Source: Cystobasidium ongulense
Taxonomy: Eukaryota; Basidiomycota; Cystobasidiomycetes; Cystobasidiales; Cystobasidiaceae
Assembly (NCBI GenBank): GCA_022835595.1
Contig: BQUP01000003.1
Coordinates: 2,156,975 to 2,220,974 of the forward strand
DNA: 64,000 nt
Direction: 5' to 3'
The first letter of the stretch is position 1. Every line of letters begins with the position of its first letter. Both the position numbers and the translations under genes were made by a program. Below the pieces are notes generated by a model. The model was not told the origin of the DNA and ran no database searches. It saw only the letters and a program-made list of their open reading frames with translations. This document shows, one piece after another, positions 1 to 64,000 of this stretch.

Positions 1-219
1 TGTTGTATGATTGATTTGAGCAGAAGCAACATTGGTGGCTGCCCGGACTTGCGAAATTTCAAGAAAGATCACGACAACGAGCAGGCCGACTTCTTTCTTC
101 TGCCGACATCCTTCCTCCAAGAAATCACTGGATAGATAAGATCGGGACAGATAGACTTGGGCGTGCTAGACTGAAGCCGCTTGAGTTGCACAAGCCAGCT
201 TGGCCATCCATCATCAACC
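1..219. other. TIM50 upstream region
   Basis: This is the 5' flank of TIM50. I see no coding region I can support; the minus-strand reading frame here is short and partly overlaps the TIM50 start. A promoter for TIM50 presumably lies here, but no TATA box or other element stands out. Confidence 0.4.
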
Positions 220-2057
220 ATGCGAGCAGCCTTCAAGGTGGCCACGACGGCCGTGAAGCAGGCATCGTCGCCATCCACAGCGACTTCGAGTGCATACCAT
301 CAAGCAACTGCACCTTTCTCCCTGTCAAATCAGATCTTGCGACAAGGTTATGCTTCTAAAGCAGGCCAGCAGCCGCCAACTCCGCCGCCATCCTCGACAC
401 CGTCATCATCAGCATCGACTTCCTCATCATCCAGCAACATCGGCAAGCCAGTCACCAAGCATCCCAATAGCGAAAGCCCCATCGCTGATCCTGACCGCTT
501 CAAGGACACTGACAACATCCCAGGCCGAGCGACCACTGAAACGTTTGGGCAAAAAGATGGAGTTTCCCAAGCTACCAAGGCAGCCGATGAAGCAGCTGCA
601 GCCTCGCCCGCGCCAGCCATCGAATCCAATGCATCCAAGCCCACAGGGAGAGCCGTTGCGCCACTCTCAGGCCTAGCCTCCCAATATCTCGATGCAACAG
701 AAGTTCCAATGTCCGCGGAAGAAGCTCGAAGAACTGGCGCACGTGCAAAAGATAGCAAACGCTCGCTTTCCAGTATTGAGCGCAAGAGACGCATGTACGG
801 ACGAGTAGCTATGGCAGGTAGTCTGGTCGGTGCCGGTGTCGTTGCATGGCATATGGGCCGGGAGTGGGACAACGAAAAGGAAAAGGAACGATTAGGTCGA
901 AATGTTACCGACGAGCAAGGTCTCACTGGGCGGTGGCAGCGAGGACAGGCGAGATTCATGGATACATTAGATGTAGGTCGCATTCTTTCGTGTTGGTCAA
1001 GCTCAATAAACTAATCCCGTTGAATCCGCAGTACTTCAACAAGCCAGCGTGGGATCCACTACTTCCAGATCCTCTACCACCCCCGCATCAAAAGCCATAT
1101 ACACTAGTCATCAGTCTTGACGATCTACTCATTCACTCGCAGTGGGACAGAGAGCACGGCTGGCGAACAGCGAAGCGACCAGGTGTCGATTACTTCCTCG
1201 CGTACTTGTCCCAATTCTACGAGATTGTCCTTTTCACCGCTCAGCCTGCATACACTGCCATTCCGATAGTGGACAAGCTAGATCCACACATGATTTACAT
1301 CCTCTACAAGCTTTTCCGAGACTCTACACGATATCACAACAAAGCCATCGTCAAAGACTTGTCTTATCTTGGACGTGACCTCAGCAAGGTGATCATGCTT
1401 GATACCGATCCTGAGCATTTCCAACTGCAACCGGAAAACGCATATGCAGTTCCTAAATGGCAAGGAAATAGGAATGATACCGATCTTGTTGGTATGATTC
1501 CATTCTTGGAGGCAATCGCTTTCTATCATGTACCGGATGTCAGACCGGTACTCAAGAAATACGCAGACAAGCATATTCCAACAGCATGGGCTGAGGTAGA
1601 ACGCGAGCAAAAAGCCCAACTGCTTAAGGAATGGGAAGAGGAACAGAAGACCAACAAAGGCAAATTATCAGGTGGTTTTGCGTCAATGTTTGGATTAGGC
1701 GGTTCAGCTGCACCTGGCAGGGTTGAAGGACCCCCCAAGACAGCTTTGGAGAATTTTAGAGAACTGAGCCAGAAAGCCTACATGGAAGAACAAAAGTACT
1801 GGGATGAACATAAAGGAGATATTGAAAAAGCTATGGAAGAGGATAGGAAGAAACAGATGGAACACATGCAGAGTTCTGTCGTCAACTTGTTCAGCGCGTG
1901 GGCTGGCGTGCAGCGTGAGTGCATACTTATGAGTGTTCATTTGAATCCGTGTTAACTGTTAACATGCTTATTTCCTACAGCCCCTCCCAAACCTGAAGAT
2001 GGTACACTGGGACCGGCTGGTACATCACCATCACAACCGACTCACCCCAGCGCGTAG
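220..2057 (+). CDS. TIM50: Tim50, TIM23 translocase receptor subunit
   Basis: Exons 220-972, 1032-1914 and 1981-2057 give 570 residues. Tim50 is the intermembrane-space receptor of the TIM23 complex and hands presequence proteins from TOM to the inner-membrane channel. The N-terminus is Ser/Thr/Ala-rich and basic like a mitochondrial presequence. One hydrophobic segment at about residues 195-210 fits the single inner-membrane anchor. Exon 2 carries the FCP1/NIF-like domain (about residues 272-425) with SLDDLLIHS, the degenerate DxDx(T/V) loop typical of Tim50, and the LFTAQPAYT and MLDTDPEHFQLQPENA segments. A Pro-rich tail ends the protein. I chose the ATG at 220 because it is the first ATG in frame with the presequence. 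The first intron has a CTAAT branch site near its 3' end. The family assignment is firm; the exact length of the acidic/Pro-rich tail depends on the last intron. Confidence 0.95.
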
Positions 2058-3080
2058 ATTGGGCACGATGTAGATGCCACGGCCTCCTTGATCTCACTTT
2101 GATCGTCAGACCTCTCATATTTCAATAGTGTGTTTCTTTTTTACAATCCGGCAATAATGTGCATATACGTTTGTATAACACTGTACTTCGTTTCCGTGAA
2201 ATGCACATTGAATGCACCCCCCTCTCACCCCATCCTGACGTACTAATGGACATTGGACAGCACTGAAGAAAGCAGACAAACATAATTAGCTGCTGTTGTG
2301 CTGAAAGTACAGATTGTGTACTGTGACGGGGAGACTAGTATGGCTGACAAGTCAGATCTGGCCTTGATTCATCTTCATTTCCTGTTCCGTTCAGACCGGC
2401 CTCTGCACATGCAAGCACGATGCAGAGAACCGCCTGGAGGAGTACTACCGAGCTCGACGAGTACCGGGCTACTTTTGAACACATTTGCACAAAGATCTCC
2501 TGCGGTACTCTGCGAACGTTGACAAGCACTCCCAGAAGAGGTCGAGTTTATTGATTCCTTTCAAGGTTGTCATCAGGAGAAAAGAGTGGGAAGGAGGATG
2601 TAAGGGGGTACATTCAGAATGACTTACCTTGTTTTGATATGCAAATATGCAGATTGTTGTCCTGTCGCCGTGTACGACTTATGGCGGAAAGGCTGCAGGA
2701 CATGGCTCTGACATTCAAGCTACCGAATCTCGAAAAGGTCGAAGCTGAAGCTTGCTAGCTATCCGTCGCGACACATCTTGCGATATCTCGTATCTCCTCG
2801 AGGTGATCGATACTGTGCGAGACAGGACTACACACCGCTGCTCAGAAGCATTCGCAGACTTGTAAATTGCGAAGATTATGGCGCTGTCCGTTGTTGAAAG
2901 CATCCAATAGGCTTTGTAGAGTCTCGCCCTCCTGGCCTCGGTTGTCGAAAAAAAGAAAGGTGAACTGCCTTCAAGCACGCTGAGATGGCTTCGAAGGCTT
3001 TCTTTCTGACCTACCTCTCCACCTTTAAACTACAACAAGGACGTGCAGCGACATATTAGTTAGTGCACGACCACTTCAAT
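2058..3080. other. Intergenic region between TIM50 and BUD31
   Basis: About 1 kb with no gene I can support. Open frames here are short (under 90 codons), lack recognisable motifs and are not joined by convincing splice sites. It should hold the TIM50 3' UTR and the BUD31 promoter. Confidence 0.4.
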
Positions 3081-3908
3081 ATGCCTAAGATCAAGACATC
3101 TCGCACGAAACCACCTCCAGAGGGCTTCGACGAGCTCGAAGAAGTGGTGCGTATTTGCTTTGCTTTGCTCCGAAGGGGAGGACGCACACTGATGTCGCTG
3201 CATACCTGCCGAATTCCACACAATACATCAATGCTCGCCCACTGCTGCCATTACCGCTTCTGTTCTTGCGCCTTTAGCTCGACGAGTATCAGCGACAGAT
3301 GCGAGACGCCGAAACAGAATCACACGAAGGCAAAAGAATAGATGAATCCATTTGGCCCATCATCAGAATAACGCATACGCGGACAAGATGGATATACGAG
3401 CTATACTATAAGCGGGAAGCTATCAGCGATGAGCTGTATGAATGGCTGTGTGACGAAAAGTATGCTGATGTGAAGTGAGTGGCGAGAGGTTTGCATTTCC
3501 TCTTTGCTACCAGGGACTGATCTTTTCGCTATCCACATCCTACCCGCCTTGTGATTTCACTCGTTCTCGTGCAACGCCGATTACGGCAATAGTCTCATCG
3601 CCAAGTGGAGGAAACAAGGATACGAGAAGCTATGCTGCTTGAGGTGTATACAAACGAAGGTAAGGGCAGCTTATACCCATTCACCATATGCGTGCCTTAT
3701 GCAACAAGATTAACACGCTGTGATTTATTGACAGGCAAATAGCTTCGAAGACTCCACTTGTATCTGCCGTATACCAAAAGCCGAATTGCGCAAAGGTGTC
3801 GTAGTGGAGTGCAAGGTGCGTACCTTTTCTGCGAAACAGCAAAGGACAAACCACTGACATCTTCTGCCACAGAGCTGTGGATGCCGTGGATGTTCGAGTT
3901 CCGATTGA
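3081..3908 (+). CDS. BUD31: Bud31/G10 spliceosomal protein
   Basis: Exons 3081-3146, 3278-3474, 3593-3659, 3735-3815 and 3873-3908 encode 148 residues, the normal size of this family. Bud31 (G10) is a component associated with the NineTeen complex and U5 in the activated spliceosome. The start [20 protein letters not shown], the middle block [19 protein letters not shown], and the Cys-rich C-terminus with LCCLRC, CICR, CK and CGCRGCSS are all diagnostic. These cysteines form the zinc-binding sites. The reading frame is continuous across all four introns. Exon 1 encodes exactly 22 residues. No other family competes. Confidence 0.96.
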
Positions 3909-4268
3909 GAAATATCTGGCATGTATAGAAGATGTATCATTACCTACCTAAAAGCTTTATGAAGCAAGCAATACAGATTACTTGAACGAACCGGCGTTAA
4001 GCTGGCGGATCGTCATCTTCGTAACAACTCTCATACGATAGAAGGAGTGCAGCGCTTTAGATGCAAGATGCAAGATGCAAGATGGGGCTCAAGTCTTTAT
4101 GGATTGCAGATGCATTTCGTTTGAAAAGCCGTTCCAACGTATTTTCGGTATACTATTCATGCCAATTCCTCCCGAATTTGCCTAATATCTAAGGCTCGAC
4201 AGCCTTCGCTTTCTACCTAGTTCCAGTCCAGAGAATTGCAAGAGTGCTACTCTCGTTGGGTCCCCATC
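3909..4268. other. Intergenic region after BUD31, with short tandem repeat
   Basis: A convergent intergenic space between BUD31 (+) and the aminopeptidase (-). It contains a short tandem repeat, three copies of ATGCAAG plus a partial fourth, at 4061-4083. No gene is supported. Confidence 0.4.
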
Positions 4269-6365
4269 TTAAAGGACTGTCTTGGGCCCACATCCTCCGT
4301 GACCGTGCGGTGAAGTGCCAGCGTGCGTGTGAGCTGCCCGTCTGGCAAAGCTCCTCTTCTTGGTAGGCGCAATAGCGGTGGCGTTGTTTGCAGGGAAGCC
4401 AGCTAAGCTGTCGGAGTAGGTAGCGATGGCATAAGCTACTGCTTTGGTATTGAAGAGCCATGCGTCGAAAGCGAGATTGTTGATGTCGTCGCATGCCTTT
4501 TCGTATTAAACAAATGTTAGCTAGTTCGTACTTAAACTATTCAGGGTAGATGATAGCTTACCTTGTGATAGCATTGATCGTAAGATTCCCCGACAATTCC
4601 TCCCCATTTAGCGACGTCCGCTTCAGTCTTAATTTCTTCAGCGCCAGTGAAGAGACCTCCAGCTGGAATATTGACATCCAAGAATGGACCATAATCGGAA
4701 CGACCATCAAACGCAGTTGCGTTATATGGAGTATCGCGTGCATCGAAATAATCTTGGAATAGCTTTTCAATTTGAGAAGAACCAGTTGGGCCGGTTAAGC
4801 CGAATGCATCTCCATCGCCTGATGTAAACTGAAATCAATACCCGGAACTCTTTAGAGAGAGGTGAGTGGTCATGCTTACCATCAAAAATCATGTAGATGT
4901 AATTGGGTGATGCCAACATATCAAAGTTGAGGTTTAATCTTATCTTCTCGACCTCTTTCTGAGATAGTGATTCGACGTAGTGAGTTGATCCAACCAGACC
5001 AACCTTTACATTGGAGCGAGGTCAAAGTTAATGTGCTGCTCAAGCAATAGATAGGAATTAATACATAACACACCTCTTCGGCAGTCCAGAAGCAGAATCG
5101 TACAGCATTCTTATGGCTATACTGTGAAAACTTCTCCGCTACTTTTAAGATAGCGATTGTTCCACTTCCATCGTCATTGACACCAGGTCCCGCTGTGACT
5201 GAGTCGGTATGAGCACCGACGGTAATGACATTATTATGGTCTCCTGTCTTGGTTTCAGCGATAATGTTGAAGGTTGTAATGAGGGCCGTTTCGCTGTTCA
5301 CCGTGAATGTACCAGTGGCACCTTCTCTGATACTGGCACCGTAATTAAGGGACACCGCAATCTACAGCATCACATGGATCAGACGACTGTATCAGCATAC
5401 GTACGTGTAGGATAGACGAGGAAAAGTGACTTACAGCAGGAACGAAATCGCCTTCAGGTCTGGTAGGCTCACCAAGCGTCACGGCACTGGGTGGGATATC
5501 AGGCGTAGCTTCTTCATTATTGACGATGATGATACCAGTGGCGCCAGCTGCTCCAGCAAGAGCTACTTTGAGTCCAAATTCACAAGTACCTCTATCGACT
5601 AGAGCGATTTGACCTGATACGGAAGATGGGAATTCGGATGCTTCACATCCTATTCCTGCGTAGATGAGATTCCCACTAGCAGTACCAGCGGGAGAGAACT
5701 GTAAGGCAAGTTCAGGTATATTTCACATCAGTCAAGGGTACCTGTGTATCCAGCGTCGAAAGCAAGGCATAGACCTACGTCTGGAGTGGCAAATTCAGGA
5801 ACTTGACCATTGATTTCGGCTGTTGAATTGCTTAAAGTAGTGTATCGATAGGTCTCGAGCGATTGCTTGGTTATATCAAAAGCACCAGTACGAATAAGTG
5901 TATTCTCAATGTACTGAAGTGTAGCTTCATGGCCTGTATTTGAGAACGATGAGAATGATTCAAGGAATATACACATTTCGGGAATCCTTGCATACACGTG
6001 AAAATAGAGTTGGCTGACTTACCTGGTGTACCTATAGCTCGAGTACTAGAAGGGAAAAGCAGAAAGGAAACAATGTTTTGGTGTCAAGTGTCGACAAAAA
6101 GAAAGGTAGTATGTACGACTTACTTGTTGAAACGATCGGCAATACCCTGAAGAACATAAGCGCCTTCTTCCAAGTCGCTCAAATAAACTTGATCCATCAA
6201 AGCTTTCGTACTAATCCATGGTTTTTTATCACTTCCTATTCCTTTGCCTATACCATGTCCAGGAGGAGTAGGTGGAGTTGGTTTCTTGCCATCGTTCCAT
6301 GGGATTGCTGTTACTGTTGCAGCGAGAGCTGCTAGTGATAGCGAAACGAGGTAGGGGTAATGCAT
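4269..6365 (-). CDS. Secreted M28 aminopeptidase with PA domain
   Basis: Exons in transcript order: 6365-6124, 6045-6023, 5933-5779, 5698-5435, 5361-5074, 5003-4880, 4818-4562 and 4496-4269; 526 residues. It is a leucine-aminopeptidase-2-like M28 zinc exopeptidase. A hydrophobic signal peptide covers about residues 1-20. A PA (protease-associated) insert lies at about 141-228. Probable zinc and catalytic residues are H279 (GAHTDS), D291/D292 (VNDDGSG), E323/E324 (WTAEE), D352 (NFDML) and H450 (CYHKACDD). Exon 2 is only 23 nt. Two splice choices are inferred from frame and family spacing: the donor at 5778 and the acceptor before 4818. More obvious neighbouring sites would break the frame. The C-terminus is Gly/His/Cys-rich. 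The protein is probably extracellular or vacuolar, releasing N-terminal residues from peptides for nitrogen supply. Confidence 0.92.
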
Positions 6366-8108
6366 GATTGGGTAGGGTTAAGATTTGAAGATGTAGAGAA
6401 AGGGAGAAGGAAAGCAGACCGAATAATCACATTGTGATATGAAAAGTTATCGGCCGGGTCACAAGTTCCAGCCAACAGCATGGTTCCAAGACTTTTCTCG
6501 CTTGATTATACCAGCCACCGCATGTATGCTGCCTGCCAGAGTTTCCTAGAGTCCTTTGTACGTGTTAAAGAAACCTCCGCGTACTCAGCATTTACACATG
6601 CTCCATTCGAGAAAAGCTAACTAGCGGTATACCGATAGAGGCCGATCATATTAGCTAGTGATAAAGAGAGCGCCAAGAGAGACCGTCTAGCGTATCCCGC
6701 CTATCACTCCTGGTGTGTCACATGCATATCGAGGGAATCGTTGGATTGTAGATCCAATCACCATTCGATAATATGGCAATACGGTATAGTGCGCGCCTCA
6801 TACTAGTGACTTCCGAAATGTAAACGAAGATTATCGGTACCGGCAAAGGTGAGCCGGGCCGATAGAAGAGCATACAGTACGGTAGCCGCTGCTTTGTGAC
6901 TTGCCTACCGAATCCTGGTAAACGACGTTTCGGCTAGGAGCTGCAGGAGTGAGATTTGTTCCATCTTTCACTACCTAGGAATTGTGCAAAGCGCAGAATG
7001 ACTGCGCCGTATCGGTTGGTCATTTTCAAGGGCATCGCAAGGGTTTGGTGTCCTGCCAGGCAGCCAGCGAATCCACCACATGATTTCACGCAAGGTCGGG
7101 GGACCATGAGTTGCCTTAGGTAGTAGCATATCGGTCGCAATTTACTTGGAGCAAGTCGCCATATCTTGCAGTAGCTTGAGGAAGTCGAGTAACTTCTTCC
7201 GACAGCCAGTTCGCATGGATGCGAGCTTGGAAAAACACGTGTAAAACGCGGGCGACCGGCGGACCTTGAGGACGGTATCTACTATCTATACCAATTTGAC
7301 TGGCGTCGTTCGGGAGCATCTAAGCGATGGATGGTATTCATGTTTATTACTCCGCTACAGTGATGTGACTGCAGCCTTCCGAACGCTGAAATCTCGTAAT
7401 AGCTAGACTTGATGAGATGCAACGCTTCTTCCGGCATTAGCCCAGACTGGCACCAGATGGAAGGGAGAGCAGGACCTGATAGAAATGCTCGAATAATAGC
7501 TGGAGTGTATGCGACATGTTACTATAGTATCTCTGGTGTGACTAGCTTGCTCCGCGTACTGCCCACCCTGCAAGTACTCACCACGCCACCGCGTGCAACC
7601 AGACAGGCCAGCATGTGCAGCATCATCAACTCCGAGCAGCACTAAGTCGCATCTCAGCCCTGCGTCGACTGCAGCTTGCTTTCAGCGCCATCCCCGCCAT
7701 ACACCTCTTCAACTTACTCGCAAGGTCACCTGAAACACGACGCGGCTGCACTCGCACAGCCGTCGCGGTGAGTGTCCTGGTCTGTCTGGTCATAACCTCG
7801 GTGTCCTCGAGTGGTTCAAGTTCCATCCGATTCCACAAGGCCATCCCAGCAGCTCCGCCCCTCATGCACTGAGCTAGGCTACTCTCCTCTCCTCTACTCG
7901 ACCTCCACTGCAAGCTCCATCCAATGACACCCATAGAGCTGCAATTCCTGTCCTCGAACCGGCTATCCACGTTGGAGCATACTAGCACGCATAGGTCAAC
8001 AGCAAGCAGGTGCTGGGCAAAGGCGCAACATAGCGAGGCAGCGCTAGGACAATTAGACTTGCATACAAGTCAATACAAGCAAGACCCACATTCAATCCGC
8101 CTGCTTCT
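6366..8108. other. Long intergenic region between aminopeptidase and kinase
   Basis: About 1.7 kb between two divergently transcribed genes. All open frames are under 125 codons, overlap each other and show no recognisable motif. The 3' half (about 7600-8100) contains several good donor-like GTGAGT and acceptor-like sites and may be spliced 5' leader of the kinase, but I cannot fix it. Confidence 0.35.
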
Positions 8109-11100
8109 ATGATAGCCGTCTCACCTCCGCCGAGTCCTGCAGCCCGTTTTGAAGTGATCACGCCGTTGGTGACAGCGCAGACGGGCAGTCAACAGCAGCA
8201 GCCATACACCTCTGGTAGCATGAGCAGTGAGTGTCTTAGTCGCGTATCGAAGTCCACCTAGCTGACTTAGATCATCACTCCAAAGACCCAAATAGCAATC
8301 GCTCCTCGCCTTCACCGCGCCTCTCGAGTCGGCATCATCATCATCAGTTGCAAAGCGGGTTCATCCCCAAGCCTGCTCAACTGCAGCGACTACATGGCTC
8401 AAGTGGGACCTTATCGAATCTCTCATCCTCTTCATCTCCTGCACACTCGCCGGTATCACCTTCATTTGACCTGCTGAGCTTGCCGCATTATCCGGCTGCT
8501 GTGACTGGCGGAATTGTAGGAGGAGGAGGGAGCAACACACCTTCGTCTGTGCAAGGACAGCCTGGAGCAAGCAAGTATAGTCCGCGACTGTCCAATCTTG
8601 CTCTTTCATCCTCTTCATACTCGCCCCAACATCCTGCAAATGCACCCTCTCACCAAGGACCGCCTCCAGTCTCGCCTTCATCACCCGTCTCGAATTCACT
8701 CCTCTTCAATCCTTCTTACGTACCGTCTTACAATTCTTTTGAGGGGCATTCAACAGCTCGTCATCAGCATCAACTTTCGCTTCCTCCCCCTGCCAGCTCT
8801 TCGCCGTCTCACAATGGAACTTCTTCATCGAGTTATACTACCCATTCACTGCAATCGTCACCTCGCTTGCATTCGAGACTCAACACAATCACCTCACCTA
8901 GGTCCATCATAACCACTTCACCCAGCAGTGTAGCTGCACGGCCTGGTTCGGATGAACACGAATCTCCCATCTTTCCGTCACCTGGTTTAGCAACAGCACG
9001 ACCCCCACTCACTTTCCGCAATTCCGATTCAACATCATCTAGCTCTGGAGATGGAAGGTCTTTGGCTCATCAATCTTCTTTGTATCATCAAAGTCAAGAA
9101 TCGTCGACAAGGGGACGACCGCCTGTGGTGATCTCAACTTCGATTCCACCTGGTAGATCATCAACTCGATCACCTCCTCCACCTACCTCATCTTCTTTAT
9201 TCTCCTATGCCAATTCTGCGACGTCTTCTGCTTCTGGCCATTCTTATAATCCATTTAACAGGACTTCAAGTCCTGATTCAGTCGCTTCGAGTGCTTTTGC
9301 ATACACTGCTTCAAACACTACGAATTCACTTTCTTATGCTTTTCATTCTGCTCTGCAACAGCAGCAGCAGCAGCATCAAACGCAACAGCCAACAGGTCAA
9401 GGCAACAACCTGCCGACATTGAATGGCTTTCCGTCAAGACAGCAAACAAGTTCTTCTCTATCTCAGTATTCGAGACCTGCTGGCTCTAGCGCTTCATTAG
9501 CTTCTTCGTCGCTTAATCTACATGCTTCACCAGCGGTATCTTCGAGACCAACAAGTCGCCGACCCTCGGTCGCAACTCTGCAGTCTTTCTTGGAAGGTGT
9601 GAACCACGTCACAAGAGTTAGATCACCTTCTTTGAGCGGTCATTCAAGATCTGGCTCTTTTGATGATTTCGCTTCGGTCATAAGCAGTACGAACAGATCT
9701 GCTTCTGCACTCTCACTCTCTTCGAATAAGGGAGACAACAGTGGTTCAAGACCTTGGCATCTGGATGATGTTGATGAAATACCTTCTTGGGAAGAAAATA
9801 ATGATAATAATGCTTTCAGAGCTATCTCTCCCACCCCTCGAAATCGATCCTATCTTACTGGAAGCAATTTTAATGCTCGACATCGCAATGGTTCTGCTGT
9901 TTCCATCAGACGGGATTTGTATACCCCCGATAATGAGTATGGTCCGTCTGGAGAGCTGTTTACTTCTCCACAGCCAATCGTTATTGGCGGTGCCAGGAAG
10001 ACTGACTCGTATGATGAAGAATACGATGAATATGCAGAAAGAACTTTCGTAGACAGGAGAGATATGACATTATTCCCAGATCACATCAAAGATGAAGATG
10101 AACAACGACATTTACGTAATCTAGATGAAGCACACGATGGAGTTGGAGGGCGTCATGCCGAAGATGATTATAGCGGTGGATCGAACCTGCAACCACATGA
10201 TTTTTGGACTGAACAAGACTTAAACTCTCTTCAAGAGGGCGACAGACTTGGTATTGGTCTCAGTCATGAAGGATACCCTGTAGTGGACGCTCTTATCGAA
10301 TCAACTACAACATCAGCCTCTTCTCCTCAATCACCTTTCCGGTCACCTGATGATGGAATTCAATTCGAGGTCGTCCGTCAATTAGGCTATGGATCTTACG
10401 CTATCGTTTATCTTGTCAAGGAAATACTCTACGAACCGGATCATGAACACGGTGATCATGATTTATTCCCGCATCACGATGAAGAAGATGGTGATGGCAC
10501 AATGATACAGGAAAAAACAATCTATGGAAGAGAATTCGCTCTCAAATGCTTGAGCAAAAGGAACTTGACGGATGAACAGATTAGAGTGCAGAAGTTTGAA
10601 GCTACTTTACATAGAGCTCTGCCAATTCATTCGAATGTGGTAGCTTTGCACAGAGTAGGTGCCTTTTCATACAGATAAGTATGAGGGAGCACCGCTGCAT
10701 ATGCTGATGATGTTGTTCTCCAGGCTATGGAAACGCCCGCTTGGCTCTTCCTGGTACTGGAGTACTGCCCTGGACAAGATCTTTTCTTCTGGCTTGAACA
10801 AGCCCGAGATCATGAAGATATCGATCTTGATCCTTCACGTGCACCGTCGCGTATGAGTGGTAGCAGAGCACCAGTAATCCCTCCTTCTGTGATGCAGAAA
10901 ACTTGGCATCACCACGGTGGTGGACTAACATCGGCAGCACCAAGTCCACCTTTGGGACAATCGCCTCACTTCTCTACATCTTTCGAAAGGGCTGTCGCAG
11001 ATAGACAAGAATCGACACCTCCTTCACCTTCTCTCTTATCTGCCAATGCAGACACAGCATTACTTTCAAGAAGAAGGTTACGATTGATTAGTAGGATGTT

Positions 11101-13535
11101 TGTTCAGATGTGTGAAGCTCTTCAAGCTTGCCATGATGCTGGAGTTGCCCATCGTGATATTAAACCGGAGAACATCATCATAGTCGACAATAGGGCTGAA
11201 TTAGGAAGCGCTGGGAAGGTGGTCATCAAGATTACAGACTGGGGTTTAGGAACTACAGATGAGAGATGCGAAGATTTTGATTGCGGCAGTAAACCTTATA
11301 TGGCGTACGGTAAGCAGTTCATATAAAATTTGCTTCGATCCCTGAAATTGGAAGTTTGCTGTTGCTGACCTTGCAATGTTCACAGAATGCCGTAATAATC
11401 TGATGCCATCGTATGAACCTAAAGGTGCCGATGTCTGGTCATTGGGCATTGTCCTCTTGAACCTTCTCTTCCATCGCTGCCCATGGGCAGATCCCACACT
11501 GGATGATCCCGACTACTACGCCTTCCGACGTGATCCGATCCATTTCCTCGAGACACGATTCGAAGGCATCGGTAGCGAAGTCGCGACATTTTTAGCAAAT
11601 CGCGTTTTCTGTGATGTCGAGGACATTGAATCGTCGCCTGAAAGCATGAGAGATGATGCACCGCTACCTTCATCTGTAGCTACTGCAACTCCGTTCACTA
11701 TGCGTCGAGGCATGCCGAAGAACATTCGTGTCACGGCTGGAGAATTTGCAAAATGGGCAACCAAATTAGTCAGATATATGGGTGAAGGATCTCGAAGAGC
11801 AAGCATCAGCGATTCAACAAGGCATATCGTGCATACTGTACGACAATCGCCAAGAATAGACGCAGGAAGAGCGTTTCAATCACCACCTGCTCGATCACCC
11901 CGGCACAGCGTGGAATTGCAGAGGCCCTCTGCTTCCTTCATTGATGGATCACCGAGCAGGAAGCACAAACGCCTCTCTATCGGACTGCCGAATGATCTCA
12001 TGGAAGAATTGGAGAAAACTGATAGCGCGGCTCAGATACCAGCGATCATCGCTGGACTGGCATCTGCTCCGGAACACTCTAGTCCACTAACGCAAAGTGT
12101 GGTTGATATAAGCGACAAAGACGTTTTGAAGGGAGACACAGAAGTCTTGGAGCGAGCTCGGGATCACTCAGCCCAATCTAGCGACGATCAACCTTCATCT
12201 GAAGCAAGGCGAGAAAATGCAGAGCCTGATGGAAAAGTCAACGAAGAAGGCGCTACTGAGAATGAAACCGAAATATGCGCAAAAGAAAAGTCTAGGAGGA
12301 GAAAAAGAGGAGCTCGCAAGGGCAAAGGGCATCATCGCGATAAGGCGGATGGATCTGAAGCTGGTCAAGTTCACTCCAGCACGCTGGCTCTAGGAGAGGA
12401 TGGCGAAGTCTTGTCAGAAGAAGGGGCTCAGCTTTCGCCAGAGAGTCCAAACCTAGATATAGTCGACACATCAAAGACACTTCAGGCCTATGCTCGAGAG
12501 ATTAGTCAGACTACCAAACCTCCTTTGGTTACCTCCGCTTCCTACACTCCTGGTCTGGTCAGTGAGATCTCTACCGGACGGCGACATACATCTAGCACCT
12601 CGGCTGTCACACCTCCGAGTACTACTGCTCGATCAGCTCCGGCAAGTAAAAGTCGCTTCGCTGACAAGCTCAAAAGCGCATTTGCAAATGGAAATCCTGA
12701 ACTTCAGGCATTTGCTGCACGTGCTAAGGAAAGAGACATGGTCTTTACCGGTGCAGGGGAGAGGAATCCGACTTCATCAGCTCCTGCTAAAATGCAACAT
12801 AGTGGAGCCTCTTTCCAGCATCCTTCATCTCAGATTTCCTCCTTCGGTTCAGTGGCTTCGTCGACTGGATCATGGTCGGAAGATGGAGCCGCTGGGAAGC
12901 ACTGGGCATCTACTAGTTCCAGGCGTGTCAGGGTTGACAAAACTAAGCGGCAACCGGAAGAAGGGACATCGGCGACAGATGGCAGTAGTCCTCCTATTGG
13001 AGCTGTCCCCGCTTCTACTAGATCTGGCCGCTCCGGTGCAATACCAAGACATCAGTATGCAACTCGTGATCAAGCTAGTACTGCAGGATCATCACCCTCG
13101 CCTTCTCGTAGATCGTTCACCCCGATCTCAAGCTTCTCCAGCGCGACAAGCTACGAGTCTCCTAGTGGGATCGCCAGTAGTAGCCGTACTGCACGCTCGC
13201 CTTTGCAGTCGATTGACGAGACAGTGTATAGCGCAAGTGTCAAGGAGCATGCAGGCAGCTACGAAGGGCATAGTGAAGCCCGAACGCCTCTTGCTGGCTC
13301 GACGGTGATGGAACCCCTTCATCGACCGCCTCAGTCCAACCTGTCTGCCCACTTGTCACATGTGATTCGAGAGCCGAAACCGCCTCCATTGGAAATGCCA
13401 AGCAACAACAAAGTATCGCAAGGGAAAGCATCCCAGGTGGCCGTGAAAGAACAGCCAGTTGATACACCAGCGGCAGTACCTTCTGCATCAAGAGCAAAGA
13501 TTGGAAAGTTTTTCAATAAATTCTCGCGTACATAG
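8109..13535 (+). CDS. Large Ran1/Ksp1-like serine/threonine protein kinase
   Basis: Exons 8109-8226, 8271-10654, 10724-11309 and 11386-13535 give 1745 residues. The kinase domain spans about residues 738-1110. It shows a Gly-rich loop LGYGSYAIVY, the ATP-lysine in FALKCLSK (about 792), the EYCPGQDLF hinge and catalytic loop HRDIKPEN (about 976). DWG replaces DFG (about 1005) and GSKPYMAYE replaces the usual APE region. The DWGL motif and the EYCPGGDLF-like hinge are typical of the fungal Ran1/Pat1-Ksp1 group, which links nutrient signalling to meiosis or filamentation. An insert of about 80 residues splits the middle of the domain after the WLEQARDHED segment. About 730 residues upstream are Ser/Thr/Pro-rich with a short polyQ run (nt 9356-9373). 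About 640 residues downstream are also low-complexity and end in a basic helix-like tail. The ATG at 8109 is the first in frame; the N-terminal exon is less certain than the rest. Confidence 0.88.
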
Positions 13536-13973
13536 GTAAAGCGACAGCACGCACTGTTCTTAAGTTGAACAATTCGAAAAAGCACCAAATGTAATGTATA
13601 TAATGTAGCGTAAAGGCCAAGGTGATAGTAGCGAATTCAATAAACTATTCATATCGATCGATGCTGGTGATAGTCTACCAGCGGTGCTCCCGACCTGACG
13701 TTGGACTAACGTTGTCGACTGTGAGTACAGTGTATCTGAATGATGAATCCGCAGTACCGGTAGCAGTAGATGGCTGCTGGTCCCCATGTATGTTCATCAG
13801 AAGTCCACCGCTAACTCCGGACTGATGGAGAATAATAGATTCCATACATCCGCGCCCCGAGATCCAGAATGGAGAGTCAAATAGTGCTGCGGACAGCTTT
13901 GAGCCTGATCTTTGTGTTCAGGACGACTCTTTACTGCGAGCAAGCAAGTCAGTAGAGACGTCGACCTTGCAGC
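13536..13973. other. Intergenic region between kinase and C2H2 gene
   Basis: About 440 nt, holding the kinase 3' UTR and the C2H2 gene promoter or leader. No coding feature is supported. Confidence 0.4.
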
Positions 13974-15940
13974 ATGGCCACGCTGCACCTTCAGACAGAC
14001 CTGCCTAGGCTGAGTGTCGCGCCATCATGCCCGTCCACGACGACCTCGAGAAGCCATCCCAACGAAGCAGACTATGCCGCTGTGACGCCCACCGCTGCAC
14101 GTCCGCACCCAGAGAAGGGCTATACGTCGCTGTTTGATATGTATGTTCCGCCCCAGTATGCGTTCGAGCATGCGCGGGAGAGCTACAGAGCGACGTCGTC
14201 GGCAGGCTCGATGATGGGATATCACGCTGCAGGAGAAGAACTGCCTTTCGCCCCGGCAGCGATGGTTATGGACACGTACAGCCAGCAGAAGCCAACGTAC
14301 AGCAGCAGCAACTACGAACAAGCACCGCACGACCTCGCCTTTTCGTCGTCATGCTCGGAAGATAGCAATAGCAGCAGCGCGGCCTCATCAATCTGCACGG
14401 GAGGCCCCCAAACTCCGCCTGAAAGAGCCTCGCCCGCTTCGTCATTCACAGCTGTCCCTGGAAACACCATCTACAACGCCTACACGCATCATCAGCTGCA
14501 TGGCCAGAGCCAGAGTGCTCCCCTAATGCAGCCATACGCTGCTCATGCAAATGGGCCACTTGTATCCATGGTGGCAAACAACCAGGGATATCCAGTTTGC
14601 AACAGCAACAATGGCACCAACAGCACACAAGAGTATGCTCCTTCGTATGCTCCATCGATTTACGGCCAGCTCCAGTACGCATCCTATCAACCTGGATATC
14701 AAGTAAGTCGCGTTTCTATCCGCACCGCCTCGCTTGTCCCCCAAATTTAGACGGGCATAGAGGAACGCGCATCTATATATACTCATCAAATCTTACTCTT
14801 CGTCTCTTCATTCTTGCAGACAAACCAGTATGCTATATATAACGGAAACGAGCTCAATGGTCAGGCTCCTGCTATGGTGCATCCTACCTCCGCTCAAGTC
14901 AGCCCTCATGTAGTTTACAACAATCAATTCAACAATGGCTCAATTGGACACGCCGTAAACAGCAAGCCAATCCCTGCAGCTTCACTATCTGGCGACAATA
15001 TGGAAAACTACAGTGTCCTTCAGACACCTCACCCGCAGCCCGTTTATCCCGACTATCAGCCAAGCTACGCTCCTGGACATGGACATTCTGTCAGCCAAAG
15101 CAGCATCTCTACTACAAGCTTACAGAGTGCAAGCCCTGCTCCGTCACTATCAGGATCGGACGATTCCGGAAACACAAGCAAAAGTACCTTGATATATTCA
15201 TCTGCTGGATTAGTTGTTCGATCTAATCCTTCTTCAAGAAGAGGCTCAGTCAGTAGCGTCACTAGTAACCTGGGAACCCCATATGCTGTCAGCAACAAAA
15301 AAGATGGAGATAGGAAATTTACTTGCTCCTATCCTGGTTGCAATCGTTCTTTCTCGAGAAACTTCAACCTCTCTACGCATTATGTGAGTTCGCAGGTGAT
15401 GAAATGCAAAATAGATTGTACTGACCAACTCTGTGTATCTCTGTTTGCACAATGTAGAACACACACCTTGGAATCAAGCCTTTCCCATGCTCACACTGCC
15501 CCAAGTCCTTTTCTCGCCGACATGATTGTGCACGCCATATAGCCGCAGTTCATATCACAGAGTCCAAGAAAGGACATTCGATGAGTGACGGCTCTGCAGA
15601 AGAGGGATCCATTTCACCCAATACTTGTGGATGTGGACATACTTGCCCAACACACGCCGAGAACGTTTCTTCTTTCTCTAAGCCCGCTATGAATGGACAA
15701 CTAGTCTCAAATAGTGCATTCGCACTTATAAAAGGACATCACAATATGGGAAATGAAGATGATTATTCTACTTCTTCATCTGGTTACGAAAGTACGACAT
15801 CAACTCAAAGCTTTGATTCTTTCATCAGCGATAACTTCAACGGATTGATCAATAATAATAGAAGTCCTTCAATCGGCACAGTCAGTAATGCCAGTCTAGA
15901 CTTTGGACTTGTTAAACTTGAAGATGGAGTCGGAGAGTGA
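13974..15940 (+). CDS. C2H2 zinc-finger transcription factor
   Basis: Exons 13974-14702, 14820-15383 and 15458-15940 encode 591 residues. About 435 residues of Ser/Tyr/Gln/Asn-rich, activation-domain-like sequence precede two adjacent C2H2 fingers. Finger 1 (CSYPGCNRSFSRNFNLSTH...H) is C-x4-C-x12-H-x3-H. Finger 2 (CSHCPKSFSRRHDCARH...H) is C-x2-C-x12-H-x4-H. They are joined by a TGEKP-like linker, LGIKPF. The second intron interrupts finger 1 between its two histidines. The pattern FSRNFNL followed by FSRRHDCARH resembles Ace2/Swi5-type fungal fingers, but I do not recognise a specific orthologue. A Cys-rich CGCGHTC stretch and an Asp/Glu-containing tail follow. Presumably nuclear and sequence-specific; target genes are unknown. 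Confidence 0.88.
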
Positions 15941-17259
15941 GGTGGCTACACTCCATCTATCGTGTTAAACTTTTATTATCATAAAAACTTTATTTTATTT
16001 TGTCTGGTTCTGAACATGGTGAGTTTTTACTTCCTTCCTACTATACTGGAGGCAGGAGTACTAATGTGTATTCCGTATCTTACAGCGCGTTCAACGACAT
16101 GTTCTTGACCTCCTTCCTCCCTGCCTCCCTTCAATATGCTATGGAAGCATTCATGTCGCTCAGGCTTTTTGGCAACGAGAGAAGCTTCTCTTGCCGTTCT
16201 CGAAACAATCTCTCTACCATCGCGACAAGCCCTGCAACACTACTCTACTCCCGTACCAATTCAAGAGACCTTCACTCGCCTTCATTTGTCGTCCCAAACA
16301 ATCAGTAACGGTACTCGATTTGACCTACATCGGCACGAAGATCGTTTACTGCAATCAGCGAGAAAATGGATGATTAAGTATCGAAATTTCAAAATTCGAT
16401 AACAATGAAATACGGCATCAAAAACCTCAGGCTTGTCAGATGCGGATCAACTTGCAAGATGCAGAAGAACAATTCCAGGAAGGCCTCTGCTTCATTTCGG
16501 TCTTTCTCTATCAAATGGAGCAAACGGTTCCTTCATTACTACATATTTCCATACGGCATAGCTTCTCTTCATTTGGTACTTATTCGAGAAGGTGTGCCAT
16601 CTAGCTCGGATTTTGAAAACAGCTGGCTCTCTCTTTACGCTGGATGCTTCATTCTCTCTCATCTGCCCTGATATCAACGTCAACAATCTCCATGACAGAG
16701 TTCTTATGTGACATCATCTGGAAAACTATATTGTGTTCTTTTTCCAGCATTTTGCCATCGGCTCGTACTTTCAAATTAGCTCAAATTCCCAAGACCATAA
16801 AACCATTTAAAAAAAGATCCCTATTTCAGGCTTATCACGTCGATTTGGCTCATGTGCATCCTAGTTTGTCTATACTTCGGTCAGTATCACCCTTCTTTCT
16901 GTGCCTTTCCCCAAACCCTTTTGTCTCTTATAGTTTTCGCCACCTATATCTAGTTTGTTGTCAGTCAAGTCCCCTATCTGTTTCGGTCCATCGGTTTGGC
17001 CAAATAAAATATATAAAACAACCCGTCTTTCTCGTTGCCGCCTGCTCGTTCGTCTCGAGTATTGATGCGATATAGCGCCACTCCAGCCCAAGCTCTTCTC
17101 CAGGTCGGACGGCCTCCGCAACACTGCTGACCTCGCTTCAACCCTTTGATGATGCGATGATCTTGGAAATCATCAAGACCATGTCACTCTCTCTCACACC
17201 AAGCTTACACCCGCAACGCGCTGTGTGCAGTTCTCTTCCTCGTCGTGCCTGCAATTGCG
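15941..17259. other. Region between C2H2 gene and hydrolase copy 1
   Basis: About 1.3 kb without a confident gene. A well-formed intron (GTGAGT at 16019, CTTACAG ending 16085, TACTAAT-like branch site) follows an ATG at 16016. If spliced, an open frame of 96 codons runs to 16373, with no motif I recognise. This may be spliced 3' UTR of the C2H2 gene or a small unknown gene. The rest (16400-17250) is T-rich and shows only short frames. Confidence 0.35.
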
Positions 17260-19239
17260 ATGGGCTCTTCGTTGCTCGAGCTGCATATGCTCGGTACAGG
17301 CACAAGCGGCTGTATAGTGAGCTGACATGCGGTTATTGATACAAATCCTTCACTCCACAAGTCCATGAGTGTTGACTGAAGTACGACTGCTCCCTCCATT
17401 TCAACTGTATCGCGCGTCCTCGCCATGCTGGACTCCGATCATCCTGAATGAAGCCTACAATCGCATACATAACACATCCTAATCCGAATGGAGGCTGCGA
17501 ATGCTGCTTGTCAGCTCTGACACCAGAGGGCAAGAAGAATGCCAGACGTAACACAAGCGCTATGCTGAGAGTCAAACCGGATGGTGCCAACACAAAGCCG
17601 GAAGATGTCAAGTCAGTCGCAAAACATGCTCTACATGGTATTCTCCCTTAGTACCCCCTGATCTTGATCTCTCTGTCTGTCTCTGTGTGTGTTCTCGTCA
17701 CTCAGATCTATCTTAATAGATTGTGGTAAATCGTTCCTCCCTTCGGCGCTCGAATGGTTCCCTCAAAAGGGCTTTCGCAAGATAGATGCATTGGTAGGTG
17801 ATATGCCAAAATCAAGCTCTCATGTACTCTGCTCACCAGAGTACTAACTTTTTACAATCAGATTATCACGCATGCGCATAGGTTAGCCAAAGTTGTATCA
17901 GTATTTGACGGCAAGACTGACATTTGCTACTTTTGAAGCGATGCTATGAACGGGCTTGACGATTTACGAGGTCAGCAACTGTCACAATTTCACCTTGTTC
18001 CCAAATTAACACACCGGTATATTATGACAATCTAGGCTGGACGCTGGGTGGTAACATTCAAGAAAAGATGGACATCTATGTGACAGCAGCGACGTATAAG
18101 GAGATTGAGCGAGTGAGTCTACTCAGATAGCAGTCTAAAGAAGAATGCGAGCATAGCTAAACGCCAAATTCTTTTCACAGACGTACCCTTATCTAATTAA
18201 TGTGAAGCTTTCTACTGGTAGCGGGGAGGTACCTGCGATGTAAGCTTCATCTGATTCTGCCTTAAGGGTGGCAATGTTTCTCACCTTTTTTGTATTTGCA
18301 GCAACTACAACATCTTCGACGAGTACAAACCTTTTGAATGTCACGGGATGAAAGTAACTCCCTTGCCAGTCTATCACGGTGTGCACCTCTCCCCCAAGCA
18401 GCCCTTCTATTCCCTAGGCTTTCTCTTTAACCGGAGTATAGCATATATTTCCGACGTATCATACATACCGGAGCCGACATGGAAAATTTTGCTTGGTGAC
18501 GTACCTCGCAAAACTGGCAACTGCAATGATGTCAATGAACCTGTTGCTAGTTCAGGACCAGACGGTGATGCTCTGCAGGGACCGCCAGTTTTGGTTCTGG
18601 ATTGCGGCGGAGTCTACCTTCATAAATCACACTTTGGGTAAGTTTAAAAGTCTGCAAGCTTTAGTATCAATGGTTGTTCGTTCGGATCTACTCACTCTCA
18701 ACGCAGTTTTGCGCAATCTGCTGCCACCGCCCGGCGCCTGAAGGCTAAAAGGACATATATTCTTGGATTTGCGCATAGGTGAGTGCTGTTCTGTTCGTCA
18801 ACTCCATCTACCTCTGCAAAGCCTCATTTGAAGCTATCTGTAAATGTTTTAGGATCCTGCATACCACCTGGGAAAGTATCTGCACAGCAGTGGAATCTGG
18901 TGAAAGGCCGCAAAACCCTCCTAGGACCGAGTCAGGCGGATTGCAAGTACACCACGAGGATCTACTTTTTGGACGATACACTCCTCCACAACGCCTTAGC
19001 GAAGTGCCCGCGGAATTAAAGGAGATTGCACTCGAAGTTCTGGAAGAATGGGAAGGAGGTCCGAAAGACCCTTTGTGGCTACGACCAACTTTTGATGGCC
19101 ATGTAAGTCATACTTGATGCAATACCACTAATTCGCCATAAGTAAGACTGTTCTCTCGCAGATGATAGCAGTGGACGAGGCCGAGGGCACATCTTGGGAT
19201 AGCGAGTATGCCAAAGAGGCTGAGACTGCGTTTAAGTAG
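17260..19239 (+). CDS. Metallo-beta-lactamase-fold hydrolase, tandem copy 1
   Basis: Eleven exons: 17260-17316, 17454-17611, 17706-17793, 17862-17881, 17939-17970, 18036-18112, 18181-18239, 18302-18637, 18707-18778, 18853-19102 and 19162-19239; 408 residues. It begins with the beta-lactamase-fold strand LLELHMLGTGTSG. GGCECC and the metal motif THAHSDAMNGLDDLR follow. YHG and FAHR near the end supply further likely metal histidines. It matches the fungal 'putative hydrolase C777.06c'-like group, related to PhnP phosphodiesterases; the substrate is not known. The last His of the classic HxHxDH is Ala here, as I believe is usual in this fungal group. A near-identical gene with the same eleven exons follows directly downstream, so this is a recent tandem duplication. 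The 20-nt and 32-nt exons in the metal site were placed by frame and by comparison with copy 2. Confidence 0.9.
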
Positions 19240-19555
19240 TTAGTTATAGATACATGGATTGTCGATTCGTACGGTCCATCTTGAGCCCATTCTATATTAT
19301 CAAGTCTAGATCGCGATGTATTGTACTAGAGTTTCTCTGATGTTGGTCGTCTGATATGCTGTACATGCAGTCCACGAGTAGATCCGTCAGTTTTGGCTGT
19401 CCTGTTCATAGAGCACCTAGCCCTTCGTTCAATTGCAATTCTGTAACGACAAGCACACTCTGTCAAGCAAATAACCACCACTCTCCCTCTAGAACCAAGA
19501 TTATACATACACCGTGCTGGACTCGGATATCAAAGACATTTTGCCTACAATCGCG
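19240..19555. other. Spacer between tandem hydrolase copies
   Basis: About 315 nt between the two copies, containing the 3' end of copy 1 and the promoter of copy 2. The last bases before the second ATG (CCTACAATCGCG) resemble those before the first (CCTGCAATTGCG), so the duplicated unit reaches into the 5' flank. Confidence 0.45.
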
Positions 19556-21606
19556 ATGGCATCGTCGTTGCTCGAGCTGCACATGCTCGGTACAGGCACA
19601 AGCGGGTGTATAGTGAGCTTGACTGCTCCATCGAAGATGATGGGGCATCACCTGCTAACTGGTTTCAATGACCGTTGTCCTTGTTACCGTCGCGCCTGTT
19701 CACCATGATGGTTCCACGATGGATCATGTCGATCACCCTTGGACTCGAAGCCCACCATCGGATGCATTACCCACCCTGATGCGAATGGAGGCTGCGAATG
19801 CTGCTTGTCAGCTCTGACACCAGAAGGAAAGAAGAACGTCAGGCGTAATACAAGCGCTATGCTGAGAGTCAAGCCGGACGGTGCGAATACAAAACCGGAA
19901 GACGTGAAGTAAGTGTTTAGACAATACAGCCTGCTATATATTCCATTTTCTGGCGTATTATGAATTGAAGCTGATCCCGACGTTTAATACCTTGTGTTCA
20001 GATCGATACTGATAGATTGCGGAAAATCGTTTCTGACTTCAGCGCTCGAATGGTTCCCTCAAAAAGGCTTTCGCAAAATACATGCATTAGTGAATGCGCT
20101 TTTGATCAAAGCTTCTGCGATTAATCACTGAACTGATCTTCGCCTCTTATCTAACAGATAATCACGCATGCCCATAGGTAATTATCATACTTGTACTAAA
20201 TTCCGAGAATGGTGCTGATATCTTCTGCTTTTCAAGTGATGCCATGAGCGGGCTTGACGATTTAAGAGGTTAGTAGGTGGCAAGTACACCACGGTCCTTC
20301 TACTAATGAATCAGTATGACAATACTACAGGCTGGACGCTGGGTGGTGCTGTACAAGAGACGATGGACATCTATGTAACAGCAGCAACTTTCAAGGAGAT
20401 CGAGCGGGTCAGTTTCAATATAACCGAGGCGGGAGTTGGGGAACTTGGCTCCAATTCTGACATTTACGGCAATCACACAGACATACCCTTACCTTGTCAG
20501 TGCTGAACTGGCTACCGGCGGTGGCGATGTGCCTGCGATGTAAGCGACCTTTACCCCAACATAGATGACGAATCTGAAGCTCGTTATTTGTAGGAACTGG
20601 ATAATCTTCGATGAGAACAGGCCATTCGATTGTCATGGGGTGACAGTTACGCCATTACCAGTCTATCACGGAATCTACTTCACCAAGAAAGAACCCTACT
20701 ATTCACTAGGCTTTGTCTTCAACAGGAGTATAGCTTATATCTCTGACGTATCATATATACCAGAATCGACGTGGAAGCTATTGCTCGGGGAGGTAAAGCA
20801 CGAGAAAGTACATACAAAGAAGCACACAGCCAAGACTTCAAAGAAAGCACAACATGTTCTAGAAGACGCTAAAGCTACGTTGGAAAATGGGGACCCCAGT
20901 AACGGCAATGGGCACGTTGCCGACTCGGAAACAAATGCCCATTGCAACAAAGGACCACCGGTACTAGTTGTTGACTGCTTGCGAGTCTACCCACATACGT
21001 CCCACTTCGGGTAGGTCTCAAAGCTCGGCCCGAGTGTTTGCTTGCTCTTAAATGTTCCTTTTCATCGCAGTTTCGCACAAGCTGCTGCAACTGCGCGGCG
21101 GCTGAAAGCTGAAAGAACTTATATACTTGGCTTTGCGCACAGGTAAGCCGCCTTGGTTTGTGAGAACTCTGTCCACACGAAGTCTTCAACTCAAATGATC
21201 CCTCTTCCCTGATCCAGAGTCTTGCATTCCACCTGGGAAAGTATATGCACAGCAGTGGAGTCGGGCGAAAGGCCGCGGAACCCACCCACGACGGAGTTAG
21301 GCGGCTTACAAGTACGCCACAAGGACCTAGCTTTCGGGGCGTTCAGTCCATACATGCGTCATAGCGAAATACCTAGCGAACTGAAAGAGATCGCGCTCGA
21401 AGTCCTGGAAGAGTGGGAAGGTGGTCCGCAAGATCCCTTATGGATACGACCGACTTTTGATGGCCATGTGAGTCAAAGTTGTTTGCGGCCTGGAAGTAAG
21501 AGCAATCTGGCTGAAAAACTGTGTTTTGCAGATGATAGCAGTAGATGAGGTCAATGGCACGTGTTGGGATAACGAGTATGGCAAAGAGGCCACTGCATAT
21601 TATTAG
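19556..21606 (+). CDS. Metallo-beta-lactamase-fold hydrolase, tandem copy 2
   Basis: Exons 19556-19612, 19751-19908, 20002-20089, 20158-20177, 20237-20268, 20331-20407, 20481-20539, 20594-21010, 21071-21142, 21218-21467 and 21532-21606; 434 residues. Ten of the eleven exons match copy 1 in order and phase, and nine of them also in exact length. The eighth exon is 81 nt longer (417 versus 336 nt). It carries a Lys/His/Glu-rich insertion of about 27 residues after the SYIPESTWKLLLGEV segment. The metal motif reads THAHSDAMSGLDDLR. All catalytic-looking histidines of copy 1 are retained, and the frame is intact, so both copies look functional. The end differs slightly from copy 1. The substrate is unknown; likely cytosolic, since I see no signal peptide. 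Confidence 0.9.
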
Positions 21607-21767
21607 ACAATGTTTTGGATCATCAATTACTTCACTACATTTCAGATCGTTCGAGTGCCATTTTTTCTTGAAATCTAGGCCTCGTTGAAAATCTCACTTG
21701 GCTCTTGCTAGATGCTGTAGTGCACGTAGCCGCATCCATGAAATATTAGACAATTGTTCATCGGCGG

Positions 21768-24700
21768 TTACGGCCAGCATAGTCTGGAGAGCGCCTCCCT
21801 GTGGCGGAAGTCAAGTATCAGCATCTGCGCATGTGCACTTACGTCACTGGTCACGAAGGACTTACTGCCACCTTGAATACCACGACGTTGTGGACTGACT
21901 GATCTATCCCTCCCGCGCGCCTGTTGATCGTGTGTAGCTGGCAAAGGTGTTGTGCTGATGAGGTGGAGAAGATGTTGCCAATCAAGGATAGGTCCATGAG
22001 CAGCAAAGACCGTTTTGCTCGCCAGTTGACTCATAAGCCAAGGGATGCCTTCTGGGAAATCAGAAGGTGGTGTATGCCTACTAACTCGAGGAGGGGAATT
22101 TGCTCTTCGGCCTCGGCGAACAGGTGACGGCGAGCGACGCCTCTTATTTCCTCCCCTACCGACTCCGCCTCTTCTCCTATCGTTGTCAACGCTTCCGTCG
22201 ACGCTACCAGGTGCGCCTGGGTACGTATTGTTATTATTGTTGTTTATCCTGCCCCAGCCATCGTTCTGCGGTGGCATAGGTTGCTGTGGAGGCATCATAG
22301 GTGGTGGACCTCCGTTCTGACCCTGCTGTTGTTGCATATGGGGTGGTACTTGGGGAGGTATTTGAGTTGGCATTTGCGGAGGCATGGGCACGCCACCTGG
22401 CATTGGCATCTGCTGTCCGCCGGGCATTGGCATCATAGGCGGCATTTGCTGACGATCCTGCCTAGTGGCTGGCGGTGGAGACTTTTGTAACTTCCTGGGC
22501 GCTGATGATGCGTCCTCGTCCTCTTCACCCAGCTCTGCGTACACCATGTCATCCAGATCGAGATACGTGTGCCGTTCGACGAAGCGGTCGATAGCGGGTA
22601 CTGGAGAGGCAATTAGTCTAAGCATGCACACCTAACTGATCCAAAGCCCAGAACAAAGCACTTACCATCTGGATATGTTTCCATTAGACGGGCATCAATC
22701 TTCTGAATCGATGCTAGGTCGCCATACTGATACAGATATTCCGACCATCGCTTCCATAGCGGTCGCGCCTTGTCAGCAGGTAGTCTAGTTACCGTCCTCT
22801 CAAAGACTGCTCGTGCATCTATACAAAGAAAACGATCAGTGAATTGTACCATCAAAGCGTTGTTTGAGCAGCTTACTGCCATCATCGTTGATCATAATCA
22901 AGAAGTCGAGGTATCTCTTGACAAAGCCAACTTCATCATTGAAGCGCTTCAAACCGACCTCGAAGACATTTGTCGCAATCTTAGTCTCCTTGTTCCAGTG
23001 CATTTCCAGCATAGCCGAAGCCTCGAAGACATGCCATGTTACATGGGGCCATTTGCGAGCTCTGCTGAAGACCCCTCTAGCTTGCTGAATACCTTCTGCG
23101 CGTCTCGCAAAGCGCATTTGCATGATCCACACGCTCCCAGCTAACCTCTTGAGTTCGTTCAGGTGTTCCGTCTTGCTCTCAGTTATAGCACGTCTTATGC
23201 TCTCCTTTTCTTTATTTCTGACTTCTTCGCTAACTTCATCCTCGTCATCGTTATCTCGCATCATGTTCTGATTACGAGCGGCTTTCTCCTGTGCTTCAAT
23301 TCTGGCTTTTTCTTCCAAGGCTTCCTTTATTTCAGTTTGCATTGCAGCGGTAGTAGAATCGATCTCGGTCTGCAATCGCTCAAGGAGACCATTGTATACT
23401 TTGTGACATTCTTCATTGTGGCCTTTGCTTTCCTCTGACTCCGCATATGCATAGTGAAGTAGCAGACTGGTAGGATTTGCTTCCATACCTGCTTTGTAAA
23501 AGGTCATAGCTTCATCTGCTTTATCTTGCGAACGGGCGTATGCGGCCGCCATATACCAGATCTCAGGATAAAATCGCAATTGCGTCAAGGCCTTCTTATA
23601 TGCAAGCAGTACACGTGTTCTAATCGATGCTTGATCTCCCAGCTCCATAGGGTCACTTTCTTCGTACTTGAGCATGTCTTTCCATACTTGCAATTGCGCT
23701 TGATCAGCCGCGGAATCCCAATTCGGTTTACGCGGGACAGGACCGAAAGAAAGTCTGCCCATGAAGTTTTGTAGTTGACGTGCTGTTGCTCTTGCTGTCA
23801 TGTAAGCAGGTGAGCGGTCTTGAAGGAATCGCTTGGCCTGATGTCGACACAAGAGTAAGAGCAGGCTCCAGTGATAGGCGAAAAAAAATGCTTACAGTTG
23901 CCCTGTTAAGATTGTTCTCGAATGCATCGTATCCTTGCCATAATTGCTCAATGTTGCTCAATGGTATGCAGACAGCCCTCTGATAGGTCTGTCTCAATTT
24001 ATCCATCTTTTGCTGAGCTTCCCATGTACCTGAGACATCACCTTCTTTCAAGAATTCAATATAGTCGTACCAGATAGGTCCAGCTTCTAGATCTGCTCCT
24101 ACATGAGCAAGCGAGAACTCAAATGCTTTGGTGATAATATCGCGAGCTGGTGCTGAACGTTCTGAACTTGATCTATCTATCGGATTGGTTCGCCGGATGT
24201 ACGTAAGGTAGAAATGCCATAACTGTACGGAAGTTGAAGTTCGTAGACAGCGTCCGAAAATTTCGTTCACTCGCTCGTTGTTGCCGTGCGATAGTTCAAG
24301 ATCGGCATACGCAATCCATTCACGAGCCTAGAAAATTGACATGTACAGGACAAGTGGAAGTCGAGCGTGTACGAGCAATTGGTAATAACCCCAAAAGGTC
24401 GAATGAGCCGAGCGAAAATGTGGGAAGGCGTTGGAGTAAGGATGTTTCGTAGAACGGGTCGTTTCAGAGGGAGACGTAGGGAGAGAGGAAGAGAGCAAAA
24501 GCAAAGAGCAATGTCAGAAAGCGGTTCAATGGATAAGCTCCGGCTGGCGGTCCGAACGCGCGAAGGCCCCCGTCATGCAAAGCAGCAATGCTCGCGTTGC
24601 TTGTCAGGCATCCACAATTGCACGCAGCCACGAGCCTGGAGAGGAGAAGAAGAAGAATGCCTTACATTGTCGGGAAAGTTCTGAAGGAACTGATCATAGA

Positions 24701-25919
24701 CCCCTCTCGTTCGATCCAGATCTCCCTTTTGCAGAGCATCATGGATCAATTCCAACCAAGCTTCACCATCAAACTTGTTCACTTCTACTCTTTTACGCAG
24801 TTTTTGTAATCTTGAGAGTGTTTGAGGTCGGCTTGATAATAGTTGTTGGGCGGTAGAATAAGCTAGATTTGGATCTGTGGCTAATTGTGTTATCTTGAGA
24901 ATTGGAGTGGAAGACGACGAGGATGGTGCCGTAATTGTGGCAGAAGCTGGATCTTGTTGGGCTTGGCTTTGCTGTTGCAGCCCAGGAAGAGAAGCCGGCA
25001 GGAGGGTGGGCGTGCCTGCTGGCGTAGCCTCTTGACGGATTTGTGAAACTTGAGTATGTGAACTTTGATTGTCCATGGAAGCATCTTCATTGATAGAAGA
25101 TCTATCGATAGTCATGTGGGTAGGGAGTCCTGGTACTGGTCCAGATGCATCCGGTGCTGAGAAGGTGGACCAATCTGTAGTTTCGCTAGCGGCTTGCGCA
25201 GGTTCTGATGGAAGGGATGATTTAGATTCTTGTGCTTGCGCCTCTTCTGCCATTGTCTCGTCATTGTTGGTTGAGGTCTCTTGGGCTACTGAAGACATTC
25301 CCGTTGTGGAAGCTTCTTGCACTATCGACTGGACAGCTGGTCCGCCTTCATCCATTGCCCCAACATACGACACACCAGACAAGGAAGCCGAAGCGAGTTC
25401 ATCGATAGACTGATCATTACTCGCAGACTGGTCATTGGTATTGATTGCATGGTCATGACTATCGGCAAGCGATCCAAGCAAAGCATCCAAAGAAGCGTTT
25501 GTGTTGTCCGCAGACGACGGGGCGAGTAGTGCGAGTGGTTGATCCTCTTCTTCAGCTGTAGTATGAGCCTGCGCTTGTGCTTGCGCTCCTTCGTTATGAC
25601 TATCTTGAGTAGTAGCAAGTTCAATGGGATGCTCCTCTATCGTTTGAGCTTCTACTTGAGCAGCAGGAGCAGCAGCAGATTCCTCGTCAAACCGGCGGCT
25701 CTGTTCGTCGTTTTCGTTGGCTCCAGCAATGTCGGCAAGCATGCTCATGGTAGGCGCGTCTCTAGGATCATCGGCTATCTGCAGAACAGAGTCGTCTTGT
25801 AGCTGTGTAGTCTCCTCTTCTTGTGGTCTAGGTGCAGCGACAACACCTCCGCCAGCCAAATCCTGCTGGATGGCAGCAGCGTCCTCCAAGCTCATATCAG
25901 AGCCTGGCGGTGAGGCCAT
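21768..25919 (-). CDS. RNA14: Rna14/CstF-77, mRNA 3'-end processing factor
   Basis: Exons 25919-24666, 24327-23896, 23837-22877, 22818-22666 and 22600-21768 give 1210 residues if the end is unspliced. Rna14 is the HAT-repeat scaffold of cleavage factor IA, bridging Rna15 and Pcf11. An acidic Ser/Gln-rich N-terminal third (about 350 residues) is followed by the Suf/HAT region. Typical helices are AREWIAYADLELSHGN, IWYDYIEFLKEG, QLWQGYDAFENNLNR, EIWYMAAAYARSQ, HVTWHVFEASAMLE and RYLDFLIMINDDGNARAVFE. After the HAT repeats comes a Met/Pro/Gln/Gly-rich stretch, then the conserved IPWLMSQL block near the C-terminus, which probably contacts partners. The last 30 residues are uncertain. A good donor and acceptor there would remove an in-frame intron near 21783-21848. 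Convergent with hydrolase copy 2 and divergent from POM33. Confidence 0.92.
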
Positions 25920-26479
25920 TGCGTGCAACGGGGAAGGCTACGAATGATCAGCTGTGCTGTGTGATGTGCGACTGCTTGAATGACTTTGAAATGGGCGAGA
26001 CGTGATGGTGGTGGTGATGAAGAAAGCACAAGAGAGGTGGGAAAGTTGTTGGAGGATTGATGGAAAGCCCAAGACCGCCACACCGTATCATGCATGCAGT
26101 TGGGGGCCGTAGCAAGCGACAGGCAGGACAGCAAGAGCTACAAGACCAACTACAGGACGCCCAGGTCAACTCGGCCAACTCGAGCTTCCGAAGCTTGCCT
26201 GGCTCCAGTGCTTCTGGCCGCCACGTCGAGCTTCCAAAGCAAGCTGCTTCGAGTGGAGTGCACTTCGCGGCCACTGAAGTCTCTGTCTGAGCAGCTTGTA
26301 AGCTTCCTACATGACCATGTTCCTATGAGACCTGCTGCCTGCTTCGTGCTTTCTCGCCACGCCGGCGCTGCTTCGACGACACTGGAAGCTCAGCCCGCTT
26401 TCTTTTGCTCGAACTGCAACTACATACGACTGCTACATCCTCGAGTATAGCACAGCTTCAACTGAGACCACTCGCAACC
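25920..26479. promoter_or_regulatory. Divergent promoter region RNA14/POM33
   Basis: A space of 560 nt between two genes transcribed away from each other. It must hold both promoters and 5' leaders. Open frames on both strands are short and unconvincing. I see no defined element beyond this context. Confidence 0.45.
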
Positions 26480-27775
26480 ATGGCTGCAGGTCCCTCCATC
26501 CCGCACTACATCTGGGCAGCGGGCCACGCGCTCGTCCTCGTCATGTCGCTCTACTCGCTGCTCGGAGTCGTCACCTTCAAGCCTCATCCATACGCATACA
26601 AGCTGTCGTATCTCGGTGCTTCTGGTGGGTCTATGTATGCTACCTGTCCATCCACTTCATCTGGCTGACCTTCTCCGTGCCTTGCTCTGGCCTCTCCAGT
26701 CTCATGGGCAAGTTGAAGCATGCTTTCGTCATAGAAGGAACATTGCAGCGTAGACCACCAAGCTGACATTCACATGCGTCCGCACGTGCAGGGTATCGTA
26801 GTAGTACGTTCTGCTCTTTTTGCATGGTCCTGCTACTGTCCTGACGATCCCATACTTGCATTACAGTACAAATCCCTAGGGATCCCCTCGTTCAACAGAG
26901 CATACTTGCAACGTGCTTTGCTAGATGAGAATGTTCAATACCTGCTGCTCGCTTTATACTGGAACTTTGGTGGGTCCTCTAGTTGTTCAAATTTCACTTA
27001 CAGATGACCACTGACACGCAATCATCTGACTCTGCAGCCGAGGTAAGCCTGCTGCTCGGCCCGTCGCACTTGGCATGATTTGGCATTAGCTGACATCCAT
27101 TCCACTCGTCGTTTCAATATGCAGTCTCCAATCCCTCTAACTCTCGTCCCATTCGCTACATTCTCACTCTTCCACACTCTCACTTTTATCCGATCAATGC
27201 TACCAAAGCCTGCTTCAGCAGGAAAGAAGACCGACTCCACAGCAACCAAGAATGGAGCAGGTGCCGATTCTGCTAGAACGAGCTCGCCAAGTGCTGCTAC
27301 TGGAGGACCAGCTGCGCAATTCTCGAAAACGCTCCAAGTCTGGATTAAGAAGAACTATGAGACTGCTATGCTTTTCGTTTCGTACTATGAGGTGATCGTC
27401 ATTGCAGGTCGGGTCCTTCTCGGTGCTGTCACGTAGGTCCTGCACACACGTTTCTCATGCATTAATCAAGCTAAAGCATACAAAATCTGCCTTGTTACTC
27501 ATGTAAACAGATTCCGCAACCGATTAATCACGCCGCTCTTCTTTGCGCACTTCCTACGATTACGCTACCATATGTCTTCCCAGACACGTCAAGCATTTGG
27601 ATATGTCAATTCACAGCTCGACAACCTGATCGCACATCCAAGTTGCCCTCAACCAGTAAAGAAGGGATTAGATTTAGGTAGAGATTTGATTGTTCGATAT
27701 GGGTCTTCTATACTGCAGGCTCAACCTCAAGGAGGGCCCGCTCCTGCCGCTGCCGCCGCTCAGCCTGCAAGATGA
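26480..27775 (+). CDS. POM33: Pom33/TMEM33-family ER and nuclear pore membrane protein
   Basis: Exons 26480-26624, 26700-26707, 26792-26803, 26867-26969, 27038-27042, 27125-27432 and 27511-27775 give 281 residues, typical for Pom33/Tts1/TMEM33. These are multi-pass ER proteins that shape ER tubules and help nuclear pore distribution. The diagnostic core is GIVVYKSLGIPSFNRAYLQ, then ALLDENVQYLLLALYW, then PLTLVPFATFSLFHTLTF. A C-terminal segment with HFLRLRYHMSSQTRQAF follows. Three internal exons are only 8, 12 and 5 nt. They are required to join the conserved blocks in frame, and the intron after the 8-nt exon begins with GC rather than GT. Splitting of the conserved core by micro-exons makes automated prediction likely to fail here. 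The C-terminus ends in an Ala/Pro/Gln run. Confidence 0.88.
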
Positions 27776-28132
27776 AGCAAGGGCCAGTACGAGACTTTTC
27801 GTATCCCTGTTTTCGATAAGAATGAAATCGTATGAATGTGCTTTAGATAGTTTCTAGGTGAAAGTTGGTTCGACATGAAAGACAAAGCATGTTCACTTCG
27901 ATACGATACTTGGCATGTTAATTGACTGCCTGCTCATCCACATAGATATGTATTTGGAAAGACGAACAAGGCTGCGCTTTTCAAAATCTTACGGAAACTT
28001 GCATTATTATCCCAAGACCTGTTCGAACGCCACCAAAGTCAGGCTGGACAGACTGCGACCTGATTGACATGACCTTGTGTACCTACTAACCCCTAGCCGA
28101 CATCAAAATACACCCTCACTCCGGCACATACC
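27776..28132. other. Intergenic region POM33 to DinB-fold gene
   Basis: About 360 nt between two genes on the same strand. No coding region is supported. Confidence 0.4.
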
Positions 28133-29235
28133 ATGGCTCATCGTCAGCATATCCACCAGCACACTCAGCCAGGCCAGATGAGCGAGTCAGCACAAGCACT
28201 CCATATGGTCGCAAGTGCACTGCTGCAGCAGGCTGTCGATCTGCTGCACCGGATAGCCAGTCTCGGTCCTGAGGAGGGAGAGAGGTGAGATAACTACATC
28301 AGACTGTCGCTTGATCCATCTGCCTACACTCGAGTCAGTCGTGGGGTGATGGCAGCACCCATCGGTCAACCATTAAAAGGGCGGCTGCCACTTGACAATC
28401 GGGCAGTGAGAACTTCAAGCAGGGCGGCGAGGTACTTGAGGAATGACAGTGATAGCATATACGCTGTTGAAAGATCACAAGTATCAATAGGCTCGTACTG
28501 GTCTCTGAAAGGTCTCTCTCGTCCAAGCCCGTCCGTTCCGGTTTTGCCCACGATTCCCTACCTCTTCGACAACATACATCTCACCCACAACAAGACATAC
28601 TGACACTTGACATACTTGTTTCAGGATACTCTCGCACGAATCAACGCTCATTCCAGGCAGTACCATAGGGAAACACCTCCGTCATTCATTGGATCATTAT
28701 CGATTACTGCTAGATGCCGTACCAAGTACAAGTGCAGCAGCAGGCGTGATAGAAGTAAATTACGATACAAGAGTTAGAATGGTAGATATGGAAACTAGTC
28801 CAAATGCTGCTTTGAATGCATTCGAAGAGATGGATAAACAACTTGCTCAATGTGTAGATCAAACTGATCTGGATCAAGATATACGCCTCACTGCATTGAC
28901 GCCATACCATCAGGAATTCGGTACTACTTTCGGGAGAGAGGTGTGTATTGACATTCGTCTCCTTTTGATTCAATCTATACGAGTCGACCGCTGATACATT
29001 ACGTCCCTTTGCTTTTGTTCAGCTCTGGTTCGTAGCACTACACGCGATACATCACTTCAGTCTCCTCCGAGTAATAGCAACAGGTGAACTACATCTGCAA
29101 GTACCTGATAATTTTGGAGTAGCTCCTAGCACGTTAGCGTTCAGAGAGTATGCGAAAGCAACCGAGGAGAAGGATATGCCGCCTCAAAAGATGGAAAAGG
29201 GAGCTGAGAGGATGGCGTCCAAGGTAAAGCTGTGA
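28133..29235 (+). CDS. DinB-fold (YfiT-like) metal-binding protein
   Basis: Exons 28133-28284, 28625-28940 and 29023-29235 encode 226 residues. The sequence has the hallmarks of the DinB-like four-helix bundle. GSTIGKHLRHSLDHYRLLL supplies the first metal histidine. VNYDTRVR follows the first helix pair. FGRELWFVALHAIHH provides the H-x3-H pair, and the end carries LQVPDNFGVAPSTLAF. Close bacterial relatives are small metal-binding proteins of unknown or thiol-transferase-like role; no fungal function is established that I know of. The first intron is long for this genome (340 nt), so an alternative first exon is possible. No signal peptide or membrane segment; probably cytosolic. Confidence 0.82.
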
Positions 29236-29413
29236 TGTCAATTAGTGATGTAACATATCCTTCCGGATGTTCTTGGACAATGCTGTGAAATGAGCTTTTT
29301 CATACCATCTGGAATACTATTGATCGAGGATACATGATATTGACCTGCAACTGACGACTAGTTGCAATGCTTTGATTTGACAAGGGAAAGGAACCGGAGG
29401 CTGGAGATTAATG

Positions 29414-29891
29414 TCATGACTTCTTCGCTGATTGATTATACTGATACAGAGCCTTGCTAAGTCCGACTGTGAATGCTTGACCGTCGGACATTGTCGTCTG
29501 ATTACCAGGTCGGGCTGCACTCCAAGCACCTCCTCCACCCCACGCGCTCCCTGCCCCTCCTGGCGCTTTGAAGATTTCCGGCTGCTCTACGGGTATGAAG
29601 ATTGTATGGCGTCAGTTCTATGTTTGACCAGGCTCTTGAGCTGGCGGTCATGTCCTGTAACGTCGTGTTACTCCATACACACCTGCTGATGGAATATTCG
29701 GGCTATTGGAGCGTTCAAGGACGCGCAACCAAGCTGATGAGGGCTACTAGTCAGATTAGAGACTTCTAGACTGGCTTTCTGCTCTTACAGGTCGAGAAGT
29801 AGGCGGCTACATCTGTGCCGTTGAAGTTGGATGCTGCACTACTGCTGCCGTTGCGCGTGCCGGATGACGGCGGCGTCAGTGCTCCTGCCAT
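29414..29891 (-). CDS. Small conserved-looking protein of unknown function
   Basis: Exons 29891-29789, 29733-29683 and 29586-29414 give 108 residues in one continuous frame, with good donors (GTAAGA, GTGTGT) and acceptors. The N-terminus is Ser/Thr/Asn-rich. The middle reads SWLRVLERSNSPNIPSAEQP. The C-terminal half has a Gly/Ala/Trp-rich stretch (GGAGSAWGGGGAWSAA) and ends GLSKALYQYNQSAKKS. I do not recognise a family. The composition contrast between exons and the intact splice pattern argue for a real gene, but the acceptor of exon 2 was chosen by frame. It is convergent with the DinB-fold gene and divergent from SLS1. Confidence 0.5.
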
Positions 29892-30075
29892 GTAGATGTA
29901 TGCCTGAATGGTGAGAGCGAGGCTGGGAGAGCGTGTAATTGGAGTTAATAACTGGACAAGAGCATTCTATCAGAGTGTGTTGGATGTCTACAAGCTGATC
30001 CTCGATCACCTTCTATAGCCACCATGGAAGGCAACTGGCATCTCTTGCTCTCTTTCACAGACATCAGCAGCAGTC

Positions 30076-32590
30076 ATGTCACTCACGAGAGCTTCTTCAT
30101 CCGCCCTGTCCGCCGTACGGTCACTGGCAAGATCTTCCACTCCGAAATCCTCGAAAGTCTGCTTCGAATGCCTGGCCCATCCTGCCTCGTGCCAAATTTC
30201 ATCGATAGCAGCTGCAGCTGCCACAGGTGCAAGCGCTGGATATGGCGTAGCGTCTGCACGATGGCAGTCCACCAGCAGCGTGTCTGCCATGGCTCCAGAG
30301 GCTAGCTCGTCTATGCCACCTGTCATGCCTCCTGCTAGTACAGATGAGCATGCAGCAAGACCTGATGCAGAGGCCGCCACAGCCACGTCTAGTCAAGAAG
30401 ATCCCAAGAACACACTGCCTTTGTTAGACGATCTTCAAGCATTAAAGACTCGCAATATTCGAATACCTGATGAATCAGAATCCCCAACATCTCCAGAAGT
30501 CGGCTTGTATACACGTAGATTCAAGCGTCTGGCTTCTAGAGTTAGTAAAGCCTTCAACAAGGATCAAATAGTGTATCTGTTACGATTAGCAAGAATGGAA
30601 GACTTGGACACAAAATCAACAAAAACAGAATTGATTAAACGGATCATGACGGAATATTGGCACTTGACGGATCCGGCGGAATATGCAATAAGAGCGGCTG
30701 AGAGGGAAAAGGAAGAGGGCCATATCATCAAGGATGTTACAGAGGGTTCGACCTTTTTCGTATACTTTGCTTAAACACTTACTGACTAAGCATAATTCTT
30801 CCAGAGTTGCCCGTTAGCGCGAAAGAACTCTTTTTCTTGCTCGGAAAAGGAACAACTTCCAATTTGCTGATTCGACTCGGTCACAAAAAGCGAGTCAAGG
30901 TATCTCTCAGGAGTGGTTCTCTTCCTACACTTCAAATCACAGGCCCGCCGCGTTTGGTCAAAGAAGTAGAAAAAGAATGGGATCGTTTAACTCGGGATAT
31001 AAAGACCGAAGTTCTCGATACCAGCCTTGCCGAGCCTTTGAGACCGGACTTGTATAGAAGCTTGTCATTAATTTCAGACGCTTTTATAGCTCCACATGGA
31101 AAGAAAGGCAAACAGATTCAAGTGTCCCATAGGAGCGGACAGAACGTCCCTGTCAAAAGGGTAGAGGCTGGTCTCCGGCAGCTCAAACTACAGGTCAGTC
31201 GCGGGTTTTGTCTTTACTGCAGTCCTTGCTTCTGATGCTTAAATCTTCTTCCATCAGTCATCAATAATGTCCAGCAGTCCCCGATTCGGCGTATTCGATG
31301 CTCAAAACGACGATAATGTGTATCTGCCTATACTACCTCAGAGTCCAAAGCCTTGGGATCTACAAGTCGCTCCTCCGTTATCACTTACAAGATATACTAG
31401 CATGACGCCAAATTATGGACCTAGACCTCTTTATAGATCGGAATCTGTAGATCTTGAAATAGACTGGAAGGAATTCTTGGATGCACTATGTGATCCGTTA
31501 GAATCGATACCAGGTAACTTGAAGGTGAAGGCGAGGTGCGTGGCTTCATTTAAGAAACTTCTCCTCCACGCATTTTAGTACTAACACGGATTTGTGTCTT
31601 TTAGCTTTGGTCACCTCATTCGCCTGAAACTTCAGGATTCGTCTAGACTAGTCGATCCTCATAAGCTATCGGAGTGGAGTGCACAACCCGACGATCTCTT
31701 CCTACCAGCGTAAGTTTGAAGCTTGGTACAGCCTTAAGAGCATTAGGCTGACATTGCTTTTCCTCATAGAACTCCCGACGGAATCGCAAATCGTTATGCG
31801 CTCAAGCTCCGCCGATACGAATCGCGGTATCTTGAAGAGCATACGCACAATCTGAAATTAACAACTAGGCAAATTCGAAGGCTAATGTACATCTCGAATG
31901 ATTGTTCGATGCCTCTAAGATATCTTCACTTTGAAAGACCTTGGTCATCGCAGCGTGGCTCTGGTGCATCAGCACAAGCCACTGTTCCCGGTGAACAGCC
32001 TGAAACATGGACTGGCGAACATGGACAACGCAGCTTTGTGCATGTTTCAGTTCCGCATAGGTAGGTCAAAGCCAGGTATACTCAGCAACTGTTCAGACTG
32101 ACACACTCTGTCTAGCATGAACGATCTTCGTCTGCAGGCAAGCAAGTCCGAAGTTATTCCTTCCGACACGCTTGAGGCATTGTGAGCAAATCTCATTTCA
32201 AATCTTCCGCTTCCTTCGCTGTGATTGCTGACTCGGACCAACTCACAGTGCTTTGGGGGCTGGCAATACTCCTCCTACGAGTTTAAAATGGAATGACCAA
32301 ACTTACAGTATAGTCGAAGACAGCCGTATACGCGAAAGTGTTTTCGAGTCCGGCATTCCAGAACCTTTTGCATCCAGCATAGAAAACCTACAACCCGTTT
32401 TGGAGCGAAGGCTTGATCAGATGTTTCCTACGATCAGACGTACAACCGCTTTTGAAGTAAGTAGCCAGATGAAAAGTACAACTTGATTTATGTCCCAATG
32501 GCTGATATGATTTGGTCTGCCTTGTAGCTGCGAAGTGATGCACCCGACAAGGCTGTTGGAGCCGTTCTGCGGATGCTGCAAGAATTGTAA
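30076..32590 (+). CDS. SLS1: Sls1-like mitochondrial inner-membrane regulator
   Basis: Exons 30076-30745, 30805-31193, 31258-31535, 31605-31709, 31770-32060, 32116-32181, 32249-32456 and 32528-32590; 689 residues. Yeast Sls1 is a matrix-side inner-membrane protein that couples mitochondrial transcription to translation. The N-terminus (MSLTRASSSALSAVRSLARS) is a clear mitochondrial presequence. FNKDQIVYLLRLARMEDL followed by TKTELIKRIMTEYW forms a SAP-like helical pair. A KH-like region follows, with LLGKGTTSNLLIRLGHKKRV and LQITGPPRLVKEVEKEW. The C-terminal half carries the Sls1-type beta-rich region with YALKLRRYESRYLEEHT and LMYISNDCSMPLRYLHFERPW. The assignment rests on domain order and these motifs; overall conservation in this family is low. 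Confidence 0.8.
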
Positions 32591-33187
32591 AAAGAGCATG
32601 ATGCAACAATGTTTATGAGGCTGGGCGAATCGGCTCTTACTTGACGATGCTTACCGCAAAACTGAAGTATCCTCAAGTCTTTTCCGCGTCATATAACAGC
32701 CGGCTGGCTTTGATTTATCTCGACCTTCGTCAAGCATCGGTCTGCGCGTTCGCGGCGCATCCTACATTCTTCTATCCTAACACACTGATGCGGAATCGAG
32801 TAGCAGAACAGGCCGAATATACCGCCGCTTCGAAGAACCTGCAAGAATGGAGGAAACCACTATACTTGGTGGATCATGTTCTCCGGAGTATTTTGGCAGA
32901 CATAAACGTGGCCGTGATAGAGATAGGTACAAGGGTTCTCCAGATGAATACATTGGCGTCTCAGTGCGGTAGAGCAAACAAGAGCAGGAATACAACATGA
33001 TCACACGCCTCGCTCAAGATGAAGTCCGCAGTTGCAAGTGGGTAAATACACGCATGGCAAACGCGCGTGCTTTCGCGTTGTATAGCAATAAATCTGCTAC
33101 CCGGGCTCGATTCCAATACAAATACACATCTTTCAAATGCCTGACTATCTTCGCGATCGTTCCAGCTAGTTCTTTGCAGTTCCGGGA
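32591..33187. other. Convergent intergenic region SLS1/WG1
   Basis: About 600 nt between convergent genes. One plus-strand frame of 119 codons (32641-33000) has no recognisable domain and no matching partner exon, so I do not call it a gene. Confidence 0.4.
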
Positions 33188-34887
33188 TTAGCTACTAGCA
33201 TGGTAGATTCGGCGTTGCAACAAGTATGTTTCTAACGCTTGTGTATCACCATTATGATCAGGGTCTTGCTCTTTGACGAATTTGCAAAGGCTTTTGAAAT
33301 CTCCCTCTCTCACACCAAGCTGCTTGAATTGTGCAATGGTGTTGATACCGTGCAGACTGAAACGGCCGCACAGCTCTGCCGTTACACCAAGGTCGACGAG
33401 ACGGTCGGATGTAGTGCTCGAGCTAGAAGCTGCCGGTGTCGCAGCCGTCTCATTTGTGTAGCGGTTGTCTGCTGGTCTTGCTCTCGTTGCATTTTCTACA
33501 TTCTTGCCCTTGTCGACTGATCTTTCTTGAATGAGATTATTTAGTGCTCTTCCTTTTCCCTTTGCTTTCCTATTGCATTCAACAGAATGTTTAAGATCGG
33601 CCTGTGAGACGTACAGTAAGACACCGCACAGCAGAAAGAAGCAAGTTGTGCCGGCCAGTTTTCAGGGGCTCGTCAATCCATGGGCAACATCGGAACTGAC
33701 CTGCACAACCTTGTAGCCCTTTCCTTCTCCCAGGCATTTAGCCACTACCCTGAAGTCACACACAACTAAGTCTCTGTCGCGTAGTGAGCACTTCACTAGC
33801 GGTCGGCCTGTTGGGTACTTGCGTTCTCGCACAGTGATGTTACGACCAGGATACTGATCTTCGTGCCAGTCTTTGACCGACGCTTTGAGATCTTCGAATG
33901 TCTTGTACATTGTTCCGACTTTTGGGCTTCTGGTCACTGTTGCAAGCTAGCAAAAGCAAAGTCGTCAAGTTCAATCCTCTAAAAGGAGGCTATGGGGGTA
34001 AAGGTTTCTCTTACCTTGCTAGGCTCCTTAGCAAGTTTCGGCTTTGCTTGCTTTCTGTGCTTTACATGGCAATCCTGAGAATGTTCAGCGGTGGACTTGA
34101 TCGTTTGGGAAGAACGCGAAACGAGATTAGAGTCGGGACTCCACAAGATAGTAGAATCTGTAAGACAACCCACCTCCGTGACTTTATAAGCCAAGCCTTG
34201 TATGGTGAGCTCTATTCGGACGTTGAAATTGCAGCCCTCCATACTTTCGCAGGAGGCGGTCATTGACTGACAAATTCTATACCTCACCACCGAAGAGAAT
34301 CTACATCCAGGTGATGCAGTATACTTCTCCTTCCACCAATTTCGGAGACTGGCTTGGAATTCTCCTACGGAATAAAATTCGGCACCTATTGAAGTGGGAT
34401 CTGCCTTTTTCTTTGAACTTCGGAAGCCATAGAAGCCATAGGCGTTGTTCATCTCGGTATCTTTTGACCGTCGGAAGCGAAAGGTGCTGTTCGGTTTGGT
34501 TTTCTTTGGCAGCTTCATCGATACCTGCTTGGCTGCACTTGAATTGGTCGTGAATTCCGCCTGCTCAACTGCTCTTGGTGTATCGCTAAGTTTTTCGGAA
34601 GCAGGTGGAAGGAGATGACTGGCTGTACCCAGCGCCTGTTTATATAGTTGTGGAGAGGATTCTGGAAAGGCAGTACTTCATTAGCGACGTTACTTCCCTA
34701 TAATGGCCTCAAGCTTGCATATGAAGCCATCTCGCAACTTACCTCTGCTTCTCCTCTTGGTGGAAGACGATTTTGCTGTGCCCTGATTGTACCCTAGAAA
34801 TTCTACGTCGCTGTCGCTATCTGCCGCTTCCACAGTGCTACGCGATGAGTGCTGCATCGATGTCTGACGAGTCTTGCACTCAGACAT
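33188..34887 (-). CDS. WG1: two-module WRKY-GCM1-like zinc-finger protein
   Basis: Exons 34887-34743, 34661-34174, 34095-34015, 33946-33701 and 33601-33188; 457 residues. An acidic/Ser-rich N-terminus (DSDSDVEFLG) leads to a basic KRRSR patch and then two zinc-finger-like modules. Module A has C-x5-C-x23-HSQDC. Module B has W-H..QYPGRN, then C-x9-C-x23-HSVEC. Each HSxxC segment starts a new exon, four codons after a phase-0 intron. A Lys/Arg/Ser-rich linker precedes the C-terminal domain (CGRFSLHGINTIAQFKQLG) shared with WG2-WG4. The architecture suggests a nuclear DNA-binding protein; this is inference. The start is uncertain: the frame stays open upstream of 34887 to a possible acceptor near 34942, so a 5' exon may exist. 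WG4 has the same exon plan. Confidence 0.72.
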
Positions 34888-35510
34888 GCTCGTATGCCTC
34901 GTACTTTGTTGCTGCTGGGTGTCAAGGCTAGCTTCCAAAGTTCTATTTGGTCAGCCTGAGCTTGACTACAGCGCGCTTGTCCTGGTGGTAAACGGCGTCT
35001 CATAAACTCACTCAGTGTGAGCAGCACCAGCACCGGTGCACCATCAGCAGGTTGTTAGAAGAGAGAAGAAGAGAGGTGGAAGAACACGCGAGCATGTCGA
35101 ACATGTTGTCCGACAAGCGGTTTCCATCAACCAAAGGTAACGGTTGCATGGTGGTGGAAGCCGAAGGCCCGAAGTCAGCGAGAGCGCAGTCCCAACATCG
35201 AAATGCATCCTCGAGGCTTGTAGTCGACAGCCTTCGATGCAGAGTAGATCCGGTCCCTGCAGCGAGTCCATGCAAGGAACCATTGGCGCATTGAAGAGCC
35301 GCAGACAAAAGTCGTTCAGGCTCGCTCAAATAGCATGTCACGTGCATTACTACAATCCTACTGCGGCTACCTGCTTCCCACTAACCTCCAAATCAGAGAT
35401 GATACAACAAAGTACTTCAAGTTCAACTTCACTGCTTTTTCACTGATACTGTGCTCGTCCCCAATAGCAAATTTCATTCCCTAAATCCCGCAGCTTGTCA
35501 GATCGACTCT
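34888..35510. other. Region between WG1 and WG2
   Basis: About 620 nt between two genes on the minus strand. It contains the WG1 5' flank and the WG2 3' flank. Two minus-strand frames of 79 and 111 codons overlap each other and carry no recognised domain; part of one could be a 5' exon of WG1. Confidence 0.35.
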
Positions 35511-38500
35511 TCACTGAATAACATCGTTCTGTGCAGCTAGGCATGCCTCGATCCTCCTCCACTCTATCGACATATGCTTCTTCACTAAGTGAAGCTCAAC
35601 CTTTGTTGGGTGGCCTTTGAGATAGGTGTCAAAAGGTTCTTCATCTCGGACGAATTCCCAAATTTCCTCTATGCCTTGCGTCACTCCCGCATCAAGCAGA
35701 CTTTGTGGAGTATAAAGGTGGTGGGCTTCGAAACGCTCGACCATGTCTTCTGGCCATCCCGATTCTCGAAAAGGTATCTTCCGTGCTAGGAGGATTTGTT
35801 CTTCTTCTGACGAGAGCTCGGGCTCAAATTCAGCCCCAACAGGTTCTGTACCGTGAGCTGTTTCGTCGATTCTCGCGGGAGCTTGTGATTCTTCTTTACA
35901 AACCTGCCTCAAAGACTCTTTGTCCACTTGCATGTGGTTCGTGTCGTCATCAATCGTCGCGGAATTGCTCGAGGAAGCGCTTCCTGTGGGTTTATGCTTG
36001 CTTCGACCAATATTTTCGTCTTTCCGCATGGAAGTATGGTCACCGACATCTATAGAACCTCGATCTCTGTTTAAGCTGTTCCTGCCATCAGAGCTTGAAC
36101 AGATAAGCTTTGACTTGGAGGGTCGCGCATGCAAGGCCTGCGAATCAGACTCGGAGTCTGGACCAGAAACTGAGCTTGAGTCTCTTGCATTCCTGGTTGA
36201 ATGTGTTTCTGCTTCCTTTGCAGCGGTAGCACCATCCTCATCACTGCTGCTCTCGCTCGCTGAGTCTTCCTCGATACCGGGATCGCTTTCACCACTACTC
36301 TCGACGTCATTGTCGACATTTGATGCCTTCTCTAGCGCCTTTGAGGGCGGTGCAGCTCTCTTTTTGCGATGGCTTTGATCTGATGTTCTTGACACAAATG
36401 TTTGGGACGGTTCATCGAGAGTATACTTCCCGGACAGGCTTCTTTTTCTGTTTGGAAGCTTCGCTACAACCCTACCGTCGCCACTGGCTTGCGACACAAG
36501 TGAATTCTCTCGCGTGTGGTTTCGATTAGTTGATGTATACTATTGGAGCAAAGTTTCAGCTACGACCGCGCTCCATACAGTTTCAAAGCCAAAACTCACA
36601 TCCGTAGACTCTTGCTGCACTTGTCGATCGCAAGCTGCTGAGTGTACTACATTTGACTACAAAGGTCAGAACATGGTGCCATCAGTATAATTGCAGAGAA
36701 AACGCTAGGGTAAGACAACCAAGCTATGCCGTAACAACGCTGTTATTAACTGGACTTACTTTTGCGACAGTGTAGCCATTCTCCCTCGGATGAAAAAGAA
36801 TATGGAATGGGCACGTCAACGATCGTTTCTCTCGTAGCCTACATGATGCACTAGGTTTGTTCTTGGCTGCTCGTCGACGCAAAAGAAAGCGTGTGTTCGT
36901 GGAGTCGTTATAAACACGTAGATGCCAAAGCTGAAGGGCAGTCTCTACTGCTTCGTAGTCGGGAAATCTAGCACCTCGTTTGAAAATCTCATCCGCTGGC
37001 AGTTGCTTTTTTTCGGAATCAGACTCGGATTCTTCAGCTGACGAGGCTGATGCGGTTTCAGACGACGATGAGGAAGCCTCGGACTCAGATGAGCTGCTCT
37101 CGGAAGGTAACACTGGTGATTCAGTTTTCTTCATGGCCGCTTTGCTCGCGTTGATGGCGGCTCTGACCGAAGTATTGCCGGCATATTTTGTGTAGTCAAC
37201 GGAGGGCTTTTCCTCCTGAGGTTTTGGTCTGCTGCTCCTTGCCGGACGCCCTCCTCTTCTTGCCATTGGCCGTGACCTGCCCTCGGGAAGGGTGGAAGTG
37301 GACGATGCCGACGGCTGTCGACTACTAGGAAGCGTACGATTCAGCTGCGCATCGTTCGTCGCTGATCCATCTGTAAAGAGTAGCTTGTTTCCCATTGCAG
37401 GTTCTTTCCGTGCCGAATTCAGCATCACGCTTTCGACTTCCAAAGCTTGCTGCAGTACGACCTCCACCCCCGCTGTCTTGGACTTGTCTTTCGAGATGCT
37501 GGGCTTCGGCTGTAGTAGGTTGGATTCGGGTTCCCTGCCTGCGAACTTCGATGAGGTTTCTCTAGAGTCTGTGACTGCGGCCCCTTCGATCAGCATGGAG
37601 GCGTCCGAAGTACTGCCAGATGCGTCCACCAAGTGGGCGCCATCATCTGTTCTCGGCTAATAAATGCAGTGTTCCACAGTCAGCCCATTGATTTCGAGAG
37701 TATCAAACCACATGCGCGTGGTATCGGTAGGAAGCAGACCTGGAAAAAGCTCACTGAGATTGTACCGGCCCCAGCTGCAGAAACATACGCATTGCAGGCT
37801 GCAGAATGCTGCAAGTTGACCTTTTTGGTGAGGCACACAATCAAATCGTAAGCTTTTGCCCCAACATGTAGTCATGCCAGTAAAGAGGCTGCGGCATCGC
37901 CATAGTGCCATCCGTACTTACCTTGGCTATATGTAACAAATTGTCCTCCTTAGAACGGATGAAATGTATCCGAGCTGGACACTCCTTAATTCGCAACCCG
38001 CGCCGTAGTTTACATACGCTAGAGCTGCGAAAACGTCCTCCTGTTATCTTCGTCATACCGTGTGCCTCAGACCGGTCTGGGTAGGCATTGGCATGCCAGG
38101 CGTGTATCGCTCGTTCTGCGTCATCGACTGTCTTGTATGTGACATCGACGCTAAGAATGACATCAGACCGGCTTGGTCCAACAGAAGAGAATCCAGCTTC
38201 TCTTGTGTGAGGAGACTGTCCATGTTGTAGAGTGGTTGTAGTTGAAGCAGTGCCTACAGCTGGGACGTGGGCATTCAGAGAAGTTTGAGGTGGCTGATTA
38301 GGGGCAGTATAGGTGTTTGTGACATCCACATTCATACTAGCAGCTTCTTCTGGTGTAGATCGAGATGTTAGATAAGCAGTAATAGAGTAATGCCCAACCG
38401 TACGAGCAGCTTCTTTGAAGGCCGGTTGAGTAGAAAGGGAGGCGGCGCTAGTGGCATTGTTCATGTCCACAACCGTACGAGCAGCGTCCCCCGCACGAGC

Positions 38501-39136
38501 GGCTTCTTCTGATGCGGCTTCACGAGCAGTCTTCGAGGGTTCAGTATCGACCCCCCGGTATTCTTCGAGAGCTGCTTTCTGTTTGTGCTGCAATTCACTG
38601 GCGGAAGAGGCTACAGTAACGGCTTTCTCCAAACTCTGGTTTTGCAACCAAGATAGGACACCTTCACTGCTGTTCGAAGGGGCTTCCGGGAGAATTGCAG
38701 ATGCCAAGCTTGCAGGATTCTGAGAGGTCTCGTGCAGAGGTGGATCCGGTTGCTGCGCGCAAGAGGGTGTTTGGCCATGGTCTTCCACTGTCATGACAAG
38801 GTCGCTATCGCCATTTTCGACTCTACCCGCGTCTTCAGCTCCCTCAGGGGGTCTCGTGGTTTCGAGCTTCTGCACTTGTTGCTGTTGTAGTCGAACTTGG
38901 CGGGATATACAGAGGTTGCTATGTATGAAATCGGTTCCTACGACTATAACTTTACCAGTACCATCCCCCAGATCCCGAGCCGAGGTTGCAGCGTTACACA
39001 GATAGTCATCGTCGTCGCAGTGAGCGCATAGGATGAGGTGGTATTCTACATCTTCATCATCCTCATATTCTTCCAAGTGTGTTCGCTTGTCAGAGATTTC
39101 GAAGAGTCCATCTTGCCCAACTCGCGCTATTGACAT
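35511..39136 (-). CDS. WG2: large two-module WRKY-GCM1-like zinc-finger protein
   Basis: Exons 39136-37922, 37820-37766, 37646-36760, 36656-36600 and 36506-35511; 1069 residues. It is the longest member of the local family. Module A ends exon 1 (about residues 325-415): W-H.NAYPDRS, C-x10-C-x23-HSAAC. Module B ends exon 3: C-x9-C-x21-HSAAC. As in its paralogues, HSAAC is encoded at the start of a separate exon, four codons after a phase-0 intron. A long Ala/Glu-rich region with repeated EEAA and EAARTV blocks precedes module A. Acidic-Ser tracts (ESSSSESEASSSSSE) precede module B. The C-terminal domain reads MVERFEAHHLYTPQSLLDAG and is more diverged than in WG3 and WG4. The acceptor before 37646 was chosen by frame. 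Function is unknown; probably nuclear. Confidence 0.72.
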
Positions 39137-39720
39137 TTGTTGGAATACTTCCTATCGGGCGAGACGGCAACGGAGCAGGTGAGCGTATCGTAACACTGAG
39201 ACTAGATTGGGTTCAACCTACAAGGCTGGGCAGGATCATATCCACCTTCAACTCTCCATAGTCTGTAGCTGTTTCTGCCATTTTGCACGGCGCGCGATAG
39301 TGGCAACCTGCCCTTGAGACGCTAGCCTGGGATTTGCACCAGTATTGGTGTGCAAATGGGTATCGAGCTGCTTTGACGTGACAATACTTCCAGTGAGAGA
39401 TGTAGGTAAACTACTTGCTTGTGTCAGGCATCGTTGTGTTGGCTTGCTGGGTAGTCGTACCGTCCCTGGCCACCAGTTACAGCTCAGGCCTCTTGAAGGA
39501 GAGCCAACGGATTGGCAGCAATGTGTCTTTCAAGCATGCTGGATTTGAGCAGAGGTGATTATCGTAATGGCAAGACTGCAACTAGCGTTGGACAGGAACA
39601 GAGAGTGCAAGGCGAGGCTTGTGTGATGAACTTGCTTCATCCAGGCACGTGAGTACCGTTCGAGAAGCCCGGCACTCCAAGATCCTATACGCAATGAAGC
39701 ATATTTCCCCAAAACTTTTC
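39137..39720. other. Region between WG2 and tRNA-Pro
   Basis: About 580 nt with the WG2 promoter and the upstream flank of the tRNA. No coding region is supported on either strand. Confidence 0.4.
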
Positions 39721-39803
39721 GGGTTCGTGGTGTAGTGGTAGCATTCACGCTTCGGATTTTTCTAATTTGCGTGAGGTCGTGAGTTCAATCCTCGCCGGAC
39801 CCC
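39721..39803 (+). tRNA. tRNA-Pro (anticodon CGG) with intron
   Basis: The sequence folds as a tRNA. The acceptor stem GGGTTCG pairs with CGGACCC (one G-T pair). The A box TGGTGTAGTGG and a D stem are present. The anticodon stem is CACGC/GCGTG and the T arm GTGAG-TTCAATC-CTCGC. The anticodon loop reads T-T-C-G-G-A followed by an intron of about 11 nt (TTTTTCTAATT, about 39757-39767) and then T38. This gives anticodon CGG. A T-run at about 39809, a Pol III terminator, follows. Position 37 is A, whereas proline tRNAs normally have G37; this is odd but does not change the call. Confidence 0.85.
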
Positions 39804-40670
39804 TTGACCTTTTTGCAGAGTTGGAGCAGGTTCGTAAACTATGTTTCTCGGGGTAACGCTTGCTTTTTTGTCGCATCTCTAGTGCTCGATAGCACGGCGA
39901 TGAGAACTGCAGGGACGCAACATCAGCTCAGTGCGATTACTGTCAGTAAGTCAGTATCATAGTGTCAGGTGCGATGCAATAGTACGATAATTTCAGATAC
40001 AGATAACGAACAATCCAAGTAACCTGGAAATGGATGTTGTCAATCTACAATCTGTCCTCCCTCTTTCTCATCTCGCTTTAATGTTCATTAGAAAGTGTCT
40101 ATATCAAACATTGCAGTAAGAGCAGACTGAAGCTTGAAGAGAGTTCACTCAATTAGTGGGCCAGGCTGATCTCGATCATTACTTCAAGCTCCGCTCTGGG
40201 TGACCTGGCTTGCCTATTGCTCTTCACCTGGACTACCTAATCGATGGCACAAGTGCATATGCAATACAGCTCCACGACTCCAGTCTACTCCACGACGAGC
40301 TTTAGTCTCCAAGCTCGGCCTTCAGCGTTCTCGAAGCTTCAGACCGGAAGCGAGCTGAGAAGATGTCTGACGCTGCAGCACGGCTGGGCCAGTGGACGCT
40401 ATGGCTTCCATGACATGCTGTTTCAGATGAAAGCAGCAACTATTCCTCTCTTGTCTTCGCTTCAACGTATCGAGCTGATGCCAACATAGCGACATATCGT
40501 GATTTAGCTCAAAAGGGACAACCTCTCATCCCTCACCACACGTTAGACAGCTCAAGAGTAGCCTTGTGCCTCACCTCGTCTCTTCGACCTACGGTCTCTG
40601 CTCGACTCTCTTCTACCTGGTCTACTCAAGCGGATCTCGGCAGAAGTGCACGAAAAAGCGCGGGAGCACT
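39804..40670. other. Region between tRNA-Pro and WG3
   Basis: About 870 nt containing the Pol III terminator of the tRNA and the presumed WG3 promoter. The plus-strand frame at 40244-40489 (81 codons) has no recognised motif. The frame of WG3 exon 1 is open upstream to about 40566 but has no ATG there, so an upstream exon cannot be excluded. Confidence 0.35.
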
Positions 40671-42307
40671 ATGAACAGCGTCCAAGGCAAGAGAGAGCAC
40701 GAATCGGATGGCGAAGACAATGAAAGGGATAACGATGTCGAACTTATCAAAAGAGCATGCTTCCAAGCTCCCGACCACGTGCCTTCCACTGAACTCCCTA
40801 GACAAGACACAGGCATCAAGATACCAGTTGCACCACATGCAATTCGCGATGCACCGACTATCGGAAAAGTCTATGGATGTATCGATGACGCTGAAAAGCG
40901 TATTAAAATGTGGCACAAACAGGCATATCCTGACGGTCGTACCCTGATGCTGCGATCAGGTGGATCAATGATTGGCAAAGTTCGTCACCCTGTCTTCACT
41001 TGCAGGGAGTCTGAAAGCCGCAGCGGCAGAGGGGATATCACGGCAAAATGCGGTTTGAGAATCACACTAAAGGCCGTCGAGGACGTTGATGCACACGTCG
41101 TGGCTTCCGTAAGCTTTTTAGAGCATGTTCAGAGCAAGCGGTGCCTCGCCTACTGTACTATAAGAAGTCGCTGACCCTCAAAATCTGTGACTGTAGGCAA
41201 ATTCGAACCACTCCGATGCCTGCAATGCAAGAGCAGCAATACCCGGAAACGCCTCTCCTCAGTCTTCACTAAAGCCAACCAAGCGTTGTCATAGTCGTGG
41301 CCGCAACGCCAGTCCGGAGAATGCTACAGCTTCTGGTCTTCCTGAGCGCGCAGATCAGAATGTTTGTCAGCTGTTTGGAGACCTGGCATCACTCGAAGTC
41401 GGCCAAACATATAGGGGAACTCAGGAAACTCTGGTAAAAGATTTCATGACTTGGCATAAGCAAGTCTACCCTGAACATTCCATCTCGAGCAACCCATATA
41501 GGAAGTCAGATGGCTTGCTGAATGGCTATTTCAAATGCAAGAACAAAGCTGTCGGCATATGCAACTTCAGGATCATCTTTGATCCTCTGCCAGATAAGAA
41601 GAGGTTCGAGATAACAATGGTACGTAAATTTGGTTGACACCGTGAGGATCTGCACTAATTGAAATTTCCTGTGTTATATTTGTGCTCAGTCCGATTCACA
41701 GCATTCGGAGGCCTGCAGAAAAAGGTGCATGACTTCGAGCCGGTCTGACGGGCCAGTCAAGCGGCGCAAGCTTCATGAACCAGCCCTGGACAGGCGTAAC
41801 AATCTGTACGCACCACACAGGAATAATGAATTCGGTAGAGACAGCGATTCAGAACTTTCCGAGGTATCCAGCAGCGACGAGGACAATTCCGACAGCACTG
41901 TTGACGAACCGCCTCGCACCAAGAGTATATCGCTGACAAGCTTGCCAACACCGAGCAAGACTATAGCTACAGACAAACTCAATACTGAGGCCCCTACTTC
42001 CCGTCCCGTTGCTAGCCCGATTGCCAGCGGATCTTGCAGTATGCAAGCGCAGCCGAACATCAACAAGAAAGACCCTCCGACGATCAAATGGGTACAGATA
42101 CAGCAACCGCTTGCTATTCTGGCACCTTATGTACTCGGTCGTTTCGTCTTGCATGGCATTACAACGACGACCCATCTCTTGGAAGCAGGAATAGAAACCC
42201 GCGAGGACTTTGCAGAAGCAATCCGCCAGGTATCTAAACTTGAGCCTCAGACTCAAGGTTCGGTTGCAGAAATAGCAACCTATTTCGCTCTTAGAAAATA
42301 CCTCTAA
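40671..42307 (+). CDS. WG3: two-module WRKY-GCM1-like zinc-finger protein
   Basis: Exons 40671-41108, 41197-41619 and 41690-42307; 492 residues. Module A (end of exon 1): KVYGCIDDAEKRIKMWHKQA with YPDGR, then C-x15-C-x23-HSDAC. Module B (end of exon 2): T-W-H-K-Q-V-Y-P-E, then C-x7-C-x23-HSEAC. The HSDAC and HSEAC segments open exons 2 and 3, each four codons after a phase-0 intron, as in the other members. The linker is Ser/Asp-rich with the patch KRRK. The C-terminal domain (LGRFVLHGITTTTHLLEAGI) is very close to that of WG4 and ends in ATYFALRKYL. It lacks the extra introns that WG1 and WG4 have between the modules. The chosen ATG is the first in frame. Function inferred: nuclear DNA-binding protein. 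Confidence 0.75.
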
Positions 42308-42586
42308 AGCTGGACCAAATTGACAAGATAGCCGGAAAGGTCTTCACATCAGGATGGGAAGCGTTTTAAGTTTGAAAGGAGCGATGATGCGAATTGGAGT
42401 ACTCTATCAGCAAACGTAGCAACAAGAAGGAACAGAGTTCCTCTTTGATACCAACAAAAGGTGGTTGTAAAAGTAATGATTGCTGGAAAGCAGCTTGGCC
42501 CAATTGCTCTAGGCATCCCGATAGCGTAGCGTGGTCTGCAGATCTATAACTTCATACATGATAACATACGACCTTCGCCGCTCAAA

Positions 42587-43801
42587 CTAAGCTCGTTCAA
42601 ATGCATCCTTCAATGCCGATGTCAAGTCTGCAATAAGCTTCTTGCCCATGGTTAAGACACCGTCCATAGCCAAGAACGGATGGGGCATGCCTTTGTAGCT
42701 GAAGAGATTGAGCCATCAGTCAGCGCTTGAAGACATCTAATTCTAAAGGGAGGACTTACACCTTGAGCTGAACAGGCACCCCAGCTTGGCGTAGCTTCTC
42801 AGCGTAGGCTTCGCCTTCGCTTCTCAGGACATCCAGCTCTGCCACAGCCACGTATGCAGCAGGTAGCTTGGAGAAGTTGCTTTCAGGATAAAAGATGGGT
42901 GAAGCTTCAGGATCTTTCCAATCCGCCTCATTTGGCAGATAGTGGCGTCGATACCATAGCATCTTCACGGCAGGTAATGCAGCTGTATTTTCATATTCTT
43001 TATAGCTAGCTCTGCTTTGTCCATCCGCAGCATTGTCGGTGACTGGTACCACGAGAACTTGGAACATGATTTTGGGTACCAGCTCTTGAGCTCTCAACGC
43101 CTTGTTGGTCAAAATAGCAGCAAGGTTTCCTCCGGCTGAAGATCCTGCAACTGCCACCTTCGATACATCACCGTTCAATAGGCGGGCACCTTGCGATTTA
43201 ATCCAGATTAAGGCCTCCCATGAGTCGTATACCGCTGCTGGCCATACGTTCTCTGGTGCAAGTCTGTCAATGCAATCGTCAGCTTCTCATATGACACTGA
43301 CCATTCTAAGGAAAGGAAAATACCTGTAATCAACAGTAATGACGACGCAACTGCTGGATTCGCAGAACCTGCTGCAAACGACATTCTCGGTATTGATGTT
43401 TCCTAGAACGAAACCTCCTCCATGAAGCCACAGGAGAATGGGGTAGCCTGCAGCAGGCGGAGGCGACTTGGGTGTGAAAGTTCGGACCGCCACATCGGGC
43501 CCGTCGGAAGCTTGACGCTGAATTTGATAGTCTTTGATTGCGCCTACTTCTGACTGTTCACCAGCACCAGGAATGAGCACGCCTGGCGGATCAAGAGGGG
43601 ACCTCAGCATGTCTGTCGTTGTGGTTGACATTTCGTCTCTAGACACGTACCACTGGTTCGAGACGCTGCCACAGGCTGGTAGTGTACTTGTTGCTGATTG
43701 ATGATGTGCTTGTTGTAGAATGCAACATACTCGGGATCTAGCTTATCCACCACAGAGTCGTGTAAAGGGTAGGGAGGTTGGGGCTGTGGATCGATAGCCA
43801 T
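42587..43801 (-). CDS. HSL-type alpha/beta-hydrolase (esterase/lipase)
   Basis: Exons 43801-43651, 43612-43324, 43263-42760 and 42698-42587; 351 residues. It belongs to the hormone-sensitive-lipase (alpha/beta-hydrolase_3) family. The oxyanion motif LWLHGGGFVLG, the nucleophile elbow GSSAGG (catalytic Ser), the acid in VAELDVLRSEGE and the His in GMPHPF are all present and in the right order. There is no signal peptide, so it is probably intracellular, cleaving short-chain esters or related small substrates. It faces the NCS1 permease gene across about 590 nt, so the two could be co-regulated. The acceptor and donor choices are consistent with frame and family spacing. Confidence 0.9.
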
Positions 43802-44387
43802 TTTGAACAATATTGAAGCAGCGTTGATGGTGCTGGAAGGCGGTCAGCGGTTGGCAGAGAGTCGATATCTATGGCAGCAGATCGGTGATTCTGTTGAAGT
43901 ATGGCCACGATAGCCGCTCAGCAACACCTATGGCTGTCTGGAAGTTCTCCCATATCATATCCTGCACGCGGCAAATCCCTCGACAGGCAAGTGCCGGTGA
44001 TCCATCAGTCAAGCGGGCAAGAGCGAGCCCTGCGACAGATGCGGCTTTCGGCTCCGCTGATATCGGGAAATGCCCTTCTGACAAGTGATTCTCAAGCTGC
44101 CACCCATGCGGTAAAGGTCTAGAAAGCCAACGGGCATCTGCGGCTACTCGAGAATGAAAGAGGCAAGAGCCGCAACCGTTTCTCCCGCTTGAAGCTGTCC
44201 GATCTGGTACCGACGACGATAAGGTATGAATCGATAATATACGGTACTGGCAAGTTGACTGACAAGCTGAGCATCGGCTTCCGATTCACTTCGTCCTCTC
44301 TTCTTCCTTCACTTACTTTTAGCATTCGAAGCATCGGAGGTCGATACACCCACATCAACTTGAAGAGATCGAAAATATACCTCGACC
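43802..44387. promoter_or_regulatory. Divergent promoter region HSL esterase/NCS1 permease
   Basis: About 590 nt between divergently transcribed genes; it must contain both promoters. Short frames on both strands have no recognised motif. Confidence 0.4.
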
Positions 44388-46854
44388 ATGCCCCCTCCAG
44401 CTGACCTCTCCCGGATGGGAAAGATCAAGTTTGCGTTCTCCTCCCCGTCGAACTTCCACCAGGCCATTACTCTGGCCGATAGCTCCCGTCTATCCAACGA
44501 CGACTTGAAGCCTTCCGGGCCTGCCAGGCGTCGATGGACGGTTCTCTCGTACTTCTCGTTCTGGTGGGCCGAGAGCTGGAATGTGTCAACCTGGAGTATT
44601 GGTCAGTCAGAAGTATTACCTTTAAGCGTACTGTGAGACTAATCATGTTTTTCTGACTGACTTAGGTGCTTCCCTCGTCGCGACCGGAGTGCGTGTCGGG
44701 AGGCTATTTTGCTGCAAAGGCCGCTCGGGGAGCTGACGTGCTCTGTTCGCTAACTTCACAGATGAATATCAGAGATGCAATTCTGATTGTCCTATTCGCC
44801 AATCTACTGTCCGCTGTCGTCATCGTTCTCAACAGTAGAGCAGCGGCAAAGTACCACCTTGGGTTCCCTGCCTTGGCGAGAGCCTCCTTCGGCACCTATG
44901 GCTCATACTTCTACATCTTGCTCCGAAGCATTCTCGGCATCATCTGGGTAGGTATTTAGTCACTGCGATTTATTCAGGATACGGAAAGCTGACCTGACAT
45001 CGCCGTTGTTTCTGCAGGGTGGAGTGTGAGTCATGTTCAAAGTGTTCTCGTTCCCCCTTTCTGTTTCTGATCAAGTTCTTCCTTCACAGTCAGCTCTACT
45101 TCACCGGGCAGTTCATATCCATCGTACTTCGATGCATATTCAGTGGCTGGAAGAATATTCCCAATGGAATTCCTGTATCGCAAGGCATCACCACTCAAGA
45201 AATGATAGGCTTCGTTCTGGCTCTCTTCGTAACAATGCCTTTCTTGTGGATCCACACCAGCAAGATTGCGCCTGGTATGTTCTCGCCATTGCATATCTGG
45301 GTAGCTTTGAAGCTGAGACACCGTGCTTCCTTCACTAGTGTTTGCTGTCAAATCCGTCATCATGCCCATCGCTGGTCTTGGTCTTGTCATCTGGGCGACA
45401 AAGAATAATGGCGGTGTCTCGACAAGTACCGTTGAAATCGGTGCTCGCCCTGAATCTACCACAGTTTTTGCGTTCCTAGTCATGTCGCAATTCAATGCCA
45501 GTAAGTAGAGACAGCCGAGCTACTCACCTAAGCATCTGCTAGCAAAGCTGAGAAATCACCTTGATTACACAGTTATGGGATCCAACTCAGCTCTTCTCAT
45601 TACTGCCCCAGACATCGCTCGTTACAGTAGATCACCGAATGGCCAGATGTGGGGTCAGCTTATATCCCTGCCAGTTGCGCAAACATTATGCGCAAGCTTT
45701 GGTATTATCGTCACTGCCGCCGTTCAAAACATGTGGGGCGTCGCGTACTGGAACCCCTATGCCCTACTTAACGGAATCCTGGACCAGAACTACAATTCTG
45801 CTGCGCGAGCTGGATGCTTCTTCGTCGGAATCTCATTCGGCTTCGCAACGTGAGTCTTCTCGGATCATTGGGGTATTTCTGTTGATATACAACAATCTGA
45901 CGACTGATTTGAACACCTACAGACTAGGAACTTCCCTTGCTTGTAACTTCTTACCTTTTGGCGCAGACGTCACAGCATTGTGTCCGAAGTACTGCAACAT
46001 TATTCGCGGTCAAGTACGTCCATTTCCGTTAAAATGTGAGATTCCTGCTGACTTTTGCTCTTGTACGAAGGTAATCTGCCTCATCCTCGCTTTCGCAATT
46101 ACACCTTGGCACATCCTTACATCTGCCCCTACTTTCCTGAACTTCCTCGGGTAAAGGCCGTTTCCTCCTATCTTCGCAATCGCAGCTGATGCCGAGTTGT
46201 CTTCGTAGAGGGTACGCCATCTTCCAAGGAAACATTGTTGCTATTATGCTCGTCGACTGTGAGTGCATGTCAGAAGCTCTGGCAAGTAGGTGCTGATGCA
46301 GTTCCGTCCTACTAGATTTCATCGTTCGTCGAGGCAACATCGATATTCGAGACTTGTATTCTGAATCAAAAGATGCCAAGTACTATTACACCGCTGGAAC
46401 CAACTGGAGGGCAGTCTTTGCCTTCATCGCTGGCTTCACCGTCCCCCTTCCCGGTAAGTCGCCTTGCCAATCTGGACATTCCACCGAGTCAGTGAGAGAC
46501 TGCTCGGACAGGCCCCAGCTTGTACTTCTTTGAGATCTACCGCTGATCTTAATGTGTCAACGTTCAGGCTTCATCGGCTCTTTCGGCACGACGACAGTGA
46601 GCGTTGGGGCTTCTCGGCTGTATGCTCTTGGTTGGGCTCTTTCCCTCGTCATTGGAGGTCTCAGCTATTGGATCGCCTGCCTCATCTTCCCTGTTCCAGG
46701 CGACGATAGCCAGCATCGCTTTGAAGAGCTCGCACAGTTCTATGACGACCATCCTCTTGAAGACCTTGACCAAGTGGAGGAGATCAGCAAGATGGACGCA
46801 GTTGGACGGGTTTCTAGCATGGAAGACAAGGTGGACTCGAAGGAGACTGTCTAG
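44388..46854 (+). CDS. NCS1-family nucleobase/allantoin-type permease
   Basis: Twelve exons: 44388-44601, 44666-44688, 44762-44947, 45018-45025, 45090-45274, 45339-45500, 45573-45849, 45923-46013, 46071-46150, 46209-46258, 46316-46453 and 46568-46854; 566 residues, normal for fungal NCS1 carriers. The N-terminus has WWAESWNVSTWSIGASLVATG, the first helix pair of the family. FPALARASFGTYGSYF matches the conserved ARASFG signature. ITAPDIARYSR, DFIVRRGNIDI-like and Y-Y-T-A-G-T-N-W segments are also typical. About twelve membrane segments can be traced. Substrates in this family are uracil, uridine, allantoin, cytosine-purines, thiamine or nicotinamide riboside; which one applies cannot be told by eye. 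Exon 4 is only 8 nt and exon 2 is 23 nt. Confidence 0.9.
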
Positions 46855-46930
46855 GAGTCGAAAGTATTGTAGAAGGATAACGTATCGATAGTTGATGTAG
46901 ACATGTGTGCACAGTGGTAGTCGTGAATGT

Positions 46931-47221
46931 TCAGCCTGACTTTCTCAATCGAATAGGTCCCTTGACGTCTTTGAGGTTGTCCAGGTCGACCTTCTGCCCC
47001 CTCTGCGTGACCTCAATCTGACCCTCAGAATACAGCTTGTAGGCCTCTTGTCGAACTTGCTCCATTGCACTTCTCCAATCCTCGCAATGCAGCGTCTGCA
47101 GCTCTTCAGCAGTTAGAGCTCTTGCCACTTCAGATGGGCAGCACGTCTTTGGATACTCTCGTTTGCCGACCATACTGAGAATGTTGGAACGGAGCAGGTT
47201 GTCCTCGGGAGTATTGCTCAT
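46931..47221 (-). CDS. DUF3253-like small protein
   Basis: A single-exon gene of 96 residues. The pattern NILSMVGKREYPKTCCPSEV then ARALTAEE.. and WRSAMEQVRQEAYKLY... with IEVTQRGQKV matches DUF3253, a small winged-helix-like domain common in bacteria and fungi with no defined role. The chosen ATG (47221) follows an upstream in-frame stretch without ATG. It shares a 180-nt divergent promoter with PRP43 and is convergent with the NCS1 permease. Confidence 0.85.
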   Translation of the reverse strand: MSNTPEDNLLRSNILSMVGKREYPKTCCPSEVARALTAEELQTLHCEDWRSAMEQVRQEAYKLYSEGQIEVTQRGQKVDLDNLKDVKGPIRLRKSG

Positions 47222-47399
47222 CTCGGATCCACTTCCCTGAATTTTGGCCGGTTGCTGGCTGGTCAACGTGCCGCTCACTTGCTCGCCTCGAAATCGACTT
47301 CAATTTTTGCAGCTTGATCCAGCCTTGACACGTGTGAGAAGGATATCGAGCAGGGAAAGCAGGACAGACCCTTGCGCATCATTCAAAGCTGCGGTCAAG
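47222..47399. promoter_or_regulatory. Short divergent promoter DUF3253/PRP43
   Basis: Only 178 nt separate the two start codons, so both promoters and leaders overlap here. No individual element is obvious. Confidence 0.45.
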
Positions 47400-50038
<2,639 letters not shown>

Positions 50039-50137
50039 ATAGACATCAGCCTTTCCTACAAGTATTTAAGCTGCCAGATGTTCCTACGCTACTGTCGTAC
50101 GATTCATCCTTTTCAATTGTTCTTCTAGCTGCTAGCA

Positions 50138-51860
50138 CTACAGGTACGCTCTCAAGGTGAAGAATGTCGCTATCTCCGCCATTGAGCCCTGGGTATGTGG
50201 CTCTAGTTTGCAGACCTGGCGAACAGCTTCTGCGAACTGCTCACAAGTCTCTATACCTGCATCTAAAAGGTGTTCCGTAGTCGTAATACCGTGCAGTGCA
50301 AACCGAGTGCGCATATAGGGTGCAATTGTCCTGAGCGGTTCCTGCACTTCGACCCATTTGCTTTCAGGAGGAGGTCTTGCCTGAGGATGGGGCTGAGGCT
50401 GAATAACTCTTGATCCAGATCCGCTCGCGACTTCGGCCACATCGGGACCCTTGGCGGCGGCTTCTTTGTCCTTTGTGTTTGCAGCCGTGGGTTTGTTAGA
50501 CTGCGGACGGGAGGAGGGACTCATCGCCAATTTACTTTTGTGGGAAAGCGGCTCTTCATCGCTACTATCGGAAGACGAAGCGATGCCTCTGGCTTGCGAT
50601 GACTGGCCCGCGTGATCTATGTGGTCGCGGTGCTTGGTGCGAGCTCGCGATGGTGCTTCTGCAGCCGAGGGCCTGCTACTTCTGCTGTTTTTAACTGCTT
50701 CATTGCACGCCGAGGAGTGGGCAGTATCGGCCTGCCAGACGCACGACCCGACATCACAGGACAGAGCATTTTGCAGGTCAGGTATTGTCAAATAATCATT
50801 CAGTCGCAAAAGGAATTTGTGTCTCACCTGGATGACTGTATATCTACCCTCACCAAGGCTCCTAGCTACCACAGTGAATCCACATACTATCCGACCCTTT
50901 TCCCGTTTTGAGCATGTTGCTGCAGGTCGACCACCTAAGCCCCACACTGCGCGCCGAACAACGATACTACGATCAGGGTATTGCTCTGCATGCCATTCTT
51001 TGACCATTGCTCTGAAGATTTCGAAACTTCTGTAGCTCGTCCCAATTATCGGCGGGCCGGTACCTGAGGGAAACTAGAAATAGCAGAGCATGGTCAAGAA
51101 TTGGTTGAATGCGTGCGAAATTCAACGACGGTACTCAATAGTGGACTCTTACCTGATTAGCCGTTATGGCGGTATTCAGTTCTGCTTGCTTGGTACAGTG
51201 TTTGGAGTGTAAGGTGCATGACTGTAGACATTTAAGAAAGATAGAAGCGGATGTTAGGCGAAGATAAATTTCAACAACGGAGCACCCTGATTGCTACGAA
51301 CCTTTGTGACTTGGTAGCCCAATCCATGTAGCATGGGCTCCATTCTGACCATGAAACTGCAATCCCTCTTCCTTTCACAGGTCGCAGTCACTGTTTTGCA
51401 GGTTCCATGTTCCGATTCTGAAGCGTACTTCAACCCAGGAAATGAAGCAAAGTTGTCGTTGTACCAGGTTCCGAGGCTAGCTCTGAACTGTTCAACTGAA
51501 TCAAATGACGCGCCTATTGAAGAAGGAAGCACCGGTTCTGGAATTGATTTGTAATACAGTGTCAGCTAGGAGAGTCCAAAAATTATGTACGTAGTCGTAG
51601 TCGTCTTCTCAAGATTCACCTCGGCGTCGCTTCAATGAAGTGGACGATCCTGCTGTGGTACGACGCTTCGAAGAGATGGACGATGCGGCTGTACTGGAGC
51701 TGACTCCCGTAAACTCCACGTCACTATCGTCCTCTTCTACTTTTACAGTGCTGTTGGAGACATCGACCTGTTCAACGACGGGTTCTGGGCTATTCTCGCG
51801 CTTGATGAATCTACCTCGAGAGTCGAGGCCACGTCTTGAATGAGGAACCGGTTGATTCAT
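50138..51860 (-). CDS. WG4: two-module WRKY-GCM1-like zinc-finger protein
   Basis: Exons 51860-51620, 51537-51302, 51221-51153, 51073-50828 and 50731-50138; 461 residues. The exon plan is the same as in WG1: phase 1 after exon 1, phase 0 at the other three introns, and an identical 246-nt exon carrying module B. Module A: C-x5-C-x23-HSKHC. Module B: EWHAEQYPDRS, C-x9-C-x22-HSSAC. The N-terminus has an acidic DDSDVEFTG block and a basic patch (KRRTT..LKRRRG) as in WG1. The linker is rich in Ser/Lys/Pro/Gln. The C-terminal domain (RTRFALHGITTTEHLLDAGI, ending ATFFTLRAYL) is closest to WG3. The start is uncertain: the frame is open upstream to 52028, where no ATG lies. It sits convergently only about 100 nt from PRP43. 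Confidence 0.73.
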
Positions 51861-52349
51861 CGGGACATTGCGTTGAGGAGCGTTATTCGTGCGATGTATG
51901 TTAGATCTATTACAAGTTCGTGCCTTGTCTGTCGCGACTGTGCAGCCTAGGTCGCTGTGGACTTCAAATAACGGTCGTTCAGCATATGCGGCTATCACAC
52001 TCAGGGCAGGGCAGACTCGCACACTCACCTATTCAGACACCTGTCACTGTTGAAAGATAGAAGGAAAGAGAACAGCAGTGGTGCGACAGTCGTGCAACTT
52101 GGACCATGCGGGCATCACCGTGTCAGACACGATGGTCTCAGCAGCCAACCAAACTTGCCCAGTGCGGCTTCGCAGTTCGCGTCCAGCGCAGTTAGACCTC
52201 ATGGCAAATGACGACGATATAGTAGAGTATGTGGCTGCATGATGCAGTCGTCGTTGTCGTGGAATGCATAGACAATGGTAAAGAGGCAGGCCGGCTTGAT
52301 TTGCGGCCGAATGGAGACAAGGCAGGGCTTCTTTGCCATCGAACATGCC
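51861..52349. other. Divergent region WG4/Zn2Cys6 gene
   Basis: About 490 nt between the two start codons. It holds both promoters and possibly a 5' exon of WG4. The frame of the Zn2Cys6 gene is open upstream to another ATG at 52275, so its start could lie 25 codons further 5'. Confidence 0.4.
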
Positions 52350-55300
52350 ATGAACCAGCCAGCTGCAGCTGTTGCTGCATCAAAGCCCAAGCGAGCAGCT
52401 GTTGCATGCACAAGATGCAGGTGGGGCTCCTTCTTCCATGGCTGCCATCCAGACTATGTGGGTCCGCCAGAGCTGATCCGCCTATCCATCCACCTGCTCA
52501 GACGATACCGGACCAAGTGCATAGCAGCTCCACCTTTCTCTGATCCTTGCCAGAACTGTGTCAAGAGCAATGTGACAGATCAGTGGTGAGCCCTTGTATC
52601 GTTCGGCACTTGCCTGTCCAGCTGCCACTGCCGCATGTCCAGATAGCAGCACCCTGTTATGCGACCACGCAGCCGGCAACTCTGCAGGAAGATTGTCGAA
52701 AGCAGTGTCCAGCTATTCGCACTGACTCATACTACCCTCTGCCTGCAGTTACTTTCCCGCTCGTGGTGAAGTAGACTCTGAAAGAACTCACCGGCGAAGG
52801 CGGGCGAAACAAGCAGCAGAAGCCAACGAAGCTGGATCTCCCAAACAAAGCTCAACCTCGCAGAGAAGCCCCAGTTTGACATCTGCTAAGCAAATAACTA
52901 TCAATGACACAGAATTGCCCTCCTCGACTAGACCAAGCACTGCAAGCCAGCCCGAAGCTGAGCTGCCTCCGCCACAAGAGATTATTCAAGCTATCGAGAG
53001 CTTCTCGAAATGCTACTTTCAGTAAGCTTTACTATGCAGAAGAATGACAAGCTATTTGACTGACACATGTGTTTGTTCCTCATGTAGAATCAGCTTCCTT
53101 CCACAGGCTTTCCTACTCGAAAACATCAAAGAGCGACCGGAGTGCATCTCAAGGTTCCTACTCCTCTCAATTCTTACAGTCGCGGCGCCGTGGACATCGA
53201 CTTGCGTAGAGAAATATGGTGGTTCCTTACAAGCTGGAGATCATTTCTACGAACAGGCCAAGATGATGCTTGCTACCGAAATGCTGAAACCGACCCTACA
53301 GGCTTGCCAAAGCTGTGAGTCAATCCCAACCCGAAGATATCGAATTAGTCAAGCTGATATGTGGACTAGTCTTCATCTTATCTATCTATCAATGGGGACG
53401 CGGCAATAGCGAAGAGTCGTCAGTAAGTGTCACTTCTGCGCCGAGACAATCTGCCCAGGCCAAGTATAGTTGATGAACAGGTGACTAATGCCTTCATCAT
53501 AGATGCTCGTCTCTGTATCAGTGCGAAGTCAGTAGTCATACTATATGTGAAGTACAAGGCCTCTTGATGAACGTCGTTCGAATTTGCAGTGCTGGGACTT
53601 CTCGGTTTGCACCGTGAGAGTAGCTATACCCTCTATGCCACGGCAACCTCGGAAGAGGTAACAATGTCTGAAGTAGCTAGGTGAGTCCACTAGGTACACT
53701 CTGCTCAACTGGACGAGTGCCGACTACTACCCACACAGGAGGAGTTTCTGGGCGGTCGTCACACACGAGCATCTGGCAAGCGGCCTGAATCGCTTGGCTT
53801 CTATCCGTTTAGACGAGATTGACACTCTTCTGTAAGGGCTGCTCGGCTTGAATTGGAACGTCACTCATCGAGACTTCAGGCTTATTGTCCTGTTCACATT
53901 TCTAATACAGTCCCGGGGACGAAAGTGATTTTAGTTTCGGTGTCCCAACGGGACAAAGAGCATCTCTGCAAGGAACTATACCACATATATTAGATGCAGC
54001 TTCAGCGACGAACTGCCCTCGATCCCTCTTTGCGTCAATGGTCCAGTCTCATGCACTATGGGCCAAGGTAGCGCAATGGGCTTGCCACGGCACACGAGAT
54101 AGGCCATGGCTCCCAACAAGTGAATACGCTCGTTTACAAGAAGAACTGGAAGTGTGGTACAATGGCTTACCCTTCAGACAACGATGGTCTAAGCAAAATT
54201 TGAGAGGGATGCTAGCAGAAGGGAAAGATATAGTAAGCGTGACCATGCTTCATTGGTGATTTGCATACTGACTCGTAGGTCAATAATCGCCAGCCTTTCC
54301 TGTCGCATATATGTTGCTACAAATTGGCTGGAGTGGTGCTGCGTCGCAAGTATTTGGCTTCTATGGCTGCTGCTCTTGAGCCAGATGACACTCTTGACGA
54401 ATCAATACTGGCTCCCGAGGGCTTCTGGCAGGACATGGCCAAGGACATGGTGCAGAGATCTTTCGACCTGATCGACACAATCGACGACTTCTTCAAGTTG
54501 CGCGCAACTAAACTTGGGTTCGCTGCGATTCTGTGAGTTCGGTGCCGGTGTCAATATCGCTGCAGATATCAAGCTAAAGCATCGTCTTTGTGAGCAGAAT
54601 CTTTGGCCTTTACATCTCGGGCAGCGTCAGCTTGTACCTCCAAAGATGGCCTACACGTAAGTCGAATTTATAACGGCTACATAACGCCAGCTTAAAAAAC
54701 ATTGGCTACCTTCCCAGTTTGTCCACAAGAGGTTCCGAATGCTACAAGGTATTTAGAGTTGGCGATTGAAACCCTATCAGATATCGGAGCATCGTGGCCC
54801 ATGGCAGAAGCGTGGCACGAGTCTCTGCGCAATTCGGCTCGCAATAGTCAGTACAGTGGATGGGGAGCTCTGAAGGCGGCAGCGGCAGCTGAAAGAACAG
54901 CAGATGAAGCTGTAAGCGGAAGAGAGCTCTTCGTATGAGCAATGAGATTGACCCCGTTTTGTTGCCAGGTCGGAATATTCAGACACACCAATACGACCAA
55001 GCCTGGACCAGTCAGCTCGCCCAGCTTTTCAAGTCGCGCTTTTGGCCCTCTCTCGAACCCCTCGGCCGAGTCTACCTCGCCAGAAGCGCTTCCGACAACT
55101 TCACCCAATCGCCGCATACCGCAGCAAACAAGCCTAGGCGAAGTACAGCAACCCCAACAATACCAACTACCGTATCAGCCATTTCAGCAATTCGTACAGC
55201 CTTCAGGTTCTCATGCTTTTGCTGCCGCTCCACCCTCAAACACTCTTCTCAATCAGAATGTTTACGGTTCACTTTCAAGTCAGCCGTACGGCGTCTCAAA

Positions 55301-55532
55301 TACCTCTGCATCCTACGAATCGCAGTCGCAGCCCATCAGCAACGGAGACACTCGATACGATATGAGCCATGCCTTTATAAACCCGGATATGCCTCCGATC
55401 TTCCCTCTAACGAATGAAGGTATACCTTACGATGCCTTCGAAGATGATCTTGTCGCCTTTTTCAGAGGCAACGTTCCTTCGTATCTTGATACACTTAGCT
55501 TCTCCGGTCCGGGTGGTACGGCCACATTCTAA
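52350..55532 (+). CDS. Zn2Cys6 fungal transcription activator
   Basis: Thirteen exons: 52350-52420, 52502-52585, 52749-53021, 53088-53314, 53370-53422, 53503-53527, 53590-53680, 53739-53831, 53911-54232, 54279-54532, 54598-54656, 54718-54911 and 54969-55532; 769 residues. The zinc cluster is assembled from three exons: CTRCRRYRTKC, then a long second loop, then CQNCVKSNVTDQC. This gives Cys spacing 2-6-9-2-8. A basic linker THRRRRAKQ follows. The middle carries the fungal-specific transcription factor domain: ILSIYQWGRGN, VSVRMLGLLGLHRESS and RRSFWAVVTHEH. The Gln/Pro/Ser-rich C-terminus looks like an activation domain. Several splice sites were chosen to keep the domain continuous. Start 52350 is the nearest ATG to the cluster; 52275 is possible. 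No specific orthologue recognised. Ne ighbouring RidA and SMP-30 genes hint at a catabolic role, which is inference. Confidence 0.82.
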
Positions 55533-55695
55533 GATTGGCTGGACTTTGTCGGAATGTCTTCCGGCTTCGCAGTGTAGCATATTTTCATAGGCAAGCGCAA
55601 GAGACAAATTGAAGAACTAGAGAATCTAGACCACTTGAGGCCTTTCTTTTCAGTTTGTATCGCAGCTGAAAAACAACTGGAACATGCTGTTGTAA

Positions 55696-56276
55696 CTACT
55701 GTAGAGCAATACATTCAATCTCAACATCTGTATTTAGGGGGAGTGTCTTGACAGCAACGCAGGTCCGGCATGGCTTGACATCTCCCCAGTATTGCGTGTA
55801 AATCTCGTTCATCTATTTTCAAGTGCCTAAAGTATCAGCATAATACCTGAGCTTGAGATTTGCATAGTCCACTTACTGCAGCAAAGTCGTCCATGGAAGA
55901 TAAGAAAACATTCACTTTGACGACCTTATCTAGGCTGGATCCAGCAGCGTCAAGGATTGCACCGAGGTTCTTGATGCATTGGTGCTGCACAGGGAAGTTA
56001 TTGGTTAGTTGGGCTGCTACATACACCTATCATGGCCTCGCTCACAGTATGTGCTTGCACGTCGCCGTCAATCAGCTTCATCGAGACCGGGTCCATTGGC
56101 ACAGCTCCCGAGCAGTACACCATTCCACCAGCCTTGATGGCCTGGCTGTAGATGCCTGGGAGAGGCTTAGGAGCTGCAGGACGTGCACAGCGTTAGGCTT
56201 CACGTCTCGCTCGTACTATCACTGTTCTGTGCCACTTACCCTTGTCGGTTAGAACAGGTGTCTTTCCGCTGGACAT
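55696..56276 (-). CDS. MMF1: RidA/Mmf1-type enamine/imine deaminase
   Basis: Exons 56276-56240, 56173-56046, 55984-55877 and 55812-55696; 129 residues, the normal RidA length. RidA hydrolyses reactive 2-aminoacrylate and other enamines from PLP enzymes, protecting metabolism. Diagnostic segments are APKPLPGIYSQAIKAGGMVY, SGAVPMDP, HQCIKNLGAILDAAGSSLDK, VKVNVFLSSMDDFA and CRTCVAVKTLPLNTDVEIEC. The substrate-binding Arg is the one in CRTC. No clear mitochondrial presequence, so a cytosolic form is likely. It lies convergently about 160 nt from the Zn2Cys6 gene and divergently from the SMP-30-like gene. Confidence 0.93.
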
Positions 56277-56775
56277 GGTTGATGATATGTTGTTTGATTG
56301 TGAGAGGCTGTCTGAGACAGAATAAGCAGGTATAGTGTGTGGTGAAATAGGTGCGGTACAGACGCCTTCCACTGGGCCAACTGCTGCGAAGTATTCCCGC
56401 CCGCACGGTAACGGCATTAATACCACAGTGGCAATCAGAGGCACTTGCCGGTTTGCGAGCTCTTGCTCGTTAGCCGACGGTTACACGCGGTACTGTTAGC
56501 ATTGCCGTATCTATGCTTATTGAAGCTATCTGGCGCCCTCGTGCACGCAACTCGTGCGATTCCTGCAATCCCGGCTTGATAACGCTCAGCATGTGGCGAA
56601 TCCAGGCAATTGCCCATTTGTAGAGGCAGCATGCTCTTGCTCAAAGACATGCAGTTGCCGGTAGACACGATAGATAGATACAGGCACTGCGAAGTATCGA
56701 GCGTGGAACCCTTGGCCAGATGCTCTGCTCCAATTCGACTCGCAGAGTATAGCCAAGAAGCGGATCAGATTCAGC
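56277..56775. promoter_or_regulatory. Divergent promoter region RidA/SMP-30-like gene
   Basis: About 500 nt between two divergent start codons, presumably carrying both promoters. The arrangement would allow shared control by the neighbouring Zn2Cys6 activator. I see CGG and CCG triplets but no convincing paired CGG site. Confidence 0.4.
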
Positions 56776-58023
56776 ATGTCGAGCACGACTACTACGACTC
56801 AAATCAAGACCAACGGGCATCAAGTCGAAGAGATGCAAGGAGGAGATGCCATCTACAAGTTCCCAACGGGCCCAATGGTTCTAGGGGAGGCACCCATCTT
56901 CAGGAAATCCGACAACACTCTACATCTGGTAGATTGCATCAAGGAGCCTTGCGAGCTATGGATACTGAAATTGGATCCAATTACTGGGGACGTTGTCGAT
57001 TCTACATGCCATAAACTCGAAGAATCTGTCACTGTGCAATTCTTCAGGAAGAACAAGCCCGGTTCTTGTCAGTCTGCATTTCAGTATTCGGAGCTCGCGT
57101 CTCATTCAGCTGACAATTGATATCAACGATGTATAGACATCTGTGCCGCCCATCAAGGTGTAGCATTCATGGATGAAGCAACTGGAAAGGTAGAATACGT
57201 AAAGAAGATCATTCCAGACGAAGACCGTGGCATTCGTCGATTCAATGATGGCATGGTCGATGTCAAAGGTCGTTTCTGGCTGGCTGAAATCGATAGGAAA
57301 GCTCTATCTTATGGCGCTTATAATCTGCCTAAAGAGCACGGAAAACCTATTGGTAGATTATGGAGATATGATCCAGATGGAAGTGTTCACCAGATGGAGG
57401 ATGGTCTCGTGAGTGGGGTGCATTCTCTTCAAACCTGTCCAGCTAACGAGATAAGTCTTTAGGTCTGTGGTAATGGCTTAGCTACAAGTCCCGATAACAA
57501 GACTTGTACGAGTTCAGCATTTCGTATCACTCTCGAGATTTAATCTGACACAAACTCACTTCATAGTTTACCTAAACGATTCGATGGCCATGGTAGTGTA
57601 TGCCTATGACTTTGACGCCGAGACCGGTAACATAAGTAATAAGCGCGTCTTCATCGACCGACACGATAACTATGGTGAACCCGACGGCATGGTTGCAGAG
57701 TAGGTCAATAAACCCCTAATAGCTATCCTTGACTCACTCTCACGTCCTTCTCCAGCACCGATGGTAACCTCTGGATTGCAATGTGGGGCACTTGGACCGT
57801 GTGCAAGTACAGTCCAAAAGGAGATCTCCTACAGACTATCAAATTCCCAGCAAGGAATCAAGCATGTACGACTTGGGGAGGTCCGAACAACGACTGGCTG
57901 TACATCGCTACCGCTTCAGACCGCTCTGGAAAAGCTGGACCAGATGATCAAGGTGGTCATTTGTTCAGATATAAGGTTGAGAGAGGTGTTCAAGGAATGC
58001 CAAAGTACGAGTTTGATGGATGA
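56776..58023 (+). CDS. SMP-30/gluconolactonase-like hydrolase
   Basis: Exons 56776-57067, 57137-57408, 57463-57505, 57567-57699 and 57756-58023; 335 residues. It is an SGL-family beta-propeller with divalent-metal lactonase/esterase activity. Conserved elements: MVLGEAPIFRKSDNTLHLVD (the GE-P metal Glu), RRFNDGMVDVKGRFW (NDG, metal Asn region), CGNGLATSPDNKTFYLNDS (NG and the propeller D), NYGEPDGMVADTDGNLWIAMW (PDG) and the final TTWGGPNNDWLYIATAS. These match sugar-acid lactonases and related hydrolases. It lacks a signal peptide, so it is probably cytosolic. Divergent from RidA. The natural substrate is not evident. Confidence 0.92.
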
Positions 58024-58471
58024 ACCAAAGTATAGTAGTAGCTTGAAAATTTGTCCATTAGTAGCAAAAAATCGTCTTTGTCCGCCCCGATACTTGAGGA
58101 AAGTGTGATTAAACAAGGCACGATGGTGACTTCAGCATTCTCTATGCGTATCAAGTTGAGAAACTGCGAGACTTTATTGTAATTCGGCCAACTGGTACAA
58201 AGCAGAGAGGCTAGTGAAATACACCAAGCAACAAAAATGACACGTGCACAATGGTGGCGAATGTAGGATGTAGTATGCGAGCAGGAGACACGGCAGCCAA
58301 GAAAGAAGCCATACTAGAGCTGATACCATAGTGAAATTACTAGTGAGCGTCTACCGCCTATCGTCCTCCCTCTGCCGTTTCGCACAACGGGTGGCTGCTA
58401 GCTCGTCACTGATGGCCCGGCGTGTCCAGCCTCGCCATGGCTTGACTTTACACCAACTCATTGCAGCAGAC
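58024..58471. other. Intergenic region SMP-30-like gene to VID27
   Basis: About 450 nt; no coding region supported. It contains the 3' UTR of the hydrolase gene and the VID27 promoter. Confidence 0.4.
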
Positions 58472-61400
58472 ATGTTTATGGTGAGTCTGCTCTGTCACTG
58501 CGTATAACCTAATGCTCACAACAATTGACGCTGCTGCTGTATCGCTGTCTGTCTTGCCAGTTCAAGAGCTGTGAGTCCGGATGTCATGATATGCAACAAC
58601 AGCCTCACATCCATGCGCTGGCTGACAGCCCGCCCCTCACCTCTCCACAGTATACGACAAGGTCGTCTCACCTACCCCTGCTAAAGCAGAGCTAGCGACA
58701 ATCGATGGTTGTTTCTACCTCGTTCGCCCAACGGTGACAGTCAGAGGAGCGAAAGAGTGCATGTGAGTGGGCGGGCCTACACCGTATTGTCTACCTAATC
58801 TTTCACAAATTGACAACACTACATGCTTGCAGCTTCCAAACCGCTATCGCCTCTATCAGGCGTACTTCGCAGCCACATCAATACGAGCTTGTTGTGTGTA
58901 GGAGTGCGACAGAAGAAGAAGCAGAGCTACTCGAGGACGAAGATGCAGAGAGTGAGTATGCATTCATGCCCCTATGCACTTCATCTTATGCTGATGATGA
59001 GCTCTACATTTGTCAGACATCGACGAGTATGTCTCGCTCATTGACCCTCACATGGATTTCAAGATTCAGCCAGCAAGCGAGACGGACTCGGATAAGCCAG
59101 GCGCAGTGGCTTTCACCTGGCTAGATCTAGCTGGTGAAGAAGAGGATTCCTTCTTATTCGTTGTCGAAGGTGCTGCTAAAGGGGAGATTTCAGCGTTTGA
59201 GCTTATCATGTATCGCTGCATGTGGGAGAGAACGCATAATGCAGACGCCAAGGACGTCAAGGACGCAGAACTATTGGCATATAGGTGCGTACCTAGCTAT
59301 ATCGCATCGTTGAAGAATTCCTCTCTGACCGTGAATATACTCCTTTCCGCAGACTTACCACTACTCAGCCCATACCGTCAACGATTGCCACCCCAGCGAA
59401 ACCAATCAAGGCGGAAACGACACCCAAGCAGAACAAGAAACCCCTCTTCCGAGCACCTTCACCAAGTTCTTCAGACGACGATGTAGCAGATCAGCTTACG
59501 GCACAAGTCGCAAAACTGAACGTCTCCGCGGATAAAGGCACCTCGTTGCCTCCTATCAAAGCGGCATCATCTCTTTCCGGTGGAAGTACCATTACAACAC
59601 CTAGCAAGGGCAAAGGGAAAGCCAAAGATGAATCTCCAGCTCCTGTCATGTATCCTGTTATACCCGCTGCAGACGAAGAAGAAACTCAGCTGCCAATTGT
59701 CGCTGCTTCGCCCGTCAAAGTGAAGAAGGAAGAGCCAGAGGCGGTTGCACCCATCCAGCAAGAAGAAGCCGGACCGACGCAGGATGATATAACAAATGCA
59801 ACGTATGATCCTCCAGATGACAGAAAGTTGATGATTAGCGAAGAGTGCGATTTGAATTTGTTTGACAAGGCTACAGGCATGTTTATGCTACAAGAAGCGA
59901 ACGTCGTGTCATCGCTTTGGCTGGTCAAAGGGAAAAGCTTCTCATGCTGGCTGTCAATAGCCGGTAAGGATGGCTTCATCTGGGTTAGTACACCTGTAGA
60001 CGCAAATCTGCCCTTGCACTTCGAAGAACAGCATACCTCTATTATCATTTCGTTCGTAAACGAGAAGACCCAACAGAATTTTACTTGGTTAATGAGGTAC
60101 AACTCCTCTGATGTATATCTCAAGATGAACCATGCCTTTACGCAGGGAATATTCGAAGCGAATAACGGTTCAGGTACCTGGTCAAAGCTTAAACCAGATG
60201 AGCAAAAGTACAATACTGCTGCTTACGAGATCGGAGATGTCGAGATGGAGCCTTGGAACCCTGAAGAAGACGAAGACTACGCTGAAGAAGATGAAAGAAG
60301 ACAAGGAAATGCTACAGCTAGTGACCGATTCGGTGAAGAGGAGTTGTATTCTGATGAAGAGGAAGAGACGGAAGAAAGTGAAGATGAGGAGGATGAAGCA
60401 CAGACGGGCAAAAAGAAAACGAAGAATTCGCTCCTCACTGTCGGTTACAAGGGAATGTCCTTCGTGGTTCGAGGAGATATGATTGGAGTGTTTGAGAACC
60501 AAAAGGGACAAGGCAAGAAGCTGAAAGTATGTCTGCGATTTCGTCTGCAACCTCAGTTTCCGGAGTGAACAATACTGATTATATTTCCTCGTTCACAGTT
60601 CATGACGAACATTGCGGGCATCAAGCGACCTGGAAGCAAGGATACGTTCGTTCCCAACAAAGTGATGCTACACGATCAAGATCAAGCAATGATTCTGTCG
60701 GACCCAATGAACCCTAACGCAGTCTACAAGCTCGATTTGGAAACAGGTACTGTCACCGACGAATGGAAAATAGGTGAAGATATTCAAATTCGAAATTTTA
60801 TGCCTGATTCGAAATATGCACAACAACAAGGAACACAGACTTTTGTTGGTTCATCTCGAAATGCAGTTTTCAGGGTTGATCCCCGTTTAGGCAAAAGTAA
60901 ACTTGTTGATTCAAGCTATAAAGATTACAAGAGTCCCTTTGATTTCACTGCTGGTGTCACAACTGCAGATGGCAAATTAGCATTTGCAACGAATAAAGGA
61001 GAAATTAAGCTGTTTGATAGATTAGGAATCAGGGCAAAGACTGCTTTTGCTCAGATTGGACAAGAGATCTCCGGCATTGACGTTACTGCAGATGGAAAAT
61101 ACATAGTAGCTACCACAAGGGATAGACTTTTGTTCATCGATACTTCCATCAAAGAAGGCAAGAATAGCGGAAGAACAGGATGTGAGTTGTTTATTCTGTT
61201 CGAGGGGGTTAACGTACGAGTAATACTTACGCTTCCAATGTTTATATCTAGTCGATGCTGCCATCCCATCTGGGGATAGACCTCAGGTGCACGCTCTATC
61301 CCTCAGACCGGAGCATAAGGCATACATGGATGGAGGTGTTAACTTCACTCCCGCCAAATTCAACGTCGGAGAAGGTTTAGAGAAGACTATCGTCACTTCA

Positions 61401-61744
61401 AGTGGACCTTACATCATTACGTGGAATTTCAGAGCTGTCAAAGCAGGCCGTTTCACGGAATACAAGATCAAGCGATACGACGAGGATATTGTTGCGGACA
61501 ACTTCACATGGGGCAACGACAGGGATATTGTAGGTCTGCACCATTATTGGACAAGTTTGATTGCATATACTAATGCTCTTGTTCTTTGTCGCAGGTCGTC
61601 ACTATGCCAAACGATATGCGCATAGAATCGAAATCGTCCTTGATGGCTCCATCTCGACAATCTTTGTCAGCTGCGTCAATGCCGAAGCCCACACGCAGGG
61701 GCATCAGGAAATCAAAGGTTGTGCAAGAGTGGGACGGCGAGTAG
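58472..61744 (+). CDS. VID27: Vid27, vacuolar import and degradation protein
   Basis: Exons 58472-58480, 58561-58570, 58651-58762, 58833-58951, 59017-59284, 59353-60526, 60599-61181, 61252-61529 and 61595-61744; 900 residues. Vid27 proteins are cytoplasmic and were linked to the vacuole import-and-degradation pathway of gluconeogenic enzymes in yeast. The N-terminus carries the Vid27 N domain. The middle holds the PH-like domain (DLNLFDKATGMFMLQEANV...). The C-terminal half is the WD-like Vid27 domain, with GIKRPGSKDTFVPNKVMLHDQ-type and FVGSSRNAVFRVDPR segments and GPYIITWNF. Long acidic stretches (DEEEETEESEDEEDE) sit between the last two. The first exon is 9 nt (start codon plus two codons) and the second is 10 nt. 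They give MFMFKSLYDK, like the N-terminus of fungal Vid27. These two mini-exons are the least certain part. Confidence 0.93.
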
Positions 61745-62102
61745 GGGAGATATTGTCAATGTAACTAACTGTATTGTATGTATGTACCTATACTTCGGAC
61801 TTTCATACAATTTCCGCACGAGTCGCTTTCGACCTTAATTACAATCTTGATTACGAGAGTCGACTAGATTATTACCTTAATGACTGAGAGATTGCTGCAA
61901 TGCATTACTCCAAGCTCTTGTCGCTTGTCATGTCTCGTCTCGTTTCGCGCGCATGATCAGCAGGCCAAACTGTCGGCCGTTTACGCCACCAACTCGCTCG
62001 CCTATTTGCAGTCATCTGACACTATTGCACCTCTGCTCGTCCAAGCCGTACACTTGCAGCTTGCCCGCTCCCTAACCACGCATTCCAGTCCATTCAACCA
62101 CC
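61745..62102. other. Intergenic region VID27 to PUT1
   Basis: About 360 nt on the same strand. No coding feature is supported. It contains the VID27 3' UTR and the promoter of the proline dehydrogenase gene. Confidence 0.4.
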
Positions 62103-64000
62103 ATGCACCGATGCAGGCAGCTCTCCAGGCAGTCTGCAGCAGTTCTGCGTGCCCCCGTGGCCTTCTTCAGCTCGTCACGTGTGCCAAAAGCGCCTGAACG
62201 TCGATACCATACAGCTCAGCCCGGCGAGCACAGCAATAGCAATAGCAGGAGAAGAGTCACATTCAGTACTTCTCTCTTGTCTCTTCTCGCTGTCGGTGGT
62301 GTGGGCCTCATGTACCTCGTCTACAGCGATCATCATTCACCTGCTGCTGGTATCGCAACTCAGAACGTACGTTTCCGCAAACGGATACCAGAATCACCAC
62401 TCTATAAGCAACACCTTGCTATAGACACAGATCCATTGTCTATACTAGATCCAGACGAACTCTCGTCCTCTGCGGCTCATTTGGTAGACTTGCCCTTATC
62501 CCAGCTCATAAGAGCGTACATCGTCTTCCTAGCCAGCTCATCTCCGTTCCTCGTCGAAATCGCACCGCCTACCATAACCAAATTGGAATGGATACGCGAA
62601 AATCTACCCTTCGGTTTGGGAAAACCACTTTGGGGCTTATTGGTATTTGTAAGTCTCGCCACCAAAGAGGCAAATGGTAAAGAGGTTTGGCTGATAAATT
62701 CAACCTCGCAGGGTATGAGACAAACATTTTTTGCTCAATTCGTAGCAGGAGAAACGGCAGAACGATCTTATCCTCTACTGGAGAAACTCCATTCAAAAGG
62801 ATGTTCAGCAATGTTGAATTGGTCAGCTGAAGCTGACCATGCCGTTGTTCAAGTGACGGACAGCCGCAATGACGAGGAGCCGAACATCTTGAAAGAGAGC
62901 TTCGAAGAATTACACAAGGCTATACAAGCGGCTGTCGATTTCCATCCCGAGTATAAACTTCGTCCTACTATGTTGGCTATCAAAAGTGAGTACAACTTGA
63001 TTCTCAGCGCTCTGGGAGATCTAGCGCTAGACCACGTAATGACTTGCTTTGTCGGTGACTTCTTTCCCATTCATTCGTCTATATTTCTTCAAGTGACCGG
63101 GCTAGTTCAAGATCCAGCAGTTTTTGAACGATTCACAGAAGGTATTGAGTCGGGTCAGTTTGGTAATCTCACTCTATCTTCGTCTAGTAACATGCAAGAT
63201 TCGCTAATTCAACCCAAGGAGCAAATACTCAGCCAATCAGATATTATAACACTCACCGCCGTGTATAACAACCTTTCTTCGCTTTTAGAAATAGCTTCTT
63301 CAAATGGAGTTCGAATAGCTTTTGATGCTGAACAGTCTTGGTATCAGCCTGCATTGAGTAGAATAGTCACGCTACTAGCTGAGAGATTTAACCGGGCGAA
63401 TGGCCTTGAAGAGGGAAAACGAGAACCAATTGTATATAATACATACCAAGCCAACTTGAAGGATACCGAGAAGGTGATATGTGCGGACCTTACAAGGGCG
63501 AAGGAGCAAGGTACGTTTGACCTCTCGCTTTGTTTTCCAGTCTGATATGTGAAGTCTGGAAAGTATCTGACCTTCCATCGTTGCGAATAGGATATTCTCT
63601 CGGTTTTAAGCTCGTTAGAGGGGCATACGTAACTTCAGAAAATGCACGAGCAGCCAAGAAAGGTGTCCCCTCCAAGGTATGGCCCAGTAAAGCCGCAACA
63701 GACGCATGTTTCGATGCATGTTCGGAGATTATACTACAAGAAGTGGTAAATTCTCTTTCTTCACCATCTTCTTGTTCATCCGCATGTTCCCCGACTTGGT
63801 GGTCCTGGTTGTCGCTTGGAAAAGAGAGAAGACCCGAGCCAGGTCCCAGCATCATCTATGCTACTCATAACGCAACGAGCATCAAGCGATCCCTAAAGCA
63901 AATGAGAGATAAAGGATTGATCTGGAATAATGGCCGCGCATTAGATGTTGATCCTAGGATTCGAGGCCGAATCTCGTATGCGCAGTTGCTCGGTAAGCTT
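62103..64000 (+). CDS. PUT1: Proline dehydrogenase (Put1), 5' part
   Basis: Exons 62103-62648, 62712-62985, 63094-63510 and 63591-63992 are in the window. The last intron (GTAAGC at 63993) starts just before the edge, so the gene continues beyond it; 546 residues are visible. Put1 is the mitochondrial FAD enzyme that oxidises proline to pyrroline-5-carboxylate in proline catabolism. The N-terminus is a basic, Arg/Ser-rich presequence, followed by a hydrophobic segment (LLSLLAVGGVGLMYLVY) that may anchor it. PRODH motifs: MRQTFFAQFVAGETAE, IAFDAEQSWYQPAL, YNTYQANLK, GFKLVRGAYV and YATHNATSIK. The intron at 62649-62711 is 63 nt and has no stop in frame. I splice it out because the family blocks GLLVF and GMRQTFF then join directly. 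An insert of about 30 Ser/Trp-rich residues follows the LQE segment. Confidence 0.93.

Follow-up and report, generated by a model that had tools for sequence, protein, structure and literature searches.

The four genes WG1 to WG4 of Cystobasidium ongulense probably form a local cluster of DNA-binding regulators that carry arrays of domesticated MULE-type fingers, as judged from sequence comparison. All coordinates are positions in the window, i.e., the whole stretch of 64,000 nt that was analysed (contig BQUP01000003.1).

Gene models and the repeated module

WG1 (33188–34887, minus strand) was modelled from predicted splicing, a frame check and the intron table as a gene for 457 aa in 5 predicted exons (34887–34743, 34661–34174, 34095–34015, 33946–33701 and 33601–33188). 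Module 1 (34048–34404, minus strand; aa 135–227) contains intron 2 and has the variant signature WWKEKYT; module 2 (33554–33931, minus strand; aa 244–336) contains intron 4. Jack-knifed scores were 74.5 and 42.0 bits; best of 2000 shuffles, 10.0 bits.

WG2 (35511–39136, minus strand) was obtained by the same three steps with 1092 aa and 5 predicted exons (39136–37922, 37820–37740, 37656–36760, 36656–36600 and 36539–35511). Module 1 (37782–38173, minus strand; aa 322–418) contains intron 1 and module 2 (36609–37002, minus strand; aa 651–747) intron 3; scores of 42.0 and 35.7 bits, best of 2000 shuffles 3.6 bits.

WG3 (40671–42307, plus strand), likewise modelled, has 492 aa and 3 predicted exons (40671–41108, 41197–41619 and 41690–42307). 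Intron 1 lies in module 1 (40845–41241, plus strand; aa 59–161) and intron 2 in module 2 (41386–41734, plus strand; aa 210–302); the modules were scored at 37.4 and 36.0 bits, the best of 2000 shuffles at 11.3 bits.

WG4 (50138–51860, minus strand; 461 aa) has 5 predicted exons (51860–51620, 51537–51302, 51221–51153, 51073–50828 and 50731–50138); its front is WG1-like, and its linker and C-terminal domain are WG3-like. Module 1 (51177–51532, minus strand; aa 83–174) contains intron 2 and has the variant signature WYNDNFA; module 2 (50687–51058, minus strand; aa 188–279) contains intron 4. Scores were 63.7 and 43.5 bits; best of 2000 shuffles, 9.3 bits.

Predicted GT-AG splicing gave a single open frame per gene, with no internal stop in 4/4 and two to four introns per gene in the predicted models. 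The frames are under coding constraint; pS was 0.65–0.92 (near or beyond saturation) vs. pN of 0.21–0.56 in 7 comparisons.

The modules were delimited by alignment columns, jack-knifed profiles and the intron table. The spacing C-x5-15-C-x21-23-H-S-x2-C was found in 8/8 modules (WG1 module 2, with an extra Cys, by hand count: C-x9-C-x23-H), and six alignment columns (W, C, C, H, S and C) are invariant in all eight. With profiles trained without the tested gene, both modules were recovered in 4/4 genes at 35.7–74.5 bits. A phase-0 intron splits every module, the predicted junction lying exactly 4 residues before the His. Two of the predicted introns, intron 2 of WG1 and intron 4 of WG4, keep the reading frame open and may be retained. 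Net charge is +1 to +10 and at least +5 in 6/8 modules; only +1 was counted for module 1 of WG1 and module 1 of WG4, the two of the eight in which the W-H...Y-P signature is altered. The preliminary description had claimed four paralogous genes with two modules in each, all eight keeping both Cys, the His and the final Cys; the genes are borne out by the uninterrupted predicted frames together with the jack-knifed profiles, and the modules by the profile scores against shuffles and by the invariant columns. The linkers are acidic and serine-rich, and an N-terminal D-x-D-V-E motif, absent from that description, is common to the WG proteins.

The relative on contig 11, the C-terminal domain and WG4

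A fifth relative, on contig 11 of the same genome, is an addition to the preliminary description: its predicted protein has 2082 aa and about eight modules. Modules D–H were matched to the WG module profile at 95.2% (P 2.9e-8). Above 1000 shuffles, the contig-11 profile recovered the two modules of each of WG1 and WG4 and a single WG3 module, and it failed on both WG2 modules and on module 1 of WG3. The phase-0 intron four residues ahead of the His is shared by 4/8 contig-11 modules (E–H). One of the eight, module F, exceeded the cut-off of PF03108 (DBD_Tnp_Mut): 27.6 bits in the genome search and 26.7 bits alone, vs. 25. For module E the top Pfam row was PAS_5 (E 0.0055), below its cut-off; no match above cut-off was given by the Pfam scan of the contig-11 C-terminal domain.

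Further members were sought in the genome. W-H-x3-Y-P, written as DNA (TGGCAYN9TAYCC), was found at 22 places vs. 12 for the backward pattern. WG modules account for 5 of the 22; the remaining 17, scored as 3-kb loci in six frames, reached at most 12.6 bits for the module, in a frame that we take, by inspection, to read like a flavin monooxygenase motif, and further members by this route were rejected on these low scores. Two sub-cut-off places of PF03108, on contigs 10 and 8, gave no module above 6.1 bits. In full-length genome searches WG4 and WG3 found the cluster only and WG2 only itself; such searches are blind to distant members, as is shown by the contig-11 gene, which they missed.

A C-terminal domain, also new relative to the preliminary description, is common to WG1 (33191–33406, minus strand; aa 386–457), WG2 (35514–35789, minus strand; aa 1001–1092), WG3 (42065–42304, plus strand; aa 413–492) and WG4 (50141–50380, minus strand; aa 382–461; helical in the AlphaFold2 model). 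The WG1 domain has a homologue at the C-terminus of the contig-11 protein (pairwise z 10.4, reached by 0/2000 shuffles). The scores of the contig-11 domain against the others were reached by 1435 (WG2), 238 (WG3) and 151 (WG4) of 2000 shuffles, and the WG C-terminal profile misses it (−4.2 bits). Profile links to the PDB were the RAD51B N-terminus (E 0.2) and a designed protein (E 0.13); Pfam gave none above cut-off for the C-terminal domains and one weak row (FCH, E 0.021, in 1/4); the best Foldseek match of the domain model had an E of only 4.9. Naming the domain from these matches was dropped, since they are too weak.

The modules of WG4 resemble those of WG1 and its C-terminal domain that of WG3, a difference not made in the preliminary description. 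Support for the module tree is firm, with AU at 0.991 and the rival trees at 0.003 and 0.013. In the C-terminal tree AU rejected the grouping WG1+WG4 (0.037), whereas KH (0.097) and SH (0.115) did not, and WG2+WG4 was not rejected (AU 0.276). A mosaic origin of WG4 is graded only as likely, because the tests of the C-terminal tree disagree and WG2+WG4 stays allowed.

Relation of the module to known families

WRKY-GCM1 domains carry two Cys, a His and one further ligand, and about 22–23 residues separate the His from the second Cys. This spacing was found in 8/8 WG modules, with Cys at +4 in place of His at +2 as the final ligand.

Run against the PDB with a limit of E ≤ 10, the WG module profile matched Aft2 (4lmg) alone, at E 0.045 for the whole sequence and 0.13 for the best stretch, and both Cys and the His are in register in the alignment. 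The score was 17.2 bits vs. at most 6.9 bits in 300 column-shuffled profiles and 3.1 bits for the reversed profile. By hhalign, Aft2 was aligned with the module at 75.5% (P 2.4e-5) in a stretch of 30 columns that starts at the second Cys and runs up to the His. WRKY was aligned at 2.1% (P 0.023) with Cys, Cys and His in register, and GCM1, as a single sequence, at 0.1% over 12 columns, which gives no assignment to GCM proper. Neither does the module belong to WRKY proper: WRKYGQK is absent from all WG modules, and PF03106 gave no match in them.

In the all-Pfam scan 0/8 WG modules were above cut-off. The best row was PF03108 (E 0.031; 14.4 bits vs. 25; in 2/8 modules); unrelated families were drawn at E 0.066–0.2 in the same scan, and no FLYWCH was listed. 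Unrelated Pfam families were also drawn by 2/4 column-shuffled consensus controls (E 0.015 and 0.17), and the computed module consensus had no Pfam match. Sub-threshold Pfam rows alone prove nothing, because shuffled controls match too and the computed consensus draws none. NCBIfam matched 0/8 modules. In the genome, PF03101, PF03106 and PF21599 were found 0 times, a weak result with a control that matched nowhere; PF08731 (Aft) was found neither in the genome nor in the module scan, again a weak result with a control below cut-off only. The MULE catalytic domain PF10551 was found 0 times in the genome, its control having matched in 4/14 genomes, and the earlier remark that nothing transposase-like accompanies the modules agrees with this.

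A profile relation of moderate strength to an accepted WRKY-GCM1 member thus exists, directly through Aft2 and indirectly through module F to PF03108, and it suggests, at moderate strength, membership of the superfamily on the FAR1/MULE/Aft side rather than with WRKY or GCM proper. Of the term "WRKY-GCM1-like" in the preliminary description, the superfamily part holds to this degree and the part that pointed to WRKY and GCM proper does not; the HMM-HMM comparison that it proposed came out positive for Aft2 and the contig-11 modules, and negative for WRKY, GCM1 and the Pfam cut-offs of the WG modules.

AlphaFold2 modelling of WG4 module 2 (a read-through stretch) gave pLDDT 86–94 in 6 of the first 8 ten-residue blocks and the element order beta-alpha-beta-beta-beta-beta, with strands 38–40, 51–58, 61–74 and 77–85 and a helix, in a stretch with an intron-encoded insert before the His. 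With this insert in the model, no Foldseek match reached E ≤ 0.001, and the best 50 of 249 contained no entry for WRKY, GCM or Aft.

MULE and FAR1-FHY3 domains (PF03108, PF03101) have their elements in the same order as the modules: G-x-x-(F/Y), then a helix, C..C-x-F, (Y/V)-x-V and H. The usual last ligand of FAR1 is H-x-H, whereas that of WG is H-S-x2-C; WG and contig-11 proteins differ further in carrying several modules, in a genome with no detected MULE catalytic domain, in a C-terminal domain with no Pfam match above cut-off, and in WG modules below the Pfam cut-offs. Aft2 shares with the WG modules the aligned Cys, Cys and His, W..YP and HS, but has one domain with H-S-H, WG two modules with H-S-x2-C. 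According to passages of PMC4161868, Babu et al. assigned the Cys/Cys/His/His site of Aft to the WRKY-GCM1 type, and the iron-sensing residues of ScAft1 are Cys291/Cys293. Plant group I WRKY proteins also have two zinc modules per chain, but the WG register with WRKY carries just the low probability given above, and WG modules are without WRKYGQK and a PF03106 match. Within-chain WRKY repeats are described as exclusive to plants in a passage of PMC2937223, and WRKY genes of Mucorales-type fungi as single-domain in one of PMC4350883, which also summarises, and doubts, the view of Babu et al. 2006 that FLYWCH lies close to WRKY and GCM1. PF03101 counts excerpted from PMC4469406 are 14 in Melampsora larici-populina, 4 in Puccinia graminis, 1 in Ustilago maydis and 1 in Sporisorium reilianum. 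Tandem arrays with a WG-type C-terminal domain do not figure in these partial descriptions of FLYWCH and basidiomycete FAR1 proteins. The statement in the preliminary description that no fungal family of this tandem architecture is known was not contradicted by the papers searched, a weak result with Babu et al. 2006 outside its scope.

Candidate function and origin

Loss of DNA binding is one alternative: the modules would be zinc-stabilised protein- or RNA-binding domains of the same superfamily and the proteins scaffolds, which fits the two modules with altered signature and a net charge of only +1, the long acidic linkers and about eight modules in one protein. The +5 to +10 net charge of 6/8 WG modules and the profile relative Aft2, whose PDB entry names an iron-regulated transcriptional activator, make this unlikely. 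We consider it still less probable that the modules have a new alpha-beta zinc fold, unrelated to the superfamily, with the C-C-H-C spacing reached by convergence; this reading agrees with the lack of a WRKY-GCM1 structure among the best 50 of 249 Foldseek matches and of a Pfam match above cut-off for WG modules, but runs against the Aft2 match, in register at both Cys and the His and beyond 300 shuffled profiles, and against the chain from WG over the contig-11 modules to PF03108.

That chain ends in a MuDR family transposase, and the match of module F, with an inverted pair (I13; 20 nt, 80%, purine-rich) that flanks WG2 alone, would be expected if the WG genes were Mutator-like transposon remnants, i.e., captured or decaying DNA-binding parts of a transposase. 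Frames open over 457–1092 codons in 4/4 genes and under constraint, and a genome with no MULE catalytic domain, led to rejection of this highly improbable reading; two to four introns in each gene also oppose it, as does the finding that the longest of 21 inverted pairs (31000–53500) reaches 34 nt (71%) and is located within genes.

For regulators with domesticated fingers the following course is proposed. Each module would be a WRKY-GCM1-superfamily finger of FAR1/MULE/Aft type, made up of a small antiparallel sheet with an N-terminal helix packed against it and a single zinc ion bound by Cys-Cys-His-Cys. The proteins would act in the nucleus; each module may contact a few bases, so that two modules, or about eight in the contig-11 protein, would read a long or bipartite site as an array, while the C-terminal bundle would serve self- or partner association and acidic segments recruit co-factors. 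The module may have been domesticated long ago from the DNA-binding domain of a Mutator-like transposase, its catalytic partner being undetected in the genome; duplications within genes and of whole genes would then have raised the copy number of the module, intron included.

A wider reading, doubtful as a whole, is that a polydactyl system evolved from MULE-type fingers in this fungus, parallel to the C2H2 arrays of animals. Its members would have between two and about eight WRKY-GCM1 modules of C2HC type, together with a C-terminal association domain peculiar to the family and a SUMO-interaction-like motif, D-x-D-(V/I)-E-hydrophobic; they would have diversified by module duplication and last-exon exchange, and may recognise and silence repeats or mobile elements, perhaps MULEs, whose catalytic domain is undetected. 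If right, arrays of WRKY-GCM1/FAR1-type fingers would extend beyond the known plant and animal proteins to a fungus, as two- to about eight-module proteins with their own C-terminal domain, mostly under the Pfam detection limit; annotation would gain a candidate regulator family, and domestication of a transposase finger could be traced through a conserved intron, module duplication and a likely last-exon exchange.

At the start of WG2 a possible third, decayed module was scored at 2.5 bits; 7 stretches in 2000 shuffles match that score.

Gene models and the repeated module

The four WG genes share a repeated module, a common C-terminal domain and constrained coding sequence, and have a longer relative on contig 11. 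Predicted splicing, with splice sites inferred from the GT-AG rule, gave proteins of 457 aa (WG1, 33188–34887, minus strand), 1092 aa (WG2, 35511–39136, minus), 492 aa (WG3, 40671–42307, plus) and 461 aa (WG4, 50138–51860, minus), with 0 internal stops; the gene coordinates of the preliminary description are the start and end of these uninterrupted predicted frames. Introns: four each in WG1, WG2 and WG4; two in WG3. Two of the 14 are stop-free and frame-keeping: WG4 intron 4 (50732–50827, 96 nt) and WG1 intron 2 (34096–34173, 78 nt), both of a length divisible by three. If retained, they would add 32 and 26 residues, respectively, directly ahead of the predicted zinc-site His, which might inactivate the module.

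Alignment of the eight modules (C-x5-15-C-x21-23-H-S-x2-C, two per gene) left W, C, C, H, S and C invariant, in agreement with the conserved Cys, Cys, His and final Cys reported earlier. Leave-one-gene-out profiles, each built from the remaining three genes, recovered two modules in each gene at 35.7–74.5 bits; best scores for shuffled sequences (2000 copies per gene) were 3.6–11.3 bits. A phase-0 intron was located exactly four residues ahead of the His in 8/8 modules, and this shared intron is taken as independent evidence that the modules are copies of a single exon-split ancestor. Seven comparisons gave pS 0.65–0.92 and pN 0.21–0.56, marking the family as old and constrained; module net charge was +1 to +10. 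Near the start of WG2 (38900–39031), a stretch ending C-x24-H-S-N-L-C is a possible remnant of a third module; it scores 2.5 bits, a value that 7 stretches in 2000 shuffles also attain.

Pfam matches above cut-off were obtained in some of ten scanned frames of the window (Suf, VID27_PH, Pkinase, Abhydrolase_3 and Helicase_C, among others). The WG3–WG4 interval (42756–50038) contains an alpha/beta-hydrolase-matching frame (Abhydrolase_3) and a helicase frame (Helicase_C), and the cluster is thus broken by apparently unrelated genes; the tested piece (45552–45853) of a frame between these two gave no Pfam match.

The contig-11 relative

The genome (19.77 Mb, 19 contigs, taken to be fungal; the window is contig 3, 2156975–2220974) was searched with PF03108, the MULE (MuDR) transposase DNA-binding domain; one place was above the cut-off (contig 11:49603–49770, 27.6 bits), two were below. 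The gene at this place (contig 11:44874–51668, plus strand) encodes a predicted spliced protein of 2082 aa, start codon uncertain, with about eight modules and a WG1-like C-terminal domain. Modules A–H end in HSIAC, HSSNC, HSARC, HSPAC, HSREC, HSATC, HSDGC and HHEMC (eight counted); a further string of this form, HSYDC, lies within module B. WG profile: A, C, D, E and G, 5.9–13.7 bits (best of 2000 shuffles 4.8); B, 4.7; F, −1.3; H, unlisted; B and H are candidate modules called from the pattern alone. Module F alone passes the PF03108 cut-off of 25 bits (26.7), the other seven being below; for module E the top Pfam row was PAS_5 (E 0.0055, below its cut-off).

Profile–profile comparison of the WG modules with D–H gave 95.2% (P 2.9e-8). 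In the reverse search the D–H profile found 2/2 modules of WG1, 2/2 of WG4 and 1/2 of WG3 above 1000 shuffles, and neither module of WG2. Modules E–H have an intron at the exact WG site (phase 0, four residues before His); in B and C a phase-2 intron interrupts the codon of the Trp that precedes the His by nine residues, in D the intron is between the two Cys, and A is intronless. The feature first described is real and somewhat larger in extent. At least five genes, with 16 modules between them, are present in this genome; the count is a minimum, because WG2 and two parts of the contig-11 protein, used as queries, retrieved only themselves. Neighbours of the contig-11 gene (by eye): a kinase-like frame upstream on the opposite strand, WD-repeat-like frames downstream.

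Superfamily placement and proposed working

With the eight-module profile, the sole PDB match at E ≤ 10 was the DNA-binding domain of the yeast iron regulator Aft2 (E 0.045 for the whole sequence, 0.13 for the best stretch); both Cys and the His align with those of the WG modules, and W..YP is shared. The Aft2 stretch scored 17.2 bits (best of 300 column-shuffled profiles 6.9, reversed profile 3.1); the D–H profile alone gave 6.6 bits. The hhalign values, for which the known proteins were represented by few sequences or one, were: Aft2, 75.5% (P 2.4e-5, 30 columns); WRKY, 2.1% (P 0.023, ligands in register); GCM1, 0.1%. Pfam by itself does not decide for the WG modules: the best match was PF03108, sub-threshold (E 0.031, 2/8 modules), 2/4 shuffled consensuses matched unrelated families (E 0.015, E 0.17), and no match was obtained with the computed module consensus. 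AlphaFold2 returned a confident helix-plus-sheet core for WG4 module 2, the modelled stretch having, ahead of the His, 32 residues encoded by the intron. A Foldseek search with this model yielded nothing at E ≤ 0.001, and the matches listed (50 of 249) include no member of the superfamily.

The modules are assigned, with moderate confidence, to the FAR1/MULE/Aft side of the WRKY-GCM1 superfamily; the earlier WRKY-GCM1 label is moderately supported for this side of the superfamily and not for WRKY or GCM1 proper. The Aft zinc site was assigned to the WRKY-GCM1 type by Babu et al., as cited in part of PMC4161868; a passage of PMC4350883 relays Babu et al. 2006 and doubts that WRKY, FLYWCH and GCM1 make one useful family. 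PMC9713403 and PMC4817252 also list this founding paper among their references. Parts of other papers give within-chain repeats of WRKY, AP2 and B3 as exclusive to plants (PMC2937223), FAR1 domain counts for basidiomycetes (PMC4469406), a table of FAR1, FLYWCH and SWIM across MULE groups (PMC6446971) and animal FHY3 and FLYWCH factors of transposon origin (PMC10027918); the part of PMC5604158 consulted holds nothing relevant to such arrays. The proposal that no such fungal family had been described is not contradicted by the literature searched, where no fungal arrays of these modules were found (Babu et al. 2006 through citing papers only).

Judged from sequence, the WG family probably forms a multi-finger branch within the WRKY-GCM1/FAR1 superfamily, for which we infer a function: each module would hold one zinc, its sheet would contact DNA, arrays would read longer sites, the C-terminal bundle would mediate association, and acidic segments would recruit co-factors.

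The C-terminal domain, WG4 and the N-terminal motif

A domain of ~75–90 residues ends all four WG proteins (R, F, H, T, G and G invariant). AlphaFold2 modelled it, at moderate confidence, as five helices, of which the first has four residues (mean pLDDT 68.3, core blocks 80–81); Foldseek on this model found nothing better than E 4.9. The contig-11 end is homologous to that of WG1 in pairwise comparison (z 10.4, 0/2000 shuffles); it showed no likeness to WG2, WG3 or WG4 and was missed by the family profile.

Identities of WG4 to WG1 were 21/44 (N-terminus), 35/84 (module 1) and 44/90 (module 2); the linker was 27/83 identical to that of WG3 (z 5.3), and the C-terminal domain 54/79 to WG3 and 14/52 to WG1. 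The module tree supported WG1+WG4 (AU 0.991; alternatives 0.003 and 0.013); the C-terminal tree preferred WG3+WG4 (AU 0.767). The likely reading is that the last exon was exchanged between paralogues, giving a mosaic WG4; the alternative in its place is fast divergence of the WG1 C-terminal domain, and in the C-terminal tree WG1+WG4 was rejected by AU only (0.037; KH 0.097, SH 0.115) and WG2+WG4 was not rejected (0.276). The WG3 and WG4 C-terminal domains have reached saturation at synonymous positions (pS 0.82), so the putative exchange would not be recent.

D-x-D-V-E-(F/L/Y) is present in the first 60 residues of 4/4 WG proteins (aa 25, 27, 20 and 45 in WG1–4). The pattern was picked after being seen; with I, V, M and W also allowed at the last position, it occurred in 2, 23, 21 and 27 of 20000 shuffles of these first 60 residues. 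With the V/I variation, the pattern resembles a SUMO-interaction motif. The contig-11 protein has one such motif, D-S-D-I-E-F-V, ahead of module D (by eye).
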